Of a DNA stretch of 64,000 nt, positions 1 to 64,000 are shown piece after piece. Every line of letters starts with the position of its first letter. Position 1 is the first letter of the stretch. A program made the translations under genes and the position numbers. The stretch spans positions 1-64,000 of the forward strand of contig JASHOU010000010.1 of NCBI GenBank assembly GCA_030038475.1, in the 5' to 3' direction. The stretch comes from Terriglobales bacterium. Its GTDB lineage: Bacteria > Acidobacteriota > Terriglobia > Terriglobales > Acidobacteriaceae. The notes under the pieces were generated by a model, which saw only the letters and a program-made list of their open reading frames with translations, did no database searches and was not told the origin of the DNA.

Positions 1-2014
1 GGCAGCGCGAAAGCTCGCGCGAAAGATGCACGAACAACGAGCGCGCATTCGGCAATCCGGTTAGGTAATCGGTAGTGGCCGAATCCTCCGCCTGCTGGTA
101 CTTGAGCGCGTTTTCCACCGAGAGTGCGATCTTCGAGCTCACCGCGAGCAGAATGCGCAGATGATCCGCTGAAAAAGCGTTGCGTTCGGCGCGATACATG
201 GCGAGAACTCCGACGCCGCCGTTAAGGCCCTCGAGAGGCACGGCAAGAACCGAGCGCAGCGTGGTGAATTTCGCGTGATCGCCCACCACATACCCAGCTT
301 CAGCCTCAGGGTCGCCATTGACAATCGGCTTGCGCTTCTCCGCGACCCAGCCGCACAATCCCTCGCCCATACCGATGGTTAGCGACGAGAGCAGCCGGAA
401 GTTGTCGCCGCTCACCAGTTCGGGAATGAGCCGGCCGCCCTTCAGCAGGAAGACAGCCATCGAATCGTACGGAATCATTTTGCGCAACCGCACAGAAAGC
501 ACCGAAAGCGTTTCGCCGAGGCTCAGCGAGTTGCCCAGGTCCTGGCTCAACTCGAACATGACTTGCGCTTCCTGGCGCGCCGAGGCAATCGACGACAGAA
601 AACCCGATTCATTCGCCAGGTCCGCAACCGGCGTCAATGCCTCGAATCCAGGCGACAGTTCAGGCATCGATTCCACTCGCTGTTCACGCGCCATCGCCGC
701 CTTTTCCACCGTCGTCGAATTCGACTTTGCCATCGCGTCCAGTTCGCGGTAGCGCCGTTTGAGCACCTCTACCACCCGCGGGTCGAAAGCCGAACCCGCC
801 ATCGACGCCACTTTTTCCATGGCGGCATCGAGCGAGACAGCACCTTGATACTGACGATCGGAGGACAACGCATCCAGGCAATCCACGGCAGCAAGCACAC
901 GCGCGCCGCGCGGAATCCGTTCTCCGCTCAGTCCGTCGGGATATCCGCTCCCATCCCAGCGCTCGTGGTGCGAACGCACGATGGGCGCGACCGGATAAGG
1001 AAATGCAACGCGCTGGAGAATTTCCGAGCCCACCAGGGTATGGATCTTCATCTTTTCGAATTCTTCCGGAGTCAGGCGTCCGGGCTTATTGATGATGTGT
1101 TCGGGAATTGCCAGCTTGCCGATATCGTGCAGCAATGCGGCCGCGCGCAGGGCTTCGATCTCCTCTTCGGAAAAACCCAATTCCTTGGCGACCTCAACCG
1201 CGAACACGCGCACCCGTTTCAAATGCTGATGCGAAGTGTGATCCTTGGCTTCGATGGCCAGCGCCAGCGATTCAATGGTGCGCAAGTGCAGGGCGGCCAC
1301 GTCCTCGGCGTGACCCTTTTCGATTTCCACTTGCTTCTTTTCCGCCGCGAGTTTGGCGAGATAAAGGTGATACGAGCGATAGACCCAGTACACCAGCGTC
1401 ACTACCAGCAGTGAGGTCTGCCATCCTACTCGTTGGCTCAGAAAACCGACCGCAAACACTACCGCGGCCCCGACCATGTAGAACGGAAATGACCAGAAAT
1501 GGCATTCACCCCACACTTTGTGTGCTGGCTTATGTTCCGTGACCGCGATGATCGCAGCAACTGGGAAAGTATTTGCCAGAAAAAAAACCAGAGAGGTGAA
1601 AATCAGAAGCGGCAGCGTGCCCGCGCCAAGTATCCGCTGCAAATCATGATACGCCAAGTATGACAGGACAATGGCATTGGCCATCATACTGAAGACGTTG
1701 AATACGATCTTGATGGGAATCAGTTTCTGCTTGGTGCCAAACACGCATTGCGCGAGCGTCGCTGTGCAGCCCAGAACCAGCGTCTCGGGAAGATTCAGCT
1801 CGAGGACGCCCAGTAAGATGAACAGGAAATTCACCGACATCGTGCCGTCGAGGCCGGGCAGCTGAATCTTCAGCGTGGAAGCGACAACCGCGACCAGCAG
1901 ATAACAGATGAATCGCGACAGGTCGACACTTTGCCAGTGCCATAGCGAATAGCCCAGCACCCACATGCCGAGCGCCGCCGTGACTCCGATAAACAGTCTT
2001 GCCCGCGTGGACAT
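1..2014 (-). CDS. Membrane HD-GYP / GAF / GGDEF signalling protein (3' truncated by window)
   Basis: Likely cyclic-di-GMP turnover protein. The start is ATG at 2014; an in-frame TGA lies 24 bases upstream. About 220 N-terminal residues are hydrophobic with several membrane spans (MASE-like sensor). An HD-GYP domain follows (about 240-420) with intact HDIGK, HHERWDGSGYPDG and a following D-x-L-D region, so phosphodiesterase activity is expected. A GAF domain (about 465-620) precedes the start of a GGDEF domain (TDYLTGLPNARS), which the window edge cuts. Whether the cyclase GGDEF motif is intact cannot be seen. The gene is divergent from the sigma-54/PilZ regulator at 2353, so both may serve one c-di-GMP circuit. 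Domain calls are from motifs; the substrate is inferred from the family. Confidence 0.85.
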   Translation of the reverse strand, partial: MSTRARLFIGVTAALGMWVLGYSLWHWQSVDLSRFICYLLVAVVASTLKIQLPGLDGTMSVNFLFILLGVLELNLPETLVLGCTATLAQCVFGTKQKLIPIKIVFNVFSMMANAIVLSYLAYHDLQRILGAGTLPLLIFTSLVFFLANTFPVAAIIAVTEHKPAHKVWGECHFWSFPFYMVGAAVVFAVGFLSQRVGWQTSLLVVTLVYWVYRSYHLYLAKLAAEKKQVEIEKGHAEDVAALHLRTIESLALAIEAKDHTSHQHLKRVRVFAVEVAKELGFSEEEIEALRAAALLHDIGKLAIPEHIINKPGRLTPEEFEKMKIHTLVGSEILQRVAFPYPVAPIVRSHHERWDGSGYPDGLSGERIPRGARVLAAVDCLDALSSDRQYQGAVSLDAAMEKVASMAGSAFDPRVVEVLKRRYRELDAMAKSNSTTVEKAAMAREQRVESMPELSPGFEALTPVADLANESGFLSSIASARQEAQVMFELSQDLGNSLSLGETLSVLSVRLRKMIPYDSMAVFLLKGGRLIPELVSGDNFRLLSSLTIGMGEGLCGWVAEKRKPIVNGDPEAEAGYVVGDHAKFTTLRSVLAVPLEGLNGGVGVLAMYRAERNAFSADHLRILLAVSSKIALSVENALKYQQAEDSATTDYLTGLPNARSLFVHLSRELSRC

Positions 2015-2352
2015 AGGTGGACCCGCACCCGCCCCTCAAGTCGCAATTTGGCCGCTTTGGCTACCGTCGCAAGCGGCTCCAAACGCGGCTAACGTTACAA
2101 TTCTCCGCTTGTAACCGATGGTAGTTCAGTATTGTAGAAGCATAGAACTTACCGACGTAACTGGCTCTGCGTGCAGTCAGCATAGTGTTAGTTACTTCAG
2201 TGTGGCCATTTGTACATAACTCTTCAGCCGGACGCTTATGATTGTGACAGCAACTAAACGGGCGACTATTTGCGCCTGACATTGATGTCCGAAGTTAGTA
2301 AGTCCGGCGGTTACATCGCCGCTTGACATTTCCCTGGACGTAACAACAAGAA
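2015..2352. other. Divergent intergenic region
   Basis: This gap of about 340 bases separates the HD-GYP gene (minus) and the sigma-54/PilZ regulator (plus). It must hold both promoters. A TTGACA-like hexamer lies at about 2323 but has no good -10 partner. A small GGCG/CGCC hairpin lies just before it. No RNA gene or convincing ORF is visible. Confidence 0.5.
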
Positions 2353-4200
2353 ATGCCAACTTCATCGAAGACTTCGCCAGCTGCTAGCGCGCTGAAACCT
2401 GCGCCAGGGAGCCAGTCGGGCCACAATTCGGTTCCGAATGGTTCTGTTCCGCCTGCTTCCATTCCGCCCGCTCCCGTTTCGATGGAGGAGATCGCCCATT
2501 CCGATGCAGCGCCCACACTACCGGAAGCGATCCTCACCGCCGACCTTCATGGAACGATCCTGAATTGCAACCAGGGTTTTGATCGCTATGGCTTTGCGCC
2601 GAAAGATCTCATCGGAAGAAACATCGCCGACATCTACGACACTGGACCGCAAACCACCTTTCCCACAGGCGTTTTGGCCGCAGTTCTCGAACAAGGGCGA
2701 TTCGAGGCCGCATTCCGCTGCCGAGCAAAGGCGGGACCGGCGCTCGACGTTTGCCTCTGCCTGACGCTGCTGCGCGATGCGAACGCGGCTCCGGCCGCCA
2801 TACTCGCATTCACCATCGAGCGGAGTGACATCAAGCCTGGCCATGAGGTGCCGCGAACTCACGCCGCCGGCCCAGTCCCACTGGCGCGACGCGAAATCGG
2901 AGGAATGCAATTTCTGATCGCCAGCCCGATTATGCATAAGTTTATGGGCATGGTCGACCGCGTCGCCGGGCACACCGAGACCGTCCTCGTAACCGGCGAA
3001 ACTGGCACGGGTAAAGAGTTGGTGGCGCGCACCATCCACGAATCCTCCCACCGGCAAAATCAAGCGTTGGTCGATATCAACTGTGCCGCCCTCCCCGAAC
3101 ATCTAGTGGAAAGCGAGCTTTTCGGTTACGAGAAGGGAGCTTTCAGCGGCGCCGATTCTTCCAAGCCCGGCCTGTTTGAGTTGGCCGACAAGAGCACGAT
3201 TTTTCTCGATGAAATTGGCGAGCTGCAGCCGCAAATTCAGGTGAAACTGCTGCGCGTCTTAGACGGTGCGCCCTACTACCGTTTGGGTGGAAACCGAAAA
3301 ATTACCGTTGACGTGCGCGTAGTTGCGGCCACCAATCAGGATCTCGAACTGGCGGTCCAAGAGGGCCGTTTCCGCAAAGATCTCTTCCACCGTCTCAGCC
3401 AATTTCAGTTGCGCGTGCCGCCACTGCGCGAGCGCCCCGAAGATATTGCCGCGCTCGCCCGGCATTTTCTCTCATTGAAGGCGGTCGGCAAAACCTTCAC
3501 TCGCGACGCTCTCACGATTCTGCAAGCCCATCCCTGGCCGGGCAACATTCGCGAGTTGAGAAACCTGGTCGCAAAACTCGCCATGGCGAACGAGAACCCG
3601 CAGATCACAGCTGCGGAAGTTACCGTCGAATTGCATGGCGAACCTGCAGCCGCGGGCCGCGGCTCGAGCGCAGTGCCGCTCGGCAATCTCGAAAACATGG
3701 AAGAGCAGATGATTATCCGAGCGCTCGAGCAAACCAGCGGGCATCGCACTCAGGCCGCCGAGCAGTTGGGGATTTCGCGCCGCACGCTCAGCCGCAAACT
3801 CCGCGAGTATCAGATTGCCGTGCCTTCACCGAATTCTCCGGCCAAGCTCGGCATCATCAGCGAGGAACAGCAGAAATTCTTCCGCGCCAAAGTCAATCTT
3901 TCCGTGACTCTCAGAAATGCAAGCGGCAAAGAATTGCAAGTGCAGGCCGTCAACCTCAGCACCGGAGGCATGGGGCTTGACGTAGTAAGCAATCCCTCCG
4001 GTTTTGCCGGATTGGTCGACGTCAACTTTCTGCTGCCCGATAGCGACACCGTAATGCAGGCGAAAGGCCGCCTGGTATGGGCCGATGCACTGGGCCGGGC
4101 TGGCTTGCGTTTTGTTGTCATCGAACCCGCGTTGTTCGAGCAACTGCAACACTGGACCAATCGCAAAATGAAGGATGAAGGCTGGGAAACTCCCGCGTAA
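2353..4200 (+). CDS. PAS - sigma-54 AAA+ activator - Fis HTH - PilZ fusion
   Basis: Enhancer-binding transcription activator of 615 residues. Order: Pro/Ser-rich N-terminus; PAS-like sensor (about 55-155); AAA+ sigma-54 interaction domain with Walker A GETGTGKE (about 216) and Walker B IFLDEIGE; sigma-54 contact loop GAFSGA (about 262) instead of the usual GAFTGA; Fis-type HTH (about 450-490); and a C-terminal PilZ-like domain (about 510-600). In the PilZ part NLSTGGMG matches D/NxSxxG, but the RxxxR motif is incomplete (FFRAKVN), so c-di-GMP binding is uncertain. The AAGAA before ATG is a weak ribosome site. A PilZ appended after the DNA-binding domain is unusual. It suggests a regulator tied to the HD-GYP/GGDEF enzyme encoded divergently. 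Confidence 0.9.
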   Translation: MPTSSKTSPAASALKPAPGSQSGHNSVPNGSVPPASIPPAPVSMEEIAHSDAAPTLPEAILTADLHGTILNCNQGFDRYGFAPKDLIGRNIADIYDTGPQTTFPTGVLAAVLEQGRFEAAFRCRAKAGPALDVCLCLTLLRDANAAPAAILAFTIERSDIKPGHEVPRTHAAGPVPLARREIGGMQFLIASPIMHKFMGMVDRVAGHTETVLVTGETGTGKELVARTIHESSHRQNQALVDINCAALPEHLVESELFGYEKGAFSGADSSKPGLFELADKSTIFLDEIGELQPQIQVKLLRVLDGAPYYRLGGNRKITVDVRVVAATNQDLELAVQEGRFRKDLFHRLSQFQLRVPPLRERPEDIAALARHFLSLKAVGKTFTRDALTILQAHPWPGNIRELRNLVAKLAMANENPQITAAEVTVELHGEPAAAGRGSSAVPLGNLENMEEQMIIRALEQTSGHRTQAAEQLGISRRTLSRKLREYQIAVPSPNSPAKLGIISEEQQKFFRAKVNLSVTLRNASGKELQVQAVNLSTGGMGLDVVSNPSGFAGLVDVNFLLPDSDTVMQAKGRLVWADALGRAGLRFVVIEPALFEQLQHWTNRKMKDEGWETPA

Positions 4201-4363
4201 GCTCCGAGCGCCCAACCAGAACCAGTTCCACAGACAATTCAACACTTCGGTAACCTATTACTCCACGTCCTTTCGTGCCATTCTCTTTGAGTCGTCAGAA
4301 ACCTATCGACCGCGACCGCAGAACGAACTCCGCTACGGTCGAGGATCTCAAGTGAGGACATTC

Positions 4364-4864
4364 ATGTTGCAGTCTCCGGAATCGCAGTTCTCGCCAAACG
4401 CGGCCCCAGCCGCCAAGTACACTCCCGTAAAGCCAGCCACCTCACCCATGGATCAGGCCAACATCGGACGCTCGGTCGTCATCAAGGGTGAAGTGACGGG
4501 TGCGGAGTCGCTTTTCATCGACGGACGCATCGAAGGCACCATCAACTTTACCGGCAATCGTGTCACCGTCGGCCGCAACGGAAACGTCGCGGCGAACATC
4601 GTCGCCAAAGAAGTTGTCATCATGGGCAAGGTGCAAGGCAATGTCGATTGCGCCGATCGGCTGGACATCCGCAGCGAGGGCGCGCTCTCCGGCGATGTCA
4701 TAACCCATCGCATCAGCATCGAAGAAGGCGCGGTTCTGAAGGGTGGAGTCGAAGTGCGAGTTCCCGACAAGAAAGAACAGAAAACCCAGGAATTCGTTCA
4801 GCACAAGCAGGAAGCGCCGAAAGAAGCACCCAAATCCATGTCAGCAACCGCGGGCAACGCATAA
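4364..4864 (+). CDS. Bactofilin (cytoskeletal polymer protein)
   Basis: Bactofilin (DUF583/PF04519) of 166 residues, a beta-helical filament former at the inner face of the membrane, used elsewhere for cell shape, polarity or envelope synthesis. The core begins at IGRSVVIKGEVTG and shows the regular short hydrophobic beta-helix repeats (FIDGRIEGTI, VTVGRNGNV, VVIMGKVQGNV). Flexible Pro/Ala/Lys-rich tails flank it. A longer reading frame opens at 4175 inside the previous gene, but GTGAGGA 6-8 bases before ATG 4364 favours the shorter start. It follows the sigma-54/PilZ regulator by about 160 bases on the same strand and could be co-transcribed. Confidence 0.88.
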   Translation: MLQSPESQFSPNAAPAAKYTPVKPATSPMDQANIGRSVVIKGEVTGAESLFIDGRIEGTINFTGNRVTVGRNGNVAANIVAKEVVIMGKVQGNVDCADRLDIRSEGALSGDVITHRISIEEGAVLKGGVEVRVPDKKEQKTQEFVQHKQEAPKEAPKSMSATAGNA

Positions 4865-4979
4865 CTTCTCAAAACCAAATGCGGCAAAAACGATGGATTG
4901 ACGGAGCATGGGTCACCGGAGCGAGGATCGACGGCAGGTACACTGGGCACTCCATCGTTTTCTTCTTCTGCTGCATTGT

Positions 4980-5390
4980 CTACGCTTTCGGCTTGAAATT
5001 CAGAGATGCCGAATTCATGCAGTAGCGCAGTCCCGTCGGCCCCGGACCATCCGGAAACACGTGACCCAAATGCGCGTCGCAGCGCGCACAGCGCGCTTCG
5101 GTCCGCGTCATGCCATAACTGTTGTCGGTATGTTCCGTGATATTTTGCCGGTCAGCGGGAGCGAAAAAGCTGGGCCATCCTGTTCCCGAATCAAACTTTG
5201 TTTCCGAGCCAAATAATAGCGCTCCACAGCAGACGCAGTGATACGTTCCATCGTCGTGCTTGTTCCAGTATTGGCCCGTGAAAGCGCGTTCCGTACCGCT
5301 CGCGCGAGCTACCTGATACTGCTCCGGTGTGAGCTGCTCTCGCCACTCGGCATCGGTCTTCATGATCTTGTCGCTAACTTTCTCGGTCAT
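4980..5390 (-). CDS. msrB: Peptide-methionine (R)-S-oxide reductase
   Basis: Repairs methionine-R-sulfoxide in proteins with thioredoxin as electron donor. The whole SelR fold is present: a first zinc pair [14 protein letters not shown], a second zinc pair CARC, HLGHVF, and the catalytic cysteine in RYCMNSASL. The start is placed at 5390 because GGAG lies 8 bases upstream (GGAGAAATAACG then ATG); a longer frame to 5423 has no such site. No msrA is seen nearby. The product is probably cytoplasmic, since no signal peptide is present. Confidence 0.95.
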
Positions 5391-5502
5391 CGTTATTTCT
5401 CCAAGCCTCGTATTTCCAGACATTTATCTTCCAGAAAATATGATGTAGCACCAGCGCGAAAGTTGCACGGCGCCGCCGAATTCTCGGAAATGAAAAAATT
5501 CC

Positions 5503-5566
5503 GATTCCGTGAGGGAATTTTTTTCGAAAAGCCCCGATCGCCGGAAACTTCGGCGATCTTTTTTTT
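5503..5566. terminator. Two T-flanked hairpins (possible bidirectional terminator)
   Basis: A perfect 8-bp hairpin GATCGCCG / CGGCGATC (5536-5558, 7-base loop) is followed by eight Ts. Just before it, a shorter ATTCC/GGAAT hairpin is followed by seven Ts, and on the minus strand AATTCC/GGAATT is followed by TTTT. The region lies downstream of the minus-strand gene at 5604 and upstream of msrB. The strongest T-tract points to the plus strand, where no complete gene ends. Confidence 0.45.
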
Positions 5567-5603
5567 ACTACAAAGCCGCCGCAACCGGCATTACCCTGGA
5601 TGC

Positions 5604-6134
5604 CTACTCGTATGGTTTCCCGTCCAGGTAAGTAGGCCCCTGCGTCAGCTCCTCAATCTGCCGGGTCAACCACCCAGACTTGGTGTAGACCCAGGTCTCG
5701 CGATGTTTTACATTTGTGACCAGCTCGTATGGACTTCCATCCTTCCGGTCCGGCACTGTCCGGACGAACTGTTGGTCCGTAACCACAACCGCCTTTCTGC
5801 CTCTTAGCTCAATGCACTCGATTCCTATCGTTGTCTTGTCGCTGACCGATAAAATCCAGTCGGAGTCACGTTTCATATCCTCCTCCAACCGTTTTCGGTC
5901 GAGGACGGTGCCATCCACCAATTTGACGGTCAAGTCGGGCGCGAAGTAATGCGTCTTGGCGGAGAAATCGTTGGCCTCAGCCGCTTCGATTGTTTCGTCG
6001 ATTCTCGACTGGATCTCCGCGCGCACGAAGCGTTCCTGGTCGGTCATCGGGGAATTGCGAGCGCAGGGGTCTTGAGCGAATCCCGCGGCTGAGCTCAGCA
6101 GCAGCAATATGGTGGTCCACGCAAACCTTTTCAT
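5604..6134 (-). CDS. Secreted NTF2/SnoaL-like protein
   Basis: A 176-residue protein with a clear Sec signal peptide (MKRFAWTT, hydrophobic run, cleavage near AGFAQ). The mature part, with an acidic helix (VRAEIQSRIDETIEAAEANDF) then alternating strands and WVYTKSGWLTRQIEEL near the end, resembles the NTF2/SnoaL (DUF4440) fold. No catalytic signature was recognised. AAAGGAATCC supports the ATG at 6134. Function unknown; periplasmic or secreted by inference. Confidence 0.7.
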   Translation of the reverse strand: MKRFAWTTILLLLSSAAGFAQDPCARNSPMTDQERFVRAEIQSRIDETIEAAEANDFSAKTHYFAPDLTVKLVDGTVLDRKRLEEDMKRDSDWILSVSDKTTIGIECIELRGRKAVVVTDQQFVRTVPDRKDGSPYELVTNVKHRETWVYTKSGWLTRQIEELTQGPTYLDGKPYE

Positions 6135-6249
6135 TGGATTCCTTTCGAGTAGATGATGAAGCCCGCAGTCGCACTATCCGGTAGGTACGCGGGCTAGGAG
6201 GAAAAAGTTCAGGCAGGCTTAATCAGGAATCCTGGATTTCGTCCGACGG

Positions 6250-6891
6250 CTAGTGTGCCAGCGGCTGATTCGACCCGAGCAACAGCCCGATGCCCGCCCG
6301 TTTGCGCAGCTCGGCCAGCAACGCATTGGCCGCGTTGAAGTAGGTAACGTTGGGATCGGATGTGTCCGCCCACACGGCGTCGTAAACAATCTTCGCCGCC
6401 TCTTTTCCGTCCATATGCAGAGCGGCTTCCATGCGGTCGGCCTGTTGACGCGCCTCGCTGTAGCAACTATGGCAGACTGCGGCCGGCTCGGTCGATCCCT
6501 GGTGCTGGTGTTCGAGAACGCAGCGGAAGTTCGCCGCGGCATTGATGTGCATGTGCGAAGCGAAAGCCTGCGACTTGAGTTCTTTCAGGTAACGTTCGCG
6601 CTCTTCGTCAATCTGCGCCTGGCTTGCTGCCACGGCCGCAGATGCAGCCGTGACATGCGCCACCGGGGCGTTCGGCGAAACGCGCTCCGCGGACTTGCAA
6701 ACCGGGCAAGACCGCATGTCGGCAGGGTAATAGGCGCGGCAGCGCGAGCAGGGAAGTCCGTAGCCGACCGCCTTGGCCTCTGGAGCCGAAACCTTCCCGG
6801 GCGCGTACACCGGCGGCATTCTCCGCTCCGGGCTGGTCAGCGCATTAGAGTGAACCTTCTCTCGTGATTGCTTGGCAGCGCTCGTTTCCAT
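6250..6891 (-). CDS. Hypothetical protein with paired zinc-ribbon cysteines
   Basis: A 213-residue cytoplasmic protein not assigned to a named family. It contains a treble-clef-like pair CSRCRAYYPADMRSCPVCK (about residues 48-66), an Ala-rich helix with coiled-coil character (about 85-115), and a second Cys/His cluster (CVLEHQHQGS then CHSC, about 124-143). The C-terminal part is helical. Two possible metal sites suggest a structural zinc protein. It lies between the secreted NTF2-like gene and the TPR gene on the same strand, with gaps too long for obvious coupling. Confidence 0.6.
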   Translation of the reverse strand: METSAAKQSREKVHSNALTSPERRMPPVYAPGKVSAPEAKAVGYGLPCSRCRAYYPADMRSCPVCKSAERVSPNAPVAHVTAASAAVAASQAQIDEERERYLKELKSQAFASHMHINAAANFRCVLEHQHQGSTEPAAVCHSCYSEARQQADRMEAALHMDGKEAAKIVYDAVWADTSDPNVTYFNAANALLAELRKRAGIGLLLGSNQPLAH

Positions 6892-7167
6892 ATCGATATC
6901 TGCCCCGGCGGCGCGAGGAGCTAGGAATGAGTCGCCGCCCCTGTTACGCCCTATTTTATGGTGGTTACCCGCAGCAAGCCATGCACTTCAGTGCACTCCA
7001 AAAAGTAATCCGTACACCGTGCTTGACAGCGCATCTCGCGGAGCCGGCGCTGGCCGAGAGACTATCGCACAAGTCCGTGACGGTAGCCTATTCCTGCGGA
7101 ACATTTGTGAAATGCCCGACTTGTGAGATGTTGACCACTCCGCATCGCCAGCGTTCCCTCCTGCGTC

Positions 7168-8745
7168 CTACTTTGTGGAGGTAATCAGCTTGACCACTTC
7201 CTGCATTCGGGCGCGGTAAAGATTCTGGCTGGGATCCATGCGCGAAGCGATTTCCAACTCGCCCAGAGCCTCTTCGTATTGGTTCAGAGCCATCAGGCAC
7301 GCGGCCAGCGAATAATGATTCTCGGCGCTCGGCTCAAGCCGCAGCGCCTCGCGAAATTCCTTTTCCGCCTCCAGCAGTTGCTGCGTATTGACAAGCGCGG
7401 TGCCAAGGTAATGGTGTCCCAGAGCGGACTCCGGGTTGAGGGTCACCGCCTCGTGCAGCACATCCACGGCTTCCCGGTCTTTTCCCGAAAGCAGCAGAGC
7501 CTGTCCCAGAACCCGGTGCTCGGCCGCTCCCGCGGGATTGGCCACTATGGCTAAGTGCAACTCGCGAATGGCCGAGGGAAAGTCACGCTTCGACATGTAA
7601 GCGCGGGCTAGACAGTTGTGACCGCCCTCCCACTCCGGACTTTGGCGATAGAGTTCCGTGAACTCTTTGATGGCGCCGTCGAAATCTTGCTTGTCGCATA
7701 GCGTGTTGCCAAGATTGTTGCGCACGCTGGCTTCGTCCGGCTTCAGGCGCTTGGCCGCGCGATATTCCGCGACAGCCTCGTCCAGTTTGCCCTGATCGTG
7801 GAGCACGACTCCCAGATTGCTGTGCGCCTCCCAGAAATCGGCTCGCAGACCCAAGGCGTGCCGATAGGCAACGGCTGCGCGCCGCAAGTCTCCACGATCC
7901 CGCAGCGTGATTCCCATATCGAAGTAAACATCGGCGTTGGCCGGCGAAGCTTCCGGCTCATGGGCCAGCGCTTCGTCGAAGGCGTGCAGCGCCGCGTCGT
8001 AGTGCCCATCGGCGTAGAGCGCTAGTCCCAGATAGCGATACGCCTCTGCGTTCTCGGGATCGATACTGAGCGCAGTTCGCGCTTCGGCGAGCGCATCATC
8101 GGCATCCTCGGTCCGGTAGAACAGGTAAGATAGCTGGCTGTGCGTCTCGGGAAAACCCGGCATCAGGCGCGCAGATTCGGTGAATTCATCCATCGCTTCG
8201 TCGAACCGGTCCTGCCGCCGCAACACGACCCCGAGCGCGAAGTGCAGCAACCCATTCTCCGTATCGCCGCTCGCGCAGCCGCTCTCGTCATTGCTTGCGT
8301 TGCGCAGCATAGCCCGGAGCTTGTCTTCAGCCGCGTTCAATTTCTTCTCGTGAACTAGGGCGGCAACTTGCGCAGCCTCGCTTGACCCAGCGTACGCAAG
8401 ATTGGCGCCTCCGTTGGCATTTGCATTCCCCTTGGCGCTTCGCTCCGAACTCAATGACAAGAGGCTTTGAATCAGCCCGGAATCGGCGCCCGCCGCCTGC
8501 AGTGCGCGAACGCACTGCCGGACGCATTGTGCGCTCGAAGTCGATCTCGAACCCGCCGTGCAGGAAAGTGCGTCATTTTTCGTCTGCGCCAGCCGCTCGA
8601 CCCGGGCGCTCGAGAGGCCGCCCGCCAACCACAGGAAAATGGCGTCGGATGAATCTGCGACCGGAGCCTGGTCCGCCCACGAGAAGGTCGCCGCCAACAA
8701 AAGCACAAGCCATCCGCAAACCGAACGTTGGACACAGTGCCGCAC
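7168..8745 (-). CDS. Exported TPR-repeat protein
   Basis: About 525 residues. The start is chosen as GTG 8745 because GGAGGA sits five bases upstream; a TTG at 8757 would put the ribosome site inside the gene. A signal peptide (MRHCVQRSVCGWLVLLLAATFSWA) leads to a low-complexity linker with four cysteines (about 60-85). About ten consecutive TPR units follow (about 160-510), recognisable by A-Y-LG and A-x-DP spacing (YRYLGLALYADGHYDAALHAFDEAL). Likely a periplasmic scaffold; the partner is unknown. The gene faces tatA divergently across a 275-base gap. Confidence 0.85.
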   Translation of the reverse strand: MRHCVQRSVCGWLVLLLAATFSWADQAPVADSSDAIFLWLAGGLSSARVERLAQTKNDALSCTAGSRSTSSAQCVRQCVRALQAAGADSGLIQSLLSLSSERSAKGNANANGGANLAYAGSSEAAQVAALVHEKKLNAAEDKLRAMLRNASNDESGCASGDTENGLLHFALGVVLRRQDRFDEAMDEFTESARLMPGFPETHSQLSYLFYRTEDADDALAEARTALSIDPENAEAYRYLGLALYADGHYDAALHAFDEALAHEPEASPANADVYFDMGITLRDRGDLRRAAVAYRHALGLRADFWEAHSNLGVVLHDQGKLDEAVAEYRAAKRLKPDEASVRNNLGNTLCDKQDFDGAIKEFTELYRQSPEWEGGHNCLARAYMSKRDFPSAIRELHLAIVANPAGAAEHRVLGQALLLSGKDREAVDVLHEAVTLNPESALGHHYLGTALVNTQQLLEAEKEFREALRLEPSAENHYSLAACLMALNQYEEALGELEIASRMDPSQNLYRARMQEVVKLITSTK

Positions 8746-9020
8746 AGAGTCCTCCAAATGGGTTTAAGACGCGAGAATTGCCCTGTGGCCAAAATAGTCT
8801 GCTGGCAGGACCTTCGATAGGTCACGGAAGTAATTTTTAGGTACATGGCCGGATGCAGCACTGCGACCAGTCTTCTCACGCAGCCGTAACCACGCGCGAA
8901 TGGCGACCGGGGTCGCGATGCAAACCCATCGCCGCGACTCCTTATGCTTTATTGGAGTACACTACAAATTGGCGTGTGTTGTCCGCCTTACCGGTGGCCT
9001 GCATCCGCTTCGGAGGCCTT

Positions 9021-9227
9021 ATGTTCGAAGGACTGTTTCAACCCATGCATCTGCTCATCATCTTCTTCATCGCACTGCTGGTGTTTGGTCCCCGGAAGCT
9101 GCCGGAGTTAGGCAAGGGCTTGGGCGAGGGCATTCGTGCGCTTAAGAACGGTATGAAGGATCAGGACGTAAAAGCAGAAAGCAAGCCGGACGCCAAGCCG
9201 GAGAACAAGCCCGAAAATCCTGCCTGA
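9021..9227 (+). CDS. tatA: Sec-independent translocase subunit TatA
   Basis: A 68-residue pore-forming subunit of the twin-arginine export system. One N-terminal membrane helix (HLLIIFFIALLVFGPRKLPEL) is followed by the amphipathic helix (GKGLGEGIRALKNGMKD) and a charged Pro/Lys tail, the standard TatA/E layout. CGGAGG lies five bases before ATG. tatB and tatC are not adjacent. The 3' side is interrupted 12 bases after the stop by the left end of a transposon, which probably removed the native terminator or a link to the DUF481 gene at 11902. Confidence 0.93.
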   Translation: MFEGLFQPMHLLIIFFIALLVFGPRKLPELGKGLGEGIRALKNGMKDQDVKAESKPDAKPENKPENPA

Positions 9228-9231
9228 TTCC

Positions 9232-9239
9232 ACGCATCC
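9232..9239. repeat. Target-site duplication, left copy
   Basis: ACGCATCC abuts the left inverted repeat, and the same 8 bases abut the right inverted repeat at 11731. The direct repeat can be read as 10 bases (CACGCATCCG) because the element's terminal G/C is ambiguous. Confidence 0.85.
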
Positions 9240-9267
9240 GGTAGTGGGTAGTTATCTTTTCCACAGG
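9240..9267 (+). repeat. Left terminal inverted repeat
   Basis: Starts GGTAGTGGG and ends TTTCCACAGG. It matches the complement of 11703-11730 at 24 of 28 positions (mismatches at positions 10, 12, 17 and 18). This is the probable transposase binding and cleavage end. Confidence 0.9.
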
Positions 9268-9299
9268 CTATCGCTTCTCAACTGGTTCCATGCCATCAT

Positions 9300-9569
9300 G
9301 TGAGTATGGCGAAACGGTCTAGCGGTAAGCGCGATTTTATGGAAGTAGCCCGTGGCGTCGTGGAGCAGGCTATCGGCGAGCACATGGACGGGACTTCCCT
9401 TGAAAAACCGGCTGATTCCAGAAACCCACATGCAGTAGCGCTGGGGAGCATCGGCGGTAGAAAGGGCGGAAAAGCTAGAGCCGAAAACCTAAGCCCCGCG
9501 CAAAGAAAGCGTATTGCCAGCAAAGCAGCTAAGGCCCGTTGGGCGAATCAACGCCCTGCCTCTGATTAG
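9300..9569 (+). CDS. Small basic KGG-type protein (transposon cargo)
   Basis: An 89-residue, Lys/Arg/Ala-rich protein. The C-terminal half (NPHAVALGSIGGRKGG then AQRKRIASKAAKARW) resembles small proteins with a GGRKGGKAR core and a basic helix. A nucleic-acid-binding role is plausible but unproven. The start is GTG 9300 or ATG 9306; neither has a clear ribosome site. Its 3' end overlaps the convergent proteinase gene by 41 bases. It lies just inside the left terminal repeat, so it moves with the element. Confidence 0.6.
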   Translation: MSMAKRSSGKRDFMEVARGVVEQAIGEHMDGTSLEKPADSRNPHAVALGSIGGRKGGKARAENLSPAQRKRIASKAAKARWANQRPASD

Positions 9570-10476
9570 TGACTTGCGGGACAACGGTGTTCTTAATCAA
9601 TGCCACCCCGTTTTGGTTCTCGATCATCTTGAACGCTGACGTGTTCATCAGGGTATTCATATAGCAATGATGTACCGTGAGAACCAAGTCCTGCATCGTA
9701 GCGTCTCCCTCTAGGCGTTTAATCACAAGACCCATCTTCTCGCAATCGTCGATGTCAAAATGTCTATCATGGGATTTGTTCTTCGGATAGTCGGAAAGGG
9801 CTTTCGTGACCGCTCTTGCTTTTTTCTTCCTGTCCGTCAATCCCTCGAACATTCCTTCTGCAAGCTGCTGCTCAACAAAGTCGTTCGACCATTTAAGAGC
9901 ATTCTCGCATTGACCTAGAAAAGTTGGTCTATACTGCCCAATAATCTGCTGCCAAATTACGATTCGACTTGCGTCTTGCTGAACCTCCTTAATGGCACGC
10001 TTAAATTCCTGGATGACACCGTGGGCAGGAATGCCCCTTAATTGGGGATCAATTGGCCCAAGACTTGATTGTTTTCCCATCCAAATTTCCTTGCAGCAAC
10101 ACGCTATAACCGTTCCGGCAGACATGGCGATCTGCGGCACGATAGCGCGAATATTCTTGCCGAACATTCTCTGGAGATAATTCACGATGGACTGAGTAGC
10201 GGCGATTCCACCGCCCGGAGTATGCAGAATCAAATCCAAACCACGATTCTTGTCTAGCCTATGGATCGTGGTCATGAAGCCATTTTTGTCTTCATCGTTT
10301 ATGTCTGAGAGAGCCACACTCCCCTTTGACAGCCAGCCGGAATAGTAGGCGATGATGTTTCTTCCCGTGTGGGCGTGGAGTGCTTGGAGGTATTTGTGAC
10401 GCACCACATTCTGGGCACTCATTGCCTGTGCTTGGAGCGCCTGAATTTCAAGCCAGACTTCGTGCCAGTTCGGCAT
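9529..10476 (-). CDS. SDH-type serine proteinase, ClpP/crotonase fold (transposon cargo)
   Basis: A 315-residue member of the serine dehydrogenase proteinase family (PF01972-like), distantly related to SppA, NfeD and ClpP proteases. Visible marks: LILHTPGGG (oxyanion region), the nucleophile serine in AMSAGTVIA, and the following KQSSLGPIDPQL, all in family order. No signal peptide or membrane helix is seen, so it is probably cytoplasmic. The start ATG follows the upstream gene's TAG stop with no gap, so translation is probably coupled. Being cargo on a transposon is unusual for this family. The role (defence, maintenance or stress) is unknown. Confidence 0.85.
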   Translation of the reverse strand: MPNWHEVWLEIQALQAQAMSAQNVVRHKYLQALHAHTGRNIIAYYSGWLSKGSVALSDINDEDKNGFMTTIHRLDKNRGLDLILHTPGGGIAATQSIVNYLQRMFGKNIRAIVPQIAMSAGTVIACCCKEIWMGKQSSLGPIDPQLRGIPAHGVIQEFKRAIKEVQQDASRIVIWQQIIGQYRPTFLGQCENALKWSNDFVEQQLAEGMFEGLTDRKKKARAVTKALSDYPKNKSHDRHFDIDDCEKMGLVIKRLEGDATMQDLVLTVHHCYMNTLMNTSAFKMIENQNGVALIKNTVVPQVTNQRQGVDSPNGP

Positions 10477-10725
10477 CTATATGCCGTTTGGCGTCGTGGT
10501 TGATGGCACGTACTTCAGTTGTGACGGCTGTTCCAAGCTGTCCTCGTCCGTGTAGAGACCTTGGTACGGGAGAGGATGCGGAGTAAAGGTTTGCAGGTAG
10601 TCGTGCTCTATCGCTTCGGTACGCTTCGTCTGTTTCCCCGTGGGAGTCCTGTCATTCGTCGCGGTTTTCATGGGCAGCCTCTCGGGTGTATTACGCTGTG
10701 TATTACGCTTACTCTTGGACTTCAT
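10477..10725 (-). CDS. Small hypothetical protein coupled to the SDH proteinase
   Basis: An 82-residue hydrophilic protein, very basic at the N-terminus (MKSKSKRNTQRN) and Pro/Tyr/Thr-rich in the second half (FTPHPLPYQGLYTDED). No known family was recognised. AAAGGTGG precedes the ATG. Its stop codon TAG is immediately followed by the proteinase ATG, so the two are an operon and may act together, for example as substrate, adaptor or inhibitor. It is divergent from the transposase across an 87-base AT-rich gap. Confidence 0.6.
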   Translation of the reverse strand: MKSKSKRNTQRNTPERLPMKTATNDRTPTGKQTKRTEAIEHDYLQTFTPHPLPYQGLYTDEDSLEQPSQLKYVPSTTTPNGI

Positions 10726-10775
10726 TTTATACCACCTTTGTCAATAGAGATTGTTAAATTTTCTCAATATTTTTG

Positions 10776-10805
10776 TTGACATCTTGTATCGCTCAAGCAT
10801 ATAGT
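10776..10805 (+). promoter_or_regulatory. Sigma-70-type promoter of the transposase
   Basis: A perfect -35 TTGACA (10776-10781), an 18-base spacer and TATAGT (10800-10805). The expected start of transcription, 6-8 bases further on, coincides with ATG 10813. The transposase mRNA would be leaderless; no Shine-Dalgarno is present. Confidence 0.7.
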
Positions 10806-10812
10806 TCAGTAT

Positions 10813-11718
10813 ATGAAACGGTTAAGCATGGAACAGAAGACACGCGTTATAGCCGCTCTGGTAGAGGGTAATTCGATTCGCTCCACGATGAGAATGACTG
10901 GAGTTTCAAAGAATACAATCATCAAACTGCTCCTTGATCTGGCCGACTCTTGCGCTGAATATCACGACCGAAAGGTCCGTAACCTTTGCGTCCGCCGACT
11001 TCAGTGTGACGAAATTTGGCAATATGTCGGCTCGAAGGCGAGGAATACGCGGCCAGAAAAGAAAGCCATCGGTTGGGGTGACGTTTGGACGTGGACGGCC
11101 ATCGACGCGGATACGAAACTCTGTGTCAGTTATCTCGTCGGCGGGCGTGGGGCCGGATGGGCGATGGACTTCATGGAAGATTGCGCTTCCCGAATTCGCA
11201 GTCGCGTCCAGATCACAACAGACGGTCATAAGGTATATCTCGATGCAGTGGAGAACGCTTTCGGTGCAGACATTGACTATGCTCAACTCCAAAAAATCTA
11301 CGGCGCTGTGACTGAGAACGAAACACGCTATTCACCGGCGAAGTGCATCGGCGCTGACATGAAGGTAGTGAGCGGCGATCCTGATCCGTTACACGTCAGC
11401 ACTAGCTATGTCGAGCGCCAAAACCTTTCGATGAGAATGAGCATCCGGCGGTTTACTCGGCTCACGAATGCGTTCTCTAAGAAGCTCGAAAATCACGCGG
11501 CAGCGGTCGCCCTATGGTTCATGTATTACAACTTCGGCAGAATCCACCAAACCTTGAGGGTCACGCCAGCTATGGAGGCGGGCTTGTCAGATCACGTCTG
11601 GAGCATCGCTGAAATCTGTAACCTGCTCCCAGAAAGTCATACGATAGCCGCTCAAATTGACAAGGCTCTCATTCTTAAAGCGCTTGGCGAGAAGCCTAAT
11701 GCCCTGTGGAAATCATAA
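10813..11718 (+). CDS. IS1-like DDE transposase
   Basis: A 301-residue single-frame transposase. An N-terminal HTH (about 4-45, IRSTMRMTGVSKNTIIKLL) precedes the catalytic core. The three acids are visible in context: CDEIWQYVGSK, TTDGHKVY and SYVERQNLSMR, ending in the FMYYNFGRIHQTLRVTPA block seen in IS1/InsB-type enzymes. Unlike classical IS1, no frameshift-fused insA/insB pair is needed. The C-terminus overlaps the right inverted repeat. It appears intact and so the element may be active. Confidence 0.9.
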   Translation: MKRLSMEQKTRVIAALVEGNSIRSTMRMTGVSKNTIIKLLLDLADSCAEYHDRKVRNLCVRRLQCDEIWQYVGSKARNTRPEKKAIGWGDVWTWTAIDADTKLCVSYLVGGRGAGWAMDFMEDCASRIRSRVQITTDGHKVYLDAVENAFGADIDYAQLQKIYGAVTENETRYSPAKCIGADMKVVSGDPDPLHVSTSYVERQNLSMRMSIRRFTRLTNAFSKKLENHAAAVALWFMYYNFGRIHQTLRVTPAMEAGLSDHVWSIAEICNLLPESHTIAAQIDKALILKALGEKPNALWKS

Positions 11719-11730
11719 ATGCCCACTACC
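11703..11730 (-). repeat. Right terminal inverted repeat
   Basis: Inverse of 9240-9267 (24 of 28). It overlaps the last 16 bases of the transposase gene including its stop, and ends CCCACTACC. Confidence 0.9.
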
Positions 11731-11738
11731 ACGCATCC
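11731..11738. repeat. Target-site duplication, right copy
   Basis: ACGCATCC, identical to 9232-9239. It marks the insertion site. Confidence 0.85.
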
Positions 11739-11901
11739 GTGTCGCTTGCGCCGAACTGCGTCCACTCGATAGAATCCTAAAACTTACAACAAACGCATTG
11801 CGGCAGCGGGAAACTTCTGTCACGCTCATCCAACCGCCGCCGCTTTCGTGTCACCAAAGCTTGCGACAGAGCCCATTCTGTTGCTCATTTCCGGAGGTTC
11901 T

Positions 11902-12981
11902 ATGCCCCGCAAATTTGCCGCAGCTGTTCTTTTATTGTTCGCAGTTCCATCTTTTGCCGACCAGCTTGTCCTCAAGAACGGCGACCGCCTGTCCGGCTCG
12001 ATTGCGAAATCTGATGGCAAGACCCTCGTCATCAAAACCGACTATGCCGGCGATGTGACCGTCAAGTTCGATGCCATCCAGAGCATAACTTCAACCGGCG
12101 AGTTGAATGCGACGCTCGGCGGCAAAACGGTAGTCGGCCCCGTTACCACCGCTGATGGCAACTTGGTCGTCGCCACCAGAACGGCAGGGCCGGTCGAAGC
12201 GCCGATAGCCTCCGTCACCATGCTGCGCGATCCGGCCGAGCAGGCGGCCTACGAGAAGTCGCTGCACCCCGGCATTCTGGACGGCTGGGTTGGCGGCTTG
12301 AATCTGGGCCTTGCCGTCACCCGCGGCAACAGCGAAACAAAAAACCTGAATATCGCCTTTAATGCCGTACGTACAGGATTGCACGATAAGCTCACTCTCT
12401 ACGCCAACACTATTTATGCCACCAACGATTTGCCGGGCGCAAACCCGCCCACCACGGCCAACTCCAATGCCGGCCGAGCTCTCTACGATCACGACTTTGC
12501 TCCGCGTGTATTTGGTTTCGTCAATGGCGACTTCTACGCCAACGAACTCCAGGAACTGAATCTGCGCTCTATTCTTGGCGGAGGCTTCGGCGTGCATGCG
12601 ATCAAAACTTCCGCCACTACCCTGGACTTAATGGCCGGAGCCAACTATACGCACGAAGACTATTCCGCTCCCCTCAACCCGCCCGATCCCGCCACAAATC
12701 GCAATCTGGCAGCGATCACCGTCGGCGACACGTTCACACACAAGGTTGGCAAAAGCACGGTCATCACCCAGAGTCTTCTCTTTTATCCTGATCTCTCGCA
12801 AACGGGCCAATACAATGGTACTTTCAACTTCGCAACCGTCACGAAATTCAACAAGTGGCTGGGATGGCAGAATTCGTTCATAGACGTCTATGACAGCAAC
12901 CCTCCCGTCACAGCGCCGCCCAGCCCGAAAAAGAACGATCTACAGCTTTCCACAGGGCTGAATATTTCATTTAAGCACTAG
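11902..12981 (+). CDS. DUF481 outer-membrane protein
   Basis: A 359-residue exported protein (signal peptide MPRKFAAAVLLLFAVPSFA). The first 130 residues carry SH3-like strands seen in acidobacterial DUF481 proteins (LVLKNGDRLSGSI, VTVKFDAIQSI). The rest (about 135-359) alternates amphipathic strands with WVGGLNLGLAVTRGNSETKN, matching the DUF481/YdiY salt-induced outer-membrane family. GGAGG lies five bases before ATG 11902. The substrate is unknown. Before the transposon insertion it lay about 180 bases downstream of tatA. Confidence 0.85.
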   Translation: MPRKFAAAVLLLFAVPSFADQLVLKNGDRLSGSIAKSDGKTLVIKTDYAGDVTVKFDAIQSITSTGELNATLGGKTVVGPVTTADGNLVVATRTAGPVEAPIASVTMLRDPAEQAAYEKSLHPGILDGWVGGLNLGLAVTRGNSETKNLNIAFNAVRTGLHDKLTLYANTIYATNDLPGANPPTTANSNAGRALYDHDFAPRVFGFVNGDFYANELQELNLRSILGGGFGVHAIKTSATTLDLMAGANYTHEDYSAPLNPPDPATNRNLAAITVGDTFTHKVGKSTVITQSLLFYPDLSQTGQYNGTFNFATVTKFNKWLGWQNSFIDVYDSNPPVTAPPSPKKNDLQLSTGLNISFKH

Positions 12982-13030
12982 CGTTTTCCAATAATTAAGC
13001 AGAATCTTTGAGTTAGAGGTTTGGTTATGC

Positions 13031-15118
13031 TTACTCCGAACCACCGGGGCCAATCCCCGGGCCGACGACCGGCGCGGGTTTGGGCATTGCATCCGGCTCG
13101 GGGGTTGCCTGGTCTCTGGGAATCGCGCCCAGGCGGATGGCCTCCGCCCGCTCCCGCTCGGCATCCGAGGTCCGTCCCATCTTCAGGTAAACATCAGACA
13201 GGATCACATGCGGCGAGGGCGCTGTCGGCCGCAATGAGGCCGCCTTCTGCAGCCACGGGATTGCCCCCTCGAGATCCCCCGACTTCGCAAGAAAATACCC
13301 GAGATTCAGATTGCCTCCAAAGTGCTCGGGTGTGGTCGCCAGAACCGTTCGGCACTCCCTGATTTCGTCCTGCACACGGTCTAATTTGGCGTACACGACC
13401 TCCAGGTAAACGTGGGCGTCCATCAGGTGCGGTTCCAATTTTGCAACGTGTTCGAAGGCAGCCGCAGCCCCTTCCCAGTCTCCCATTGTCACCAACACGC
13501 GACCCAGATTCATTTCGGCGTGCGTGAAACCGGGGTTCAGTCGCACAGCCTCGCGGAATTCTGGTACTGCATTTTCGTAATCCTTATTCTCCATAAGGCA
13601 TGCACCGAGATAGAAATGCAGTAGAGAGACGTCAGGCGCGGTGGTGACCGCTTTGCGCAGCGCCGGAACGGACTTGCCGCAGCGCAAGTCCTGGATGAGG
13701 TTGGTGACGCGTTGGACGGTGTTGGAAACCGCGATTTTGTCCTTGGGGTCGGCCCCATTGTCTGGGGAAGTATAAGCAGAACCATTGCGGCCAGCCACAT
13801 AACCTAGCGCCGCCAGCTTGTTCGCCTTGTCTTCGTCTATCATGCTCTTGGGCGTGGGCTGCGTGTTGGTCGTCTTCTGCCGGAAGGCCTCCATCCGGGC
13901 CGCTAGCGTATCAGCCACGGCGGGAGACTTCGAAGCGAGGTTGTGTTCAGCTTTGGCGTCCACGTCAGTGTCATAAAGCTCACGGCGGGGCGCCTGAATA
14001 TACAGATACTTTCCCGTTCTAATGGACTGCACGGCGCTCCATCCAAAAGCGATGTGTCCGTAATCGCCCTGCGAATACGCGCTGCGGTCGCGCCAGGCCT
14101 CGGCCGCTGCGTCGCCTTCCGGCCCTTTCTTCATCAACTCCAGCAGGGATGCGCCTTGCACTTGTTTCGGTACCTCGATGCCCACCTGTTGCAGCACAGT
14201 TGGCATGATGTCCGCCAGTTCTACCGGGGCTTCCACGCGCTTACCCGAGGATGTGTTGGCGGGCAGCTTGATAAGGAGCGGGACATGGATGGTTTCGTCG
14301 TAGACAAAAATGCCGTGCGTATCTTCGCCATGAGCCCCCAGGGACTCACCGTGATCGGCGGTCACGGCAATCAGTGCTCCATCGTAAAGACCGTCCGCTT
14401 TTAATTGCCGGAAAAGCTTTCCCAGCGACGCATCCGCATAAGCGATCGCTCCATCGTAAAGCGCTTTGGCATAGCGCGTCTTATACGGCTCGGGCGGGTC
14501 GTAAGGTTCGTGTGGATCGAAGAGGTGCACCCATAGGAAGAATGGGCCTTGCCGATGATTGTCGAGCCATGGCAGGGCGCGCGCCACCACCTCGCCCCCT
14601 CGGCGCACGACAGTCTGGTAGCGCGTTTTTGGGGAATAGTTGTCCCAACTGTAGCCTGCGTTGTAGGTGTCAAACCCGCGCTCAAAGCCTGGGACGCCCC
14701 AGCTTGGGTCCAGCGCCAGCGAACCGACAAATGCTGCCGTGGAATACCCTTGGCCTTTCAGGATCTCCGGCATGTACGGAATATCCTTGCCTAAAGGTAT
14801 GGGGAAAGTGAGTACCTGGTGGTACTGCGGATAGGTGCCCGTAAGAATGGTCGCGTGCGAGGTGGGGGTGAGCGGAGCTTGCGAGTAGGCGTGGGTGAAG
14901 ACGACCGATTGCCGCGCCACCGCATCCAGGTTGGGGGTCAAGCCACGTTTCGAGCCCAGAAATCCCATGCGATCGGCGCGGGTCGTATCGATCGTGATGA
15001 GGATGACATTTGGGTGTTGCGGATCGGCGGGCGCAGGCGTCTTTGATTCGGTGGGAGGTGCGGCGAGCGCGGCTGCCGCCAAGATGATGGCGCACAAAAA
15101 GCAACGAATTACATACAT
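13031..15118 (-). CDS. Exported sulfatase-fold hydrolase with C-terminal TPRs
   Basis: About 695 residues. ATG 15118 has AAAGGTG upstream and opens a signal peptide (MYVIRCFLCAIILAAAALA). The alkaline-phosphatase/sulfatase core (about 35-430) shows metal-binding NVILITIDTTRAD, then DPHEPY, and TADHGESLGAHGE. At the usual formylglycine position (C-x-P-S-R) the sequence is PLTPTSHATILTG, so the cysteine is replaced, apparently by Thr. It is therefore probably not a classical sulfatase; it may be a phosphatase or phosphotransferase. Residues about 480-680 are TPR units. The product is periplasmic by inference. Confidence 0.85.
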   Translation of the reverse strand: MYVIRCFLCAIILAAAALAAPPTESKTPAPADPQHPNVILITIDTTRADRMGFLGSKRGLTPNLDAVARQSVVFTHAYSQAPLTPTSHATILTGTYPQYHQVLTFPIPLGKDIPYMPEILKGQGYSTAAFVGSLALDPSWGVPGFERGFDTYNAGYSWDNYSPKTRYQTVVRRGGEVVARALPWLDNHRQGPFFLWVHLFDPHEPYDPPEPYKTRYAKALYDGAIAYADASLGKLFRQLKADGLYDGALIAVTADHGESLGAHGEDTHGIFVYDETIHVPLLIKLPANTSSGKRVEAPVELADIMPTVLQQVGIEVPKQVQGASLLELMKKGPEGDAAAEAWRDRSAYSQGDYGHIAFGWSAVQSIRTGKYLYIQAPRRELYDTDVDAKAEHNLASKSPAVADTLAARMEAFRQKTTNTQPTPKSMIDEDKANKLAALGYVAGRNGSAYTSPDNGADPKDKIAVSNTVQRVTNLIQDLRCGKSVPALRKAVTTAPDVSLLHFYLGACLMENKDYENAVPEFREAVRLNPGFTHAEMNLGRVLVTMGDWEGAAAAFEHVAKLEPHLMDAHVYLEVVYAKLDRVQDEIRECRTVLATTPEHFGGNLNLGYFLAKSGDLEGAIPWLQKAASLRPTAPSPHVILSDVYLKMGRTSDAERERAEAIRLGAIPRDQATPEPDAMPKPAPVVGPGIGPGGSE

Positions 15119-15286
15119 TGGGAACACCTTTGTCTCAATCTCGGGGAGGAACTTGATTGATTTTACATAATCCCGGAGGCTGGCAGCCTATGATCCGGGC
15201 CGCGGGGTCGTTACCGTGGTTCCCGATCCGTCGCGCCAGCAGCTCCACCAGCTTGGCTCCCGGCAGGCTCCGCCCAGACGGCCGCG

Positions 15287-16018
15287 CTAGTTTTGCGGCG
15301 CCGGCGATTTTGCGGGCGGCGCCTTCTTGGGCGGTGAGCCCGGGGATGGGACCTTCCCAATCGTTTTCTCCGCCACCTGGCAAGTCTTTTTCGGAAATAT
15401 GAAAAGGGTCGGATCCTGAGGGCCCAGAACAATGTTCTTATATTTGATGACCTGGTGCATCTTGGTCTCGACCTTCACGGGAAAACCGTCCAGATCCTCC
15501 GCTTCCCATAGCCTGATCTTTGCCGGCTCGGGGCGGTTCGCGACGTGAATCGTCACATCCTCGACGTCGCATACATGGCCGTCGACTGTCTCCTTTCCAA
15601 CCGAAACGCGTTCGTACGTGTTGCCCGGCTGCGACATCGAGAAGGGATAGGTCCGGATATAAAAGCCATTGTATTGCAGGCAACCTCCTCTCGATACACT
15701 ACGCGTTTGCTTCGCTGCCAAATCGCTGATTTGGTAGATTCTCCCTTCATTGCCCTCCATCCTCATCAGGTCGCCAGAACGGTAGATATGGGCTTCTTCC
15801 TCGCTCCCGGGAGTAGGAAGTCCTATCATGATGGCCGAAAAGTCTTTGAACCGATCTAACGGAAACTGGGATGGTTCAGCCGCGGAAGCGGTTTGTCCTG
15901 CGGGCGCTTGTTCCGTAGCGGGTGTTTGAACGGCCGGCGGCTGCGCCGGCGGCGTCTGTGCCCATCCCTGAAATGTAACGCAGCCCGCAAACAGCAAAGC
16001 CGCAGTCAATCTTTCCAT
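15287..16018 (-). CDS. Exported protein of unknown function (LolA/DUF4412-like)
   Basis: A 243-residue secreted protein. ATG 16018 follows GGGGGATC and opens a signal peptide (MERLTAALLFAGCVTFQGWAQ). A Pro/Ala/Thr linker (about 20-50) leads to a beta-rich core with four cysteines, and a Pro/Lys-rich tail closes it. The DLMRMEGNEGRIYQISDLAA segment and strand pattern recall LolA/DUF4412-type lipid- or ligand-binding barrels, but this is only a resemblance. It lies between the sulfatase-fold protein and another secreted protein on the same strand. Confidence 0.6.
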   Translation of the reverse strand: MERLTAALLFAGCVTFQGWAQTPPAQPPAVQTPATEQAPAGQTASAAEPSQFPLDRFKDFSAIMIGLPTPGSEEEAHIYRSGDLMRMEGNEGRIYQISDLAAKQTRSVSRGGCLQYNGFYIRTYPFSMSQPGNTYERVSVGKETVDGHVCDVEDVTIHVANRPEPAKIRLWEAEDLDGFPVKVETKMHQVIKYKNIVLGPQDPTLFIFPKKTCQVAEKTIGKVPSPGSPPKKAPPAKSPAPQN

Positions 16019-16178
16019 TTTTTGATCCCCCGAACGATTTGTGGTTGGTGCTGAATAGGCCGCAGATCTCGGTTCTTCGCGAGTCCGGTGAACGACGAAC
16101 GACCGGCGAATGTGAGTATACAAGAAAAGGCCACGCCAGAATCGGCGTGGCCCGGAAATCCACAAGAACCAAGAGCAG

Positions 16179-16709
16179 CTACTTCTTCAGCTGACGAGCT
16201 GCGTCCTTACCGAACGACGTACCCCGGGTTGCAACCGCATTTTTGCCCGGAATGCTCGATGTCAGGCAGCCATAGTTGTAGGCAAAGATTTCTGAGCTGA
16301 CTCCGAACCAGGCTTCCCAGCCATACTTGTCTGGATGCGGGTCATCCGAATCGCAAACCTGCTTCTTCTCTGGTACTTGCGTGATGTAGAGCGCGTTGTA
16401 GCCGGTGAACTCTTCGTATATCGCATCGAAGATGTTGTCCGCCATGGCGACGCCCTTTATGGCGAAGCCAAGCGGATTGGTGGCCGAGGTGAGGGAGGTG
16501 GTGGCACCCACCTGTGTGCCGTTATACGGATAGCCGCAACCGACGGTCAGAATGTGATCGCCAGCCCAAATTCCGCCATCCCAGTCGTAGATGTATTCAT
16601 AGTCGCAGTATTCGCCGCCTTCGGTCGACAGGAAGCCGAAGGATTGTGCCGACGCGAAACTGCAGCAAAGAACAAACAGAGTCATTACCAACAGAGTTGT
16701 GAGTTTCAA
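16179..16709 (-). CDS. Small exported hypothetical protein (TTG start)
   Basis: A 176-residue protein. A strong AGGAGG lies eight bases before TTG 16709, which begins a good signal peptide (MKLTTLLVMTLFVLCCSFASAQ); a frame starting further upstream would place this site within the gene. The mature part is Tyr/Gly/Asp-rich (GGEYCDYEYIYDWDGGIWAGD) with four cysteines that could form two disulfides. No family was recognised. Probably secreted or surface-attached. Confidence 0.65.
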   Translation of the reverse strand: MKLTTLLVMTLFVLCCSFASAQSFGFLSTEGGEYCDYEYIYDWDGGIWAGDHILTVGCGYPYNGTQVGATTSLTSATNPLGFAIKGVAMADNIFDAIYEEFTGYNALYITQVPEKKQVCDSDDPHPDKYGWEAWFGVSSEIFAYNYGCLTSSIPGKNAVATRGTSFGKDAARQLKK

Positions 16710-17164
16710 AGGAATTTCCTCCTGGAAGTTTTTGTCACAATTGTGAAGGTTGCACATCCCCGAAAATCAGAGCAGGCCTACTTGGGGAGCGTAGCGCCAC
16801 TGCACTGACGGGAGAAGCTTAGCGCATTCCCGAACCAAGTCAAGTCAATAATCAACATTCATACAAAAAAATTTTTGTAGGGCGTTGAAAAGATAAAAAC
16901 TTTGCGCTCTTTCGGCAAAAGCTCTGCATCTAGGTGAATTCCTGTCTACCGAAGGAGCAATTGAGTTGCGGCTGTGTCGGCAAAAGCCGCACTCGGCAGG
17001 CATTCTGAGGGCTGCGTGAACAATAAAGTGCAAACCGTCGCGCGACCCACCTGCAAGATTTTGCACCAGGTTTATCGGATCGGTTCATAACATCAGGATT
17101 GCGTCGGCTATCAAACGTCGAGGTAATCCCCGAGTGTAATGCTTGGAGCACAATACGACGAAGA
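16710..17164. other. AT-rich intergenic region with palindrome and possible promoter
   Basis: This region lies between the small secreted protein and the 3' end of the TonB receptor gene. It contains an 18-base AT palindrome (16862-16879, TACAAAAA / TTTTTGTA) that could end the receptor transcript. On the minus strand, TTGACT and TAAGCT are spaced about 16 bases apart near 16815-16841, a weak candidate promoter for the 16709 gene. No ORF is convincing. Confidence 0.35.
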
Positions 17165-20100
17165 TTAGAACGTGACGCGAACGCCAAATACGATTTGGCG
17201 TGGAGCGCCATCGGCGTAACTTCCGGAGCCGGGGAGAATACGATCCAGCCGCGATGTACAGAAGGCGGTGGAACTGCCGCAGTAGCCGGCCGAACTTGCA
17301 TTGTTCAACGAACTGCCGGGCGCGCCATCCATGACGCCGCTGAGCTGGTGCCCTGGACCGCCGAAGTTAGCCCAATTGAAAAGATTGAACAGGGAGACGT
17401 TAGGTTCAACGGTGGTGCGCTCTCCCACTTGAAACGGACGAGTCAGGCGAATATCCATCGTCTTGAACCAGGTTGCAGTGGCGAAATGCTCCGGCGGACC
17501 TGCGCAATTCTGGGGATTGGAGCTGACATTGGAGCAGATCAGCGGCGCATAAGCGCCCAGCGCAATTAACTGCTGCGGTGAAAACAAGGCGCTGTTGATC
17601 AGAGCCTGGCCGGCTGGAGTCACTTTGCCCGCGTAGTCGGCGTTGTAAATCGCGATGGCCTTGGTCAGATTGCTGATTGAGTATCTTCCTGTGCTGCCAA
17701 TATTGGTTCCGGTGACAAGATCGCCGACGGTGCCGTCACCGGTAAGGTCGCTGCGGAAGATTTCGCCAGCCACGCCGCCGCCATCCAGTTGCGGAACCGA
17801 AGCGCTGAGCGGAAGCGGCGAAGCGACATGAGCGATCATGGCAAGGCGCAGGCCATAGGACAAATCCGCGATGGGAGTGAAAGTGAATTGATGTGTGCGG
17901 TCGAGGCCGGAGTCGCCCCAATATCCGATGTGCGGGCTGCGGAAGTTTTCCGCAACATTCATCAGGGAATAATCGCCGCCGCTGCCGTCCGGTTCGGCGA
18001 TGTTGCTGCGATAGCGGGAGAGTGTGTAGGAAAGCGAAAATTCTACCCGCCGTACGCGGCGCAATGGATTCGCTCCGGTTTCGCCACGATAGCCGATCTG
18101 AATGGCGGTGTATTTGGACCGGCCGGCGGGAAAGAACATGACGTTCGATCCCACCGCGGGATTGACGCCGCCGAAAGCGGCCTGCTGCTTGCCTAAAACC
18201 GAGCAGGGAAACGGCCCGCAGAAGGCATTCGACGAATCGAGGCCGTTGCGCGCGAAATCGGTGATGCTGGCGGTGGGCACGTTAACCAGATAACAATTAA
18301 CGGCGGCCTGCGAGCTGGAGCCTGCAAAAGTCGCCTGCGGGCAGCCCGCCGAGGCGGGGTTCGAGGCCAGCGTGGCATTGATCGCCGACAACTCCGCCGC
18401 ATAGTTGTTGAGGAGCGGGTTGAGATTGTCGCCATCGGTCATGTAGTTGGCGTCGCCTACGTGATTGGTGTCGATGCCGAGAGAGAATTGCGTGCCGATC
18501 TCGCGGATGTAATCGGCAGAGAACATACCGTGTTCTCCGAGTTGATGCTGAATTCCACCGGAGAGATGAAGCACCCGCGGCGTTTTGTAGCCGGGTGCGA
18601 GCATGCCACCGAAGTCCGCAATGCTGTTGGCCAGCGAGTAAATGTTGGGGCCGCCGGTCACCGCCGATTGCGTTGCCATGAACTGCGACTGCAAATCCTG
18701 AATCGCGGAGGAAACAGCTCCGATGGGCTGGCCGCAGATCTGGGTTGCAATGTCGCGTCCGTCTACCGAACTCACCACCGATCCGTCGGGAAAGAGCACC
18801 GATCCCGTCGGGCACAGCGTCAGGCTGCGGTTATATTGTCCATTGGAGAGGCGATTGACGCGGTCCTGATAGGCATTCTGAAGCAGAAGATTGTCGTAGA
18901 ACATGCCGCCGCTGGCACGCACCACCATCCGCCCATTGTGGGCCGGATCCCAGGCGACCCCAACCTGCGGAGCGAAATTATGCGTTGGCTCGGTCACCAC
19001 GCGGCCCAGCGAATTCCCCGGCCCCAGATGTTGCTGTTGCAGCAGATCGAACTGATCAAGAATAAAGCCGCTTGTGCACGGCGGAGTCTTCACGATCGTC
19101 GTGTTGATCGCTGAACACGGCACCGGCGGCAGATCGCTGTTCGTGCGCCCGGTGTCGTACACATAATTGACTCCAATGTCGACGTTGATGTTCGGAATCA
19201 CATTGAAGGTGTCGCCGGCGTAGCCCTCGAAGCGCGTGTCGAAGTGTCCACCAGTCGAGCGATTGAAGGCCGAGTTCTCGCTGAAATTTCCCAGCCCGTT
19301 GTAAATCGCGAACGTGTCGACTGGAAAGTTCAGCGGATTGTCGGCCGCTCCGCGCGGATCGCCTGGGTATAGCGGCGCCAGGCTTGGATTGCTGTTGACG
19401 GCGGTGATCGCGTCAAGCCCGTTGGAACTGGTGACGGAAGGCTCAGAATCTCCCGGGACAAAAAAATCTCCCTGGGTGATGCGATGAATCGCACCTCCGA
19501 ATCGCAGCGAGTGCTTTACCCGGTAAATTCTTCTGCTGTCGTAACGCCCGAAAAGATCGCGTTGAATCGTCTGCCGCGGGCCGAGAATGCTCGGCCCCAG
19601 TGCGAACGAGCCGATTTGCATGTGGAACGGCGCTGAGGGCAAAATGGTGGACGCGCCCAGCGCCGGATTGACCGCGTCGACCAGCTTCTGATATCCGAAA
19701 CGCGCGCTGTTGGTATAGCGTCCGCGCTTCCAGTCCAGGCCGAATACCGCTGCCGGGACATTGAACTGATTGCGATAGTCTGACAGATTGTCGGAGGGAC
19801 CGATCCCGTTGCTGTTGTCGTAGCTGAGGCGGACGAAACCTTTCATGCTTGCGCTAAAGGTGTAATCGAGACGCGCTGTCAACATGTTCTCGCGAAAATA
19901 AGCGCTCTGCGCGGCGGTTTCGTCGAACCCGCCCAGATCACCGGGATTCGGCAAAATCAAATCCCCGGTCGTCATGGGAAAGAAACCGTCCTGCTTGGTG
20001 CGTTCGCCGGTCACAAACAAAAACGCTTTATCCTTGATCACCGCTCCGCCCACTCCGAATCCGTAATGCTGGCGGCTGTAGCCGGAGGTGCCGGAGGGAA

Positions 20101-20905
20101 ATCCAGCGAGACCGAGACTCTGGTCGCGCAAATTGCCGAAGACATCGCCGTGCAATTCATCTCCCGCCGAGCGCGTTGTGATGCGCACCGAACCAGCAGC
20201 ATTTAGCGATTGCGAAACATCGGGCAGCACTCGCGTAACGGTTACTTCGCTCACCGAGTCGGCCGGCAGATTCGTGGTGGCCGCGCCCTTGGTCTCATCC
20301 ATCACCTCTACTTGGTCGGCGTCGTAGTGCGTGGTGCGTCCCAGTTGGCTGTCAATCGCAAGCGATTGCAGGCCACTCTTGCCCGGGTCGAGGATCGCTC
20401 CATCCACCGCCGCAACGCCGGGGTCGATTCTCCCGGCGTTCAAATAATTTCGTCCGTTGATCGGCAGCGTATCGGCAGCACTGCCACCGAACTTGCTTTC
20501 CAGTTGGACGGGGCCGGGATTGATCCATCCCAGCTTGAAGTTTGCTCTAACCGGATTACCCACCACCACGGTGACCGTGGTTTCGACCGGCGCCATGTCA
20601 CGGGCTTCAGCCGTGACAACATAAGTGCCCGGCGGCAACGCCTCGGTGACATACACTCCACCCTTGGAAGAGCGCGTCACACCTCGTACCTCAGTCGCCT
20701 GCGAGCTGTAGAGGATTCGCGCGTTTTCAATCGGGGCGCCCACATCATCGAGCACTGTGCCCTCAATCGTGCCGGCAGTAGGATTTTCTCCGGTTACTTC
20801 CTGCGCCCATAAGGGAGCGGCGAAAGCAAGCAGAGTAAACCAAATGGGAGGGATTAAGCTCAGGGACAGAGAACGCCGAACGCGCCAACCGAACCATTGA
20901 AACAA
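17165..20905 (-). CDS. Oar-like TonB-dependent outer-membrane receptor
   Basis: About 1246 residues. Start taken as TTG 20905, nine bases after GGAG; TTG 20935 is also possible. After a signal sequence ending PLWAQ there is a carboxypeptidase-regulatory-like beta-sandwich (about 45-125, GTIEGTVLDDVGAPIENARI), then a plug region (LPINGRNYLNAGRIDPGV) and a long beta-barrel ending in the aromatic RQIVFGVRVTF. This matches the Oar/Cna-B-TonB receptors that Acidobacteriota carry in many copies, thought to import large carbohydrates or peptides or act in adhesion. The substrate cannot be told from sequence. It is a single gene with no SusD-like partner beside it. Confidence 0.92.
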   Translation of the reverse strand: MFQWFGWRVRRSLSLSLIPPIWFTLLAFAAPLWAQEVTGENPTAGTIEGTVLDDVGAPIENARILYSSQATEVRGVTRSSKGGVYVTEALPPGTYVVTAEARDMAPVETTVTVVVGNPVRANFKLGWINPGPVQLESKFGGSAADTLPINGRNYLNAGRIDPGVAAVDGAILDPGKSGLQSLAIDSQLGRTTHYDADQVEVMDETKGAATTNLPADSVSEVTVTRVLPDVSQSLNAAGSVRITTRSAGDELHGDVFGNLRDQSLGLAGFPSGTSGYSRQHYGFGVGGAVIKDKAFLFVTGERTKQDGFFPMTTGDLILPNPGDLGGFDETAAQSAYFRENMLTARLDYTFSASMKGFVRLSYDNSNGIGPSDNLSDYRNQFNVPAAVFGLDWKRGRYTNSARFGYQKLVDAVNPALGASTILPSAPFHMQIGSFALGPSILGPRQTIQRDLFGRYDSRRIYRVKHSLRFGGAIHRITQGDFFVPGDSEPSVTSSNGLDAITAVNSNPSLAPLYPGDPRGAADNPLNFPVDTFAIYNGLGNFSENSAFNRSTGGHFDTRFEGYAGDTFNVIPNINVDIGVNYVYDTGRTNSDLPPVPCSAINTTIVKTPPCTSGFILDQFDLLQQQHLGPGNSLGRVVTEPTHNFAPQVGVAWDPAHNGRMVVRASGGMFYDNLLLQNAYQDRVNRLSNGQYNRSLTLCPTGSVLFPDGSVVSSVDGRDIATQICGQPIGAVSSAIQDLQSQFMATQSAVTGGPNIYSLANSIADFGGMLAPGYKTPRVLHLSGGIQHQLGEHGMFSADYIREIGTQFSLGIDTNHVGDANYMTDGDNLNPLLNNYAAELSAINATLASNPASAGCPQATFAGSSSQAAVNCYLVNVPTASITDFARNGLDSSNAFCGPFPCSVLGKQQAAFGGVNPAVGSNVMFFPAGRSKYTAIQIGYRGETGANPLRRVRRVEFSLSYTLSRYRSNIAEPDGSGGDYSLMNVAENFRSPHIGYWGDSGLDRTHQFTFTPIADLSYGLRLAMIAHVASPLPLSASVPQLDGGGVAGEIFRSDLTGDGTVGDLVTGTNIGSTGRYSISNLTKAIAIYNADYAGKVTPAGQALINSALFSPQQLIALGAYAPLICSNVSSNPQNCAGPPEHFATATWFKTMDIRLTRPFQVGERTTVEPNVSLFNLFNWANFGGPGHQLSGVMDGAPGSSLNNASSAGYCGSSTAFCTSRLDRILPGSGSYADGAPRQIVFGVRVTF

Positions 20906-21118
20906 AGCGCCACTCTCCTGGGAGCAGAATCTCAAAGTGGAGCGGGAAAACGATTCTGCGTCTAAAGGGTCTTAGTTTCCACTGCAATGGAATAGGACAG
21001 TTTACTAGATGCGGCAACTTCAGCGGCGCGATGTATGGGATTTTGGAGAACGGCCAAGGTTAATTCATGTGATCGAGGACTCGTTGTCAACTCTGTGCGC
21101 GAAATTGCTGCAGCATGT

Positions 21119-22144
21119 CTAAAACGTATTTTTGTGCGTGTAGTATCCCGCACGATAGTGCGATTGAAACGGACCGCCGGCCGGAGGTTTGTTCAAATCC
21201 ACGTGCAGTCGCCGGAAGTCGGAGTTGGAATAGCGCTGCGAGGGATAATAGGCGAGCAAATATTGGGTGCGCAGTTCGTCGCTGATTTGGCGGAAGGCAT
21301 CGTCCAGCTGCGCGCTCGAGGTCGCGTAATAGTATTTGCCGCCGGTATCCGATGAAATCTGAATCAACGCGTGTTCACCGCCGGTGTCGCGGCCGGCGTC
21401 GGCTTCGATGGGAACGATAATAATGCTGTAGATAATGGCCTCGGCCTCCTGCGCGGCGCGCAGCGCTTCCTTGTAGTCCACCTGGCTCATGGTGTCCCCG
21501 CCATCGGTGATCACCACCATTACTTTTCTTCCCTGACGGCGACCCAGCGCGTGTGAGCCGAGGTAGACGGCGTCGTAGAGCGCCGTCGCCGCGCCGTTGT
21601 GCGGACGATCAATGCCGGCGTCGATTCGTTTCAGATCGGAGGTAAACGGCACGACTTCGCTTACGATCTCGCTAAATTTGTAAACCGACAGGCCATCCTG
21701 CGGGCGCACAATGGCGTGCGCAAATTTGCGAGCGGAAATCAGTTCCAGAGGCAGATCTTTTCTGGTGCTCAGGCTGGTATCGACCCCGAGCACGATGGAG
21801 AGCGGCAGCGCGGATTCCTTGCTGAAGATTGCGATTTTTTGCTCTTTGCCGTCTTCCTTCAGCACAAAATTTTCTTTCTGCAGATTCGCTATCGGAGCGC
21901 CGTGCGCATCGGTAACGGTCACGAAGACGTTCACCAGCTTTACCTCGACGGTGATAGTGGATTCGGGATCCTGGCCTATCGCCGCGCCACAGGCGAAGAT
22001 AAGAGCCAGCAGACACGCTACGAACCTCGAGCCACGGGCTACGACCGAATGACCCCTGTCCGCGCATGCTCGCAGCTCGCAACTCGCTGCTCGTAGCCGT
22101 TCGCTGGATTTCGGGATGCGGCTTTGCAACGAAGTTCGGTTCAT
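21119..22144 (-). CDS. Secreted VWA-domain protein (acidobacterial VWFA-related)
   Basis: A 341-residue protein of the acidobacterial VWFA-related type (TIGR03436-like). The VWA domain (about 110-290) has a complete metal-ion adhesion site: VDTSLS, the Thr in NGAATALYDAV, and TDGGD. The N-terminal strand block VEVKLVNVFVTVTDAHG is typical of the family. The signal sequence (RFVACLLALIFACGAAIGQ) is preceded by an unusually long basic n-region, and DNA 22020-22100 encoding it is made of iterated CTCGCAGCTCG / GTAGCC words like those in intergenic islands. The real start may differ, but no better one is visible. Confidence 0.88.
   Translation of the reverse strand: MNRTSLQSRIPKSSERLRAASCELRACADRGHSVVARGSRFVACLLALIFACGAAIGQDPESTITVEVKLVNVFVTVTDAHGAPIANLQKENFVLKEDGKEQKIAIFSKESALPLSIVLGVDTSLSTRKDLPLELISARKFAHAIVRPQDGLSVYKFSEIVSEVVPFTSDLKRIDAGIDRPHNGAATALYDAVYLGSHALGRRQGRKVMVVITDGGDTMSQVDYKEALRAAQEAEAIIYSIIIVPIEADAGRDTGGEHALIQISSDTGGKYYYATSSAQLDDAFRQISDELRTQYLLAYYPSQRYSNSDFRRLHVDLNKPPAGGPFQSHYRAGYYTHKNTF
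22020..22100. repeat. Iterated-word repeat inside the VWA gene 5' end
   Basis: Short words (CTCGAGCC, GGGCTACG, GCTCGCAGCTCGCAACTCG, GCTCGTAGCC) repeat in direct and inverted order. The wording resembles the island at 28061-28099. Here it overlaps coding sequence for the leader of the VWA protein. Confidence 0.5.
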
Positions 22145-22169
22145 TCGGATTCAATCATTTGGATGCGGG

Positions 22170-22904
22170 CTAGCGTGGGCTGCGCCTCCCTGGGCAGCGA
22201 ATTTCTTCCGGAAAAGTCTCGCCGTCGGCCCAGACTGCGCCGTCTTCAAAATATTCCTTCTTCCAGATCGGCACCGTTTTCTTCAGCCTGTCGATGATCC
22301 AGCGGCAGGCCTGAAACGCAGCGTCCCGGTGCGCGGCCGTCACCACGATCAGAACGCTCGTCTCGCCGATTTCCAAACGTCCCAACCTGTGGACGATCGC
22401 CACTCCGCGCACGCCAAAACGCGCCTGCGCCTCCATCTGCAGCGCTTCCATCTGCTTCAAAGCCATCGCCTCATAGGCTTCGTAATGGAGATAGAGAGTG
22501 CGCCGGCCGCGCGTGTTGTCGCGCACAATGCCTTCGAAAATCACCGCCGCGCCGTCTTCCGGCCGCTTGAGTCGGCCAACAATAGAATCCGTCTCGATCG
22601 GCTCGCGCACGATTCGAACTTCACCCTGCAATTCGCCTTGCTCTGCATTGGCCTTGGCCGACCCGCCACTGACTGGCGGCAACAGCCCAACTTCATCGCC
22701 TTCGTGCAATGCGCGGTCGGCCGTCGAATATTCCCGATTCACTGAAATGGCGAGCGACGGCGCCATCGCTTCCAGCCGCGGAGCCTGTCGCACATAGTAA
22801 AGAATCACGTCGCGCGCTCTCGCGTCGCTCGGCATATCCACAGTATCTGCCGATCGTCCGATGAGATCCTTCACCACACCGAAGAAAAGCACGCCGATCT
22901 TCAT
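22170..22904 (-). CDS. moaX: Fused MoaD-MoaE molybdopterin synthase (MoaX-like)
   Basis: A 244-residue fusion of both molybdopterin synthase subunits. Residues 1-85 are MoaD (MKIGVLFFGVVKDLIGR, ending LLPPVSGG), the sulfur carrier whose Gly-Gly end must be free for thiocarboxylation. Residues about 95-230 are MoaE (VGRLKRPEDGAAVIFEGIVRDNTRGR, YEAYEAMALKQMEAL, VTAAHRDAAFQACRWIIDRLK). In the mycobacterial MoaX fusion, cleavage after the Gly-Gly is needed, and the same is inferred here. Other moa genes are not in the window. It is divergent from the HEAT/PilZ gene. Confidence 0.9.
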   Translation of the reverse strand: MKIGVLFFGVVKDLIGRSADTVDMPSDARARDVILYYVRQAPRLEAMAPSLAISVNREYSTADRALHEGDEVGLLPPVSGGSAKANAEQGELQGEVRIVREPIETDSIVGRLKRPEDGAAVIFEGIVRDNTRGRRTLYLHYEAYEAMALKQMEALQMEAQARFGVRGVAIVHRLGRLEIGETSVLIVVTAAHRDAAFQACRWIIDRLKKTVPIWKKEYFEDGAVWADGETFPEEIRCPGRRSPR

Positions 22905-23104
22905 GGAAATTCGCGCCAAGCTCAACGGTTTGCTGCAAACGTTGCAGCCCTAGTGTAGCGCGGTGGCAACCTAAGGACGATGTCCCTCCGTGTATTCGTG
23001 ATCTATCATTCTCCGTTTTCCCGAATTACCTCCGTAATCGTGCAATAGGTCACCTTCCCGCTTAGTCTTATTACCAACGCCCTATTCCGGAAGAGGAGGC
23101 TGTT

Positions 23105-25837
23105 ATCGCCAACCCGGTTCAAACCGATGCCAGCCGCGGTGCGGCCGCTCGGTCTTTCCTGCACAGCCTCAACATCCTGATCAAGTACACGCGGCTGTAC
23201 GGAGTGACCCACAAGCGCACGGAAGGACAGTTCGGTGTCGCCTGGAATGAACTTCAGCAGGCGCTACCCAAGAGCGGCGACACGGGATTTGTGCTGGGTG
23301 TTGCGGACAACAAACTTCTTCTCGATGGCCTTCCGCTTGAAACCGGGCAGGCGGAGCGCAGTTTCGCACAGTTACTGACAGCGGCCGGACTTTCCAGCAT
23401 CCTCTTCTCGAACAAAGTTACAATCGACGACTTTACCCGCCTGGTGCGCGCTTTCGCCATGGGCGGATCGAAAGCGCAGGACTTTGCGAAACAACTGAAA
23501 GAGACGCTCGGCGATAACAAGGATTCGTCGATCCGTATCAATGAAGTCAAGTTTGTCGCCGCCGATCCTACCACCGGCGAGTATTCCATGGCGGCGCAAC
23601 TGGCCGCGCAAGCGCTTGGCCCGGAAGCCAAGCAGTGGCTCAACGATCCGCAGAAACTCTTGCAGTTGATTGCTGCCGCGCAGGGAGCAAGCGGCGGCGG
23701 TGGCGCAGCGGGCGGCGCGCCGCTCGGTACTGTTCCGAGCATTCCGATCCCCGGAGGCGCCGGTGGCTCCGGCGGTCCCTCCTCTGCGGGAAGCGGGCCT
23801 TCTGGAGGGGCTTGGAGCGGTGGCGTAGTTCCGTTGCAAGAGGAGGAGGTCATTCAGACCATTCGCCTGCTCACGCATTTTGGGCAGACGATGCAGGATC
23901 CCAACGCCTCGCCGGAAAACCTGAAAGTGGAACTCGGAAAAGCGCCCGAAGGGGCCAAAGTCAATCTCGCGGGACTATTGGAAAGTCTGGCCAAGCAAGT
24001 TACCGACAAGCCCGGCGACGGCGGCGACACCCCGCTGCTGATGAAGGCGGCCGAGAGCATGGCCATCAAATTCGCGCTCGAACGCTATCAGCGGGGCGAT
24101 GTGAAAGTCAACGCCGTGCACGAGATGATGGAACACATGAGCCGGCAGATGGACACGCTGCGGCAGATTTTGCGCGTTCAGGAAGACAAGATGTCCAAAG
24201 CCGGCATTCTGGTCGAGTCTCATGCTGACATTCTTGATCGCATGTTCTGGGCGGAGATTCCTGAGGCGGGCAAGAAAAGCGTTCTGCTTTCGGGCGAAGC
24301 GGCCTGTGTGCCGCCACGCAACATTCGCCAGTTCGTCGAAATCCTTTTCGAACGCGATGACAACGAACTCGCCGCCAAGATTCTAGCGAACTACTGTTCC
24401 GGTCTCGACGCCAAAGATGCCGAACCACGCCGCAAGACCGCGATTGGACTGGGTCAACTCGCCGACCTCTATGCCAGCGCGCCCAATGAGGTCATGCCGA
24501 ACACCGTCGCCATGATCGCCGAAAATCTGGCCAAGGAAAACGATAGCGAGATTCAAAGCCTGCTGAGCGCTGCCTTCACCCGTTTCGGACAGGAGGCTTG
24601 CGCCCGCAAGAAATATAAGGCCATCGCAGAATTCTGCGATTCGCTCGAGAGGATTGCGCAGCAGCGGCCCGCTCTTGTGCAGGACCTGCGCTCGCGCGTC
24701 GGCATTGAGAATCGGCTGCCGGAGATGATGGAAGAAGCCATCAATGCGGATGAGGTCTCCGAGGATCTGATCAACGTGCTGCAACAGCTTCCGCGAATTT
24801 CGGTCGAGCACCTTGCCGATCGCTTCTTCCGCGCTCAGAGACGCATGGAATGCGATCGCATTGTGGAACTCGTCGGCGAACTGGGACGGCCGGCGATCGA
24901 CGATCTGCGCGACATGCTGACCTCGGGACAGCCGCGACAGGCGGCCTCATCGGTCGGCCTCTTGAGTCGCTTGTCCGTAACTTCGCTTTTGGAGTTGCTG
25001 CCGCCGCGCATCGGCGATTTCAACCGCTTCTATCAGGACATTATTGTCCGCCAGATCGCTTACGGTGCGGCGCCGGACCGCGGCCGTACTCTGCTCGAAC
25101 TGCTTGAACTGCTCGATTCGCTCATCCTGCCCGAGGCCATCGATGAGATCGGCATGAGCCAGGACCGGAGCGCCAGCGCCAGCCTGATTGCCCTGGCCTC
25201 CGCTGGCGAGGCGCAGCACCGTCCGCCATTCGTGCAACTGAAAGCCATCGAGTCGCTCGGCCGCTTGCGCGAAACCGAAGCCGTTCCCGTGCTGCGCACC
25301 ATCGTCGAATCCAAGAAAATGTTCGGCTACAGCCAGCACCGCGAGTTGAGAATCGCCGCGATTCAGTCCCTTTCCAAGATCGATCCCCGGCATGGCACGC
25401 AGGCTCTAACCGACAGCGGACTGGAGGCGGGCGAACTGACGGTGGCTCCGCTCGATTCTGGTCCGGGATGTCCTTGGGTGCGTCAACGGCGTTACGAACG
25501 CATCATGCTGCCGCGTACGCTTTCTGCGACTCTTTCCAGTTCCTGGGGAAAATCAAACATCGTGATGCGGGAGATGAGCCTCGGCGGCGGCATGGGCACC
25601 CGCAATGACAATCTGCGCGTCGGTTCCGAGGCGCACGTGGAAATCTCGCTGGGCGTGAAAAAGATTCGCGGCGAGGTTCTTCTGCGCCGCGCCCGCGTGA
25701 ATGAAATCGGGTTCGAGTTCGTCAGCATGGACCTCGACAGCCGTTACCGCTTGCGGCGCGTTCTGGTCGAGTCGTTGCAAAAGGTTCCGGACAGCCGTTC
25801 GCCTGACTGGGACGGCGAGCGCAACATCCAGAATTAG
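23105..25837 (+). CDS. Large helical-repeat protein with C-terminal PilZ-like domain (probable ATC start)
   Basis: About 910 residues. No ATG/GTG/TTG exists in frame before GTG 23204, yet upstream codons look coding (AARSFLHSLNILIKYTRLYG). A perfect AGGAGG (23094-23099) lies five bases before ATC 23105, so ATC initiation is proposed. A Gly/Ser/Pro linker (about 195-245) separates an N-terminal helical domain from a long HEAT-like helical region (about 245-780). Residues about 795-890 form a PilZ-like domain: RRYER fits RxxxR and EMSLGGG resembles D/NxSxxG with Glu at the first position. Probably a c-di-GMP-linked scaffold; function unknown. Confidence 0.75.
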   Translation: MANPVQTDASRGAAARSFLHSLNILIKYTRLYGVTHKRTEGQFGVAWNELQQALPKSGDTGFVLGVADNKLLLDGLPLETGQAERSFAQLLTAAGLSSILFSNKVTIDDFTRLVRAFAMGGSKAQDFAKQLKETLGDNKDSSIRINEVKFVAADPTTGEYSMAAQLAAQALGPEAKQWLNDPQKLLQLIAAAQGASGGGGAAGGAPLGTVPSIPIPGGAGGSGGPSSAGSGPSGGAWSGGVVPLQEEEVIQTIRLLTHFGQTMQDPNASPENLKVELGKAPEGAKVNLAGLLESLAKQVTDKPGDGGDTPLLMKAAESMAIKFALERYQRGDVKVNAVHEMMEHMSRQMDTLRQILRVQEDKMSKAGILVESHADILDRMFWAEIPEAGKKSVLLSGEAACVPPRNIRQFVEILFERDDNELAAKILANYCSGLDAKDAEPRRKTAIGLGQLADLYASAPNEVMPNTVAMIAENLAKENDSEIQSLLSAAFTRFGQEACARKKYKAIAEFCDSLERIAQQRPALVQDLRSRVGIENRLPEMMEEAINADEVSEDLINVLQQLPRISVEHLADRFFRAQRRMECDRIVELVGELGRPAIDDLRDMLTSGQPRQAASSVGLLSRLSVTSLLELLPPRIGDFNRFYQDIIVRQIAYGAAPDRGRTLLELLELLDSLILPEAIDEIGMSQDRSASASLIALASAGEAQHRPPFVQLKAIESLGRLRETEAVPVLRTIVESKKMFGYSQHRELRIAAIQSLSKIDPRHGTQALTDSGLEAGELTVAPLDSGPGCPWVRQRRYERIMLPRTLSATLSSSWGKSNIVMREMSLGGGMGTRNDNLRVGSEAHVEISLGVKKIRGEVLLRRARVNEIGFEFVSMDLDSRYRLRRVLVESLQKVPDSRSPDWDGERNIQN

Positions 25838-25868
25838 TTTCAGGCCTTAAGGCGTTATCAGTTTTAGG

Positions 25869-25914
25869 AAAAAAAACGGCCCCCGCGCACATGCAATTTG
25901 CAGGCCGGGTGCCG
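25869..25914 (-). terminator. Intrinsic terminator of the atp F0 operon
   Basis: Read on the minus strand, CGGCACCC pairs with GGGGGCCG (7 of 8 pairs) around a 22-base loop with its own TGCAA/TTGCA arm, followed by eight Ts. It lies 19 bases beyond the atpE stop. Confidence 0.7.
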
Positions 25915-25932
25915 CGCAATTTTTCCGATCCC

Positions 25933-26244
25933 TCAGACCACCTTCACGAAAACAATCACTAGGGTGAACAACACCAGCGACTCAATGAAGGCAAGACCAA
26001 GAATCAGAGCCACCATGATTCCTGGACGCGCGGCCGGATTGCGGCCGATCGATTCGCAGGCGGCCCCCGCAGTTCTTCCTTGCCCGAGTGCGGCCAGGCC
26101 GGCCGCGAGAGCAATGGCAAAACCGGAAGTCAGCGCTACCCAGTTCGTACCGCCCACCGGGGCCGTCGCCCCCTGCGCAAAGGCCGGCACAGCCAGCACC
26201 GACGCCATCGTCATCATGAACATCAACATCGCGAACTTCCGCAT
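25933..26244 (-). CDS. atpE: ATP synthase F0 subunit c
   Basis: Rotor-ring subunit of 103 residues. GGAG precedes ATG 26244. The first 25 residues look like a cleavable leader (MRKFAMLMFMMTMASVLAVPAFAQ), which is unusual for subunit c. Two membrane helices are joined by the polar loop GRNP. The ion-carrying Glu lies in GLAFIES. When aligned to Na+-type rings, Gln in LGQGRTAG and the Glu-Ser pair fall on the Na+-binding positions (Gln32, Glu65, Ser66 in Ilyobacter), though the Tyr70 equivalent is Phe. Last gene of the F0 set, before a strong terminator. Confidence 0.93.
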   Translation of the reverse strand: MRKFAMLMFMMTMASVLAVPAFAQGATAPVGGTNWVALTSGFAIALAAGLAALGQGRTAGAACESIGRNPAARPGIMVALILGLAFIESLVLFTLVIVFVKVV

Positions 26245-26323
26245 TGTGTTTCTCCTTTTATAAATTGTCGCCAGGAGGTGGTTGACGCCGTGCTTAGGAG
26301 CCGGCACCCTCACGCTGAACGGC

Positions 26324-26400
26324 AGGTCTCAGTTTCCAGGTCTCAGGTCGCAGAAAACCGGGTTAGGAAGTTTCTGAGACCCGACACCTAAAATCTGAGA
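26324..26400. repeat. Iterated-word island, AGGTCTCAG family, between atpB and atpE
   Basis: Two direct AGGTCTCAG copies (26324, 26338) are followed after GAAAACCGG by inverted copies TCTGAGACC (26373) and TCTGAGA (26394). The whole can fold into a long imperfect hairpin. The same words and GAAAACCGG recur at 59879-60005. Confidence 0.8.
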
Positions 26401-26407
26401 GCTTATT

Positions 26408-27166
26408 CTAGTGCGCTTCCCCGGTCGCCTCGGCGAGATAGACGCAGGGCAACAATATAAAAATATAGGTCTGAACCACGGCCACCCCGATGTGCAGGCC
26501 CTCGAACACGACGGGAATCCCGAGTGGTATGAGCGAAAAGAAAACCAGGGTGACCATTTCTCCGGCAAACATGTTGGCAAAAAGACGGATGGTCAGCGAC
26601 ATGATGCGGGCAAGGTGACTGAACACCTCGATCGGAAACAGCAGGAATGGCAGAAGCAGCCGCATGACCAGCGGCATTTCTTTGTCCTGCGGACCGATGA
26701 AGTGTTTCAAGTAGCCGATCGCACCGTTCGTTCGCACGCCCTGATAGTGATAATAGAACCACGTCAGGAGCGCGCATCCGAGCGGAACAATTGGCACCGC
26801 TGTGGGCGACTCCAATCCAGGGACGAGGCCGAGCAGATTGCAAATCAGGATGAATATGCCCAACGTGGTGAGATACGCCACGTACTTCGAACCGTGATGC
26901 CCGATCACCTCATCGGCTGTATGGGCGATAAAGCCGTGGATCGCTTCCATGGTGTGCTGCAAGCCCCCCGGACGCTCCACTGAGAGCCGTACCCTTACCG
27001 CAATAAAGAATGCCGTGAGCAGCAAAGCTACCAGCAATTCCATCGCGAAGCTGTTTGAGATCGGAGTGGCCGATTGCTTCACGTGAATGTGGAGCGCCTG
27101 CAGCAACGCCAGGACCTGCGGGCCGAAGAAACGATTTAGAAATGCAGTAAAAACCAACTGGTCCAT
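26408..27166 (-). CDS. atpB: ATP synthase F0 subunit a
   Basis: A 252-residue stator subunit forming the ion half-channels. Multiple membrane helices are visible. The essential arginine lies in LTIRLFANMFAGE, and the C-terminal helix VVQTYIFILLPCVYLAEA carries the conserved Gln. The N-terminal segment HIHVKQSATPISNSF resembles that of other acidobacterial and chloroplast-like a subunits. It follows the AtpI-like gene by 34 bases and is separated from atpE by a 160-base gap holding an iterated repeat island. F1 genes and the b subunit are not in this window. Confidence 0.95.
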   Translation of the reverse strand: MDQLVFTAFLNRFFGPQVLALLQALHIHVKQSATPISNSFAMELLVALLLTAFFIAVRVRLSVERPGGLQHTMEAIHGFIAHTADEVIGHHGSKYVAYLTTLGIFILICNLLGLVPGLESPTAVPIVPLGCALLTWFYYHYQGVRTNGAIGYLKHFIGPQDKEMPLVMRLLLPFLLFPIEVFSHLARIMSLTIRLFANMFAGEMVTLVFFSLIPLGIPVVFEGLHIGVAVVQTYIFILLPCVYLAEATGEAH

Positions 27167-27200
27167 GTATTAAACCGGGCTAGGGCAGCTCGAAGTGGGC

Positions 27201-27617
27201 TCACTGCCGCGAGTACATATAAGCCTGCCATGCCGCTTCGGCCATGAGAGCTGCGACCGGCACACACAGACCCCACAGAAGACCACGAAAGGCCACGGCA
27301 GAACTGTTGAATATAGCATAGGCAGCGACTGCCACCAACCCGTAGCGCAGCAGGAAGAGCAAAACGATGCGGCCGCCTTTCTCGCGGCTATTGCGATTGG
27401 CGATGCGATCAGTGAGCGCTTCGACGCCGCGCGCCAGCGCGCGAAAATTGGCATAGGAAATCGCCACGCCGAAAGCAAAACCGATTGCTCCGGCCCCTCG
27501 GTAAAACCAGAAGGCAGGAGCCAGCAGTAGCATGCTTATCAATAACATATTGCGCAAGAGGCGAGGAATGATGCGCTCAAATCTTGTACCCTCGTCGATT
27601 GAAGAGTTGTCGCTCAA
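27201..27617 (-). CDS. ATP synthase subunit I-like (AtpI) membrane protein
   Basis: A 138-residue protein with four predicted membrane helices (LLRNMLLISMLLLAPAFWFY, AGAIGFAFGVAISYANF, VLLFLLRYGLVAVAAYAIF, LLWGLCVPVAALMAEA). Size, topology and position directly before atpB match the ATP synthase I/AtpI assembly factor for the c-ring. Sequence conservation in this family is low, so the call leans on context. The start is TTG 27617; no strong ribosome site is visible. Confidence 0.75.
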   Translation of the reverse strand: MSDNSSIDEGTRFERIIPRLLRNMLLISMLLLAPAFWFYRGAGAIGFAFGVAISYANFRALARGVEALTDRIANRNSREKGGRIVLLFLLRYGLVAVAAYAIFNSSAVAFRGLLWGLCVPVAALMAEAAWQAYMYSRQ

Positions 27618-27705
27618 GTCGTGAATGCTCAGATCGTTCGAACTGGCGAATCGCAGTTCACCGGGCGCGGATTAGCTGTGGCTCGGTCAGGATCCCCAGG
27701 CCAGT

Positions 27706-27942
27706 TCATTTGTCACTTTTGTAAGCGCCGACCGCCATGCGGATCATTTGCGCAAATCCGACCACCGCGCCAAACAGTAAGCCGACCAGATAAAGCCATT
27801 TGGTATGCAGCCAGTAATCGGCTAGTTTGCCCAGGAAAAATCCCAGCAGGACGGCGGCGGGAATAATAAAGCCCATCTCGGAATAGCGAGCCAGTGCGAC
27901 GAGAGGAGTTTTCTTATCCCGAGGGTTCTGCGGCTCTGGCAT
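27706..27942 (-). CDS. AtpZ-like F0 accessory membrane protein
   Basis: A 78-residue protein with two membrane helices (MGFIIPAAVLLGFFLGKLADYW and WLYLVGLLFGAVVGFAQMIRMA). The G-x-x-x-G-x-x-D motif in helix 1 and the hairpin layout match the small AtpZ/PF09527 proteins encoded at the head of atp operons and linked to AtpI or Mg/Ca transport. It is the first gene of the F0 set and lies 157 bases downstream of nuoN, so the complex I and F0 genes might share transcripts. Confidence 0.8.
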   Translation of the reverse strand: MPEPQNPRDKKTPLVALARYSEMGFIIPAAVLLGFFLGKLADYWLHTKWLYLVGLLFGAVVGFAQMIRMAVGAYKSDK

Positions 27943-28060
27943 GGCGAAATTCTAAATCAGCGGTGAGCTCCGGGCATCGCGCAGCGAACGAACTGAGCGG
28001 GACCATTGCTCCCTCTGAAGACTTGGCAACAGCAGCGCGAGGGCCGCGTCTCGCCTTTTT

Positions 28061-28099
28061 GTGTGCTCGCAGCCCGTAGCTGCGGCTCGAAGCTTGCGG
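28061..28099. repeat. Iterated-word island downstream of nuoN
   Basis: Words GCTCGCAGC, CGTAGCTGCGGC, GCTCGAAGC and TTGCGGC alternate in direct and inverted order. They include a 6-bp CGCAGC/GCTGCG hairpin on the minus strand. The island directly abuts the nuoN stop. Confidence 0.5.
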
Positions 28100-29611
28100 C
28101 TATCTCATCATCGCCTGCACATGCGGCGATTGAACAATCCCCAACGACCAGTTGACGCTGCGAATAAAAGGCTCGGGGTAAATGCCGATCACGATGGTCG
28201 CGAGCGCCGTCAGGCCCAGCGTACAACGCATGCCCAGGCTGAGCGGCAATCGTTCAGCCTCCATCGGCGCGCGCATCAACATCGAGTTGGCAATCTTCAG
28301 GTAGTAATAAAGGCCGAACAGCGAATAGAGCACGCCGAGCGCGGCAAGGCCGTAATGTCCGCTCTCGATGAGGCTGAGAAAGATGTAGTACTTGCCGAGA
28401 AATCCCGCGGCCGGAGGAATACCCGCGAGCGAGAGCAGAAACAGCAGCATCAGCACAGCCTCAACTGGGGCGCGCTGGTAGAGCCCTGCCATGTCGTCAA
28501 GTTCGTCGCCTATGACATTGCGCTGCCGCAATGAGGCAACCACGGCAAAGGCACCTAGGTTCATGAACGTGTACACCAGGAGATAGATCAGGATGCCCTT
28601 AAAGCCGTCGTAAAAGCCCGGCGTGCCTGGCTGCGAGGTTCCTATGGCGATAAGCGCCAGCAGCATGTAGCCCACGTGCGCGATCGAAGAATAAGCCAGC
28701 AGGCGCTTGGTGTTGGTCTGCGTGAGGGCCGCGAAATTGGCGCCCGTCATGGTCGCGATGGAGACGAAAACAATCACGGGCGTGTAGACCGAGCGCAGCG
28801 GGTACAGGCCGAACAGCAGAATGCGCAACAACATGGCCCACGCTGCCGCTTTCACAGCCACCGACATAAAGCCGGTAATGCTCGTAGGCGCGCCTTCATA
28901 AGCGTCAGGCGCCCACTGATGAAAGGGAACAGCCGCGATTTTAAAAAGTAATCCAGTCATAGTCGCAAATAGCGCGATCACGACCACCGGGTTATGGGCA
29001 TTCTGTCCGGAAATTCCGCGCGCAATGCTTGCCAGATTGGTGCTGCCGGTAAGTCCATAAAGCAGGGAGAGACCATAGGCGAAGATGCCCGATGAGAATG
29101 CACCCAGCAACAGATACTTCAAGGCTGCCTCATTCGAGCGGCGGTCGCGCCGCAGAAAACCAACCAGCACATAAGTGGAAATTGCCATTAACTCGAGGCC
29201 GATGAAAATCAGTACGACGTCGATCCCCGCCGCCATGCACATCATGCCCACGACGGACAAGAGCATCAGCGAATAGTATTCGCCGTGATGCTCATTTTCT
29301 AAGTCGAGATAATGCACGGATGCGAGGATAGATACAGCTGCTCCGGCGAGAAATAAGTACCAAAAATAAATGGCAAAACGATCGACGAGCATCGAGTTAT
29401 AAAAACCCACCAATCCCCGCGAGGGCAGAGTCGATTGAATCTGCCATACACAGAAAGCCGCCATCAGCACGCCGACCATGGCGCCAAGAGCGTCGATCCA
29501 CTTCCACGCCTTCGGAACCCACAGGTCGATGAGCAGAATGCCGAGCGCAAAAATCGTAAGTTCGACCATCGGCAACATCAGCCGGTAGTCGGTTGGTGAA
29601 AGGCCTTTCAC
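28100..29611 (-). CDS. nuoN: NADH-quinone oxidoreductase subunit N
   Basis: A 503-residue antiporter-like membrane subunit of complex I, with about 14 hydrophobic helices. Family marks include LIFIGLELMAISTYVLVGF, NEAALKYLLLGAFSSGIFAYG, and the broken-helix region FHQWAPDAYEGAPTSITGFMSVAVKAAA with its lysine. The GTG start directly follows the nuoM stop TAA, so translation is probably coupled. It is the last nuo gene of the cluster. Confidence 0.95.
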   Translation of the reverse strand: MKGLSPTDYRLMLPMVELTIFALGILLIDLWVPKAWKWIDALGAMVGVLMAAFCVWQIQSTLPSRGLVGFYNSMLVDRFAIYFWYLFLAGAAVSILASVHYLDLENEHHGEYYSLMLLSVVGMMCMAAGIDVVLIFIGLELMAISTYVLVGFLRRDRRSNEAALKYLLLGAFSSGIFAYGLSLLYGLTGSTNLASIARGISGQNAHNPVVVIALFATMTGLLFKIAAVPFHQWAPDAYEGAPTSITGFMSVAVKAAAWAMLLRILLFGLYPLRSVYTPVIVFVSIATMTGANFAALTQTNTKRLLAYSSIAHVGYMLLALIAIGTSQPGTPGFYDGFKGILIYLLVYTFMNLGAFAVVASLRQRNVIGDELDDMAGLYQRAPVEAVLMLLFLLSLAGIPPAAGFLGKYYIFLSLIESGHYGLAALGVLYSLFGLYYYLKIANSMLMRAPMEAERLPLSLGMRCTLGLTALATIVIGIYPEPFIRSVNWSLGIVQSPHVQAMMR

Positions 29612-31291
29612 TTAGTTGCTCGCTTTCAGCGCCGCGACCTTCGGTTTCGCGGAGTTCGGTTTCATCATTTTCGATGCAGTTATGCTGGTCCCGACGACGG
29701 CCGCGGGTTGAACCGGCGCGAGCGCCGGCGCAATCTGCGCGCTCATAGGCGCATTCGGATTGGAGTTGCTTTGAACCACCTGCACAATCCGATTGACCGG
29801 CTGCTCGAGAATCTGGAAAAACGGCTTGGGATAGAGTCCAATCCACAACGCCATAATGATCAGCGGAACAAAGGTCAGAATTTCGCGTGGCGTAAGATCG
29901 TGCAGCTTTTCATTCTTTGCATTGGTTACAGTCCCAAAAAAGACGCGTTGATAGAGCCAGAGTAAGTAAGCCGCGGCCAGAATCACTCCGGGCGCAGCCC
30001 ACGCCGCCCAGCGCCAGTTCGCGACGAACGCACCCTGCAGAATGGTGAACTCGCCGACAAACCCATTCAACAACGGCAATCCCATCGAAGAAAGAAACAT
30101 AATCATCGTAATGGTCGCGTACACCGGCATAACATTCGAAATCCCGCCGTATTCGGCGATCTCGCGCGTGTGCCGCCGCTCGTATAAAATGCCGACGATC
30201 AAGAAGAGCGCGCCGGTTGAGATGCCATGATTGATCTGTTGCAGCACCGATCCGCTCAAGCCTGTCGAATTCAGCGCAAAGATTCCCAACGTGCAGAAGC
30301 CAAGGTGGCTGACCGAGGAGTACGCCACCAGTTTCTTCATGTCCTTTTGCATGAGTGAGACCAGCGCGCCATAGATGATGCCGACAATCGAAAGGCCAAT
30401 CATCCAGCCGCGAGTCGTTACATCCATGAACGTCGCCGAGCTGTTGATCACCTGGGGGAAAAATGGCAAAGAGAAGCGAACGAATCCGTAGGTTCCCATT
30501 TTCAGCAGAACGCCGGCAAGAATAACCGATCCTGCGGTGGGAGCTTCGACGTGAGCATCCGGCAGCCACGTGTGAAACGGAAACATCGGAACTTTGATGG
30601 CGAAACCAATGAAGAATGCCAGGAAGAGCCAAATGGCGTAGTGGAATGGAATCTGCGGCGCGGTCTTATAAAGCTCCGGGATGCTGAAGGTGTAAATGCC
30701 TGTGAGAGTGTGGTGATGAAAGTAGAGAAATAAGATGCCGAGTAACATCAGCACCGAACCCATTAATGTATAGAGAAAGAACTTGATCGCCGCATAGAGT
30801 TTGCGTGGTCCACCCCAGATACCGATGAGCAGATACATCGGCACCAGCATGGCTTCCCAGAAAACGAAGAATAAGAAAAAATCGAGCGCCATGAAAACGC
30901 CGAGCATCCCGGTTTGGAGCACCAGAAACCAGACGTAATACTCTTTGACTCGGTTCTCGATCGCGGTCCAGGACGAAAGAATCGAAATCCAGCCGAGCAA
31001 CGTGGTCAGCATGATCAGCAAAAAGGAAATACCGTCAATGCCGAGGTTGTAACCGGCGCCAATCGAAGGAATCCAGTTGTTCGCCGTGCCTTCGAGGAAC
31101 TTGAATTGCTGTAAATCGAAGCGCTGCGCCCAGAACATCGGCACCAGCGGCAGGGATATCAGGAAGCCAGCGAGGGCGAAGATGTTCGCAATCCAGCGGA
31201 TCGCGTCTTTGTTCTCCCTGGGTATCAAAAGGAGTACGAACGCGCCCACGAGCGGAGTGAAAAGAATAATGGATAGTATGTGACTCTGCAT
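29612..31291 (-). CDS. nuoM: NADH-quinone oxidoreductase subunit M with extended tail
   Basis: A 559-residue antiporter-like subunit. Typical segments are YNLGIDGISFLLIMLTTLLG, FFLFFVFWEAMLVPMYLLIGIWGG with the key Glu, and FHTWLPDAHVEAPTAGSVILAGVLLKMG with the lysine of the broken helix. The last 55 or so residues form an Ala/Pro/Asn-rich soluble tail (NPNAPMSAQIAPALAPVQPA onward) not found in standard NuoM. The gap to nuoL is taken up by a repeat island that also covers the ribosome site region. Confidence 0.95.
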   Translation of the reverse strand: MQSHILSIILFTPLVGAFVLLLIPRENKDAIRWIANIFALAGFLISLPLVPMFWAQRFDLQQFKFLEGTANNWIPSIGAGYNLGIDGISFLLIMLTTLLGWISILSSWTAIENRVKEYYVWFLVLQTGMLGVFMALDFFLFFVFWEAMLVPMYLLIGIWGGPRKLYAAIKFFLYTLMGSVLMLLGILFLYFHHHTLTGIYTFSIPELYKTAPQIPFHYAIWLFLAFFIGFAIKVPMFPFHTWLPDAHVEAPTAGSVILAGVLLKMGTYGFVRFSLPFFPQVINSSATFMDVTTRGWMIGLSIVGIIYGALVSLMQKDMKKLVAYSSVSHLGFCTLGIFALNSTGLSGSVLQQINHGISTGALFLIVGILYERRHTREIAEYGGISNVMPVYATITMIMFLSSMGLPLLNGFVGEFTILQGAFVANWRWAAWAAPGVILAAAYLLWLYQRVFFGTVTNAKNEKLHDLTPREILTFVPLIIMALWIGLYPKPFFQILEQPVNRIVQVVQSNSNPNAPMSAQIAPALAPVQPAAVVGTSITASKMMKPNSAKPKVAALKASN

Positions 31292-31293
31292 AA

Positions 31294-31353
31294 GAGCTCT
31301 TGGCCTTTAGCTCTTGGCTTTTGGCTAACAGCCAAGAGCCAATAGCTAAGAGC
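31294..31353. repeat. Iterated-word island, TTAGCT/TTGGCT family, between nuoL and nuoM
   Basis: Direct words AGCTCTTGGC, TTTAGCTCTTGGC and TTTTGGCT are followed by inverted GCCAAGAGCC, AATAGCTAAGAGC. The island fills the 68-base gap and can fold into a long hairpin just before nuoM. Same family as 33501-33583. Confidence 0.8.
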
Positions 31354-31359
31354 GGTACT

Positions 31360-33483
31360 TCACTTCCACACGTAATACACACCAAATCCAAGCAGGCCCG
31401 CGACCATCACCAGTGCGTACCACTGCACCAAGCCCCATTCGAACAAGCGCGCTGGATAAGAGATCATTCGGGCAAGAATGGCCGGACCGTTTACGCCGAT
31501 GCCGTCGATGATCCACTTATCCCACCAGGTCGAAAGCGTCGCGATGGCGCGAGTAACCCATCCGGCATCGTTGACCGCTCCATCGATGATTTTGGCGTCG
31601 AACCACGATGACGCTTCGCCCGCGCCCATCGCGCCCAAGCGAACTTTGCCCAGCTTGCGTCGCCCGGTGAAAACGTAATCGTAACCCTCGTCAACAAACC
31701 ACTTGTTATAAAGCAGCGTATAGAGCGGCGCAGCCGAGGCCGCAATGGGCTCAGGATAATCCTTGCCCGCATGCGCGTAGGAGCGATAAGCCAACCCGAG
31801 GCCCACCACCGCGGCTAGAACCGACAGCGCCATCAGCGCGTATTCCATCGGGTCGGTGCGCTCTTCTTCTTTTTCGCCTGCGGCCAGTTGCGCCGGTCTT
31901 TCGGCCTCCAGCACGGGCGCTTCCCGGGCAAAAACTGGTTCCAGAAATTTTTCAAAACGGTTCGAGCCTCCAAGGCTGTGAGGAAGGCCCAGCCATCCTG
32001 CCAGCACCGAGCAGATCGCGAGAATCACGAGCGGCATGGTCATGGACTTCGGCGACTCGTGAATGTGGTGTTCAACTTCGTGGCTCATGCGCGGCTGGCC
32101 AAAAAAAGTGAGGAAGATCAGCCGTCCCATGTAGAACGCAGTCATCAGCGCTGTGGCAAAACCGATGAACCACAAAATGTGATAGGCGCTCGATTCCCGC
32201 GTATACGCTTGCCACAAGATTTCGTCTTTGGAGAAAAACCCCGCAAATCCCGGAATGCCGGCGATGGCGAGCATTCCAACGAACATCGTCTTGTAGGTTG
32301 TCGGAATGCGGCCGCGCAGATCGCCCATATACTTCATGTCTTGCTCTCCGCTCATGGCGTGGATCACCGAGCCCGATCCGAGAAAGAGCAGCGCTTTAAA
32401 AAATGCATGCGTGAAGACGTGGAAGACTCCGGCGGCAAATGCGCCCACGCCAAGCGCCAGGAACATATATCCGAGCTGGGAGACAGTCGAATAGGCGAGC
32501 ACGCGCTTGATGTCATTCTGTACCAGGCCGATGGAGGCCGCGAAGATCGCCGTCAGCGCTCCGATGATTGCGACGACCTTCATCGCCGTCGGCGCGAGCA
32601 CAAAAATTGCGTTGGAGCGCGCCACCATGTAGACGCCCGCCGTAACCATGGTGGCTGCGTGGATTAGCGCCGAAACCGGCGTCGGACCTTCCATTGCGTC
32701 GGGCAGCCAGATGTACAGCGGAATCTGCGCCGACTTGCCCGTGGCGCCTACAAAGAGAAGAATGGCTGCGATCGTGAGAATGGGATCGCCCACCAGATAG
32801 TGGCCGCTGCGGGCGAGCGCATTGATGTCGGTAAAACGGAACGAACCCAAATACCACACCAGCGTGAGCGCGCCGAGGATGAACCCCGCATCGCCAATGC
32901 GGTTCACGATGAATGCCTTGTTCGCCGCATCGCTCGCCGATTTCCGGTGGAAATAGAAACCGATCAGCAGATACGAGCACAAGCCGACGCCTTCCCAGCC
33001 GACAAACAACAGAATGTAATTATTCGCCAGGATCAGCGTGAGCATGGCGAACATGAACAGGTTCAGATATCCGAAGAAGCGGTAGTACCCGCCCTCATGC
33101 GCCATGTAGCCGACGGAATAGATGTGGATCAACATGCCTACGCCGGTGACGAAGAGCAGCCAGATCGCAGAGAGTGGATCGAGCAGAAAGCCGAAGTCAG
33201 CATTGAACGCGGCCGTCGTGCCATCTTTCTTAACGAGGCTCAGGCCGGAATCGCCCGAGCCTAGCCAGGTGTAGACGATCTTTTGGAATGGCTGGCCGGT
33301 GCCGTGGACGGAGCGCGTGTACTCCGACACGGCAAAACAGGCAAACAGGAATGCAACGACCACCACGCCGACGCACACCGCGCTGACCGCGGATTTTTGC
33401 AGCCGCCGGCCAAAGAAGAGCATGATTGCGGCTCCGGAGGCCGGAAAGAGCGGAATCAGCCAGAAATGGTTTAGACAAAACAT
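31360..33483 (-). CDS. nuoL: NADH-quinone oxidoreductase subunit L
   Basis: A 707-residue antiporter-like subunit with a distal C-terminal arm. Marks: FGFLLDPLSAIWLLFVTGVGMLIHIYSVGYM, FVGWEGVGLCSYLLIGFYF (key Glu), LYIWLPDAMEGPTPVSALIHAATMVTAGVYMVAR, and LAYSTVSQLGYMFLALGVGAF. The carboxy region (about 560-700) carries the lateral helix and last membrane span. Repeat islands lie on both sides. Confidence 0.95.
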   Translation of the reverse strand: MFCLNHFWLIPLFPASGAAIMLFFGRRLQKSAVSAVCVGVVVVAFLFACFAVSEYTRSVHGTGQPFQKIVYTWLGSGDSGLSLVKKDGTTAAFNADFGFLLDPLSAIWLLFVTGVGMLIHIYSVGYMAHEGGYYRFFGYLNLFMFAMLTLILANNYILLFVGWEGVGLCSYLLIGFYFHRKSASDAANKAFIVNRIGDAGFILGALTLVWYLGSFRFTDINALARSGHYLVGDPILTIAAILLFVGATGKSAQIPLYIWLPDAMEGPTPVSALIHAATMVTAGVYMVARSNAIFVLAPTAMKVVAIIGALTAIFAASIGLVQNDIKRVLAYSTVSQLGYMFLALGVGAFAAGVFHVFTHAFFKALLFLGSGSVIHAMSGEQDMKYMGDLRGRIPTTYKTMFVGMLAIAGIPGFAGFFSKDEILWQAYTRESSAYHILWFIGFATALMTAFYMGRLIFLTFFGQPRMSHEVEHHIHESPKSMTMPLVILAICSVLAGWLGLPHSLGGSNRFEKFLEPVFAREAPVLEAERPAQLAAGEKEEERTDPMEYALMALSVLAAVVGLGLAYRSYAHAGKDYPEPIAASAAPLYTLLYNKWFVDEGYDYVFTGRRKLGKVRLGAMGAGEASSWFDAKIIDGAVNDAGWVTRAIATLSTWWDKWIIDGIGVNGPAILARMISYPARLFEWGLVQWYALVMVAGLLGFGVYYVWK

Positions 33484-33500
33484 GTCGTTCGTCGGTTGTT

Positions 33501-33583
33501 CTTAGCTGTTGGCTCTTAGCTTGTAGCTTTTGGTTTGAAGCCTTTAGCTAAAGGCTAAAAGCTAACGGCTAAGAGCTGTTTAG
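33501..33583. repeat. Iterated-word island, TTAGCT family, between nuoK and nuoL
   Basis: TTAGCTGTTGGCTCTTAGC, TTGTAGCTTTTGG (direct) then CTTTAGCTAAAGGCT, AAAAGCTAACGGCT, AAGAGCTG (inverted). Same word family as 31294-31353 but in a different arrangement. Confidence 0.8.
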
Positions 33584-33892
33584 CTACCACTTCAACAAAT
33601 CAATCTCATCCACATTGATCGTCTCCTTGTTACGAAAGAAGGCGATCAGAATGCCGAGGCCGACGGCAGCCTCAGCTGCGGCATCGACCACGATAAATAC
33701 CGCGAAAGTCTGCCCATGCAGGTTTCCCCACATGCGAGAAAACGCCACCAGGTTCAGGTTCACGGCATTCAGAATCAGTTCGATCGACATCAGCACGATC
33801 ACCACGTTGCGTCTGGTGAGCACGCCAATCACGCCCAGCACGAAGAGTGCTGCGGCCACCACGAGATAGTGGAATGTGGTGATTGGAACCAT
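33584..33892 (-). CDS. nuoK: NADH-quinone oxidoreductase subunit K
   Basis: A 102-residue subunit with three membrane helices. ATG 33892 ([17 protein letters not shown]) is chosen because homologues begin here; upstream in-frame sequence belongs to a repeat island. Conserved helix 2 is [23 protein letters not shown] with the proton-path Glu, and helix 3 is [19 protein letters not shown] with the second Glu. Ribosome site weak. Confidence 0.95.
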
Positions 33893-33896
33893 AAAG

Positions 33897-33997
33897 TTCA
33901 GTCGTTCAAATTCAGTCGTTCGTCGCCGGTCGTCGTCGTTCGCGGCGCGCGTTAGCATCACGCGGTTTTGCCAACACAATCGACAAACGACCAACGA
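33897..33997. repeat. Iterated-word island, GTCGTTCG family, between nuoJ and nuoK
   Basis: CAGTCGTTCAAATTCAGTCGTTCG, TCGCCGGTCGTCGTCGTTCG in direct order, then CGACAAACGACCAACGAC inverted at the far end. The same GTCGTTCGTCGGTTG word opens the sequence just upstream of nuoL (33485-33499). Confidence 0.75.
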
Positions 33998-34549
33998 CTA
34001 GATCTTCTTCTTCGTCATAATGACCGCCCCAAGAATCGCCACCAGCAGCAACAGCGAAGCGATCTCAAAAGCGAACGTATAAGGGCCCATACGGCCAGCT
34101 TCTCCGTAGAGCATCGCCGCGATCTGCTGCGTATTCGACGACTCCTGTAGCGCCACCAGGCGATCCGGAAACAGATTCCTGCCCTTTACAAACGCGGAGA
34201 CAAACAACGACAGCAGAGCGCATGCCGCGGCCAATCCCACTGGCCAAATGCGGTTGAACTGCCGGTCTTTGGCCGAGCGTTCGATGTTCACCAGCATGAT
34301 CACGAACAGAAATAGAACCATGATTCCGCCAGCATAAACGATAATCTGCACGCCGGCGACGAACGGTGCGTAAAGCATCAGATAGAGTCCCGCCACCGAC
34401 AGCAGCGTGACAATCAGGGACAGCGCGGAATGCACGGCGTTGCGGCGCGTAATCACCAGCAAGCCGCTAACGATAGCCGCACCCGCCAGAAAATAAAAAA
34501 AGAACGGCGTTGCCACCGGAGCCGCGCCCGTGTTCACCACCGAATTCAT
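33998..34549 (-). CDS. nuoJ: NADH-quinone oxidoreductase subunit J
   Basis: A 183-residue subunit with five membrane helices. ATG 34549 overlaps the nuoH stop (ATGA), so the two genes are translationally coupled. Conserved core: NAVHSALSLIVTLLSVAGLYLMLYAPFVAGVQIIVYAGGIMVLFLFVIMLVN, including the pi-bulge helix YAGGIMVLFLFV. nuoI, which usually lies between nuoH and nuoJ, is missing. Confidence 0.95.
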   Translation of the reverse strand: MNSVVNTGAAPVATPFFFYFLAGAAIVSGLLVITRRNAVHSALSLIVTLLSVAGLYLMLYAPFVAGVQIIVYAGGIMVLFLFVIMLVNIERSAKDRQFNRIWPVGLAAACALLSLFVSAFVKGRNLFPDRLVALQESSNTQQIAAMLYGEAGRMGPYTFAFEIASLLLLVAILGAVIMTKKKI

Positions 34550-35838
34550 GAAATCAGCACTCCCACAATGGCGGTCAGAATCAGCACGCCGAGCGAAATC
34601 GGCAGCATGACCTTCCACCCCACTCTCATCAACTGGTCGAAACGATAGCGTGGCCAGGTCGCGCGATACCAGATGAAAAGGTACATGAAGACCGCAACTT
34701 TCAGCACGAACCAATAAACGTAGTCGATGCCCTCGCGGAAGCGGCCAGCGATGCTAGCATCGTTCGTTCGGCCTGCGACCGCAATCGCCAGCAGGAGCAG
34801 CGCGATCAATCCCAGCAGTGCCGCGAAAACCGCAAGACCAATGCGTTGAATTCTGAAATACGCCTGCGCAGGCATGCGCGCGGTTCCGATAAAAGCAATC
34901 GCCGCCAATCCCGCAAACGTAAGACCCGGAAACAGCGAGAAGATAAAGTCCCACGCGGAGCCAGTCAGCAGGTTGGGAAACGGCCGCATCCATCCGCCCA
35001 GCCACAACGTCACCGCGATCGAAGAGACGGCGATCATGGCCGCATATTCGCCCAGCATGAAGAGCGACCAGCGCAAGCCGCTGTATTCGGTGTGGAATCC
35101 CGCGGTCAATTCCGATTCGGCTTCAGGCAAATCGAAGGGGGCGCGGTTGGTCTCGGCGATCATAGCGATGGCAAAAATCACAAATGCGATCAGACCGAGC
35201 GGGAAGAATTTGAAGATGAACCAGACGCCCTGCTGCTGCTGCGCTTCGACGATGCCGATCATGCTCAGCGTGCCTGTGCCGGTGCGGTTCAAACTGGTCA
35301 TCAGCAGCGCCGAAACAATGGCCAACCCCATAGCCACTTCATACGAGACCATCTGCGCGCTCGAGCGGAGCGCGCCAATCAGCGGATAATGCGAGTTCGA
35401 AGCCCAGCCGGCGGTAATAATTCCGAGCACGCCGAGAGATGAGACTCCGAGCATAAAGAGGATGCCGATGTTCATGTCGCTCACGGCTTGCGACGGGCCG
35501 AACGGTATCACCGTGTAAACCGTAAACGCCGCCAGCAGGCCGATCAGCGGCGCAACCCAAAAAACAACCGCATCGGCCTGCGCCGGAATGATATCTTCCT
35601 TTAGCATCAGCTTCAGCGCGTCCGCGATGGGCTGCAGCAATCCGTGCGGGCCCACGCGCATGGGGCCGAGTCGAATCTGGAAATGCGCCAGCGCTTTGCG
35701 CTCAATCCAGTTCATGGCGACCACCGCGAGCGACACCCCAGCAAAAATAATAAGCACGTAAATCAGCGCCCAGAGCTGGTTGTCGGCGTTGCCCGGTGGC
35801 ACGGTGCTGCCCAGATACGACATGAATGCGTTCAACAT
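34546..35838 (-). CDS. nuoH: NADH-quinone oxidoreductase subunit H
   Basis: A 430-residue subunit forming the quinone chamber with NuoB and NuoD. Visible: ERKALAHFQIRLGPMRVGPHGLLQPIADALKLMLKED, GWASNSHYPLIGALRSSAQMVSYEV, and AETNRAPFDLPEAESELTAGFHTEYSGLRWSLFMLGEYA. About 60 residues (around 320-385, RIGLAVFAALLGLIALLLLAIAVAGRTNDAS) add an extra hydrophobic stretch compared with enteric NuoH. A repeat island separates it from nuoD. Confidence 0.95.
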   Translation of the reverse strand: MLNAFMSYLGSTVPPGNADNQLWALIYVLIIFAGVSLAVVAMNWIERKALAHFQIRLGPMRVGPHGLLQPIADALKLMLKEDIIPAQADAVVFWVAPLIGLLAAFTVYTVIPFGPSQAVSDMNIGILFMLGVSSLGVLGIITAGWASNSHYPLIGALRSSAQMVSYEVAMGLAIVSALLMTSLNRTGTGTLSMIGIVEAQQQQGVWFIFKFFPLGLIAFVIFAIAMIAETNRAPFDLPEAESELTAGFHTEYSGLRWSLFMLGEYAAMIAVSSIAVTLWLGGWMRPFPNLLTGSAWDFIFSLFPGLTFAGLAAIAFIGTARMPAQAYFRIQRIGLAVFAALLGLIALLLLAIAVAGRTNDASIAGRFREGIDYVYWFVLKVAVFMYLFIWYRATWPRYRFDQLMRVGWKVMLPISLGVLILTAIVGVLIS

Positions 35839-35840
35839 TT

Positions 35841-35920
35841 TCAGTTCAACCCAGTCGATTCAACCCTGTCGATTCAAACCAGACGACTCAAATCAGTCGA
35901 CTCAACCCCGTTGATTCACT
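35841..35920. repeat. About six tandem ~14-base units between nuoD and nuoH
   Basis: The unit CAGTCGATTCAACC is repeated in degenerate form (AGTTCAACC, CAGTCGATTCAACC, CTGTCGATTCAAACC, AGACGACTCAAAT, CAGTCGACTCAACC, CCGTTGATTCAC). TCGA/TTGAATC sites are self-complementary in part. It fills the 82-base gap. Confidence 0.85.
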
Positions 35921-37090
35921 TCACCGGTCCACCTCACCGAGCACAATGTCGAGTGTTCCAATAACCGCGACCACGTCGGCAACCAGCATCCCCCGCACCA
36001 TGATGTCGAGCGCCTGCAAATTGACGAATGACGGCGGGCGCACGCGCACACGGTAAGGCTGCGTCGAGCCGTCGCTGACAATGAAATATCCGAGCTCGCC
36101 CTTCGGCGCTTCGATCGAATGATAAATTTCGCCCACCGGCGGCTTGATCACTTTGGGAACCTTCCCCATGATCGGGCCTTCAGGAATGCCGTTGACGGCC
36201 TGCTCGATGATGCGCAGCGACTGGCGCATTTCGATCATGCGCACCATGTACCGGTCGTACGTGTCGCCGTTTTCACCGACGGGAATCTCGAAATCGAATT
36301 TGGAATACGCGGCGTAGGGCTGCGCCTTGCGGAGGTCCCACTTCACGCCGCTCGCGCGCAGCACCGGTCCGGTTACACCGAGCGCAATGCAGTCTTTGCC
36401 CGAGATTACGCCGACATTTTTTGTGCGCTCGAGCCAAATACGGTTGCTAGTCAGCAGCGCTTCGTATTCGTCAATCTTCGGCGGGAAAAAAGCCAGGAAG
36501 TTTTTTACGTCCTTTTCGAAGCCGGCATAGGTCTCGTACTGGCAGCCACCGATGCGGAACGCATGCGTCGTGAGGCGCGCGCCGCAGTAACGCTCGAAAA
36601 TCTTCAGAATCTCCTCGCGATCGCGGAAGGTATAGAAAAGCGGCGTCATGGCGCCGATGTCGAGCGCATGCGTGCCCAGCCAGAGCTGATGGCTGGCGAT
36701 GCGGTTCAGTTCGGTCAGGACCACGCGAATATATTGGGCGCGCGGCGGCGCTTCCACGTTCAGCAACTTCTCGACCGCTTCGCAATATCCCAGGCCGTTC
36801 GAAACCGCAGCTACGTAATCCATGCGATCGACGTAGGGATTGAACATCGTGTAGGTGCGATTCTCGGCGATTTTTTCCACGCCCCGGTGCAAATAGCCGA
36901 TGACGCACTCGGTGCCGAGAACCTTTTCACCGTCGAGCTTCAGGATGACGCGCAGCACTCCGTGCGTGGCTGGGTGTTGCGGGCCCATGTTAATGATGAG
37001 TTCGTTGGCATCGAGATAAGGCTTCTCGGGAGTTTCGAGATCGAGGTGGGAAACGGCGCCGTTCGAGAGCTCGTCCATGCTATCTTTCAT
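35921..37090 (-). CDS. nuoD: NADH-quinone oxidoreductase subunit D
   Basis: A 389-residue 49-kDa-type subunit lining the quinone pocket. ATG 37090 is chosen because homology begins near [26 protein letters not shown]; a longer open frame extends back into nuoC without support. Quinone-site His and Tyr residues are in [11 protein letters not shown] and [13 protein letters not shown]. The C-terminal [37 protein letters not shown] is complete. A 30-base island of CGATCATTG words lies before it. Confidence 0.95.
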
Positions 37091-37092
37091 CG

Positions 37093-37138
37093 TGCGCTCT
37101 CGATCATTGCCCACCCGATCATTGTCCGCTCTCGATTC
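37093..37138. repeat. Iterated-word island before nuoD
   Basis: GCGCTCTCGATCATTGCCC and CCGATCATTGTCCGCTCTCGATTCC: the words CGATCATTG and CGCTCTCGAT each occur twice. It overlaps the 3' end of nuoC by about 20 bases and covers the ribosome-site region of nuoD. Confidence 0.6.
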
Positions 37139-37790
37139 CGAGGTTGACTTGGACCCATTCCTTGTCCTGTTGCAGGATGCCGTAATCCTTGCGCAGGGGA
37201 TGGCCCTTCCAGCCATCAGGCAGAAGAATGCGCTTGAGATCGGGATGGCCATCGAATTGGATGCCGAACATATCGTAGACCTCGCGCTCGAGCCAGTTGG
37301 CAGTGGGCCAGATGGAAACAACGGATGGGATGGAAGCGCCGTCGGCAATCTGCGTTTTCACACGTAAACGCTCGTTGCGCGGAAAAGAATAGAGGATCCA
37401 CACCACGTCGAATTGCCTTTCGCGCTTTGGATAATGGACCGCCGTGATATCGACGCAGTAGTCGAACTGCTCTTCATCGCGCAAGAGGCGCAGAATGTCG
37501 GGAATCAGCGAGCGGTCGACATTCAGGTAGTTCTGCCCAAGGTAAGTCAGTGCATCAATGCCCGAGCCGTACTGGCGTCGGTATTTTTCGACGAGTGGCG
37601 AAGTCCAGGGAAGCGGCACCGGACCCGTCGGCTTAGCCGGAGCCGCCGGCTTGGCCGTGGCAGGGGGAGCAGGGGGCTTGGCCGGAGCAGCCGGACTGGC
37701 CGTAGCGGGCGCCGCGGCAGGTTTTTCCGCCGCCGGTTTCTTTTCTCCTTCCGGCGTCGGCGGAACAAGCGGTTTGCTTTCCTCGGCCAT
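37119..37790 (-). CDS. nuoC: NADH-quinone oxidoreductase subunit C with Pro/Ala-rich extension
   Basis: A 223-residue 30-kDa-type subunit of the peripheral arm. The catalytic-core homology starts near residue 75 ([47 protein letters not shown]) and includes [45 protein letters not shown]. The first 70 or so residues are a low-complexity Pro/Ala/Lys extension (residue pattern [11 protein letters not shown]). Start ATG 37790. Upstream, where nuoB normally lies, is a broken PH-like gene. Confidence 0.95.
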
Positions 37791-37957
37791 GCTGGGTCGA
37801 TGGTTCAAGAGTCGCGCAAGGATTCGCGAGACCTTCCCTTCTAACAGGAGGTTGCGGTCTCGTCAATGACGGCCATCACAAACAAAACGAGCCGAACGTG
37901 ACCATAATCCATTTGCTCACTATGACAAATGACAACCAAATCGAGCGCCCGTAACGG

Positions 37958-38291
37958 TTACCGCCGCGCCGCCTGAAAAGCTTCGATCAGATCGCGGATG
38001 CGCAACGCGTCGGCCTTGCGATGCCCGTGACTCGAAATCGGATCGGTTCCTCCGGTGGACTCGATAAGAATGTTTCGACCAGAAAATTCCCGTTGAAATC
38101 TTTGCCGAAGCCACCTGAGAAATTGAAATGCTCTCCTCGGTGCTGCCAAACAGGCGCTTACTGACGCGGCTCACGCGCAGCGAGTTGACAACGATACGCG
38201 TCGGAAACCAAAGGTTTCCCCTCGTCCAGCGGCTGGCGCTGAAATTCTCCTCGCCCGCCGCAGGATTGGAGCCGGCCGGAGCTACACCCAT
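37958..38291 (-). pseudogene. Frameshifted PH-domain-like protein in the nuoA-nuoC gap
   Basis: Two overlapping frames join into one plausible protein. The first, from ATG 38291 (overlapping the nuoA stop), reads WTRGNLWFPTRIVVNSLRVS then RLFGSTEESISISQVASAKI and STGIFWS. The second continues NILIESTGGTDPISSHGHRK and RIRDLIEAFQAA to a stop at 37958. One extra base in the AAA run (plus-strand TTT, 38073-38075) accounts for the break. The strand pattern resembles small bacterial PH-type domains. It could be a true pseudogene, a sequencing error, or programmed frameshifting. It occupies the usual nuoB position. Confidence 0.65.
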
Positions 38292-38638
38292 TCGAGTGCG
38301 CCTTTTTTCCAAACCCACACGTAGCCGACGATCAGAATTGCAAGAAACACCAGCATCTCGATCAGCCCAAACACGCCCAGTGCCTTGAACTTTACCGCCC
38401 AGGGAAACAGAAAAATCGTTTCCACATCGAAGACCACAAACAGGATGGCGATGATGTAATAGCGTACGGTGTAGCGTCCGCGCGCGTTATCGTACGGATC
38501 GATACCACATTCATAGGGCATCAGCTTGGTTCGGTTCGGGCTTTGCGTGCGGATCACGCGTGCCACGACCAGCGTGAGCGGGATCAGGATTCCAACCACC
38601 GCGATAAACAGAAAGGCGGGGACATAATTTGACGGCAT
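38282..38638 (-). CDS. nuoA: NADH-quinone oxidoreductase subunit A
   Basis: A 118-residue subunit with three membrane helices. Diagnostic are PYECGIDPYDNARGRYTVRYYIIAILFVVFDVETIFLFPWAV, with the quinone-gate Cys and acidic pair. First gene of the nuo cluster on this strand; its stop overlaps the start of the frameshifted PH-like ORF. GAGG precedes the ATG. Confidence 0.95.
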   Translation of the reverse strand: MPSNYVPAFLFIAVVGILIPLTLVVARVIRTQSPNRTKLMPYECGIDPYDNARGRYTVRYYIIAILFVVFDVETIFLFPWAVKFKALGVFGLIEMLVFLAILIVGYVWVWKKGALEWV

Positions 38639-38784
38639 GAGGCCTCGAGACGTCGCAATTGGAGCGAACCAAAAATACTACCGCCGCGAGGGCTTGGCTT
38701 CAAGGAGCAGATGTCATGTCTCAGCTTTGGACGACCCCTGGACTGGAAGTTCCTGAGGATGGACGACGATATTCTGAATACAAA

Positions 38785-39198
38785 TTACAAGCGGCGATCG
38801 GGCAGGACAAATGTGTTTCGGGCAAGGGAGGAGTCGAGCGTCTCTGGCCAGTAAAGCCTTTCGAGAATGCCGCCTTTCCAGATGAGCAGGTCGGCATTGC
38901 GCGCGGCGAATTCCTTCCACGTTTGTTCGCCCCCGGCGCGCGCGATGCGCTCACGAATCAGGAGCAGGTAGGCCCAGGTGATGGTCTCGTGGTAGCGGTC
39001 GGCCTTGCCCTGCGCCGCGGCAAATCGTCGCAAGGCACTGGAGAAACGCTGCAGCGCTTCCAGCACCGAATAGCGGCCAAGATACTCGAAGGCCAGCCGC
39101 ACGTGGTCGATGTGATGGAAGCCCTCAGGAGGAGTGGCGCCGTCCTCGAATTGTTGGATCCGTTCTTTGTCAGTCAACACTGCTCCTCCGCTACTCAT
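38785..39198 (-). CDS. Conserved hypothetical protein
   Basis: About 137 residues, mostly helical and soluble. HHIDHVRLAFEYLGRYSVLEALQRFSSALRRFA then KADRYHETITWAYLLLIRERIAR are the most distinctive segments; the end is ETLDSSLARNTFVLPDRRL. This pattern recurs as an unnamed bacterial family, but no function is known to me. The start is uncertain: ATG 39198, GTG 39180 or TTG 39177. GGAGGA (39184-39189) fits the last best. It follows the RHH gene closely on the same strand and may share its operator. Confidence 0.6.
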   Translation of the reverse strand: MSSGGAVLTDKERIQQFEDGATPPEGFHHIDHVRLAFEYLGRYSVLEALQRFSSALRRFAAAQGKADRYHETITWAYLLLIRERIARAGGEQTWKEFAARNADLLIWKGGILERLYWPETLDSSLARNTFVLPDRRL

Positions 39199-39229
39199 GC
39201 TCGATTCGCTGTTGGCACTGGTGCGGCTG

Positions 39230-39541
39230 TCATTTTTTCTTCGCCGAGGCAATTTTGTTCCCCGGCCGCTGTTTACTCTCCGTCAGCCGGTGGCTGGCGC
39301 TCGAGTCGAGATCGAGGGAGTAGAACTTCTTCAGGTCGTGAATGCGTTTGCGTGAGGCCGGGCCGAAGGGCGCTTCACCGTCGAAGGCGTGCAGCACGAT
39401 GCCTTCGAGCAGGTCGCCCAACGACATGTCATGGTAATCGGCCAGCGCCTTGAGAACCTTAAGGAGCCGTTTTTCCAGGCGGACCCCGGTTTGGACGCGC
39501 TCGACCAGGAATTGCCGTTGCTCATTCTCACGATCGATCAT
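39230..39541 (-). CDS. Ribbon-helix-helix-like small protein
   Basis: A 103-residue protein. Residues about 15-55 (QTGVRLEKRLLKVLKALADY then HDMSLGDLLEGIVLHAF) have the strand-helix-helix spacing of Arc/CopG-type DNA-binding proteins. The tail is Lys/Ser-rich. Directly upstream is a GGTAC-based double palindrome at 39542-39563 that replaces any ribosome site, as expected for an autorepressor. It may regulate the following hypothetical gene (38785). Confidence 0.65.
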   Translation of the reverse strand: MIDRENEQRQFLVERVQTGVRLEKRLLKVLKALADYHDMSLGDLLEGIVLHAFDGEAPFGPASRKRIHDLKKFYSLDLDSSASHRLTESKQRPGNKIASAKKK

Positions 39542-39563
39542 GGTACAAATGTACCACGGTACA
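39542..39563 (-). promoter_or_regulatory. Double palindromic operator at the RHH gene start
   Basis: GGTAC-AAAT-GTACC (39542-39555) overlaps TGTACC-AC-GGTACA (39550-39563), giving three alternating GGTAC half-sites immediately before the ATG at 39541. Such arrays are typical of RHH autoregulation. Confidence 0.65.
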
Positions 39564-39754
39564 TTACCATTTGCAAAAATCGGAGGCCGTCTTGCCGGAG
39601 CCTCCTTCTTCAGTTGTCCCCTACCTGCCTAAGGCCGCTCGCGACGCTAGTCGCTGAAAATTCAGCCCACGACCCTCGCGACAATTTCACCGTCAATAGG
39701 TACGATGAAGGTAAAATCGGAACTGATAAGCTTGCTTGCGAGGTTATAACCGGA

Positions 39755-40042
39755 ATGTGCCGGAACATCAAAACGCTCTTCAATTTCGACCCACCTGTAA
39801 CTGCCGATGAGGTTCGCGCCGCGTCATTGCAGTTTGCCAGAAAAATCACCGGCTTCAACAAACCGTCGAAGGCAAATGAAGCTGCTTTCCTGGCCGCGGT
39901 CGACGAGATCGCCGACGTTTCTTCTCGTCTGCTCCACTCGCTCAACACCACCACCGCGCCCCGGAACCGGGAGGAGGAAGCGGCCAAAGCCAAGGCTCGC
40001 GCCGCGGAGAGGTTCGGTAGCCGGAAAGTCCTATCGAGATAA
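39755..40042 (+). CDS. DUF2277 family protein
   Basis: A 95-residue protein with the characteristic opening MCRNIKTLFNFDPPVT, then EVRAASLQFARKITGFNKPS and KANEAAFLAAVDEIADVSSR, ending with an Arg/Ala/Glu helix (EEAAKAKARAAERFG). This is the full length of the DUF2277 family, which is small and helical with no established function. The frame stays open upstream to 39389, but homology begins at ATG 39755. Confidence 0.88.
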   Translation: MCRNIKTLFNFDPPVTADEVRAASLQFARKITGFNKPSKANEAAFLAAVDEIADVSSRLLHSLNTTTAPRNREEEAAKAKARAAERFGSRKVLSR

Positions 40043-40362
40043 TCGGAAAGTACTATTGCAAAAGTCGTAACACTCCAACTATATTCTGGTAGACTTCGCA
40101 GCCGATAGCGGACGTTCCGGCGATGACTGCAACTCGGCCGGAACAACTGAAAACTGTATGTCACATGCCGGGCGTGATGCACATCACTGCGCGTGTGGCT
40201 TCGCATACAGATCATAAAGAACTTCGGGTTGAAAGTTTTATAAACGCGAGAACATAGAGTGGTTCTCGGGATATCTAAGCGTCGTACGATTCTGACGACC
40301 GCGGGAATTTATCTGGCCAATCATCATTAGCAAAATTCCGGCGGCTCGCTTATGAGTAAGCT
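40043..40362. other. Intergenic region before the multi-PAS regulator
   Basis: This gap of about 320 bases contains an 8-bp inverted repeat at 40114-40144 and TTGAAA at 40229 without a clear -10. No ORF in it is convincing. Confidence 0.4.
40114..40144. promoter_or_regulatory. 8-bp inverted repeat upstream of the multi-PAS regulator
   Basis: GTTCCGGC and GCCGGAAC flank a 15-base spacer. There is no T-tract, so it is more likely a protein-binding site than a terminator. It lies about 220 bases before the regulator start. Confidence 0.4.
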
Positions 40363-43300
40363 ATGGCAGTTGATCCTGGGCAAGACAAGCGCCCCTTCCC
40401 GGAAGAGTTACCAGTCGCATGGGGCCTGATCCGGCGGGACCTGGAAAACGACGACTGGTATCGCGGTCTGGTCGAGCATAGCCGAGACCTGCTGTGCGTC
40501 CACGACCTCGAAGGCCGATTCCTGTCGGTCAATCCCGGCTCAGCGCATTTGCTCGGCTACAGCGTAGAAGAGTTGTTGCGCACGCCGATGCGGGAGTTTG
40601 TCGACCCGCAATTTCACTCCCAGTTTGATACCTATTTGCGCGAGATCGAACAGAAGGGTGAGTCTTGCGGTCTGTTGGCGGTGCTGACGCGATCGGGTGA
40701 GCAACGGATCTGGGAGTATCACAATACGCTGCAAACTCGTGGAGTGGTTAAGCCGATCGTTCGGGGGATCGCGCATGATGTCACCGAACGGGTGCGGGCG
40801 GAGCAAGCGCTGCGTGTCAGCAACCAAAAACTTTTAAAAACAGCGCGCGAACGGGAGCAGACGCTGCAAGAGTTGACGCTGTTCCGCATGCTCTTGGATC
40901 AATCGAACGACGCCATAGAAGTTGTCGACCCTCAGACCCTTAGACTCCTCGATGTAAATGATAGGTGTTGCCAGGAGCTGGGGTACAGCCGGGAAGAACT
41001 TCTGTCGATGACAATTTTTGATATCGACCCGAACGTCGACGAAGAACGGCGCGCGCGGGTCGAACGGCAGTTGCAGGAGTCGGGCTTCATTGTCCTGGAA
41101 ACCACCCACCGGAGGAAAGATAGAACGACATTCCCCGTGGAAGTGAACGTCCGACGAGTGCGGCTGGATCGGGAGTATGCCGTTGCCGTCGCGCGCAACA
41201 TAACAGCCCGCGTGCAGACCGAGAAGGCGTTGCAGATAAGCAACGAGAAGCTGCTGAAGACGGCCCACGAACAGGAGCGGATACTACAGGAATTAACGCT
41301 GTTCCGAACGCTGCTGGATCAATCGAATGATTCCATTAAAGTCATCGACCTGCAAAGCCTGCGTTTCCTCGACGTGAATGAACGGGCCTACCTCGAGCTG
41401 GGCTATAGTCGCGAAGAGCTGTTGTCGATGACGGTCCGGGACATCGATCCGAGCGTCGATGAAAATCTGCTCACACGCGTGCGGCAGCAGTTGCGGGAAT
41501 CGGGCTCCACCATCTTCGAAACCACGCATCGTCGGAAAGACGGGAGCCTTTTCCCGGTCGAAGTGAATATGCGCCAGGTACGGCTCGATCGTGAATATTG
41601 CGTCTCCATATCGCGCGACATCACCACGCGGAAACGCGCCGAGGAGAGACTGCGGGAGTTCGAACGAGTGGTAGAGAGCCTGGAACAGATGATCGTGGTG
41701 TTGGATCGTGAACATCGCTACATGCTCGCCAACCGGGCGTTTCTGAACTATCGCGGGGTGACAAGAGAACTAATTATCGGGCGCTTTGTAGGGGACATAT
41801 TGGGCCGGGAACTGTACGAAGGGGCGATCAAACCGAAACTGGATGAGTGTTTCTGGGGGACGGTGGTCAGCTTCGAGCACCGCTGTCATTATCCGGGAAT
41901 CGGGGAGCGGGATCTGGCGGTCACCTATTTGCTGGTGGAAAACGGGTCTGGAATCGATCGTGCAGCATGCGTTATACGCGACGTCACAGAGCAAAAGCGG
42001 GCGGAAGAGGCCCTGCGGGAGAGCGAAGTGCGGGAGCGGGCAAGAGCAAAGGAACTGGAAACAGTTTTGGAGGCGGTGCCGGCGGCCGTGTGTATTGCCC
42101 ATGACCCGGAATGCCGGAGCATTACAGGTAACCGGGCCGCGCACGAACTGATGCGCGTGCCGGCAGGCAAAAACTTTTCCAAGAGCGCACCGCCGGAGGA
42201 ACAGCCCCGGCTCCGGCTGCTCACCAACGGAGTGGAGGTCCCACCCGATTTGCTGCCCATGCAGCAGACTGCGGCCACGGGCAAGGCGATCTACGGCTGT
42301 CCTCTGACTCTGGTCTTTGAGGATGGTACCGAGCGCGAAACATTGGTGAACGCAGTTTCTTTGCTCGATGAAACAGGAAAGCCCCGCGGGGCGGTCGGGG
42401 CCTCGATCGACCTAACCGAACTGAAATTGACCGAAGAAGCTCTGCGGCAGAACGAACTCCTCTTCCGTACCGTCTACGAGCGTTCCCCGATTGGTATTGC
42501 CTTGGTCGATTCGCGCACCGGAAGGTTCCTGCGGGTGAATCCGAAATACTGCGAGATCGCCGGCCGCAACGAAGAGGAATTATTGCAGCTCGACTTAGCC
42601 AGCATCACCCATCCCGAAGATTTAAGGCAGAGCAACGAAAATCTGCGACAAATGATGGAGGAGAAGCTTTCTAACTATGAGTTGGACAAAAGGTTGATTC
42701 GCCCGGATGGGTCGGTGCGCTGGATCAGAGTCCTAGTGGTGCCGATGTGGGGCAAGGGAGAAACGCGCCGATGGCACATGGGATTAGTGCAGGACATCAC
42801 GGAACGAAGAAACTCGGAGGAAGCGATCGCCACACTGATGCAACAGGTATGCGAGGCCAAGAAGAAGCTTGCGGAAGAAAAACTTTATCTGGAGCACGAA
42901 ATTGATACTGAACTGGGGTTCGAAGAGATCATTGGGCAAAGCAAAGCCTTGCAATCTGTCATGGAGCAGGTGGGCAAGGTAGCATCCAGCGATGCCACAG
43001 TGCTGCTCTTGGGCGAGACCGGCACGGGTAAGGAACTGGTAGCGAGGGCAATTCACCGGTTGAGCCGGCGTTCCAACAGCAGTTTCATCAAGATGAACTG
43101 CGCGGCCATCCCTTCCGGACTGCTGGAGAGCGAGTTGTTCGGCAACGAAAAGGGCGCTTTCACCGACGCGGTAAGCAAAAAAATTGGGCGGCTTGAACTG
43201 GCAGATCGAGGCACGCTCTTCCTGGATGAAATTGGAGAGATCTCGCTGCCGCTGCAGCCGAAACTGCTGCGGGTTTTGCAGGATCAGGAATTCGAACGGC

Positions 43301-43866
43301 TGGGAGGAACGCAGACGTTAAAGGTGGATTTTCGTTTAATTGCCGCCACCAACCGCGACTTGGCTGACAGCGTACAGCATAACGAATTCCGGCGTGATTT
43401 GTACTACCGGCTGAACGTATTCCCGATCCGCGTACCGCCCTTGCGGGAACGGCGTGAGGATATCCGATTGCTCGTCGAGCACTTTGTGCAGAAGTTTGCC
43501 CGGCGGATGAACAAATCTATAGCCAGCCTTCCCTGGAAAACCATGGATGCACTGACGCAGTGGGAATGGCCGGGAAACGTGCGGGAACTGGAGAACTTTA
43601 TCGAGCGCTCCGTAATTCTGACGCAAGGTTCTGTGCTGGTGTCCCCTTTGAGCGAACTCAAGCGGTTTGACGAGGACCCAAACAGTGTTGATGAAAGTCT
43701 GGAGGCAGCCGAGCGCGCACACATCATGCGTGCCTTGCGGGAGAGCGACGGGCAAATTGGCGGGCCGCGCGGCGCAGCTATGCGATTGGGATTGAAGCGG
43801 ACCACGCTCCAATCGAAGTTGAAGCAGTTGGGAATCAATCCGCGGCCGGCATCACCGGGAAACTAG
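40363..43866 (+). CDS. Multi-PAS sigma-54-dependent activator (FhlA/NtrC type)
   Basis: A 1167-residue one-component regulator. About six PAS or PAS-like sensor units (roughly 33-148, 174-287, 303-418, 430-545, 560-685, 690-812) precede a short coiled coil. The AAA+ domain has Walker A GETGTGKE (about 884) and TLFLDEIGE, and the C-terminus has a Fis-type HTH (about 1115-1160). PAS units 2 and 3 are near copies (QELTLFR-LLDQSND, LGYSREELLSMT, ETTHRRKD), showing recent tandem duplication. The sigma-54 contact loop reads GAFTDA, not GAFTGA. No kinase domain is present, so signals must act directly on the AAA+ domain. Targets unknown. Confidence 0.9.
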   Translation: MAVDPGQDKRPFPEELPVAWGLIRRDLENDDWYRGLVEHSRDLLCVHDLEGRFLSVNPGSAHLLGYSVEELLRTPMREFVDPQFHSQFDTYLREIEQKGESCGLLAVLTRSGEQRIWEYHNTLQTRGVVKPIVRGIAHDVTERVRAEQALRVSNQKLLKTAREREQTLQELTLFRMLLDQSNDAIEVVDPQTLRLLDVNDRCCQELGYSREELLSMTIFDIDPNVDEERRARVERQLQESGFIVLETTHRRKDRTTFPVEVNVRRVRLDREYAVAVARNITARVQTEKALQISNEKLLKTAHEQERILQELTLFRTLLDQSNDSIKVIDLQSLRFLDVNERAYLELGYSREELLSMTVRDIDPSVDENLLTRVRQQLRESGSTIFETTHRRKDGSLFPVEVNMRQVRLDREYCVSISRDITTRKRAEERLREFERVVESLEQMIVVLDREHRYMLANRAFLNYRGVTRELIIGRFVGDILGRELYEGAIKPKLDECFWGTVVSFEHRCHYPGIGERDLAVTYLLVENGSGIDRAACVIRDVTEQKRAEEALRESEVRERARAKELETVLEAVPAAVCIAHDPECRSITGNRAAHELMRVPAGKNFSKSAPPEEQPRLRLLTNGVEVPPDLLPMQQTAATGKAIYGCPLTLVFEDGTERETLVNAVSLLDETGKPRGAVGASIDLTELKLTEEALRQNELLFRTVYERSPIGIALVDSRTGRFLRVNPKYCEIAGRNEEELLQLDLASITHPEDLRQSNENLRQMMEEKLSNYELDKRLIRPDGSVRWIRVLVVPMWGKGETRRWHMGLVQDITERRNSEEAIATLMQQVCEAKKKLAEEKLYLEHEIDTELGFEEIIGQSKALQSVMEQVGKVASSDATVLLLGETGTGKELVARAIHRLSRRSNSSFIKMNCAAIPSGLLESELFGNEKGAFTDAVSKKIGRLELADRGTLFLDEIGEISLPLQPKLLRVLQDQEFERLGGTQTLKVDFRLIAATNRDLADSVQHNEFRRDLYYRLNVFPIRVPPLRERREDIRLLVEHFVQKFARRMNKSIASLPWKTMDALTQWEWPGNVRELENFIERSVILTQGSVLVSPLSELKRFDEDPNSVDESLEAAERAHIMRALRESDGQIGGPRGAAMRLGLKRTTLQSKLKQLGINPRPASPGN

Positions 43867-44014
43867 GATCGCGGATTACGACTGGCGAATCAGCCGGGAA
43901 AAAATGGTAGTGCCTTAAACTTAGGACACTACCAGAAAATTCATTTGCGGCCGAGAATTCTCTCTACCGGCTTATCTCGTACACTGTACCGCAAGTTCCC
44001 CTTTACCCAGTCTC

Positions 44015-45304
44015 CTATGGAATCACGTCGAACACTACGCCGTATCCGTGCGTTCCGCCGCCGCTGGCCATGCCGTACAGGTTTCCACCGTACAGAGTCA
44101 GGCTGTCATCGGGCTGCCATCCAGTTGCCTGGTTAAAATCCGCAAGAACCTCGTTTTTGTAGCTGCCCTTGCCCGCCGGGGCCACCAGTTCGTAGACAAC
44201 CCCATCACTGCCTTCGTAGTTATTCAGCGTATTGCCATAAATATTCCCTTCCGCATCGAGTACAACTCCAGCGTAAGGATAGCCTTCAGTTGCCAAGCCG
44301 TCCTTGTTGGTTGGAAAGGAGTAGAGAATCTTCTCCGTGAATTTTCTCTTCTTTTTTCGAACCAGTTCGAAGACCGTTCCTGAGTTCTTTTTGCCGCCGG
44401 CCAGCGTGGTTCCGTAAAGGTTTCCAGCAGCGTCAACCGTCATCGTGCCATGTGGCTCGATGCCATCTTTGGGAGCGCCAGCGAAGGTATGGATCACCGA
44501 CACACCGAACCCGCCCTCACCGTTGGGTACCAGTTCGAAGATACCACCATTGCCGGCATCGCCGCCCCAATTCGTAAAGCCAAAAATATTTCCATCCGCA
44601 TCCATGACCAGCCCGCCTCCGATGTTCTGAGGCCCTCCGTCCAAGTTATCCGTATAAAGCGGTTGCGCTGTCCAAACGCCGTCGGACTGGCTTAGTTCGA
44701 AGACGCCTCCGCTGTAGTATCCATTCTGTTCAGTTGCGCAGGGACAGGCAACTGTGGTGTAGAGATTGCCCGCCGGGTCGCTGATCACACCCGTAGTGGG
44801 ATTGCCTTCACTGCTCGTAAAACTGTACAAGACGGTTTCTGTCCAGCCTGACCCCGACGGACTAAGCTCGAACACGGTGCCCCAATTATTGGCACCGCCG
44901 TCGTAGGTTGTTCCGTAAAGGTTTCCCGCGCTGTCGATTATCAAAGTCGGAGTGTAATATGCGATCGCACCGTCGGTGCAGATGAAGTCCACCTCCACCG
45001 AGCAGAAGTTGTAGATCACCGTCTCGTTGTAGCCGCCGCTGCCGTTCGGCGAGAGCTCAAATACGACCCCATATCCCTTACCTCCGCCGGTGGTTAGGCC
45101 ATAGAAATTTCCTTGGCCGTCGGCGGTAAGACTGCCCGTGCCGGGGTAGGCGCCATCACTGCCGCCGGCGAAATTGTAAAGGTCGTTATAGGTTTGGGCT
45201 TGCGCTGAGCGGGCGCCCGTTAAGAATGCTGTTGTCAACAATAGGGTTAGGGTCAGAACGGCCGCGACCGCATTGGTTTTTGGCCAGAATTTAGCATGAT
45301 GCAT
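44015..45304 (-). CDS. Secreted GloVer-repeat protein
   Basis: A 429-residue exported protein (signal peptide ending ARSAQAQ). About eight repeats of roughly 50 residues follow the pattern G-NLYGTT-GG---GTVFEL-P---G-W-E-VLYSF (for example NLYGTTYDGGANNWGTVFEL), the TIGR03803 'GloVer' motif found in many copies in Acidobacteriota. Most likely a beta-propeller-like surface or secreted protein; ligand unknown. Divergent from the winged-helix/TPR regulator, with a 230-base shared upstream region. Confidence 0.88.
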   Translation of the reverse strand: MHHAKFWPKTNAVAAVLTLTLLLTTAFLTGARSAQAQTYNDLYNFAGGSDGAYPGTGSLTADGQGNFYGLTTGGGKGYGVVFELSPNGSGGYNETVIYNFCSVEVDFICTDGAIAYYTPTLIIDSAGNLYGTTYDGGANNWGTVFELSPSGSGWTETVLYSFTSSEGNPTTGVISDPAGNLYTTVACPCATEQNGYYSGGVFELSQSDGVWTAQPLYTDNLDGGPQNIGGGLVMDADGNIFGFTNWGGDAGNGGIFELVPNGEGGFGVSVIHTFAGAPKDGIEPHGTMTVDAAGNLYGTTLAGGKKNSGTVFELVRKKKRKFTEKILYSFPTNKDGLATEGYPYAGVVLDAEGNIYGNTLNNYEGSDGVVYELVAPAGKGSYKNEVLADFNQATGWQPDDSLTLYGGNLYGMASGGGTHGYGVVFDVIP

Positions 45305-45534
45305 GGTGTTCTCCTCTGAATCTGAACTTGTGATTTTTCAATGTGCCCCACCCCAATTTGAATCGGCTGCGCCATCTACAGAACATTCCTTCCGCAATGC
45401 AGTGGAATGGGATAATATTTCGGGGAAATAGCTTGCAGGCACCCCCGGGTCGCTCCGAGTGCCACGAACACTCTGCCGCAGAACCTGCCTGGAAGTCGTT
45501 AAAAGTTCTCTTTTTTTTCTGAATTCTTCTGAAA

Positions 45535-47517
45535 ATGGGTACTTTCGGCAAGTCCTCGTATCAGTTTGGGGCCTTCCGCCTAAATCCGGCTGGCCGTGCG
45601 CTTCTACACGGCTCTAAGCGGCTGGACCTCCCTGCTCGCGCCTTCGACACTCTGGTCGTTCTGGTTGAGCAAAAGGGAAATCTTGTCGAAAAAGATCGGC
45701 TGATGCGGACCATTTGGCCGAGCACGGTGGTAGAGGAAAACAATCTCAGCCAGGCCGTGTCCCTTCTGCGCAAGGTATTGCACGACGGGGAGAACGGCAT
45801 GCGGTATATCGAGACCGTTCCCAAACAGGGCTACCGATTTGTCGCCCAGGTTCGCGAACTGGAAACTTGGCCAGACCCGACGGGTGAACATGAGCCAGAC
45901 GACTATACGGAGGGCAATGCGTTCGCCGCCGAGATCAGTTTGTCGACTGGCAGCGGAAATGGCAGTGGAAGGACGCCGACCGATGGCTTGGATGTTCCGC
46001 CCGATCTCGCAGGTCTTCGCAGCCCGTTGCCCGTTCCGAAATCGCGCTGGGCCTTGGGCGGATTGGCTGTTCTCGTGATCCTCGCGCTCCTCGTGGCGGG
46101 AATGCAGCTTGCCAACTGGCGTGCTCGCCAGCGCAACCACGCTAATTTAGAAACCATCCGGTCCATTGCCGTCTTGCCTCTCCAGAATTTCTCCAATGAT
46201 CCTGAGCAGGAGTATTTTGCCGACGGCATGACCGACGAGCTCATCACCGACCTCGCCCAGGTCCGCGAGCTGCGTGTGGTTTCGAGAACTTCGGTCATGC
46301 AATATAAATCTGCACACCGGCCGTTGCCCCAGATTGGCCACGACCTCGGTGTTGACGCCGTGATCGAAGGTTCCGTCGTGCGCTCCGGCAATCGCGTCCG
46401 CATTACCGCCCAACTGATTCGCACCGCCACCGACACTCACCTGTGGGCGAAGTCGTACGAAGGAGAAATGAAAGACGTGCTCTCGCTACAGGCATCGGTC
46501 GCCGAGGCCATCACCGACGAAGTGAAACTGAATTTGACCTCTGCCGAGCGCAATCGTCTGCATCGCCCGTCTCCCGTCAACCCCGAAGCCTACGAAGCTT
46601 ATCTGCGGGGCCGGTTTTATTGGAACCGCAGAGACTATCAGGGATTTCAAAGAGCGATTGAATACTTTAATCAAGCGATCGGAAAAGACCCGGACTTTGC
46701 ATTGCCTTACTCCGGCCTCGCCGACTGCTACATCCTGATGGATCTGTATTCACCGGATGCCGGCAAGATAGCCGAGGCCAAGACTGCGGTTCTAAAGGCT
46801 CTCGCCCTGGACGACGACTTGGCCGAGGCGCACACGTCGCTGGGCGCCGTCAAGATCTTTCTCGACTGGGACTGGACCGGCGCGGAGAGTGAATTCCGGC
46901 GCGCAATCGAGCTGAACCCCAACTATGCTCCCGCTCACCACTGGTACGGCAACATCCTGCTGGGACCTTTGGGCCGTCACGAAGAAGCCATGGCCGAGCT
47001 CAAGCGCGCACAAATCCTCGATCCGCTCTCTCTCATCATCAACGCGGATATCGGTAATGCCGACTACTTTGCCCGCCACTACGATGCCGCCTTCCGGCAA
47101 TATCAAAAGGTGCTGGCCATGGATCCCAACTTCATTCCAGTTCATAGCGATCTGGGGCGCTACTACGTACAGATGGGAATGAACGACCAGTCCCTTCAGG
47201 AAGCATTCGCAATCTCGAACCCAGAGCGCACCCAATCCCTTCGCTCCGTCTATGCTCGGGGCGGATTCCGCGGAGTAATGCTGGAAAACGCCCGTACGGG
47301 CGGCACTTTTCACGTTGCGGACGCGCGCCCGTCCTTCTTCGTCGTGGCCGAGTCCTATGCTATTTTGGGCCAGCACAAGCAGGCCTTGGCCGCCCTGGAA
47401 AAGTCGTTCAATGCTCGCGAGCCGGGCCTCATTTATCTCAAAGTCGATCCCGTTTGGGACGGCCTGCGTACAGAACCAGCTTTCCAATCCGTTGAGCACT
47501 GCATGGGGCTGCAATAA
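45535..47517 (+). CDS. Membrane-anchored winged-helix (CadC/ToxR-like) regulator with TPRs
   Basis: A 660-residue protein. An OmpR-type winged helix at residues about 8-105 (YQFGAFRLNPAGRALLHGSK, YIETVPKQGYRFVA) is followed by a linker and one membrane span (about 165-187, ALGGLAVLVILALLVAGMQL). An extracytoplasmic FlgO-like domain (about 205-325, SIAVLPLQNFSNDPEQEYFADGMTDELITDLAQV) precedes TPRs to the C-terminus. This CadC-like layout senses outside the membrane and binds DNA directly. Such genes are abundant in Acidobacteriota. It may regulate the divergent GloVer gene; an inverted CATTCC/GGAATG pair lies in the shared upstream region. Confidence 0.9.
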   Translation: MGTFGKSSYQFGAFRLNPAGRALLHGSKRLDLPARAFDTLVVLVEQKGNLVEKDRLMRTIWPSTVVEENNLSQAVSLLRKVLHDGENGMRYIETVPKQGYRFVAQVRELETWPDPTGEHEPDDYTEGNAFAAEISLSTGSGNGSGRTPTDGLDVPPDLAGLRSPLPVPKSRWALGGLAVLVILALLVAGMQLANWRARQRNHANLETIRSIAVLPLQNFSNDPEQEYFADGMTDELITDLAQVRELRVVSRTSVMQYKSAHRPLPQIGHDLGVDAVIEGSVVRSGNRVRITAQLIRTATDTHLWAKSYEGEMKDVLSLQASVAEAITDEVKLNLTSAERNRLHRPSPVNPEAYEAYLRGRFYWNRRDYQGFQRAIEYFNQAIGKDPDFALPYSGLADCYILMDLYSPDAGKIAEAKTAVLKALALDDDLAEAHTSLGAVKIFLDWDWTGAESEFRRAIELNPNYAPAHHWYGNILLGPLGRHEEAMAELKRAQILDPLSLIINADIGNADYFARHYDAAFRQYQKVLAMDPNFIPVHSDLGRYYVQMGMNDQSLQEAFAISNPERTQSLRSVYARGGFRGVMLENARTGGTFHVADARPSFFVVAESYAILGQHKQALAALEKSFNAREPGLIYLKVDPVWDGLRTEPAFQSVEHCMGLQ

Positions 47518-47597
47518 GGGTATGCTGAGATTCATCCCTTGAGACAGATCTGACCGCTGATTCTTCCGATGAGCAATCGGTTACAATCCCTGCGCAC

Positions 47598-48308
47598 ATG
47601 AACCGCGAATATAACAGGCAATATAGCCACGAATTAGGCCGCGACATGGAGTCGCTCGTCTTTGGGCACGCCGGCCAGCCCATCCTAGTTTTTCCGAGTT
47701 CCATGGGACGTTTTTTTGAGTATGAAGATGCAGGAATGATCCGCGCGTTGGCGGGAAAACTTGAAGCCGGGTCGATTCAGGTTTTTTGCCCGGACAGCGT
47801 CGACGGCGAGAGTTGGTATAACAAAGGCGTGCATCCCGGAGCGCGCATCTGGCGGCATGTGCAGTACGAGCGCTATGTCGTTAACGAATTCCTGCCGTAT
47901 TTGAAGTGGAAGAACTGGGCGCCGCAGATCGCAGTCACCGGCTGCAGCTTTGGCGGCTACCACGCATTGAATTTTTCGATGCGGCATCCCGATGTGGTTT
48001 CTGCCTGCGTTACCATGAGCGGCTCATTCGATATCAAGAGCTTTCTCGACGGCTACTATGACGACAACGTCTATTTCAACAATCCGCCAGATTATCTATC
48101 GAACATGGGCGATGAATGGTTTTTGAGCCGCATTCGGCAGATGAAAATCGTGCTGGGGTCGGCGGATTGGGATATGTGCCTCGATGCCAATGTAAAAATG
48201 TCACAGCTTCTGCATAGCAAGGGAATTCCGCACTGGCGGGATATTTATGGCGATAACAGCAAGCATGACTGGCCGCTGTGGCAGCGCATGGCGGATAAGT
48301 ATTTTTGA
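47598..48308 (+). CDS. Alpha/beta-hydrolase esterase of an amidoligase cluster
   Basis: A 236-residue cytoplasmic esterase-like hydrolase. The nucleophile elbow is GCSFGGYHA, and the closing His is in DNSKHDWPLW. PILVFPSSMGRFFEYED supplies the oxyanion region. It opens a six-gene plus-strand run with an ABM monooxygenase, two ATP-grasp-type ligases, a GCS2-type ligase and an M29 peptidase. It might release or transfer an acyl or peptidyl product. The substrate is unknown. Confidence 0.85.
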   Translation: MNREYNRQYSHELGRDMESLVFGHAGQPILVFPSSMGRFFEYEDAGMIRALAGKLEAGSIQVFCPDSVDGESWYNKGVHPGARIWRHVQYERYVVNEFLPYLKWKNWAPQIAVTGCSFGGYHALNFSMRHPDVVSACVTMSGSFDIKSFLDGYYDDNVYFNNPPDYLSNMGDEWFLSRIRQMKIVLGSADWDMCLDANVKMSQLLHSKGIPHWRDIYGDNSKHDWPLWQRMADKYF

Positions 48309-48332
48309 TGCGGCAACCGCAAGGAGTAACAC

Positions 48333-48692
48333 ATGACCAAAAGCACCGTTTGCTTCGTCGTTGCTCTCAAGATCAATCCGGGAAAGCTCAATGCCTTCCA
48401 GGGCATCGCGCAATCGATGATCTCTGCCAGCAAGAAGGAGCCGGGAACCCTTGGCTACGATTGGTACTTCAGCGCCGATCGCGATCGTTGCCGAGTGCTT
48501 GAAACCTATTCGAACCAGGATGCTGTGCTCACCCACCTCAACGGCCCTGCAGTACAGGAGGGCGTGCCGAGAATCCTGGAAGTGGCAACCGTGACCGGCT
48601 TCGAAGTCTACGGCGACCCCGGAGAAACGGCGGCAAAGCTTCTCGCGGCATTCGGGGCTGAGACTTTCCGATTCTCGCACGACGTCGATTAA
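48333..48692 (+). CDS. ABM-family (quinol monooxygenase-like) protein
   Basis: A 119-residue antibiotic-biosynthesis-monooxygenase (PF03992) type ferredoxin-like dimer protein. The N-terminal VALKINPGKLNAFQ, the central EPGTLGYDWYFSADRDRCRVLETYSNQDAVLTHL and the C-terminal helix fit the YgiN-like layout. GGAG lies seven bases before ATG, 24 bases after the esterase stop. In this setting it may oxidise or simply bind an intermediate; some family members have no cofactor. Confidence 0.88.
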   Translation: MTKSTVCFVVALKINPGKLNAFQGIAQSMISASKKEPGTLGYDWYFSADRDRCRVLETYSNQDAVLTHLNGPAVQEGVPRILEVATVTGFEVYGDPGETAAKLLAAFGAETFRFSHDVD

Positions 48693-48708
48693 TCAAGGGA
48701 GAATCACA

Positions 48709-49653
48709 GTGAAAAAAATCGCAATTCTTTTTGGCATGGAGAATACATTTCCCCCAGCGCTGGTGGAGAAGGTCAATTCGATGAAGCTGAATGGCGTCAC
48801 CGCCGAATTTGTGAAAATTGGCGGCGTCCGCATGGATGAGCCGAAGAAATATGACGTCATCATCGACCGGATTTCGCAGGATATCCCTTTCTATCGCGCG
48901 TATTTGAAGAACGCGATGCTGCACGGAACGACCATCATCAATAATCCGTTCTGGTGGACAGCCGACGACAAATTTTTCAACTATGCGCTGGCGCACAAAC
49001 TGGGCGTCGCGATTCCTCCAACCGTGATTTTGCCCCATCATGAGCATCCGCCGGATACGACCGATAAGTCGATGCGCAATCTGATCTATCCGCTGAACTG
49101 GGAGGAGATATTCGCCTACGTCGGTTTTCCCGCGTTCTTGAAACCTTATTCCGGCGGCGGCTGGAAGCATGTGTACAAGGTGCACTCTACGGAGGAATTC
49201 TTTCACAACTACAACCGCACGGGCGATCTTTGCATGACGCTGCAGCACGGCGTCGAGTTTGAGGATTATTACCGTTGTTATGTGGTGGGACAGGAGAAAG
49301 TGCACATCATGAAGTACGATCCAAAAGCGCCGCATCATGAGCGTTATGTGAAGGGAAATCCGGCGCCGCCGCCGAAATTAAAAGAGAGAATTGAAAAAGA
49401 CGCGCTCACCCTCTGCCGCGCCCTTGGCTACGACCTGAACACGGTCGAATTCGCCGTGGAGGGTGGAGTGCCCTACGCCATCGACTTCATGAATCCGGCT
49501 CCAGATGCGGAAGTTACCTCGGTGGGCCAACAAAACTTCGACTGGATCGTGGACGCCGTCGCCGAATTGACCGTCGAAAAAGCGCTCAGCGGCAAGAAGC
49601 CAATCGAGGAATTGCGCTGGGCGTCCTTCTTGAATGGACCGAACCCTGAATAA
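48709..49653 (+). CDS. ATP-grasp ligase (RimK/Ddl-like)
   Basis: A 314-residue protein; GTG start with GGGAG upstream, 16 bases after the ABM gene. The N-terminal Rossmann-like half (KKIAILFGMENTFPPALVEK) leads to an ATP-grasp fold: FPAFLKPYSGGGWKHVYKV (ATP-binding Lys and Gly loop), CMTLQHGVEFEDYYRCYVVG, and the metal-binding YAIDFMNPAPDAE. It should form an amide or peptide bond through an acyl phosphate. Not a standard biosynthetic Ddl, GshB or RimK. Substrates unknown. Confidence 0.85.
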   Translation: MKKIAILFGMENTFPPALVEKVNSMKLNGVTAEFVKIGGVRMDEPKKYDVIIDRISQDIPFYRAYLKNAMLHGTTIINNPFWWTADDKFFNYALAHKLGVAIPPTVILPHHEHPPDTTDKSMRNLIYPLNWEEIFAYVGFPAFLKPYSGGGWKHVYKVHSTEEFFHNYNRTGDLCMTLQHGVEFEDYYRCYVVGQEKVHIMKYDPKAPHHERYVKGNPAPPPKLKERIEKDALTLCRALGYDLNTVEFAVEGGVPYAIDFMNPAPDAEVTSVGQQNFDWIVDAVAELTVEKALSGKKPIEELRWASFLNGPNPE

Positions 49654-49821
49654 CGTGCCGTTAGCGGCCCGGAAACAAGCTTAAGGCGTGGTACCGACCC
49701 CGGACTATTCTGTCGACTAATTGATGCTATTAGTCTTTCTTGTGACCCGCGTCAAACCTGACGTTGATATACTAGAAAGACTTTCTGCCAGAGTCCTGCG
49801 CTGGCAGTTGCGGATGCCGCC

Positions 49822-50967
49822 ATGAAACCTTCTTTCACGCTCGGAATTGAAGAGGAATACCAGATTGTCGATCCCGAAACGCGGGACCTGCGATCGCATA
49901 TTCATACCGAGATCATCGAAAAGGGAAGGCTGCTGCTGCAGGAGCGCGTCAAGACCGAGATGCACCAATCCGTGGTGGAAGTAGGCACTTCGGTTTGCGC
50001 GAATATCAAGGCAGCGCGGGAAGAACTCAAGAATCTTCGCCACCAGATGATCCGCCTCGCGCGCGAAAACGGACTGCGTTTGGCGTCGGCGGCCACCCAT
50101 CCCTTTGGCGATTGGCGAGTGCAGGAGGTCACGCCGGGCGAACGCTACAAGAATATCGTGGAAGATATGCAACTGGTGGCGCGCGCCAATCTGATTTTCG
50201 GGCTGCACGTGCACGTCGGCATCGAGGATCGCGAGACCTTGATTCAGATGATGAATCATGCCCGCTATTTCGTGCCGCATCTGCTGGCCATATCCACCAA
50301 CTCGCCTTTCTGGCTGGGCATGGACACGGGACTGAAATCGTATCGCTGCAAGGTCTTCGACAAGTTTCCGCGTACGAATTTGCCGGATTATTTTCCCAGC
50401 TGGGGCGAGTATGACAATTACGTCAAGCTGCTGGTGAAGACCAACTCCATCGATAACGCCAAGAAGATTTGGTGGGACATGCGTCCGCACCCGTTCTTCA
50501 ACACGCTGGAGTTCCGCGTCTGCGATCTGCCCATGCGGCTTGACGAAACCGTCGCGCTGGCGGCTCTGATTCAGGCAACAGTAGCGAAGCTTTACAAGCT
50601 GCACTCGCAAAATCAGGGATTCCGCCTGTATCGTAAGTCGCTCTTGATGGAAAACAAGTGGCGCGCGGCGCGTTATGGGATCGATGGGAAGCTGATCGAC
50701 TTCGGCAAGCAGATGGAGGTTCCGGAGCGCGATTTGATCGAAGAGTATCTGCAGTTTGTCGATGAGGTACTCGATGAACTGGATTGCCGGGCGGAAGTGG
50801 AGTACATCCGCGAAATTGTGAAAATGGGCACGGGTGCGGACCGACAACTGAACGTGTACCGCAAGACTGGCGACATGAAAGCCGTAGTTGACTACATTAT
50901 TGAGGAGACTGAAGTAGGCGCGAACGAAGACGAGGTGGATACTCTACCCACCGCGCGCGCCGTCTGA
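49822..50967 (+). CDS. GCS2/YbdK-type carboxylate-amine ligase
   Basis: A 381-residue member of the glutamate-cysteine ligase 2 family (YbdK, COG2170). Diagnostic: FTLGIEEEYQIVD, EVGTSVCANIKAAREEL, ASAATHPFGDW, FGLHVHVGIEDRE, and TLEFRVCDLPMRLDE. These glutamine-synthetase-fold enzymes join a carboxylate to an amine with ATP. YbdK itself has only weak glutamate-cysteine ligase activity. It lies eight bases before the M29 gene and is part of the three-ligase cluster. Confidence 0.92.
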   Translation: MKPSFTLGIEEEYQIVDPETRDLRSHIHTEIIEKGRLLLQERVKTEMHQSVVEVGTSVCANIKAAREELKNLRHQMIRLARENGLRLASAATHPFGDWRVQEVTPGERYKNIVEDMQLVARANLIFGLHVHVGIEDRETLIQMMNHARYFVPHLLAISTNSPFWLGMDTGLKSYRCKVFDKFPRTNLPDYFPSWGEYDNYVKLLVKTNSIDNAKKIWWDMRPHPFFNTLEFRVCDLPMRLDETVALAALIQATVAKLYKLHSQNQGFRLYRKSLLMENKWRAARYGIDGKLIDFGKQMEVPERDLIEEYLQFVDEVLDELDCRAEVEYIREIVKMGTGADRQLNVYRKTGDMKAVVDYIIEETEVGANEDEVDTLPTARAV

Positions 50968-50975
50968 TTAGCCTG

Positions 50976-52046
50976 ATGAAGATGAGCTTGATGAAGACCG
51001 ACACGCAATTGAACGCACAATCCAACCGACAACTGAATACCATGACTTTTGATCCCGAACTGACTCCGGGAGCGCAGAACGCGGTGCGCGTGTGCCTGCG
51101 CGTGCAAGCTTCGGAAAAAGTCACCGTCATAACCGATGAAGTCAGTCTGGAGATCGCGGCGGCGATCGTGCACGAACTGGAAGAAGTTGGCTGCCGCTAC
51201 CAGACGTGGGTGCTTGAGGATGTGGCCACGCGTCCACTGGCCGATTTTCCGCGAGTAATTGCCGACGATCTGCAGACGAGCCAGGTCAGCATTTTTGCCG
51301 TGCAAGCTCAGACCAATGAGCTGAAATCGCGCATGCAGATGACCGATATTGTCAACCGGCACAAAATTCGCCACGCGCACATGGTCAACATCAACAAGCG
51401 AATCATGCTCGAAGGCATGCGCGCCGACTTCCAGAAGGTGGACCGCCTCAGCGTGAAGGTCGTTGACCGGGTGCGCAAGGCAAAACAGATTCGCGCCCAA
51501 ACGCCTTCGGGCACGCATCTTGTTGCGGATTTGAATCCGAATTACCGGTGGGTAAAGACCAGCGGCATCATCAGCGCTGAAAAATGGGGAAACCTTCCCG
51601 GCGGCGAAGTGTTCACCACGCCGGGTGAAGTCAATGGAACCTTCGTGATTGACGGCGTTTTGGGCGATTATCTGAGCGCAAAGTTCGGCGATTTAAAGGC
51701 GACTCCACTCACCATTCAGGTGAAAGGCAACCGTCTGATCGAGGCGCATTCGGCGAATAAGCAGTTGAAAGACGATTTCTGGGCTTACACGCATAGAGAC
51801 GAGAACAGCAATCGCGTGGGCGAGTTTGCCATCGGCACGAACATCGAATTGAAAGACGTGATTGGAGAAATCCTGCAGGACGAAAAATATCCCGGCGTGC
51901 ACATCGCCTTCGGAAACCCTTACGGTGCGCACACCGGAGCGGAGTGGTTTTCGTCAACGCACATCGATGTAGTGGGCCGAAAGTTCGATATCTGGGTCGA
52001 TGACGAACAGATTATGCGCGGCGGCCAGTTCTTGATTGAGGCGTAA
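50976..52046 (+). CDS. M29-type aminopeptidase (AmpT-like)
   Basis: About 356 residues. The C-terminal half holds the thermophilic aminopeptidase (M29) metal ligands: NRVGEFAIGTN, GVHIAFGNPYGAHTG and STHIDVVGRKFDIWVDDEQIM. The first 22 residues (KMSLMKTDTQLNAQSN) look dispensable, and ATG 51042 (MTFDPELTPGAQ) is an alternative start. Neither has a good ribosome site. Within the ligase cluster it could trim, recycle or transfer a peptide-like product. Confidence 0.88.
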   Translation: MKMSLMKTDTQLNAQSNRQLNTMTFDPELTPGAQNAVRVCLRVQASEKVTVITDEVSLEIAAAIVHELEEVGCRYQTWVLEDVATRPLADFPRVIADDLQTSQVSIFAVQAQTNELKSRMQMTDIVNRHKIRHAHMVNINKRIMLEGMRADFQKVDRLSVKVVDRVRKAKQIRAQTPSGTHLVADLNPNYRWVKTSGIISAEKWGNLPGGEVFTTPGEVNGTFVIDGVLGDYLSAKFGDLKATPLTIQVKGNRLIEAHSANKQLKDDFWAYTHRDENSNRVGEFAIGTNIELKDVIGEILQDEKYPGVHIAFGNPYGAHTGAEWFSSTHIDVVGRKFDIWVDDEQIMRGGQFLIEA

Positions 52047-52053
52047 GAACCTT

Positions 52054-52085
52054 TCACCGCCGAGACGCAGAACGCTGAGAAAGCT
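52054..52085. repeat. Extragenic repeat, CCGAGACGCAG word
   Basis: TTCACCGCCGAGACGCAGAACGCTGAGAAAGC between two cluster genes contains GAGACGCAGAACGC/TGAG iterations. It resembles the widespread CGCAGAGACGCAGAGA-type extragenic repeat of soil bacteria. Confidence 0.5.
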
Positions 52086-52136
52086 AAAGCCAGATTTGGC
52101 TTGGACGGGAATAGCCGCGCCTCCACACGGGTTTCT

Positions 52137-53324
52137 ATGATTCCCTCCTATCGGCAAGACTTCAACTCGCACTTCACTCCCGAAAAATACGAGCGCCTGC
52201 GGCGTGAGATGATTTCGCGGTGCGGGATGGAAGTTCCATTCCCGCTATGCGAGACGCCCTGTTTTTTCCCTGAAGCATTGGTTGAGCGCATGGGCGAAGA
52301 CGGCAAAGCGCTCATCCGCCAGCTCGTCGATAACCCCGGCTACCGCGCCCGCTCCGAATCTTCCATCCCTGCCAAATTCCGCGTCCCCAACGAATCGCCG
52401 CATCCCATGTTCATCTGCGTCGATTTCGGCCTGGTGCGCGACTCGGCTGGCGAGTTACAGCCGAAGTTAGTCGAGTTACAGGCCTTTCCTTCCTTGTATG
52501 CCTATCAGCCGGTGCTGGCGCACACTTACATGGATGTGTTTGACCTCGACCCCACGCTTCGTTACTTCCTGAGCGGTCTGGACTCGGCGTCTTACCGGCG
52601 GCTTTTGCAGGATGCGATAGTCGCCGGCCATGATCCGGCAAATGTGGTGCTCATGGAGGTGTATCCGGAAGAGCAGAAAACGCGTCCAGATTTTCTTCTG
52701 ACCGAGAAGCTTCTCGGCATTCGCACCGTTTGCATCACGAAGATTCGCAAAAGCGGCCGTCGTCTTTTTTATGAAGAGAATGGCAATCAGATTCCGATCC
52801 AGCGCATCTACAACCGCGCCATCGTGGATGAACTGGAGCGCAAAGGTGTGGACCTGCCATTTGACTTTCGCGATGATCTCGATGTCGAATGGGCCGGGCA
52901 TCCCAACTGGTATTTCCGCATCAGCAAGTATTCGATTCCGTATCTGAAGCACGCCTCGGTCCCGCGAACCTGGTTTCTCGATCAATTGCCGGAAGTGCCG
53001 GCGGATCTGGAGAACTTCGTGCTTAAGCCGCTGTATTCATTTGCCGGATTGGGCGTGGTGATTGCGCCGTCGCGCGCAGATATTGACGCAATTCCCGCGT
53101 CGAAGCGCAGCGAATACATCTTGCAGGAACGAATGAATTTTACTCCGCTGGTCGAGACTCCTTATGGACTTACCAAAGCCGAGCTACGAATTATGTATGT
53201 CTGGCTCGACAAACTTATTCCTGTCATGACCATCGTGCGCATGGGCCGCGGCCTGATGATGGGCGTCGATCACAACAAGAATATGAAATGGGTAGGTTCA
53301 TCGGCCGCACTGGTGAGCGGCTAG
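52137..53324 (+). CDS. ATP-grasp-like ligase, second of the cluster
   Basis: About 395 residues. ATG 52137 (MIPSYRQDFNSHFTPEKYERL) is preferred over a TTG at 52101. The C-terminal half has ATP-grasp marks: ENFVLKPLYSFAGLGVVIA (Lys and Gly loop), EYILQERMNF, and a late AELRIMYVW with VGSSAALVSG. The N-terminal half (RVPNESPHPMFICVDFGLVRDSAGELQPKLVELQAFPSLYAYQ) carries a substrate-binding region also seen in glutathionylspermidine-synthase-like proteins. Likely amide ligase of unknown substrates, last gene of the plus-strand cluster. Confidence 0.78.
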   Translation: MIPSYRQDFNSHFTPEKYERLRREMISRCGMEVPFPLCETPCFFPEALVERMGEDGKALIRQLVDNPGYRARSESSIPAKFRVPNESPHPMFICVDFGLVRDSAGELQPKLVELQAFPSLYAYQPVLAHTYMDVFDLDPTLRYFLSGLDSASYRRLLQDAIVAGHDPANVVLMEVYPEEQKTRPDFLLTEKLLGIRTVCITKIRKSGRRLFYEENGNQIPIQRIYNRAIVDELERKGVDLPFDFRDDLDVEWAGHPNWYFRISKYSIPYLKHASVPRTWFLDQLPEVPADLENFVLKPLYSFAGLGVVIAPSRADIDAIPASKRSEYILQERMNFTPLVETPYGLTKAELRIMYVWLDKLIPVMTIVRMGRGLMMGVDHNKNMKWVGSSAALVSG

Positions 53325-53349
53325 TCGATCCATTTGTAGTTGCGGTCCC

Positions 53350-54741
53350 CTACGGTTGCGAGTAAAGCGCACGCTTCAAAAATTCTCCCGCACCCGGCCG
53401 TCCCAGAAACCGATCGCCTTGCACCACCACTCGGCCGCGCGAGAGCACCGCATCCGGCATTCCCGTAACCTCGATTCCTTCGAACATGGAGTAATCGACG
53501 CGCATGTGGTGCGTCTTCGCGCTAATGGTGTGCTTGCGTTTCGGATCAAAAATAACCAGGTCAGCGTCGCTGCCCACCGCAATCGTGCCCTTGCGCGGAT
53601 AGAGCCCAAACAGTTTCGCCGGCGTGGTCGAGACCAATTCCACAAAGCGATTCACGCTGAACCTTCCCGCCGCAACGCCGCCGGAAAAAATCAGGCTCAT
53701 GCGGTGCTCAATCCCCGGTCCGCCGTTTGGAATCTTGGTGAAATCGTCGCGGCCCAGTTCCTTTTGTTCCTTGAAACAGAACGGGCAGTGATCGGTGGAA
53801 ACCACCTGCAAGCGATCGGTCTTCAATCCGTTCCACAATTTCTCCTGATGCCACTTTTCGCGCAGCGGCGGCGTGAAAACATATTTCGCTCCCTCAAAAC
53901 CTGGCGCGTCGAAATTCTCGATTGAAAGATAAAGATATTGCGGGCAGGTCTCCGCATAAACGGGAAGGCCGCGATCGCGCGCCTCGCGCACTTTCTCGAG
54001 CGCGTCGTTGCAACTCAAATGCACGATATAGACCGGCGCTCCGGCCATCTCTGCCAGCGCAATCGCCCGTGAAGTCGCTTCGGCTTCGGCGGTCGTGGGA
54101 CGCGTCAGGGCGTGATACTTCGGCGCTTTCTTCCCTTCCGCCAGAACCTGCTGCACGATTACGTCAATCGCGCCGCCGTTTTCCGCGTGCATGCAGACCA
54201 GGCCGCCATTTTTTGAGGTTGCCCGCAGCGCCTTGAAGATGCTGGCGTCATCGAGCATGAACACGCCCGGATAAGCCATGAATAACTTGAAGCTGGTCAC
54301 GCCGTCGCGCACCAGCGCGTTCATCTCTTCGAGTTGCGCCTCGGCGAGATCGGTGATGATGCAGTGAAACGCGTAGTCGCAAACCGCTTTGCCGGAGGAT
54401 TTCCGCATCCAGGTATCGAAAGCGGTTCGCAGCGTTTGGCCTTTGTACTGGATGGCAAAATCGATCAGAGTCGTCGTCCCGCCGAAAGCCGCGGCGCGTG
54501 TGCCGGTTTCGAAATCATCCGCGCTGGTAGTGCCGCCGAACGGCATATCGAGGTGCGTATGCACGTCGATCCCGCCGGGAAGCACATATTTGCTTGTAGC
54601 ATTGATAACCTTTCCTGCATTCTCGCGCGGCAAACTTTCGCCGATAGCGGAAATCTTTCCCTCAATGATCGCAACGTCGCTCGTATAAGTATCGGTTGCG
54701 GTGACCACTTGACCGTTTGCGATGATCGTGTCAAACCCCAT
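53350..54741 (-). CDS. Dihydropyrimidinase / hydantoinase
   Basis: A 463-residue cyclic amidohydrolase opening dihydropyrimidine or hydantoin rings to N-carbamoyl amino acids. The binuclear zinc site is complete: DVHTHLDMP (His pair), the carboxylated Lys in TSFKLFMAYPG, the His in CMHAENGG and VHLSCNDA, and the Asp in STDHCPF. It ends 25 bases from the convergent ATP-grasp gene. The beta-ureidopropionase-like gene (57532) and NCS1 permease (56020) suggest a shared catabolic route. Confidence 0.93.
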   Translation of the reverse strand: MGFDTIIANGQVVTATDTYTSDVAIIEGKISAIGESLPRENAGKVINATSKYVLPGGIDVHTHLDMPFGGTTSADDFETGTRAAAFGGTTTLIDFAIQYKGQTLRTAFDTWMRKSSGKAVCDYAFHCIITDLAEAQLEEMNALVRDGVTSFKLFMAYPGVFMLDDASIFKALRATSKNGGLVCMHAENGGAIDVIVQQVLAEGKKAPKYHALTRPTTAEAEATSRAIALAEMAGAPVYIVHLSCNDALEKVREARDRGLPVYAETCPQYLYLSIENFDAPGFEGAKYVFTPPLREKWHQEKLWNGLKTDRLQVVSTDHCPFCFKEQKELGRDDFTKIPNGGPGIEHRMSLIFSGGVAAGRFSVNRFVELVSTTPAKLFGLYPRKGTIAVGSDADLVIFDPKRKHTISAKTHHMRVDYSMFEGIEVTGMPDAVLSRGRVVVQGDRFLGRPGAGEFLKRALYSQP

Positions 54742-54817
54742 GATTGCGTCTTCTCCTCGGCAGCGAAGTAGAGATTTTATGCTAAACTCGCCAACCTACG
54801 AGCGTTGATTTGTGAAT

Positions 54818-54847
54818 TGTCATCCCGAGCGAAGCGCGGGATCTGCA
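54818..54847. repeat. 'CHPERSEGS'-type extragenic repeat
   Basis: TGTCATCCCGAGCGAAGCGCGGGATCTGCA upstream of the LLM gene: CATCCCGAGCGAAGC is the core of a repeat common in Acidobacteriota whose spurious translation reads CHPERSEGS. A degenerate copy lies on the other side of the gene at 55943. Confidence 0.8.
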
Positions 54848-54913
54848 GTTCGCGGCAAAATGCAGATGCCCCACTCACTCGTGATGACAAATCCTTTCAA
54901 GTTCGGAGATCAC

Positions 54914-55906
54914 ATGCGCTTCGGCATCACCATCAAACCTGACATGACCATAGACCGGATCGTGGCTCTCACGCGCCAGGCAGAAGCGTCTGGATTTGAG
55001 TATGGCTGGATTTTCGATTCTCATGTGCTGTGGGTTGAACCCTATCCTGTGCTCACACTGATGGCGACGAACACTAAAAGAATGCGGCTTGGCACCTGCG
55101 TCACCAATCCTGCAACGCGCGACATCACGGTTACATCGAGCCTGTTTGCAACGCTGAATCTGATTTCCAATGGGCGTATGCAACTGGGCATCGGACGCGG
55201 CGACAGTTCACGGCGGGTGCTGGGCAAAAAGCCGGTTACCTCAGCCCAGTTGGAAGATGCAATCAAAGCTTTCCGCAATCTCACAGGCGGAAAAGAGACG
55301 GAGTACGAAGGCCTGACTGCGCGCCTCACCTGGGCGACCGGCGGAGTTCCGCCGGTGTGGGTCGCAGGTTATGGGCCGAAAGTGCTGGAGCTTGCCGGCC
55401 GAATCGCCGATGGGGTGATCCTGCAGTTCGCCGATCCCGATTTGATTGCGTGGTGCGTCAGCTTCGTCAGGAAAGGTGCGGAGGCCGCCGGGCGCGACTT
55501 CGGCAAGATTGAAATCATGTCGGCTGCGCCTGTTTGGGTGTCAGACGACATCAAAGTCGGACGCGAGCATGTCCGCTGGTTTCCTGCGCTGGTTTCCAAT
55601 CACGTTGTCGATCTGGTTTCACGCTACAAGCCTGAAGAACTTCCTCCCGCGCTGACTTCTTATATCCGCAATCGCGGAGAGTACGATTACCTTCACCATT
55701 GCGAAGTCGATAGCAGCAATCGTGATTTTGTCTCCGATGAAGTCACCGATCGTTTCTGCTTGCTCGGGCCAGCCGAGGCGCACAAAGAAAAGATACGTGC
55801 GCTCGCGCGAGTTGGAGTTACTCACTTCAACATTTATCTGATGTGTGGCGACGAAGAGGACACACTCGAAAAGTACAAGAAAGAAGTCTTACCGGCCTTT
55901 CACTAG
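54914..55906 (+). CDS. LLM-class oxidoreductase (TIGR03842-like, F420/flavin)
   Basis: A 330-residue luciferase-like TIM barrel. GGAG lies six bases before ATG 54914 (MRFGITIKPDMTIDRIVALT); longer frames run into an extragenic repeat. Segments LGTCVTNPATRDITVTSSLFATLN, MQLGIGRGDSSRR, and PVWVAGYGPKVLELAGRIADGVI fit the putative F420-dependent CPS_4043 family. It sits alone on the plus strand between dihydropyrimidinase and the NCS1 permease. It could supply a redox step in the same catabolic route. Cofactor (F420 or FMN) not provable here. Confidence 0.85.
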   Translation: MRFGITIKPDMTIDRIVALTRQAEASGFEYGWIFDSHVLWVEPYPVLTLMATNTKRMRLGTCVTNPATRDITVTSSLFATLNLISNGRMQLGIGRGDSSRRVLGKKPVTSAQLEDAIKAFRNLTGGKETEYEGLTARLTWATGGVPPVWVAGYGPKVLELAGRIADGVILQFADPDLIAWCVSFVRKGAEAAGRDFGKIEIMSAAPVWVSDDIKVGREHVRWFPALVSNHVVDLVSRYKPEELPPALTSYIRNRGEYDYLHHCEVDSSNRDFVSDEVTDRFCLLGPAEAHKEKIRALARVGVTHFNIYLMCGDEEDTLEKYKKEVLPAFH

Positions 55907-55942
55907 TGTCGCGTCCCTGCGGTTCGCAACATACGCCGAGCG

Positions 55943-55970
55943 GTCATCCTGCGTGAAGCGAAGGAATAAC
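55943..55970. repeat. Degenerate 'CHPERSEGS'-type extragenic repeat
   Basis: GTCATCCTGCGTGAAGCGAAGGAAT matches the GTCATCC-GAGCGAAGCG-GG-AT core of 54818 with substitutions. Together the two bracket the LLM gene. Confidence 0.6.
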
Positions 55971-56019
55971 TACTTGGCCCTGCCAACACTGCACTTTCCG
56001 CTGCATTGACACTGACGAC

Positions 56020-57423
56020 TCAATCCTTACCCTGGAATTGTTGAATCATCAGCGCGTAATAGACCACAAACGAAACCGCAAATCCAACAAACCAAGAGTA
56101 GCTATACAATACTCGCAGCGAAGGAACCACCAATCCCACCAGCGCCGTCGCCGCTCCCAAAACCAGCGCAGCGACCGCCAGCCAGTTGAAACCACGCGAA
56201 TATTCATAGACTCCGCCGCGCAGGTAGAGATCGTCAACCACCAGCACACGCCTGCGGATCACAAAATAATCGCAGATCATTATGCCCGTCACCGGCCCGA
56301 GGAACGCGGCATACCCGCCGAGCCAGCCAAAAATAAATGTTCCGTAGTCGGAAAGCAGTTTCCACGGCATCAGCGCCACTCCCATAAGGCAGGTGATCAC
56401 TCCTCCGCTGCGGAAGCTGATTTTGCGCGGCCAAAGGTTAGAGAAATCGTTGGCGGGTGAAACCACGTTGGCGCCGATGTTGACATTCAGTGTGGCCAGC
56501 AAAATGGCGAGGAGCGAAATGACGACCGCGACAGGAGAATGAAAGTGGCTTAGTAACTGCACCGGGTCCCAGATCGCCGATCCGTAGATGACAACCGTGG
56601 CCGATGTAACGAGGATTCCGATGAGCGAATAGAGCGTCATGGTGGTGGGCAGGGCGAGCGCTTGTCCGATGGCCTGCTGGCGCTGGCTGCGGGCAAAGCG
56701 GGTAAAGTCGGGAATGTTGAGCGAGACAGTCGCCCAGAAGCCGACCGTGCCGTTGAGCGCTGGGATGAGGAATTTTAGAAAATCGGAAAAAGTTACGAAG
56801 CGCGATGGCGCGGCGAGCATGGGCCCGAATCCTCCAGCGGATTTGTACGCCCATGCGAGAAGTAACAGACCGACGCCCAACAGAACTGGCGCGCTGATTC
56901 CCTGGAGGTGCCGAATATACTCGATGCCTTTGAGAATCACGGCGAGGTTGATAAGCCAGAAGGCGAGGAAACAGATGGCCGCGCCGAAAGCAACGTGAGC
57001 CCAGGCTGGAGCGAGCGTTGCGATGAGCGTATTGATGGCTTCGCCGCCAATCCAGGTTTGGATCCCGAACCATCCGCAGGCGACCAGCGCGCGCAGCACC
57101 GCGGCGATGTTCGCGCCGAGCACTCCGAAGCTTGCGCGGGCAAGCACGGGAAACGGAATGCCGTAGCGGGCTCCGGGGTGGGAGTTGAGCAACATGGGAA
57201 TGAGCACGATGGTGTTGCCGAGAAACACGGTGGCGACGGCTTGCTTCCAGTTCATCCCGCCCTGGATCAGGCTGGCGGCAAGCATGTAAGTAAGAATGTT
57301 GACCGACATCGACACCCAGAGCGCAGCGAAACTGTAAGTTCCCCAGGTGCGGCGGTCGGCGGTTGCGGGCGCCAGGTCGCGGTTGTAGAGCGGGCTGGAT
57401 TCAATGCGTGCTGAAGTGGGCAT
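56020..57423 (-). CDS. NCS1-family nucleobase / hydantoin permease
   Basis: A 467-residue transporter with 12 predicted membrane helices. NCS1 marks: TWGTYSFAALWVSMSVNILTYMLAASLI (helix 1), YGIPFPVLARASFGVLGANIAAVLRALVACGWFGIQTWIGGEA (helices 2-3 with the substrate-contact aromatic), and WATVSLNIPDFTRFA (helix 6). Relatives import hydantoins, allantoin, uracil or cytosine with H+ or Na+. Position beside dihydropyrimidinase and ureidopropionase suggests uptake of a pyrimidine or hydantoin. Confidence 0.92.
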   Translation of the reverse strand: MPTSARIESSPLYNRDLAPATADRRTWGTYSFAALWVSMSVNILTYMLAASLIQGGMNWKQAVATVFLGNTIVLIPMLLNSHPGARYGIPFPVLARASFGVLGANIAAVLRALVACGWFGIQTWIGGEAINTLIATLAPAWAHVAFGAAICFLAFWLINLAVILKGIEYIRHLQGISAPVLLGVGLLLLAWAYKSAGGFGPMLAAPSRFVTFSDFLKFLIPALNGTVGFWATVSLNIPDFTRFARSQRQQAIGQALALPTTMTLYSLIGILVTSATVVIYGSAIWDPVQLLSHFHSPVAVVISLLAILLATLNVNIGANVVSPANDFSNLWPRKISFRSGGVITCLMGVALMPWKLLSDYGTFIFGWLGGYAAFLGPVTGIMICDYFVIRRRVLVVDDLYLRGGVYEYSRGFNWLAVAALVLGAATALVGLVVPSLRVLYSYSWFVGFAVSFVVYYALMIQQFQGKD

Positions 57424-57433
57424 TTTTCGTAGA

Positions 57434-57525
57434 GACAGTTGGTAGTCGTCAGTGGTCAGGTTTTAGCCGACTCGATTACACTTACTAAGAACTGATAACT
57501 GAGAACCGGGAACTGAGAACCGGCC
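57434..57525. repeat. Iterated-word island, AACTGA/CAGTT family
   Basis: ACAGTTGGTAGTCGTCAGTGGTCAGG leads, then GAACTGATAACTGAGAACC, GGGAACTGAGAACCGG. Direct GAACTGA words face inverted CAGT-containing words. It fills the 107-base gap between the nitrilase-like gene and the permease gene. Confidence 0.7.
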
Positions 57526-57531
57526 GCTGTT

Positions 57532-58422
57532 TTAGTTCGCCGCTGCGGTTTGCCCCGTTTGCGTTGTTAGTGCCGTATAAGTCTCCGGTCTCCTGTCTCG
57601 ATAGAATTGCCAGATCCTTCTTACTTCCTGGATCATATCCAGGTCGAGATCGGCAACTAACACCTCGTCTTTGTCGCGGCTGGCTTGCGCGATGATCTTG
57701 CCGCGCGGATTGCAGAAGTAACTCTTCCCGTAGAATTCGCCGATGTTCCAGGGTTTTTCGCGGCCAACGCGGTTGATGGCTCCCACAAAGTAGCCGTTGG
57801 CGGCAGCGTGCGCGGGCTGCTCGAGTTCCCACAGATATTCTGACAGACCTGCAACCGTCGCCGAGGGATTGAAAACAATTTCCGCGCCGTTCAATCCGAG
57901 CACGCGTGCGCCCTCCGGAAAATGCCGGTCGTAACAGATGTACACGCCAACGCGCGCATACTTGGTTGCGAACACGGGATAGCCTAAATCGCCGGGCGTG
58001 AAATAAAACTTCTCCCAGAATCCGGGATGCACGTGGGGAATGTGGTGCTTGCGGTATTTGCCGAGATACCTGCCGTCGGCGTCGATAACGGCGGCGGTAT
58101 TGAAGTAGAGTCCGGGCATCTGTTCCTCGTAAACTGGAACCACGATGGCCATGCCATGTTTGGCGGCAATTTTCTGCATGAGCTGAGTGCTCGGGCCATC
58201 GGGGACGCGCTCGGTGAGGTCATACCAGCGAGCGTCCTGCTCGGCGCAGAAATATGGGCCGTAGAAAAGCTCCTGCAGGCAGAGGATTTTGACTTTCTTC
58301 TTTGCCGCTTGCTCGATCAGCTTGAGGTGCTTTTCGATCATGGCTTTTTTCACTTGCGGCAGCGAGCGGCTATTGAGCGCATTGCTGGCTTGGATCAGGC
58401 CACAGCGAACAGTGCGTGACAT
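57532..58422 (-). CDS. Nitrilase-superfamily amidohydrolase, beta-ureidopropionase-like
   Basis: A 296-residue carbon-nitrogen hydrolase. The catalytic Glu-Lys-Cys triad is visible in CLQELFYG, LGKYRKHHIPH and GVYICYDRHFPEG. YGPYFCAEQDARWYDLTE and SEYLWELEQPAHAAANGYFVGAINRVG are typical of beta-ureidopropionase and N-carbamoyl-beta-alanine amidohydrolases. GGGAGG precedes ATG 58422. It would complete the path started by dihydropyrimidinase, giving beta-alanine, CO2 and ammonia. Confidence 0.9.
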   Translation of the reverse strand: MSRTVRCGLIQASNALNSRSLPQVKKAMIEKHLKLIEQAAKKKVKILCLQELFYGPYFCAEQDARWYDLTERVPDGPSTQLMQKIAAKHGMAIVVPVYEEQMPGLYFNTAAVIDADGRYLGKYRKHHIPHVHPGFWEKFYFTPGDLGYPVFATKYARVGVYICYDRHFPEGARVLGLNGAEIVFNPSATVAGLSEYLWELEQPAHAAANGYFVGAINRVGREKPWNIGEFYGKSYFCNPRGKIIAQASRDKDEVLVADLDLDMIQEVRRIWQFYRDRRPETYTALTTQTGQTAAAN

Positions 58423-58902
58423 GGCAACACACCTCCCTGGCGTCAAACCTGCGAAAGACGCCAATATAGCAGACCTTTGTTAGGGGCAAACTTCTAATGA
58501 GCGGGCTGAACAACCAGCGCAAGCATGCGCGCCTCTTCTGGCGTGCGCGCCGCGTGTTCCCATTTTCCTTTTTCCCGGTCGGCCATTATAATCGGCGTTC
58601 GCTCTTAATCCTGTGGGATGGTTGGTGCAAGGCACCCTTTTGACCATGAGGACGCATCATTCCAGAGCGGGGCTGTTTCCGCTCCGATTCTCGTGGCAAT
58701 TCAAGGTCCCGAAGATGCGCTCAAGGTGAGCAGTAATGCATTGAAGTTGTTCCTGCAAGCGGCTTTTGCGCAGCGAAGATCTTGACTTCGGCCAGTGAGG
58801 GATCGGGGCAAGCCGCAGCGAGCTGTCTTTTAACGCTTTACGTTTTTCAACCATCAGATTTTTGAACCAGGAGTCGCATTCTTTGGAGGCGCTACAAGGA
58901 AC
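58423..58902. other. Intergenic region, no supported gene
   Basis: 480 bases between divergent genes. A 65-codon frame (58657-58854, minus) is basic and low in complexity, with no recognisable homology or ribosome site. GGAGG and AAGGAAC near 58885-58902 serve the downstream gene. Confidence 0.4.
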
Positions 58903-59871
58903 ATGAAAAAACTTGTCCGTTTCGCTCTGGCAGCTTTCTTTCTTCTAGGCATCGCCGCCGCGCAGAACCTTCCCGAAGTCGATATCTTCGGCGGCTACTC
59001 CTATTACAGCTTTTACATGCCGGCGAATCCGAGCGCCGCGACCGTTTCCCAGCGCCTCGCACTCAACGGATGGGATTTCTCCCTCGCCTTGCTCCGTTGG
59101 CATCACCTTTCTGCTGAAGCCGATCTCAGCGGCCACACTCTCGGCGACTGCGTCAGCACAACCTTCAGCTGCAGCAATCTCTCCTACATGTTCGGCCCGC
59201 GTTATAACTTTCGCGATAATCCCGCCAACAAGATCACAGGCTTTTTCCACGTTCTCGCCGGCGGAGACCACGCCACGCTTGCCTACAACGGCAGTTCCCT
59301 CACCGATAACTCGGTCGCCGTTGCGGCCGGCGCCGCCGTCGACTATTGGCTGTTTCACCATATCGGAATTCAGCTCGGGCCGGTCGATTACGTCTACACC
59401 CGTCACCTCAGCGACTTCGACCTGCCCAGCCAGAACAACTTCCGCGCCGCTGCTGGAGTCATGTTCCGCTTCGGCGGCGCATACTCGGCTGAATCCGCGC
59501 CCAAGGTCAAGCGAACTTCCGCTTCCGTTTCCGCTCCGGAAGAACCTCCCGCGCGCGGCGCTGCCCGACAGCCTGCCGCTCAGCCCGCACCGACTTTCAC
59601 CTCTTCGCGTGGCATGACCATCGCGCAGCTTGGCGTGGCCGTTGTGCCGCAGGAGTTTGACGGCGCGAAGATTGTCGACATGGAGCCTGGAGGAGTCGGC
59701 GAAATGTCTTCCATGAAGGTCGGCGATCTCATCAAGTCCGTCGATGGCAAACCCGTTCGCACACCGATGGAATTACTCGCCGAACTCTCCGACAAAACCG
59801 GGAAAGTTCGCATCGGCATCCAGCGCGGCGACTTCACGACCGAGACCTTGATCCTGATCGGGCCGCACTGA
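58903..59871 (+). CDS. Outer-membrane beta-barrel fused to a PDZ domain
   Basis: A 322-residue exported protein. After a signal peptide (MKKLVRFALAAFFLLGIAAAQ) a small OmpA/OmpW-like barrel runs to about residue 195 (VDIFGGYSYYSFYMPANPSA; YMFGPRYNFRD; YWLFHHIGIQLGPVDYVYTRH; FRAAAGVMFRFGG). A Pro/Ala linker (about 205-235) leads to a C-terminal PDZ domain (LGVAVVPQEFDGAKIVDMEP; KVGDLIKSVDGKPVRTPMELLAEL). A barrel with a PDZ tail suggests a periplasmic or surface docking site for peptides or protease partners. Function inferred only from fold. Confidence 0.8.
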   Translation: MKKLVRFALAAFFLLGIAAAQNLPEVDIFGGYSYYSFYMPANPSAATVSQRLALNGWDFSLALLRWHHLSAEADLSGHTLGDCVSTTFSCSNLSYMFGPRYNFRDNPANKITGFFHVLAGGDHATLAYNGSSLTDNSVAVAAGAAVDYWLFHHIGIQLGPVDYVYTRHLSDFDLPSQNNFRAAAGVMFRFGGAYSAESAPKVKRTSASVSAPEEPPARGAARQPAAQPAPTFTSSRGMTIAQLGVAVVPQEFDGAKIVDMEPGGVGEMSSMKVGDLIKSVDGKPVRTPMELLAELSDKTGKVRIGIQRGDFTTETLILIGPH

Positions 59872-59878
59872 GGAAAGC

Positions 59879-60005
59879 AGGTCTCAGGTCTTAGGAAAAC
59901 CGGTAATCAAAGTGTGTGAAGAAATCCCGTATCGCAGCGAGCGCTGACGCGACTTTTTCCTGAGACCTGAATCCGAAGACCTGAGATCTAATACCTGAGA
60001 CCTGG
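59879..60005. repeat. Iterated-word island, AGGTCTCAG family (second locus)
   Basis: AGGTCTCAGGTCTTAGGAAAACCGG at the left, then inverted CCTGAGACCTGA (59959), GACCTGAGATCT (59978) and ACCTGAGACCTGG (59993). The ends can pair around a central stem. The words and GAAAACCGG match 26324-26400 in the atp operon. It abuts the tRNA gene. Confidence 0.85.
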
Positions 60006-60012
60006 TTTTTTC

Positions 60013-60089
60013 TGGCGCGCCCGGAGAGATTCGAACTCCCGACCTACAGCTCCGGAGGCTGCCGCTCTATCCAGCTGAGCTACGGGCGC
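60013..60089 (-). tRNA. tRNA-Arg (anticodon CCG)
   Basis: A complete 77-base cloverleaf on the minus strand: acceptor GCGCCCG/CGGGCGC, D-arm AGCTCAGCTGGATAGAGC, anticodon stem GCAGC with loop CTCCGGA (anticodon CCG), T-arm GGGAGTTCGAATCTCTC, discriminator G and encoded CCA. It decodes CGG arginine codons. Confidence 0.95.
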
Positions 60090-60205
60090 GCTGCGGACGT
60101 ATTGAGTTTACCATTGCGATAACCCTTGCGCCCACAGCGTTCACCGATCATTTCGATTCGCGCACGCGGAAACCGCCCGTTGCGAACGTTATCGCGTGAG
60201 GCCTG

Positions 60206-60610
60206 TTATTGTGCTGCAATTTCTACGTGTTTGCTCGCGTCCGCGACGAACGTCTGTTTTACGCTCGACCACGGTGCAGCGCGGCCAGAATGTTCCTCAG
60301 GCCAGAATTCGACTAGAACATTCCGTCCACCGTTTTGCAGAAACACCAGGCTGCGGTGATGCGGCTTTACCGGCGATTCGACTGCATTGGTGATCATTGA
60401 TACAGAGAACTTGTCGTTCTCATTGGAGATGCGCCACGCCTTTTGCGTATCTTTCCACACCGGCACAACCATGTAATGTCCGGCTGGCAGAAGCTTGCCC
60501 GCAGCGATGAAATCGAACGGAATGTTCACCCGCATTGGCGCCTGGGCTACAGCCGGCAGACAGGCCGCAACCACCAGAAGCAAAAACAAACTGACTTTCC
60601 AGAGCCTCAT
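60206..60610 (-). CDS. Small secreted conserved hypothetical protein
   Basis: A 134-residue protein with signal peptide (MRLWKVSLFLLLVVAACLPAVAQA). GGAGG lies seven bases before ATG 60610. The mature part (MRVNIPFDFIAAGKLLPAGHY; RSLVFLQNGGRNVLVEFWPEEHSG) fits a small beta-rich family common in Acidobacteriota, with an IPFDF-LP-G-Y signature. No function known. Single gene. Confidence 0.75.
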   Translation of the reverse strand: MRLWKVSLFLLLVVAACLPAVAQAPMRVNIPFDFIAAGKLLPAGHYMVVPVWKDTQKAWRISNENDKFSVSMITNAVESPVKPHHRSLVFLQNGGRNVLVEFWPEEHSGRAAPWSSVKQTFVADASKHVEIAAQ

Positions 60611-60888
60611 ACACACTCCTCCCCCAAAGGTGCTAGTACTTATGTCCCCGGGAGGTTGACTTATATTGCGTCCCGGTACGACCTTTCAGGCGAGATAGTA
60701 TGGAATAACAAGGCGGCTCGCCAGATTACGTTAGACGAGCGTCGCCAGGTTACCTTCGGGATCGAGTTATCTGGAGAATCGGCCTCGGCTTCCCCGCTAA
60801 CTGCTCAGTAGCTGCTGGCTTTCCGGAATCTTCCTTATGATACTGGATAAGTAACCCACTGTGAAGATCAACTGTACTAAGAGCAGAT

Positions 60889-61587
60889 CTAACCTGTAAA
60901 CTCCAATCTGCGTATGCCGGCTCGAGCGGCCAATTCCTGAATCGCGCGCGGCGGGATCGAATCCTCGTATGCTCCTCTCCATTTGAGCGTCCAACCAAAG
61001 ACTTTGCTCTCCGACGGCAATCCCTCATAGCTAAAAGAAGGGTCCGTGAGGGAAATACCGGCGCGCGTCAGCAGCGATGCAATTTCCTCCTGGTTCATTC
61101 CGTCTGCGGGAACGCTGATCCTTAGCGTTGCCGTGTGTTGTCTTTGAATGTGAAGCTCAATCCTTTTCAGTCCTGCGAGTATTGCAAAGCCGAGGGCAAA
61201 TGCCGCCAGGCCGAGTCCGATTTGTCCGCCGCCATAGCACAGTCCCATGACGGTGACGAACCACAGGGTCGCGGCGGTCGTCACTCCCAGCGCGAGCTCT
61301 CCGCGCCTCAGGATCGCACCCGCGCCGATGAAGCCGATGCCGGAAAGAATTCCGAGCGGGAGCCGCATGACGTCCATGGTGACAAACGAATCGGCCGGCT
61401 TGCCATTCGAATTGATCAGCCAATTCGCCTGGAGCATGGCGAAACACGCGGCAAGGCCGACGAGGAGATTGGTGCGCAGGCCAGCGCTGTGGCCGCGTTC
61501 GTCGCGGTCGAAACCGATGACTCCGGCCGAGAGAGCGGCGAGGAACAAACGCAAAGCTATATCGTGCCAGGTGAGAATTGTGGGCAT
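60889..61587 (-). CDS. MgtC/SapB-family membrane protein
   Basis: A 232-residue protein. Five membrane helices with the MgtC signature: LAALSAGVIGFDRDERGHSAGLRTNLLVGLAA, LPLGILSGIGFIGAGAILRRG and GVTTAATLWFVTVMGLCYGGG (residues about 10-140). The soluble C-terminal domain (about 145-232) has the ACT-like fold of the family. MgtC proteins modulate membrane ATPases and support growth in low Mg2+ or in macrophages; the role in free-living bacteria is less clear. Start ATG 61587. Confidence 0.92.
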   Translation of the reverse strand: MPTILTWHDIALRLFLAALSAGVIGFDRDERGHSAGLRTNLLVGLAACFAMLQANWLINSNGKPADSFVTMDVMRLPLGILSGIGFIGAGAILRRGELALGVTTAATLWFVTVMGLCYGGGQIGLGLAAFALGFAILAGLKRIELHIQRQHTATLRISVPADGMNQEEIASLLTRAGISLTDPSFSYEGLPSESKVFGWTLKWRGAYEDSIPPRAIQELAARAGIRRLEFTG

Positions 61588-61709
61588 AGGTTCACGTTGT
61601 CAATCGCGCGGGACCAAGAGCATCTTTGCCCGTTTTGAGCTGAGCCGCTCTTGAACCCGGAAACCACGAGCAACGTTATACACCCGCGACCGTTTCCGGC
61701 GCACTGAAT

Positions 61710-63536
<1,827 letters not shown>

Positions 63537-64000
63537 AGAAAAACTCCTGGGTGCGAATTGGTGCCTGCTATTACTTTACTATGTGGGCAGACGAACTATT
63601 GGGTCGGGCGAACCCGGCGAGCGCAGAGGTTGAGTTTTAATTTGAAAAACACGCTGTCGGCAGCTAGCGGCCGGGACATTCCTTTGGGCACTTATCGGCA
63701 CGGCAGTGAAAACCGCGGAAAAACTTTCTGCTGCGGACCGCAAACCTCAGCGGCTGAAGCCGCTTTATAGCCGGAGTGTCCATCGCAGCGGTAAACCGCT
63801 GCGCCACCCAAAATCAGGCGCAACGTCGAGTTTTTCCGCAACCTCTGAAAGCTGCGCCGTTTCAAAACAGGCTCGCCGCAAGGTGTTTCAGCGGCGACTG
63901 AAGCTGTGCAGTTTCAAGACAGTTTCTTTATATTTCCGTCTCAACCTTCTGCCACTGTCCCGCGAGCAAGTTTAGCGGTGACACTTCGATCTTCAGCGAC
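63537..64000. other. Non-coding, palindrome-rich window end
   Basis: Contains hairpins AGCGGCTGAAGCCGCT (63750-63765) and CGCAGCGGT-aaa-CCGCTGCG (63784-63803), then further CGGCGACTGAAGC/CTGCGCC words. The CAGCGGCTGAAGCCGC core is a frequent extragenic repeat in soil bacteria. Open frames across it are repetitive and unlikely to be genes. Confidence 0.55.
63745..63803. repeat. Two adjacent REP-like palindromes
   Basis: AGCGGCTGAAGCCGCT followed 18 bases later by CGCAGCGGTAAACCGCTGCG. Both are self-complementary and share an AGCGG/CCGCT core. Confidence 0.7.

Follow-up and report, generated by a model that had tools for sequence, protein, structure and literature searches.

A conserved ATC/ATT codon at the proposed translation start of a HEAT-repeat/PilZ gene in the Acidobacteriaceae

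The HEAT-repeat/PilZ locus

The window, the whole analysed stretch of 64,000 nucleotides, belongs to the draft genome of a soil bacterium (4.46 Mb in 216 contigs). It encodes a HEAT-repeat/PilZ protein, the gene for which is present in a single copy in this genome. Counted from ATC 23105, the open reading frame (ORF) comprised 910 codons plus the stop (23105..25837, plus strand). An in-frame stop (TAG, 23063–23065) lay upstream, after which the frame was open to the stop ending at 25837. The earliest in-frame ATG, GTG or TTG was GTG 23204, 33 codons past the ATC. A sequence-only reading had proposed ATC 23105 as a rare initiation codon, since a perfect AGGAGG stands five bases 5' of it and no ATG, GTG or TTG follows for 33 codons. 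The placement of the AGGAGG, five bases before an ATC in frame with the ORF, was borne out by the sequence and the absence of conventional starts was exact. The features of the locus are listed in Table 1.

Table 1. Features of the HEAT-repeat/PilZ gene and its upstream region in the window.
Feature	Coordinates	Strand	Remarks
Inverted repeat ATTAC-CTCC-GTAAT, operator-like	23025..23038	+	Conserved; putative function; centre at about −43.5 from the predicted transcription start
TAGTCT, −10-like element	23063..23068	+	Conserved TAnnYT, mostly 24–25 nt after the palindrome
AGGAGG, Shine–Dalgarno sequence	23094..23099	+	Spacing 5 (CTGTT); conserved at nearly the same spacing in relatives
T (U) at −1	23104	+	Possible fourth pair with A37 of the initiator tRNA; T in 84/95 ATC/ATT rows
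ATC, proposed translation start codon	23105..23107	+	ATC/ATT in 95/115 family rows; selection pattern
HEAT-repeat/PilZ protein	23105..25837	+	AlphaFold2 model m2438517e9716, mean pLDDT 72.7
First helix, residues 9–32	23129..23200	+	AlphaFold2 model; conserved; entirely upstream of GTG 23204
GTG, first conventional in-frame start, rejected	23204..23206	+	Canonical codon there in 16/95 rows
HEAT_2, residues 704–770	25214..25414	+	Pfam PF13646, E 4e-7
PilZ domain, residues 794–887	25484..25765	+	Pfam PF07238, E 9e-5, slightly over its cut-off

A search of NCBIfam with the protein returned no family. The best match in a PDB profile search was the PilZ protein PA4608 (E 0.04), and Foldseek returned generic HEAT/armadillo repeats with a query TM below 0.2 and cellulose synthase (BcsA) at an rmsd above 40. 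PilZ receptors of c-di-GMP are characterized by the motifs RxxxR and (D/N)xSxxG. RxxxR was present as RRYER at residues 795–799 and in 26/26 aligned rows. The second motif read ExSLGG in the window (residues 820–831), with E in 22/26 aligned rows and N only in one (L028). We do not claim c-di-GMP binding, because E replaces D/N in this motif. A literature search on PilZ and HEAT in Acidobacteria gave nothing relevant among the matches listed.

The frequency with which a comparable arrangement arises by chance was estimated from the stop-to-stop ORFs of the window, 63 of which had at least 200 codons and 229 at least 100. The scan sought AGGAG, GGAGG or AGGAGG 4–8 bases before an in-frame ATC, ATT or ATA upstream of the first canonical start. 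Two matches were found among the 63 longer ORFs, at 23105 and, on the minus strand, at 54744; only at 23105 was the distance to the first canonical start greater than one codon. At 54744, AGGAG lies eight bases before an ATC which itself stands one codon before a canonical start. This is probably an ordinary gene start, because the canonical start is only one codon further.

Start codons of the homologues

Twenty-three of the 24 genomes of the same genus matched the first 192 residues of the protein. All 23 readable starts, the window's own included, were ATC (21) or ATT (2; genomes G019 and G021) and none was canonical, which ruled out the base error at 23105–23107 that the sequence-only reading had considered. 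In the family, 115/398 genomes had a match. The search listed 124 places, about eight of which were not read (fragments without the N-terminus, contig edges, 23–34% identity); from the 116 that were read, one (L053, ATC) was excluded, leaving 115 counted rows. Their start codons were ATC (70), ATT (25), ATG (12) and GTG (6), with two rows unassigned (both extra copies in genome G402); 14 of these 115 calls, 'unassigned' among the possible outcomes, were made by hand. The 95 ATC/ATT rows spanned 25 genera. For the other families of the class, 40 homologues were picked from the matches listed outside the family, for N-terminal coverage and spread of genera. They started with ATG in 39 cases and with GTG in one. 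Whether homologues begin at this point with ATG had been named as the check on the proposed start. The orthologues carried no ATG at the start codon, apart from one member of the clade (G028), and the distant relatives started near the same point with ATG or GTG.

The 94 ATC/ATT rows with at least 30 nt of upstream sequence were aligned on the start codon. Two codons only occupied this position (69 ATC, 25 ATT), and the flanking codons varied, with 13 kinds at −1 and 30 kinds at +1. In 62/94 rows an in-frame stop was found upstream with no canonical codon between it and the ATC/ATT. In 18/94 rows such a stop was within six codons of the ATC/ATT, again with no canonical codon between, so that no other start is possible there; in L116, a single codon separates TGA from ATT. 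The other 32/94 rows either contained an in-frame ATG, GTG or TTG at a greater distance upstream or lacked a stop within the stretch examined. The rows of genus g31, with TTG six codons upstream, and L123, with GTG two codons upstream, were counted as ATC with less certainty because a canonical codon is close.

Between the ATC and GTG 23204, the residues of the motif ARxFxHSLNILxKYxRLYG were almost invariant and their codons varied. The same region was present after the canonical start of the outgroup proteins. GTG 23204 was refuted as the start, since a canonical codon stood at its place in few rows (16/95) and a conserved helix precedes it. The homologues thus did not start at GTG 23204; a start there was the outcome that the sequence-only reading had named as speaking against its proposal.

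Named genomes, for the most part the assemblies already counted, were scanned as well and yielded 80 loci labelled Acidobacteriaceae, Terriglobia, Terriglobales, Acidobacteriales or Candidatus Sulfotelmatobacter. All 80 were metagenome-assembled, with no cultured host among them. The neighbouring atpE and atpB were matched in 73 and 72 of the 80 loci, respectively, and the neighbourhood is mostly kept. Two other neighbours, moaDE and vwa, were each found in just 18/80 loci. In the window, the former is an ORF on the minus strand (22170–22925), divergent from the HEAT/PilZ gene, that fuses a ThiS/MoaD-like domain (residues 12–88) to MoaE (residues 106–216). As a control gene, atpB started with ATG in 65/66 loci with an aligned N-terminus, which left a general laxity of start codons at these loci unsupported. 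For atpE, 20/72 loci had no canonical codon near the query start. This gene was uninformative as a control, because the query was a window ORF beginning at a doubtful GTG.

Two genomes carried extra copies of the HEAT/PilZ gene (G402: L131, L137 and L096; G088: L114 and L123). At L052/L054 (G018:C223) and L029 (G006:C70) the gene was matched as two pieces, in different frames or overlapping, and it is therefore taken to be broken or misassembled in these drafts.

Context and evolution of the ATC/ATT codon

In the ATC/ATT rows, the Shine–Dalgarno (SD) sequence was AGGAG(G), mostly at a spacing of 5, and just GGAG, GAGG or GGGG in a minority. The mean SD pairing energy was −8.8 kcal/mol in 94 ATC/ATT rows versus −6.8 kcal/mol in 18 canonical rows (p = 0.018; since the rows are related, the Fisher and Mann–Whitney values given here overstate independence and serve as a guide only). 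A T preceded the codon in 84/95 ATC/ATT rows versus 11/58 canonical-start homologues, a signal that may in part be compositional or ancestral, because atpB of the same loci had T at −1 in 34/65. Esposito is said to have described, in 2003, an extended codon–anticodon pairing in which A37 of the initiator tRNA is able to pair with a U at −1, a model which the U found here fits. A search for RNA structure sequestering the start was negative, as the stretch 23070–23160 folded no better than shuffles (z 0.27).

The same layout was found at infC. In the same genus, GGAGGAC was followed by three bases ending in T and then by ATC in 18/18 readable loci; L228 is among the infC loci in which ATC, preceded by GGAGG and a T at −1, appears to be the start. 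By analogy with its ATT/ATC start elsewhere, infC would start with ATC in this genus. As far as the available text of the respective papers goes, infC starts with ATT in E. coli and ATC in Streptomyces (PMC5472188), and with AUA in S. aureus (PMC13009471). Taken together, the strong SD, the U at −1 and the infC layout probably point to a compensated weak initiation of the HEAT/PilZ gene. The two genes are alike in having an AUC/AUU start after a strong SD. They differ in that the infC product discriminates against its own start codon, which forms a feedback loop, whereas the HEAT/PilZ protein is not known to take part in initiation.

When the 115 N-terminal regions were placed in a tree, the ATC/ATT rows all fell into one clade of 98 rows (SH-aLRT 99), although the tree was a quick one in which 59/112 inner forks were open. 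Also in the clade were three ATG rows, one from G028 and two on very long branches, the latter two flagged by the tree program as doubtfully placed. At least three changes between the ATC/ATT and canonical classes were counted on the tree, with these three ATG placements included. The row from G028 (L113) was the only well-placed ATG within the clade. It had a weaker SD (GAGG, spacing 3) but retained the upstream palindrome, and is a naturally occurring test case for reversion.

Inside the clade, C and T replaced each other about ten times at the third position of the start codon, with one change to G and none to A (L052 was left out of this analysis). At 19 fourfold columns of the same rows, 96 C/T changes were counted, and C/T gave way to G 132 times and to A 64 times, a spectrum unlike that of the start codon (Fisher p = 1.6e-4, likewise a guide only). 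Internal isoleucine columns showed the same third-base restriction, as expected from constraint on the residue, and this is what gives the upstream stops their weight in the argument. Should translation begin here, methionine is inserted irrespective of the codon, and the pattern then cannot be explained by amino-acid constraint, although it can by codon choice at initiation. The single ATG reversion, together with the departure from the fourfold sites, indicates selection against a canonical return. The best reading of this pattern is that the weak start has been deliberately preserved and actively maintained.

Upstream of the start, 92/94 ATC/ATT rows had TTAC-N4-GTAA, with up to one mismatch tolerated in the arms, and a TAnnYT 18–27 nt further on. 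The repeat occurred in 1/18 canonical-start rows (L113 of G028, inside the clade) and in 1/94 shuffled stretches. In the window, the first three bases of TAGTCT double as the in-frame stop TAG. Transcription is predicted to start near 23075, which would give a leader of about 30 nt. If TAGTCT is the −10 element, such a leader has no room for an upstream ORF, and the repeat would be centred near −43.5, close to the binding position of class II activators.

The 13-mer TTACCTCCGTAAT had one further copy in the genome (G000:C129:90439, L254), located 23 nt before TATTCT and upstream of a GTG-starting ORF that looks like a sensor-kinase/receiver by its translation. The palindrome possibly marks a small regulon. 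Several genomes of the genus also carried a second recurrent form, TTACNTNNGTAAGTAYC...CTACYAT, which may represent an operator of another type.

Proposed mechanism and comparison with known weak starts

We consider it likely, on the whole, that the HEAT/PilZ gene has an AUC/AUU start which is discriminated against by IF3, has replaced an ancestral ATG/GTG, is kept by selection and yields few protein molecules. Translation would initiate at ATC 23105, presumably with formyl-methionine, the poor codon–anticodon match being tolerated through the strong, well-spaced SD and the U at −1. Initiation would be inefficient because IF3 is expected to destabilise initiation complexes formed on any start codon but AUG, GUG and UUG. 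The ancestral ATG/GTG would have given way to AUC/AUU, probably once, close to the root of a clade that comprises at least 25 genera, and selection would then have retained the new codon. A short-leader mRNA from the conserved promoter would lead to few protein molecules, with a yield that depends on IF3 and initiation conditions. By analogy with Streptomyces sigR and the staphylococcal cvfC1 and ccpN, ATC 23105 should keep the protein scarce and IF3-sensitive. A counterpoint is the clade member G028, in which ATG is presumably tolerated. The sequence-only reading had linked such starts to tight translational control, and precedent and the third-base pattern would both support this link.

The codon may also be a true AUC/AUU start that survives as a neutral relic, in which case the need for the protein would be low, any weak start would suffice and regulation by IF3 or conditions would not exist. 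The lack of RNA structure at the start and the ATG of L113 would agree with this, but turnover at the third base was restricted to C/T with one exception, whereas purine changes exceeded C/T changes at fourfold sites. A relic would moreover be expected to have drifted back to ATG or to another weak start (GTG, TTG or ATA), none of which was called in the clade except the ATG of G028, and we regard neutrality as improbable. It is far less probable still that translation starts further downstream, at GTG 23204 or a CTG, and that the conserved ATC lies within a 5' untranslated element. Although gene callers would choose GTG 23204, the earliest conventional start that the window offers for this frame, no SD-like stretch precedes it there and a canonical codon is rarely found at its place in the rows. 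Residues 9–32 form a conserved helix in which synonymous changes are free, and the outgroup proteins carry this region after their ATG.

The frame in the window is open for 13 codons upstream of the ATC, as would be needed if the codon were a conserved internal isoleucine and translation entered from an upstream start by extension or a frameshift. This is contradicted by L116, L061, L093 and L110 and, more generally, by the in-frame stops at most six codons before the ATC/ATT in 18/94 rows. Stops adjoining the SD led us to reject both an upstream in-frame start and a frameshift. The upstream stretch is a conserved promoter-like element in which no conserved ORF was seen, and the chance that the codon is internal appears negligible. 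An equally slight chance attaches to a sequencing or assembly error at 23105–23107. The source is a draft of 216 contigs, but 22 further assemblies from this genus, and members of 24 other genera, have ATC/ATT at the same site.

Returning to the selected AUC/AUU start, its combination with the palindromic promoter invites a wider proposal. In theory, regulated transcription together with weak translation is a low-noise design, and the promoter and start could be read in this way, bearing in mind that one clade amounts to one event and not to a correlation. Besides infC, the HEAT/PilZ gene would then be another gene governed by an AUC/AUU start in a large part of the family (at least 25 genera of Terriglobales-type Acidobacteriota). 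An activator-type palindromic promoter and the start with its U at −1 would have been gained in the same clade, and the gene would encode a scarce, low-noise signalling protein reporting the state of translation initiation. We put this forward as a speculative possibility, rather unlikely as it stands.

Weak starts of this kind are already known from infC, pcnB, sigR, cvfC1/ccpN and Borrelia pncA. The pcnB gene of E. coli, which encodes poly(A) polymerase, reportedly has an AUU start, described by Binns and Masters in 2002. Like the HEAT/PilZ gene, it lies outside the translation machinery and is kept scarce by AUU; it differs in protein, lineage and codon mix. In Streptomyces, sigR starts with GTC in 32/34 species and GTT in 2/34, and is repressed by IF3 (Feeney 2017, PMC5472188). 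The resemblance lies in the conserved C/T pair at the third position and the extended SD, with IF3 repression demonstrated for sigR. The differences are that sigR has GUC/GUU rather than AUC/AUU and, in the available text, is described for one genus, the stated reason being sigma/anti-sigma stoichiometry. In S. aureus, cvfC1 (AUU) and ccpN (AUA) reached, in poor medium, about 10% of the yield of an AUG reporter, according to the accessible part of the report (PMC13009471). They too combine a conserved weak start with an extended SD, but concern staphylococci and unrelated proteins and are, as a further difference, backed by ribosome data.

Conserved AUC/AUU starts are very seldom found in genes other than infC. 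In the part of one study available, a single switch from AUG to AUU was counted among 61,358 reconstructed ancestral AUG starts (PMC5622118). A literature search, mostly of papers outside subscription, found no paper joining Acidobacteria with a noncanonical start codon. Searches on AUC/ATC and AUU/ATT start codons returned none for a HEAT/PilZ gene, and the ATC matches were mostly mitochondrial. As far as these searches show, the gene, the phylum and the breadth of conservation are new. With canonical-start outgroups, a spectrum of permitted changes and the U at −1, the maintenance of a weak start becomes testable from comparative data.

Gene calling restricted to ATG, GTG and TTG would truncate the HEAT/PilZ protein, and its first helix would be lost throughout the clade. 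A comparable case is pncA of Borrelia (BBE22), for which, owing to its AUU start, databases give a truncated protein without needed N-terminal residues (PMC13398362). The likeness is in the path from an unconventional start to database truncation; pncA differs in encoding an enzyme, and its abstract claims no wide conservation. Gene callers probably misplace the infC start in the genus studied here as well.
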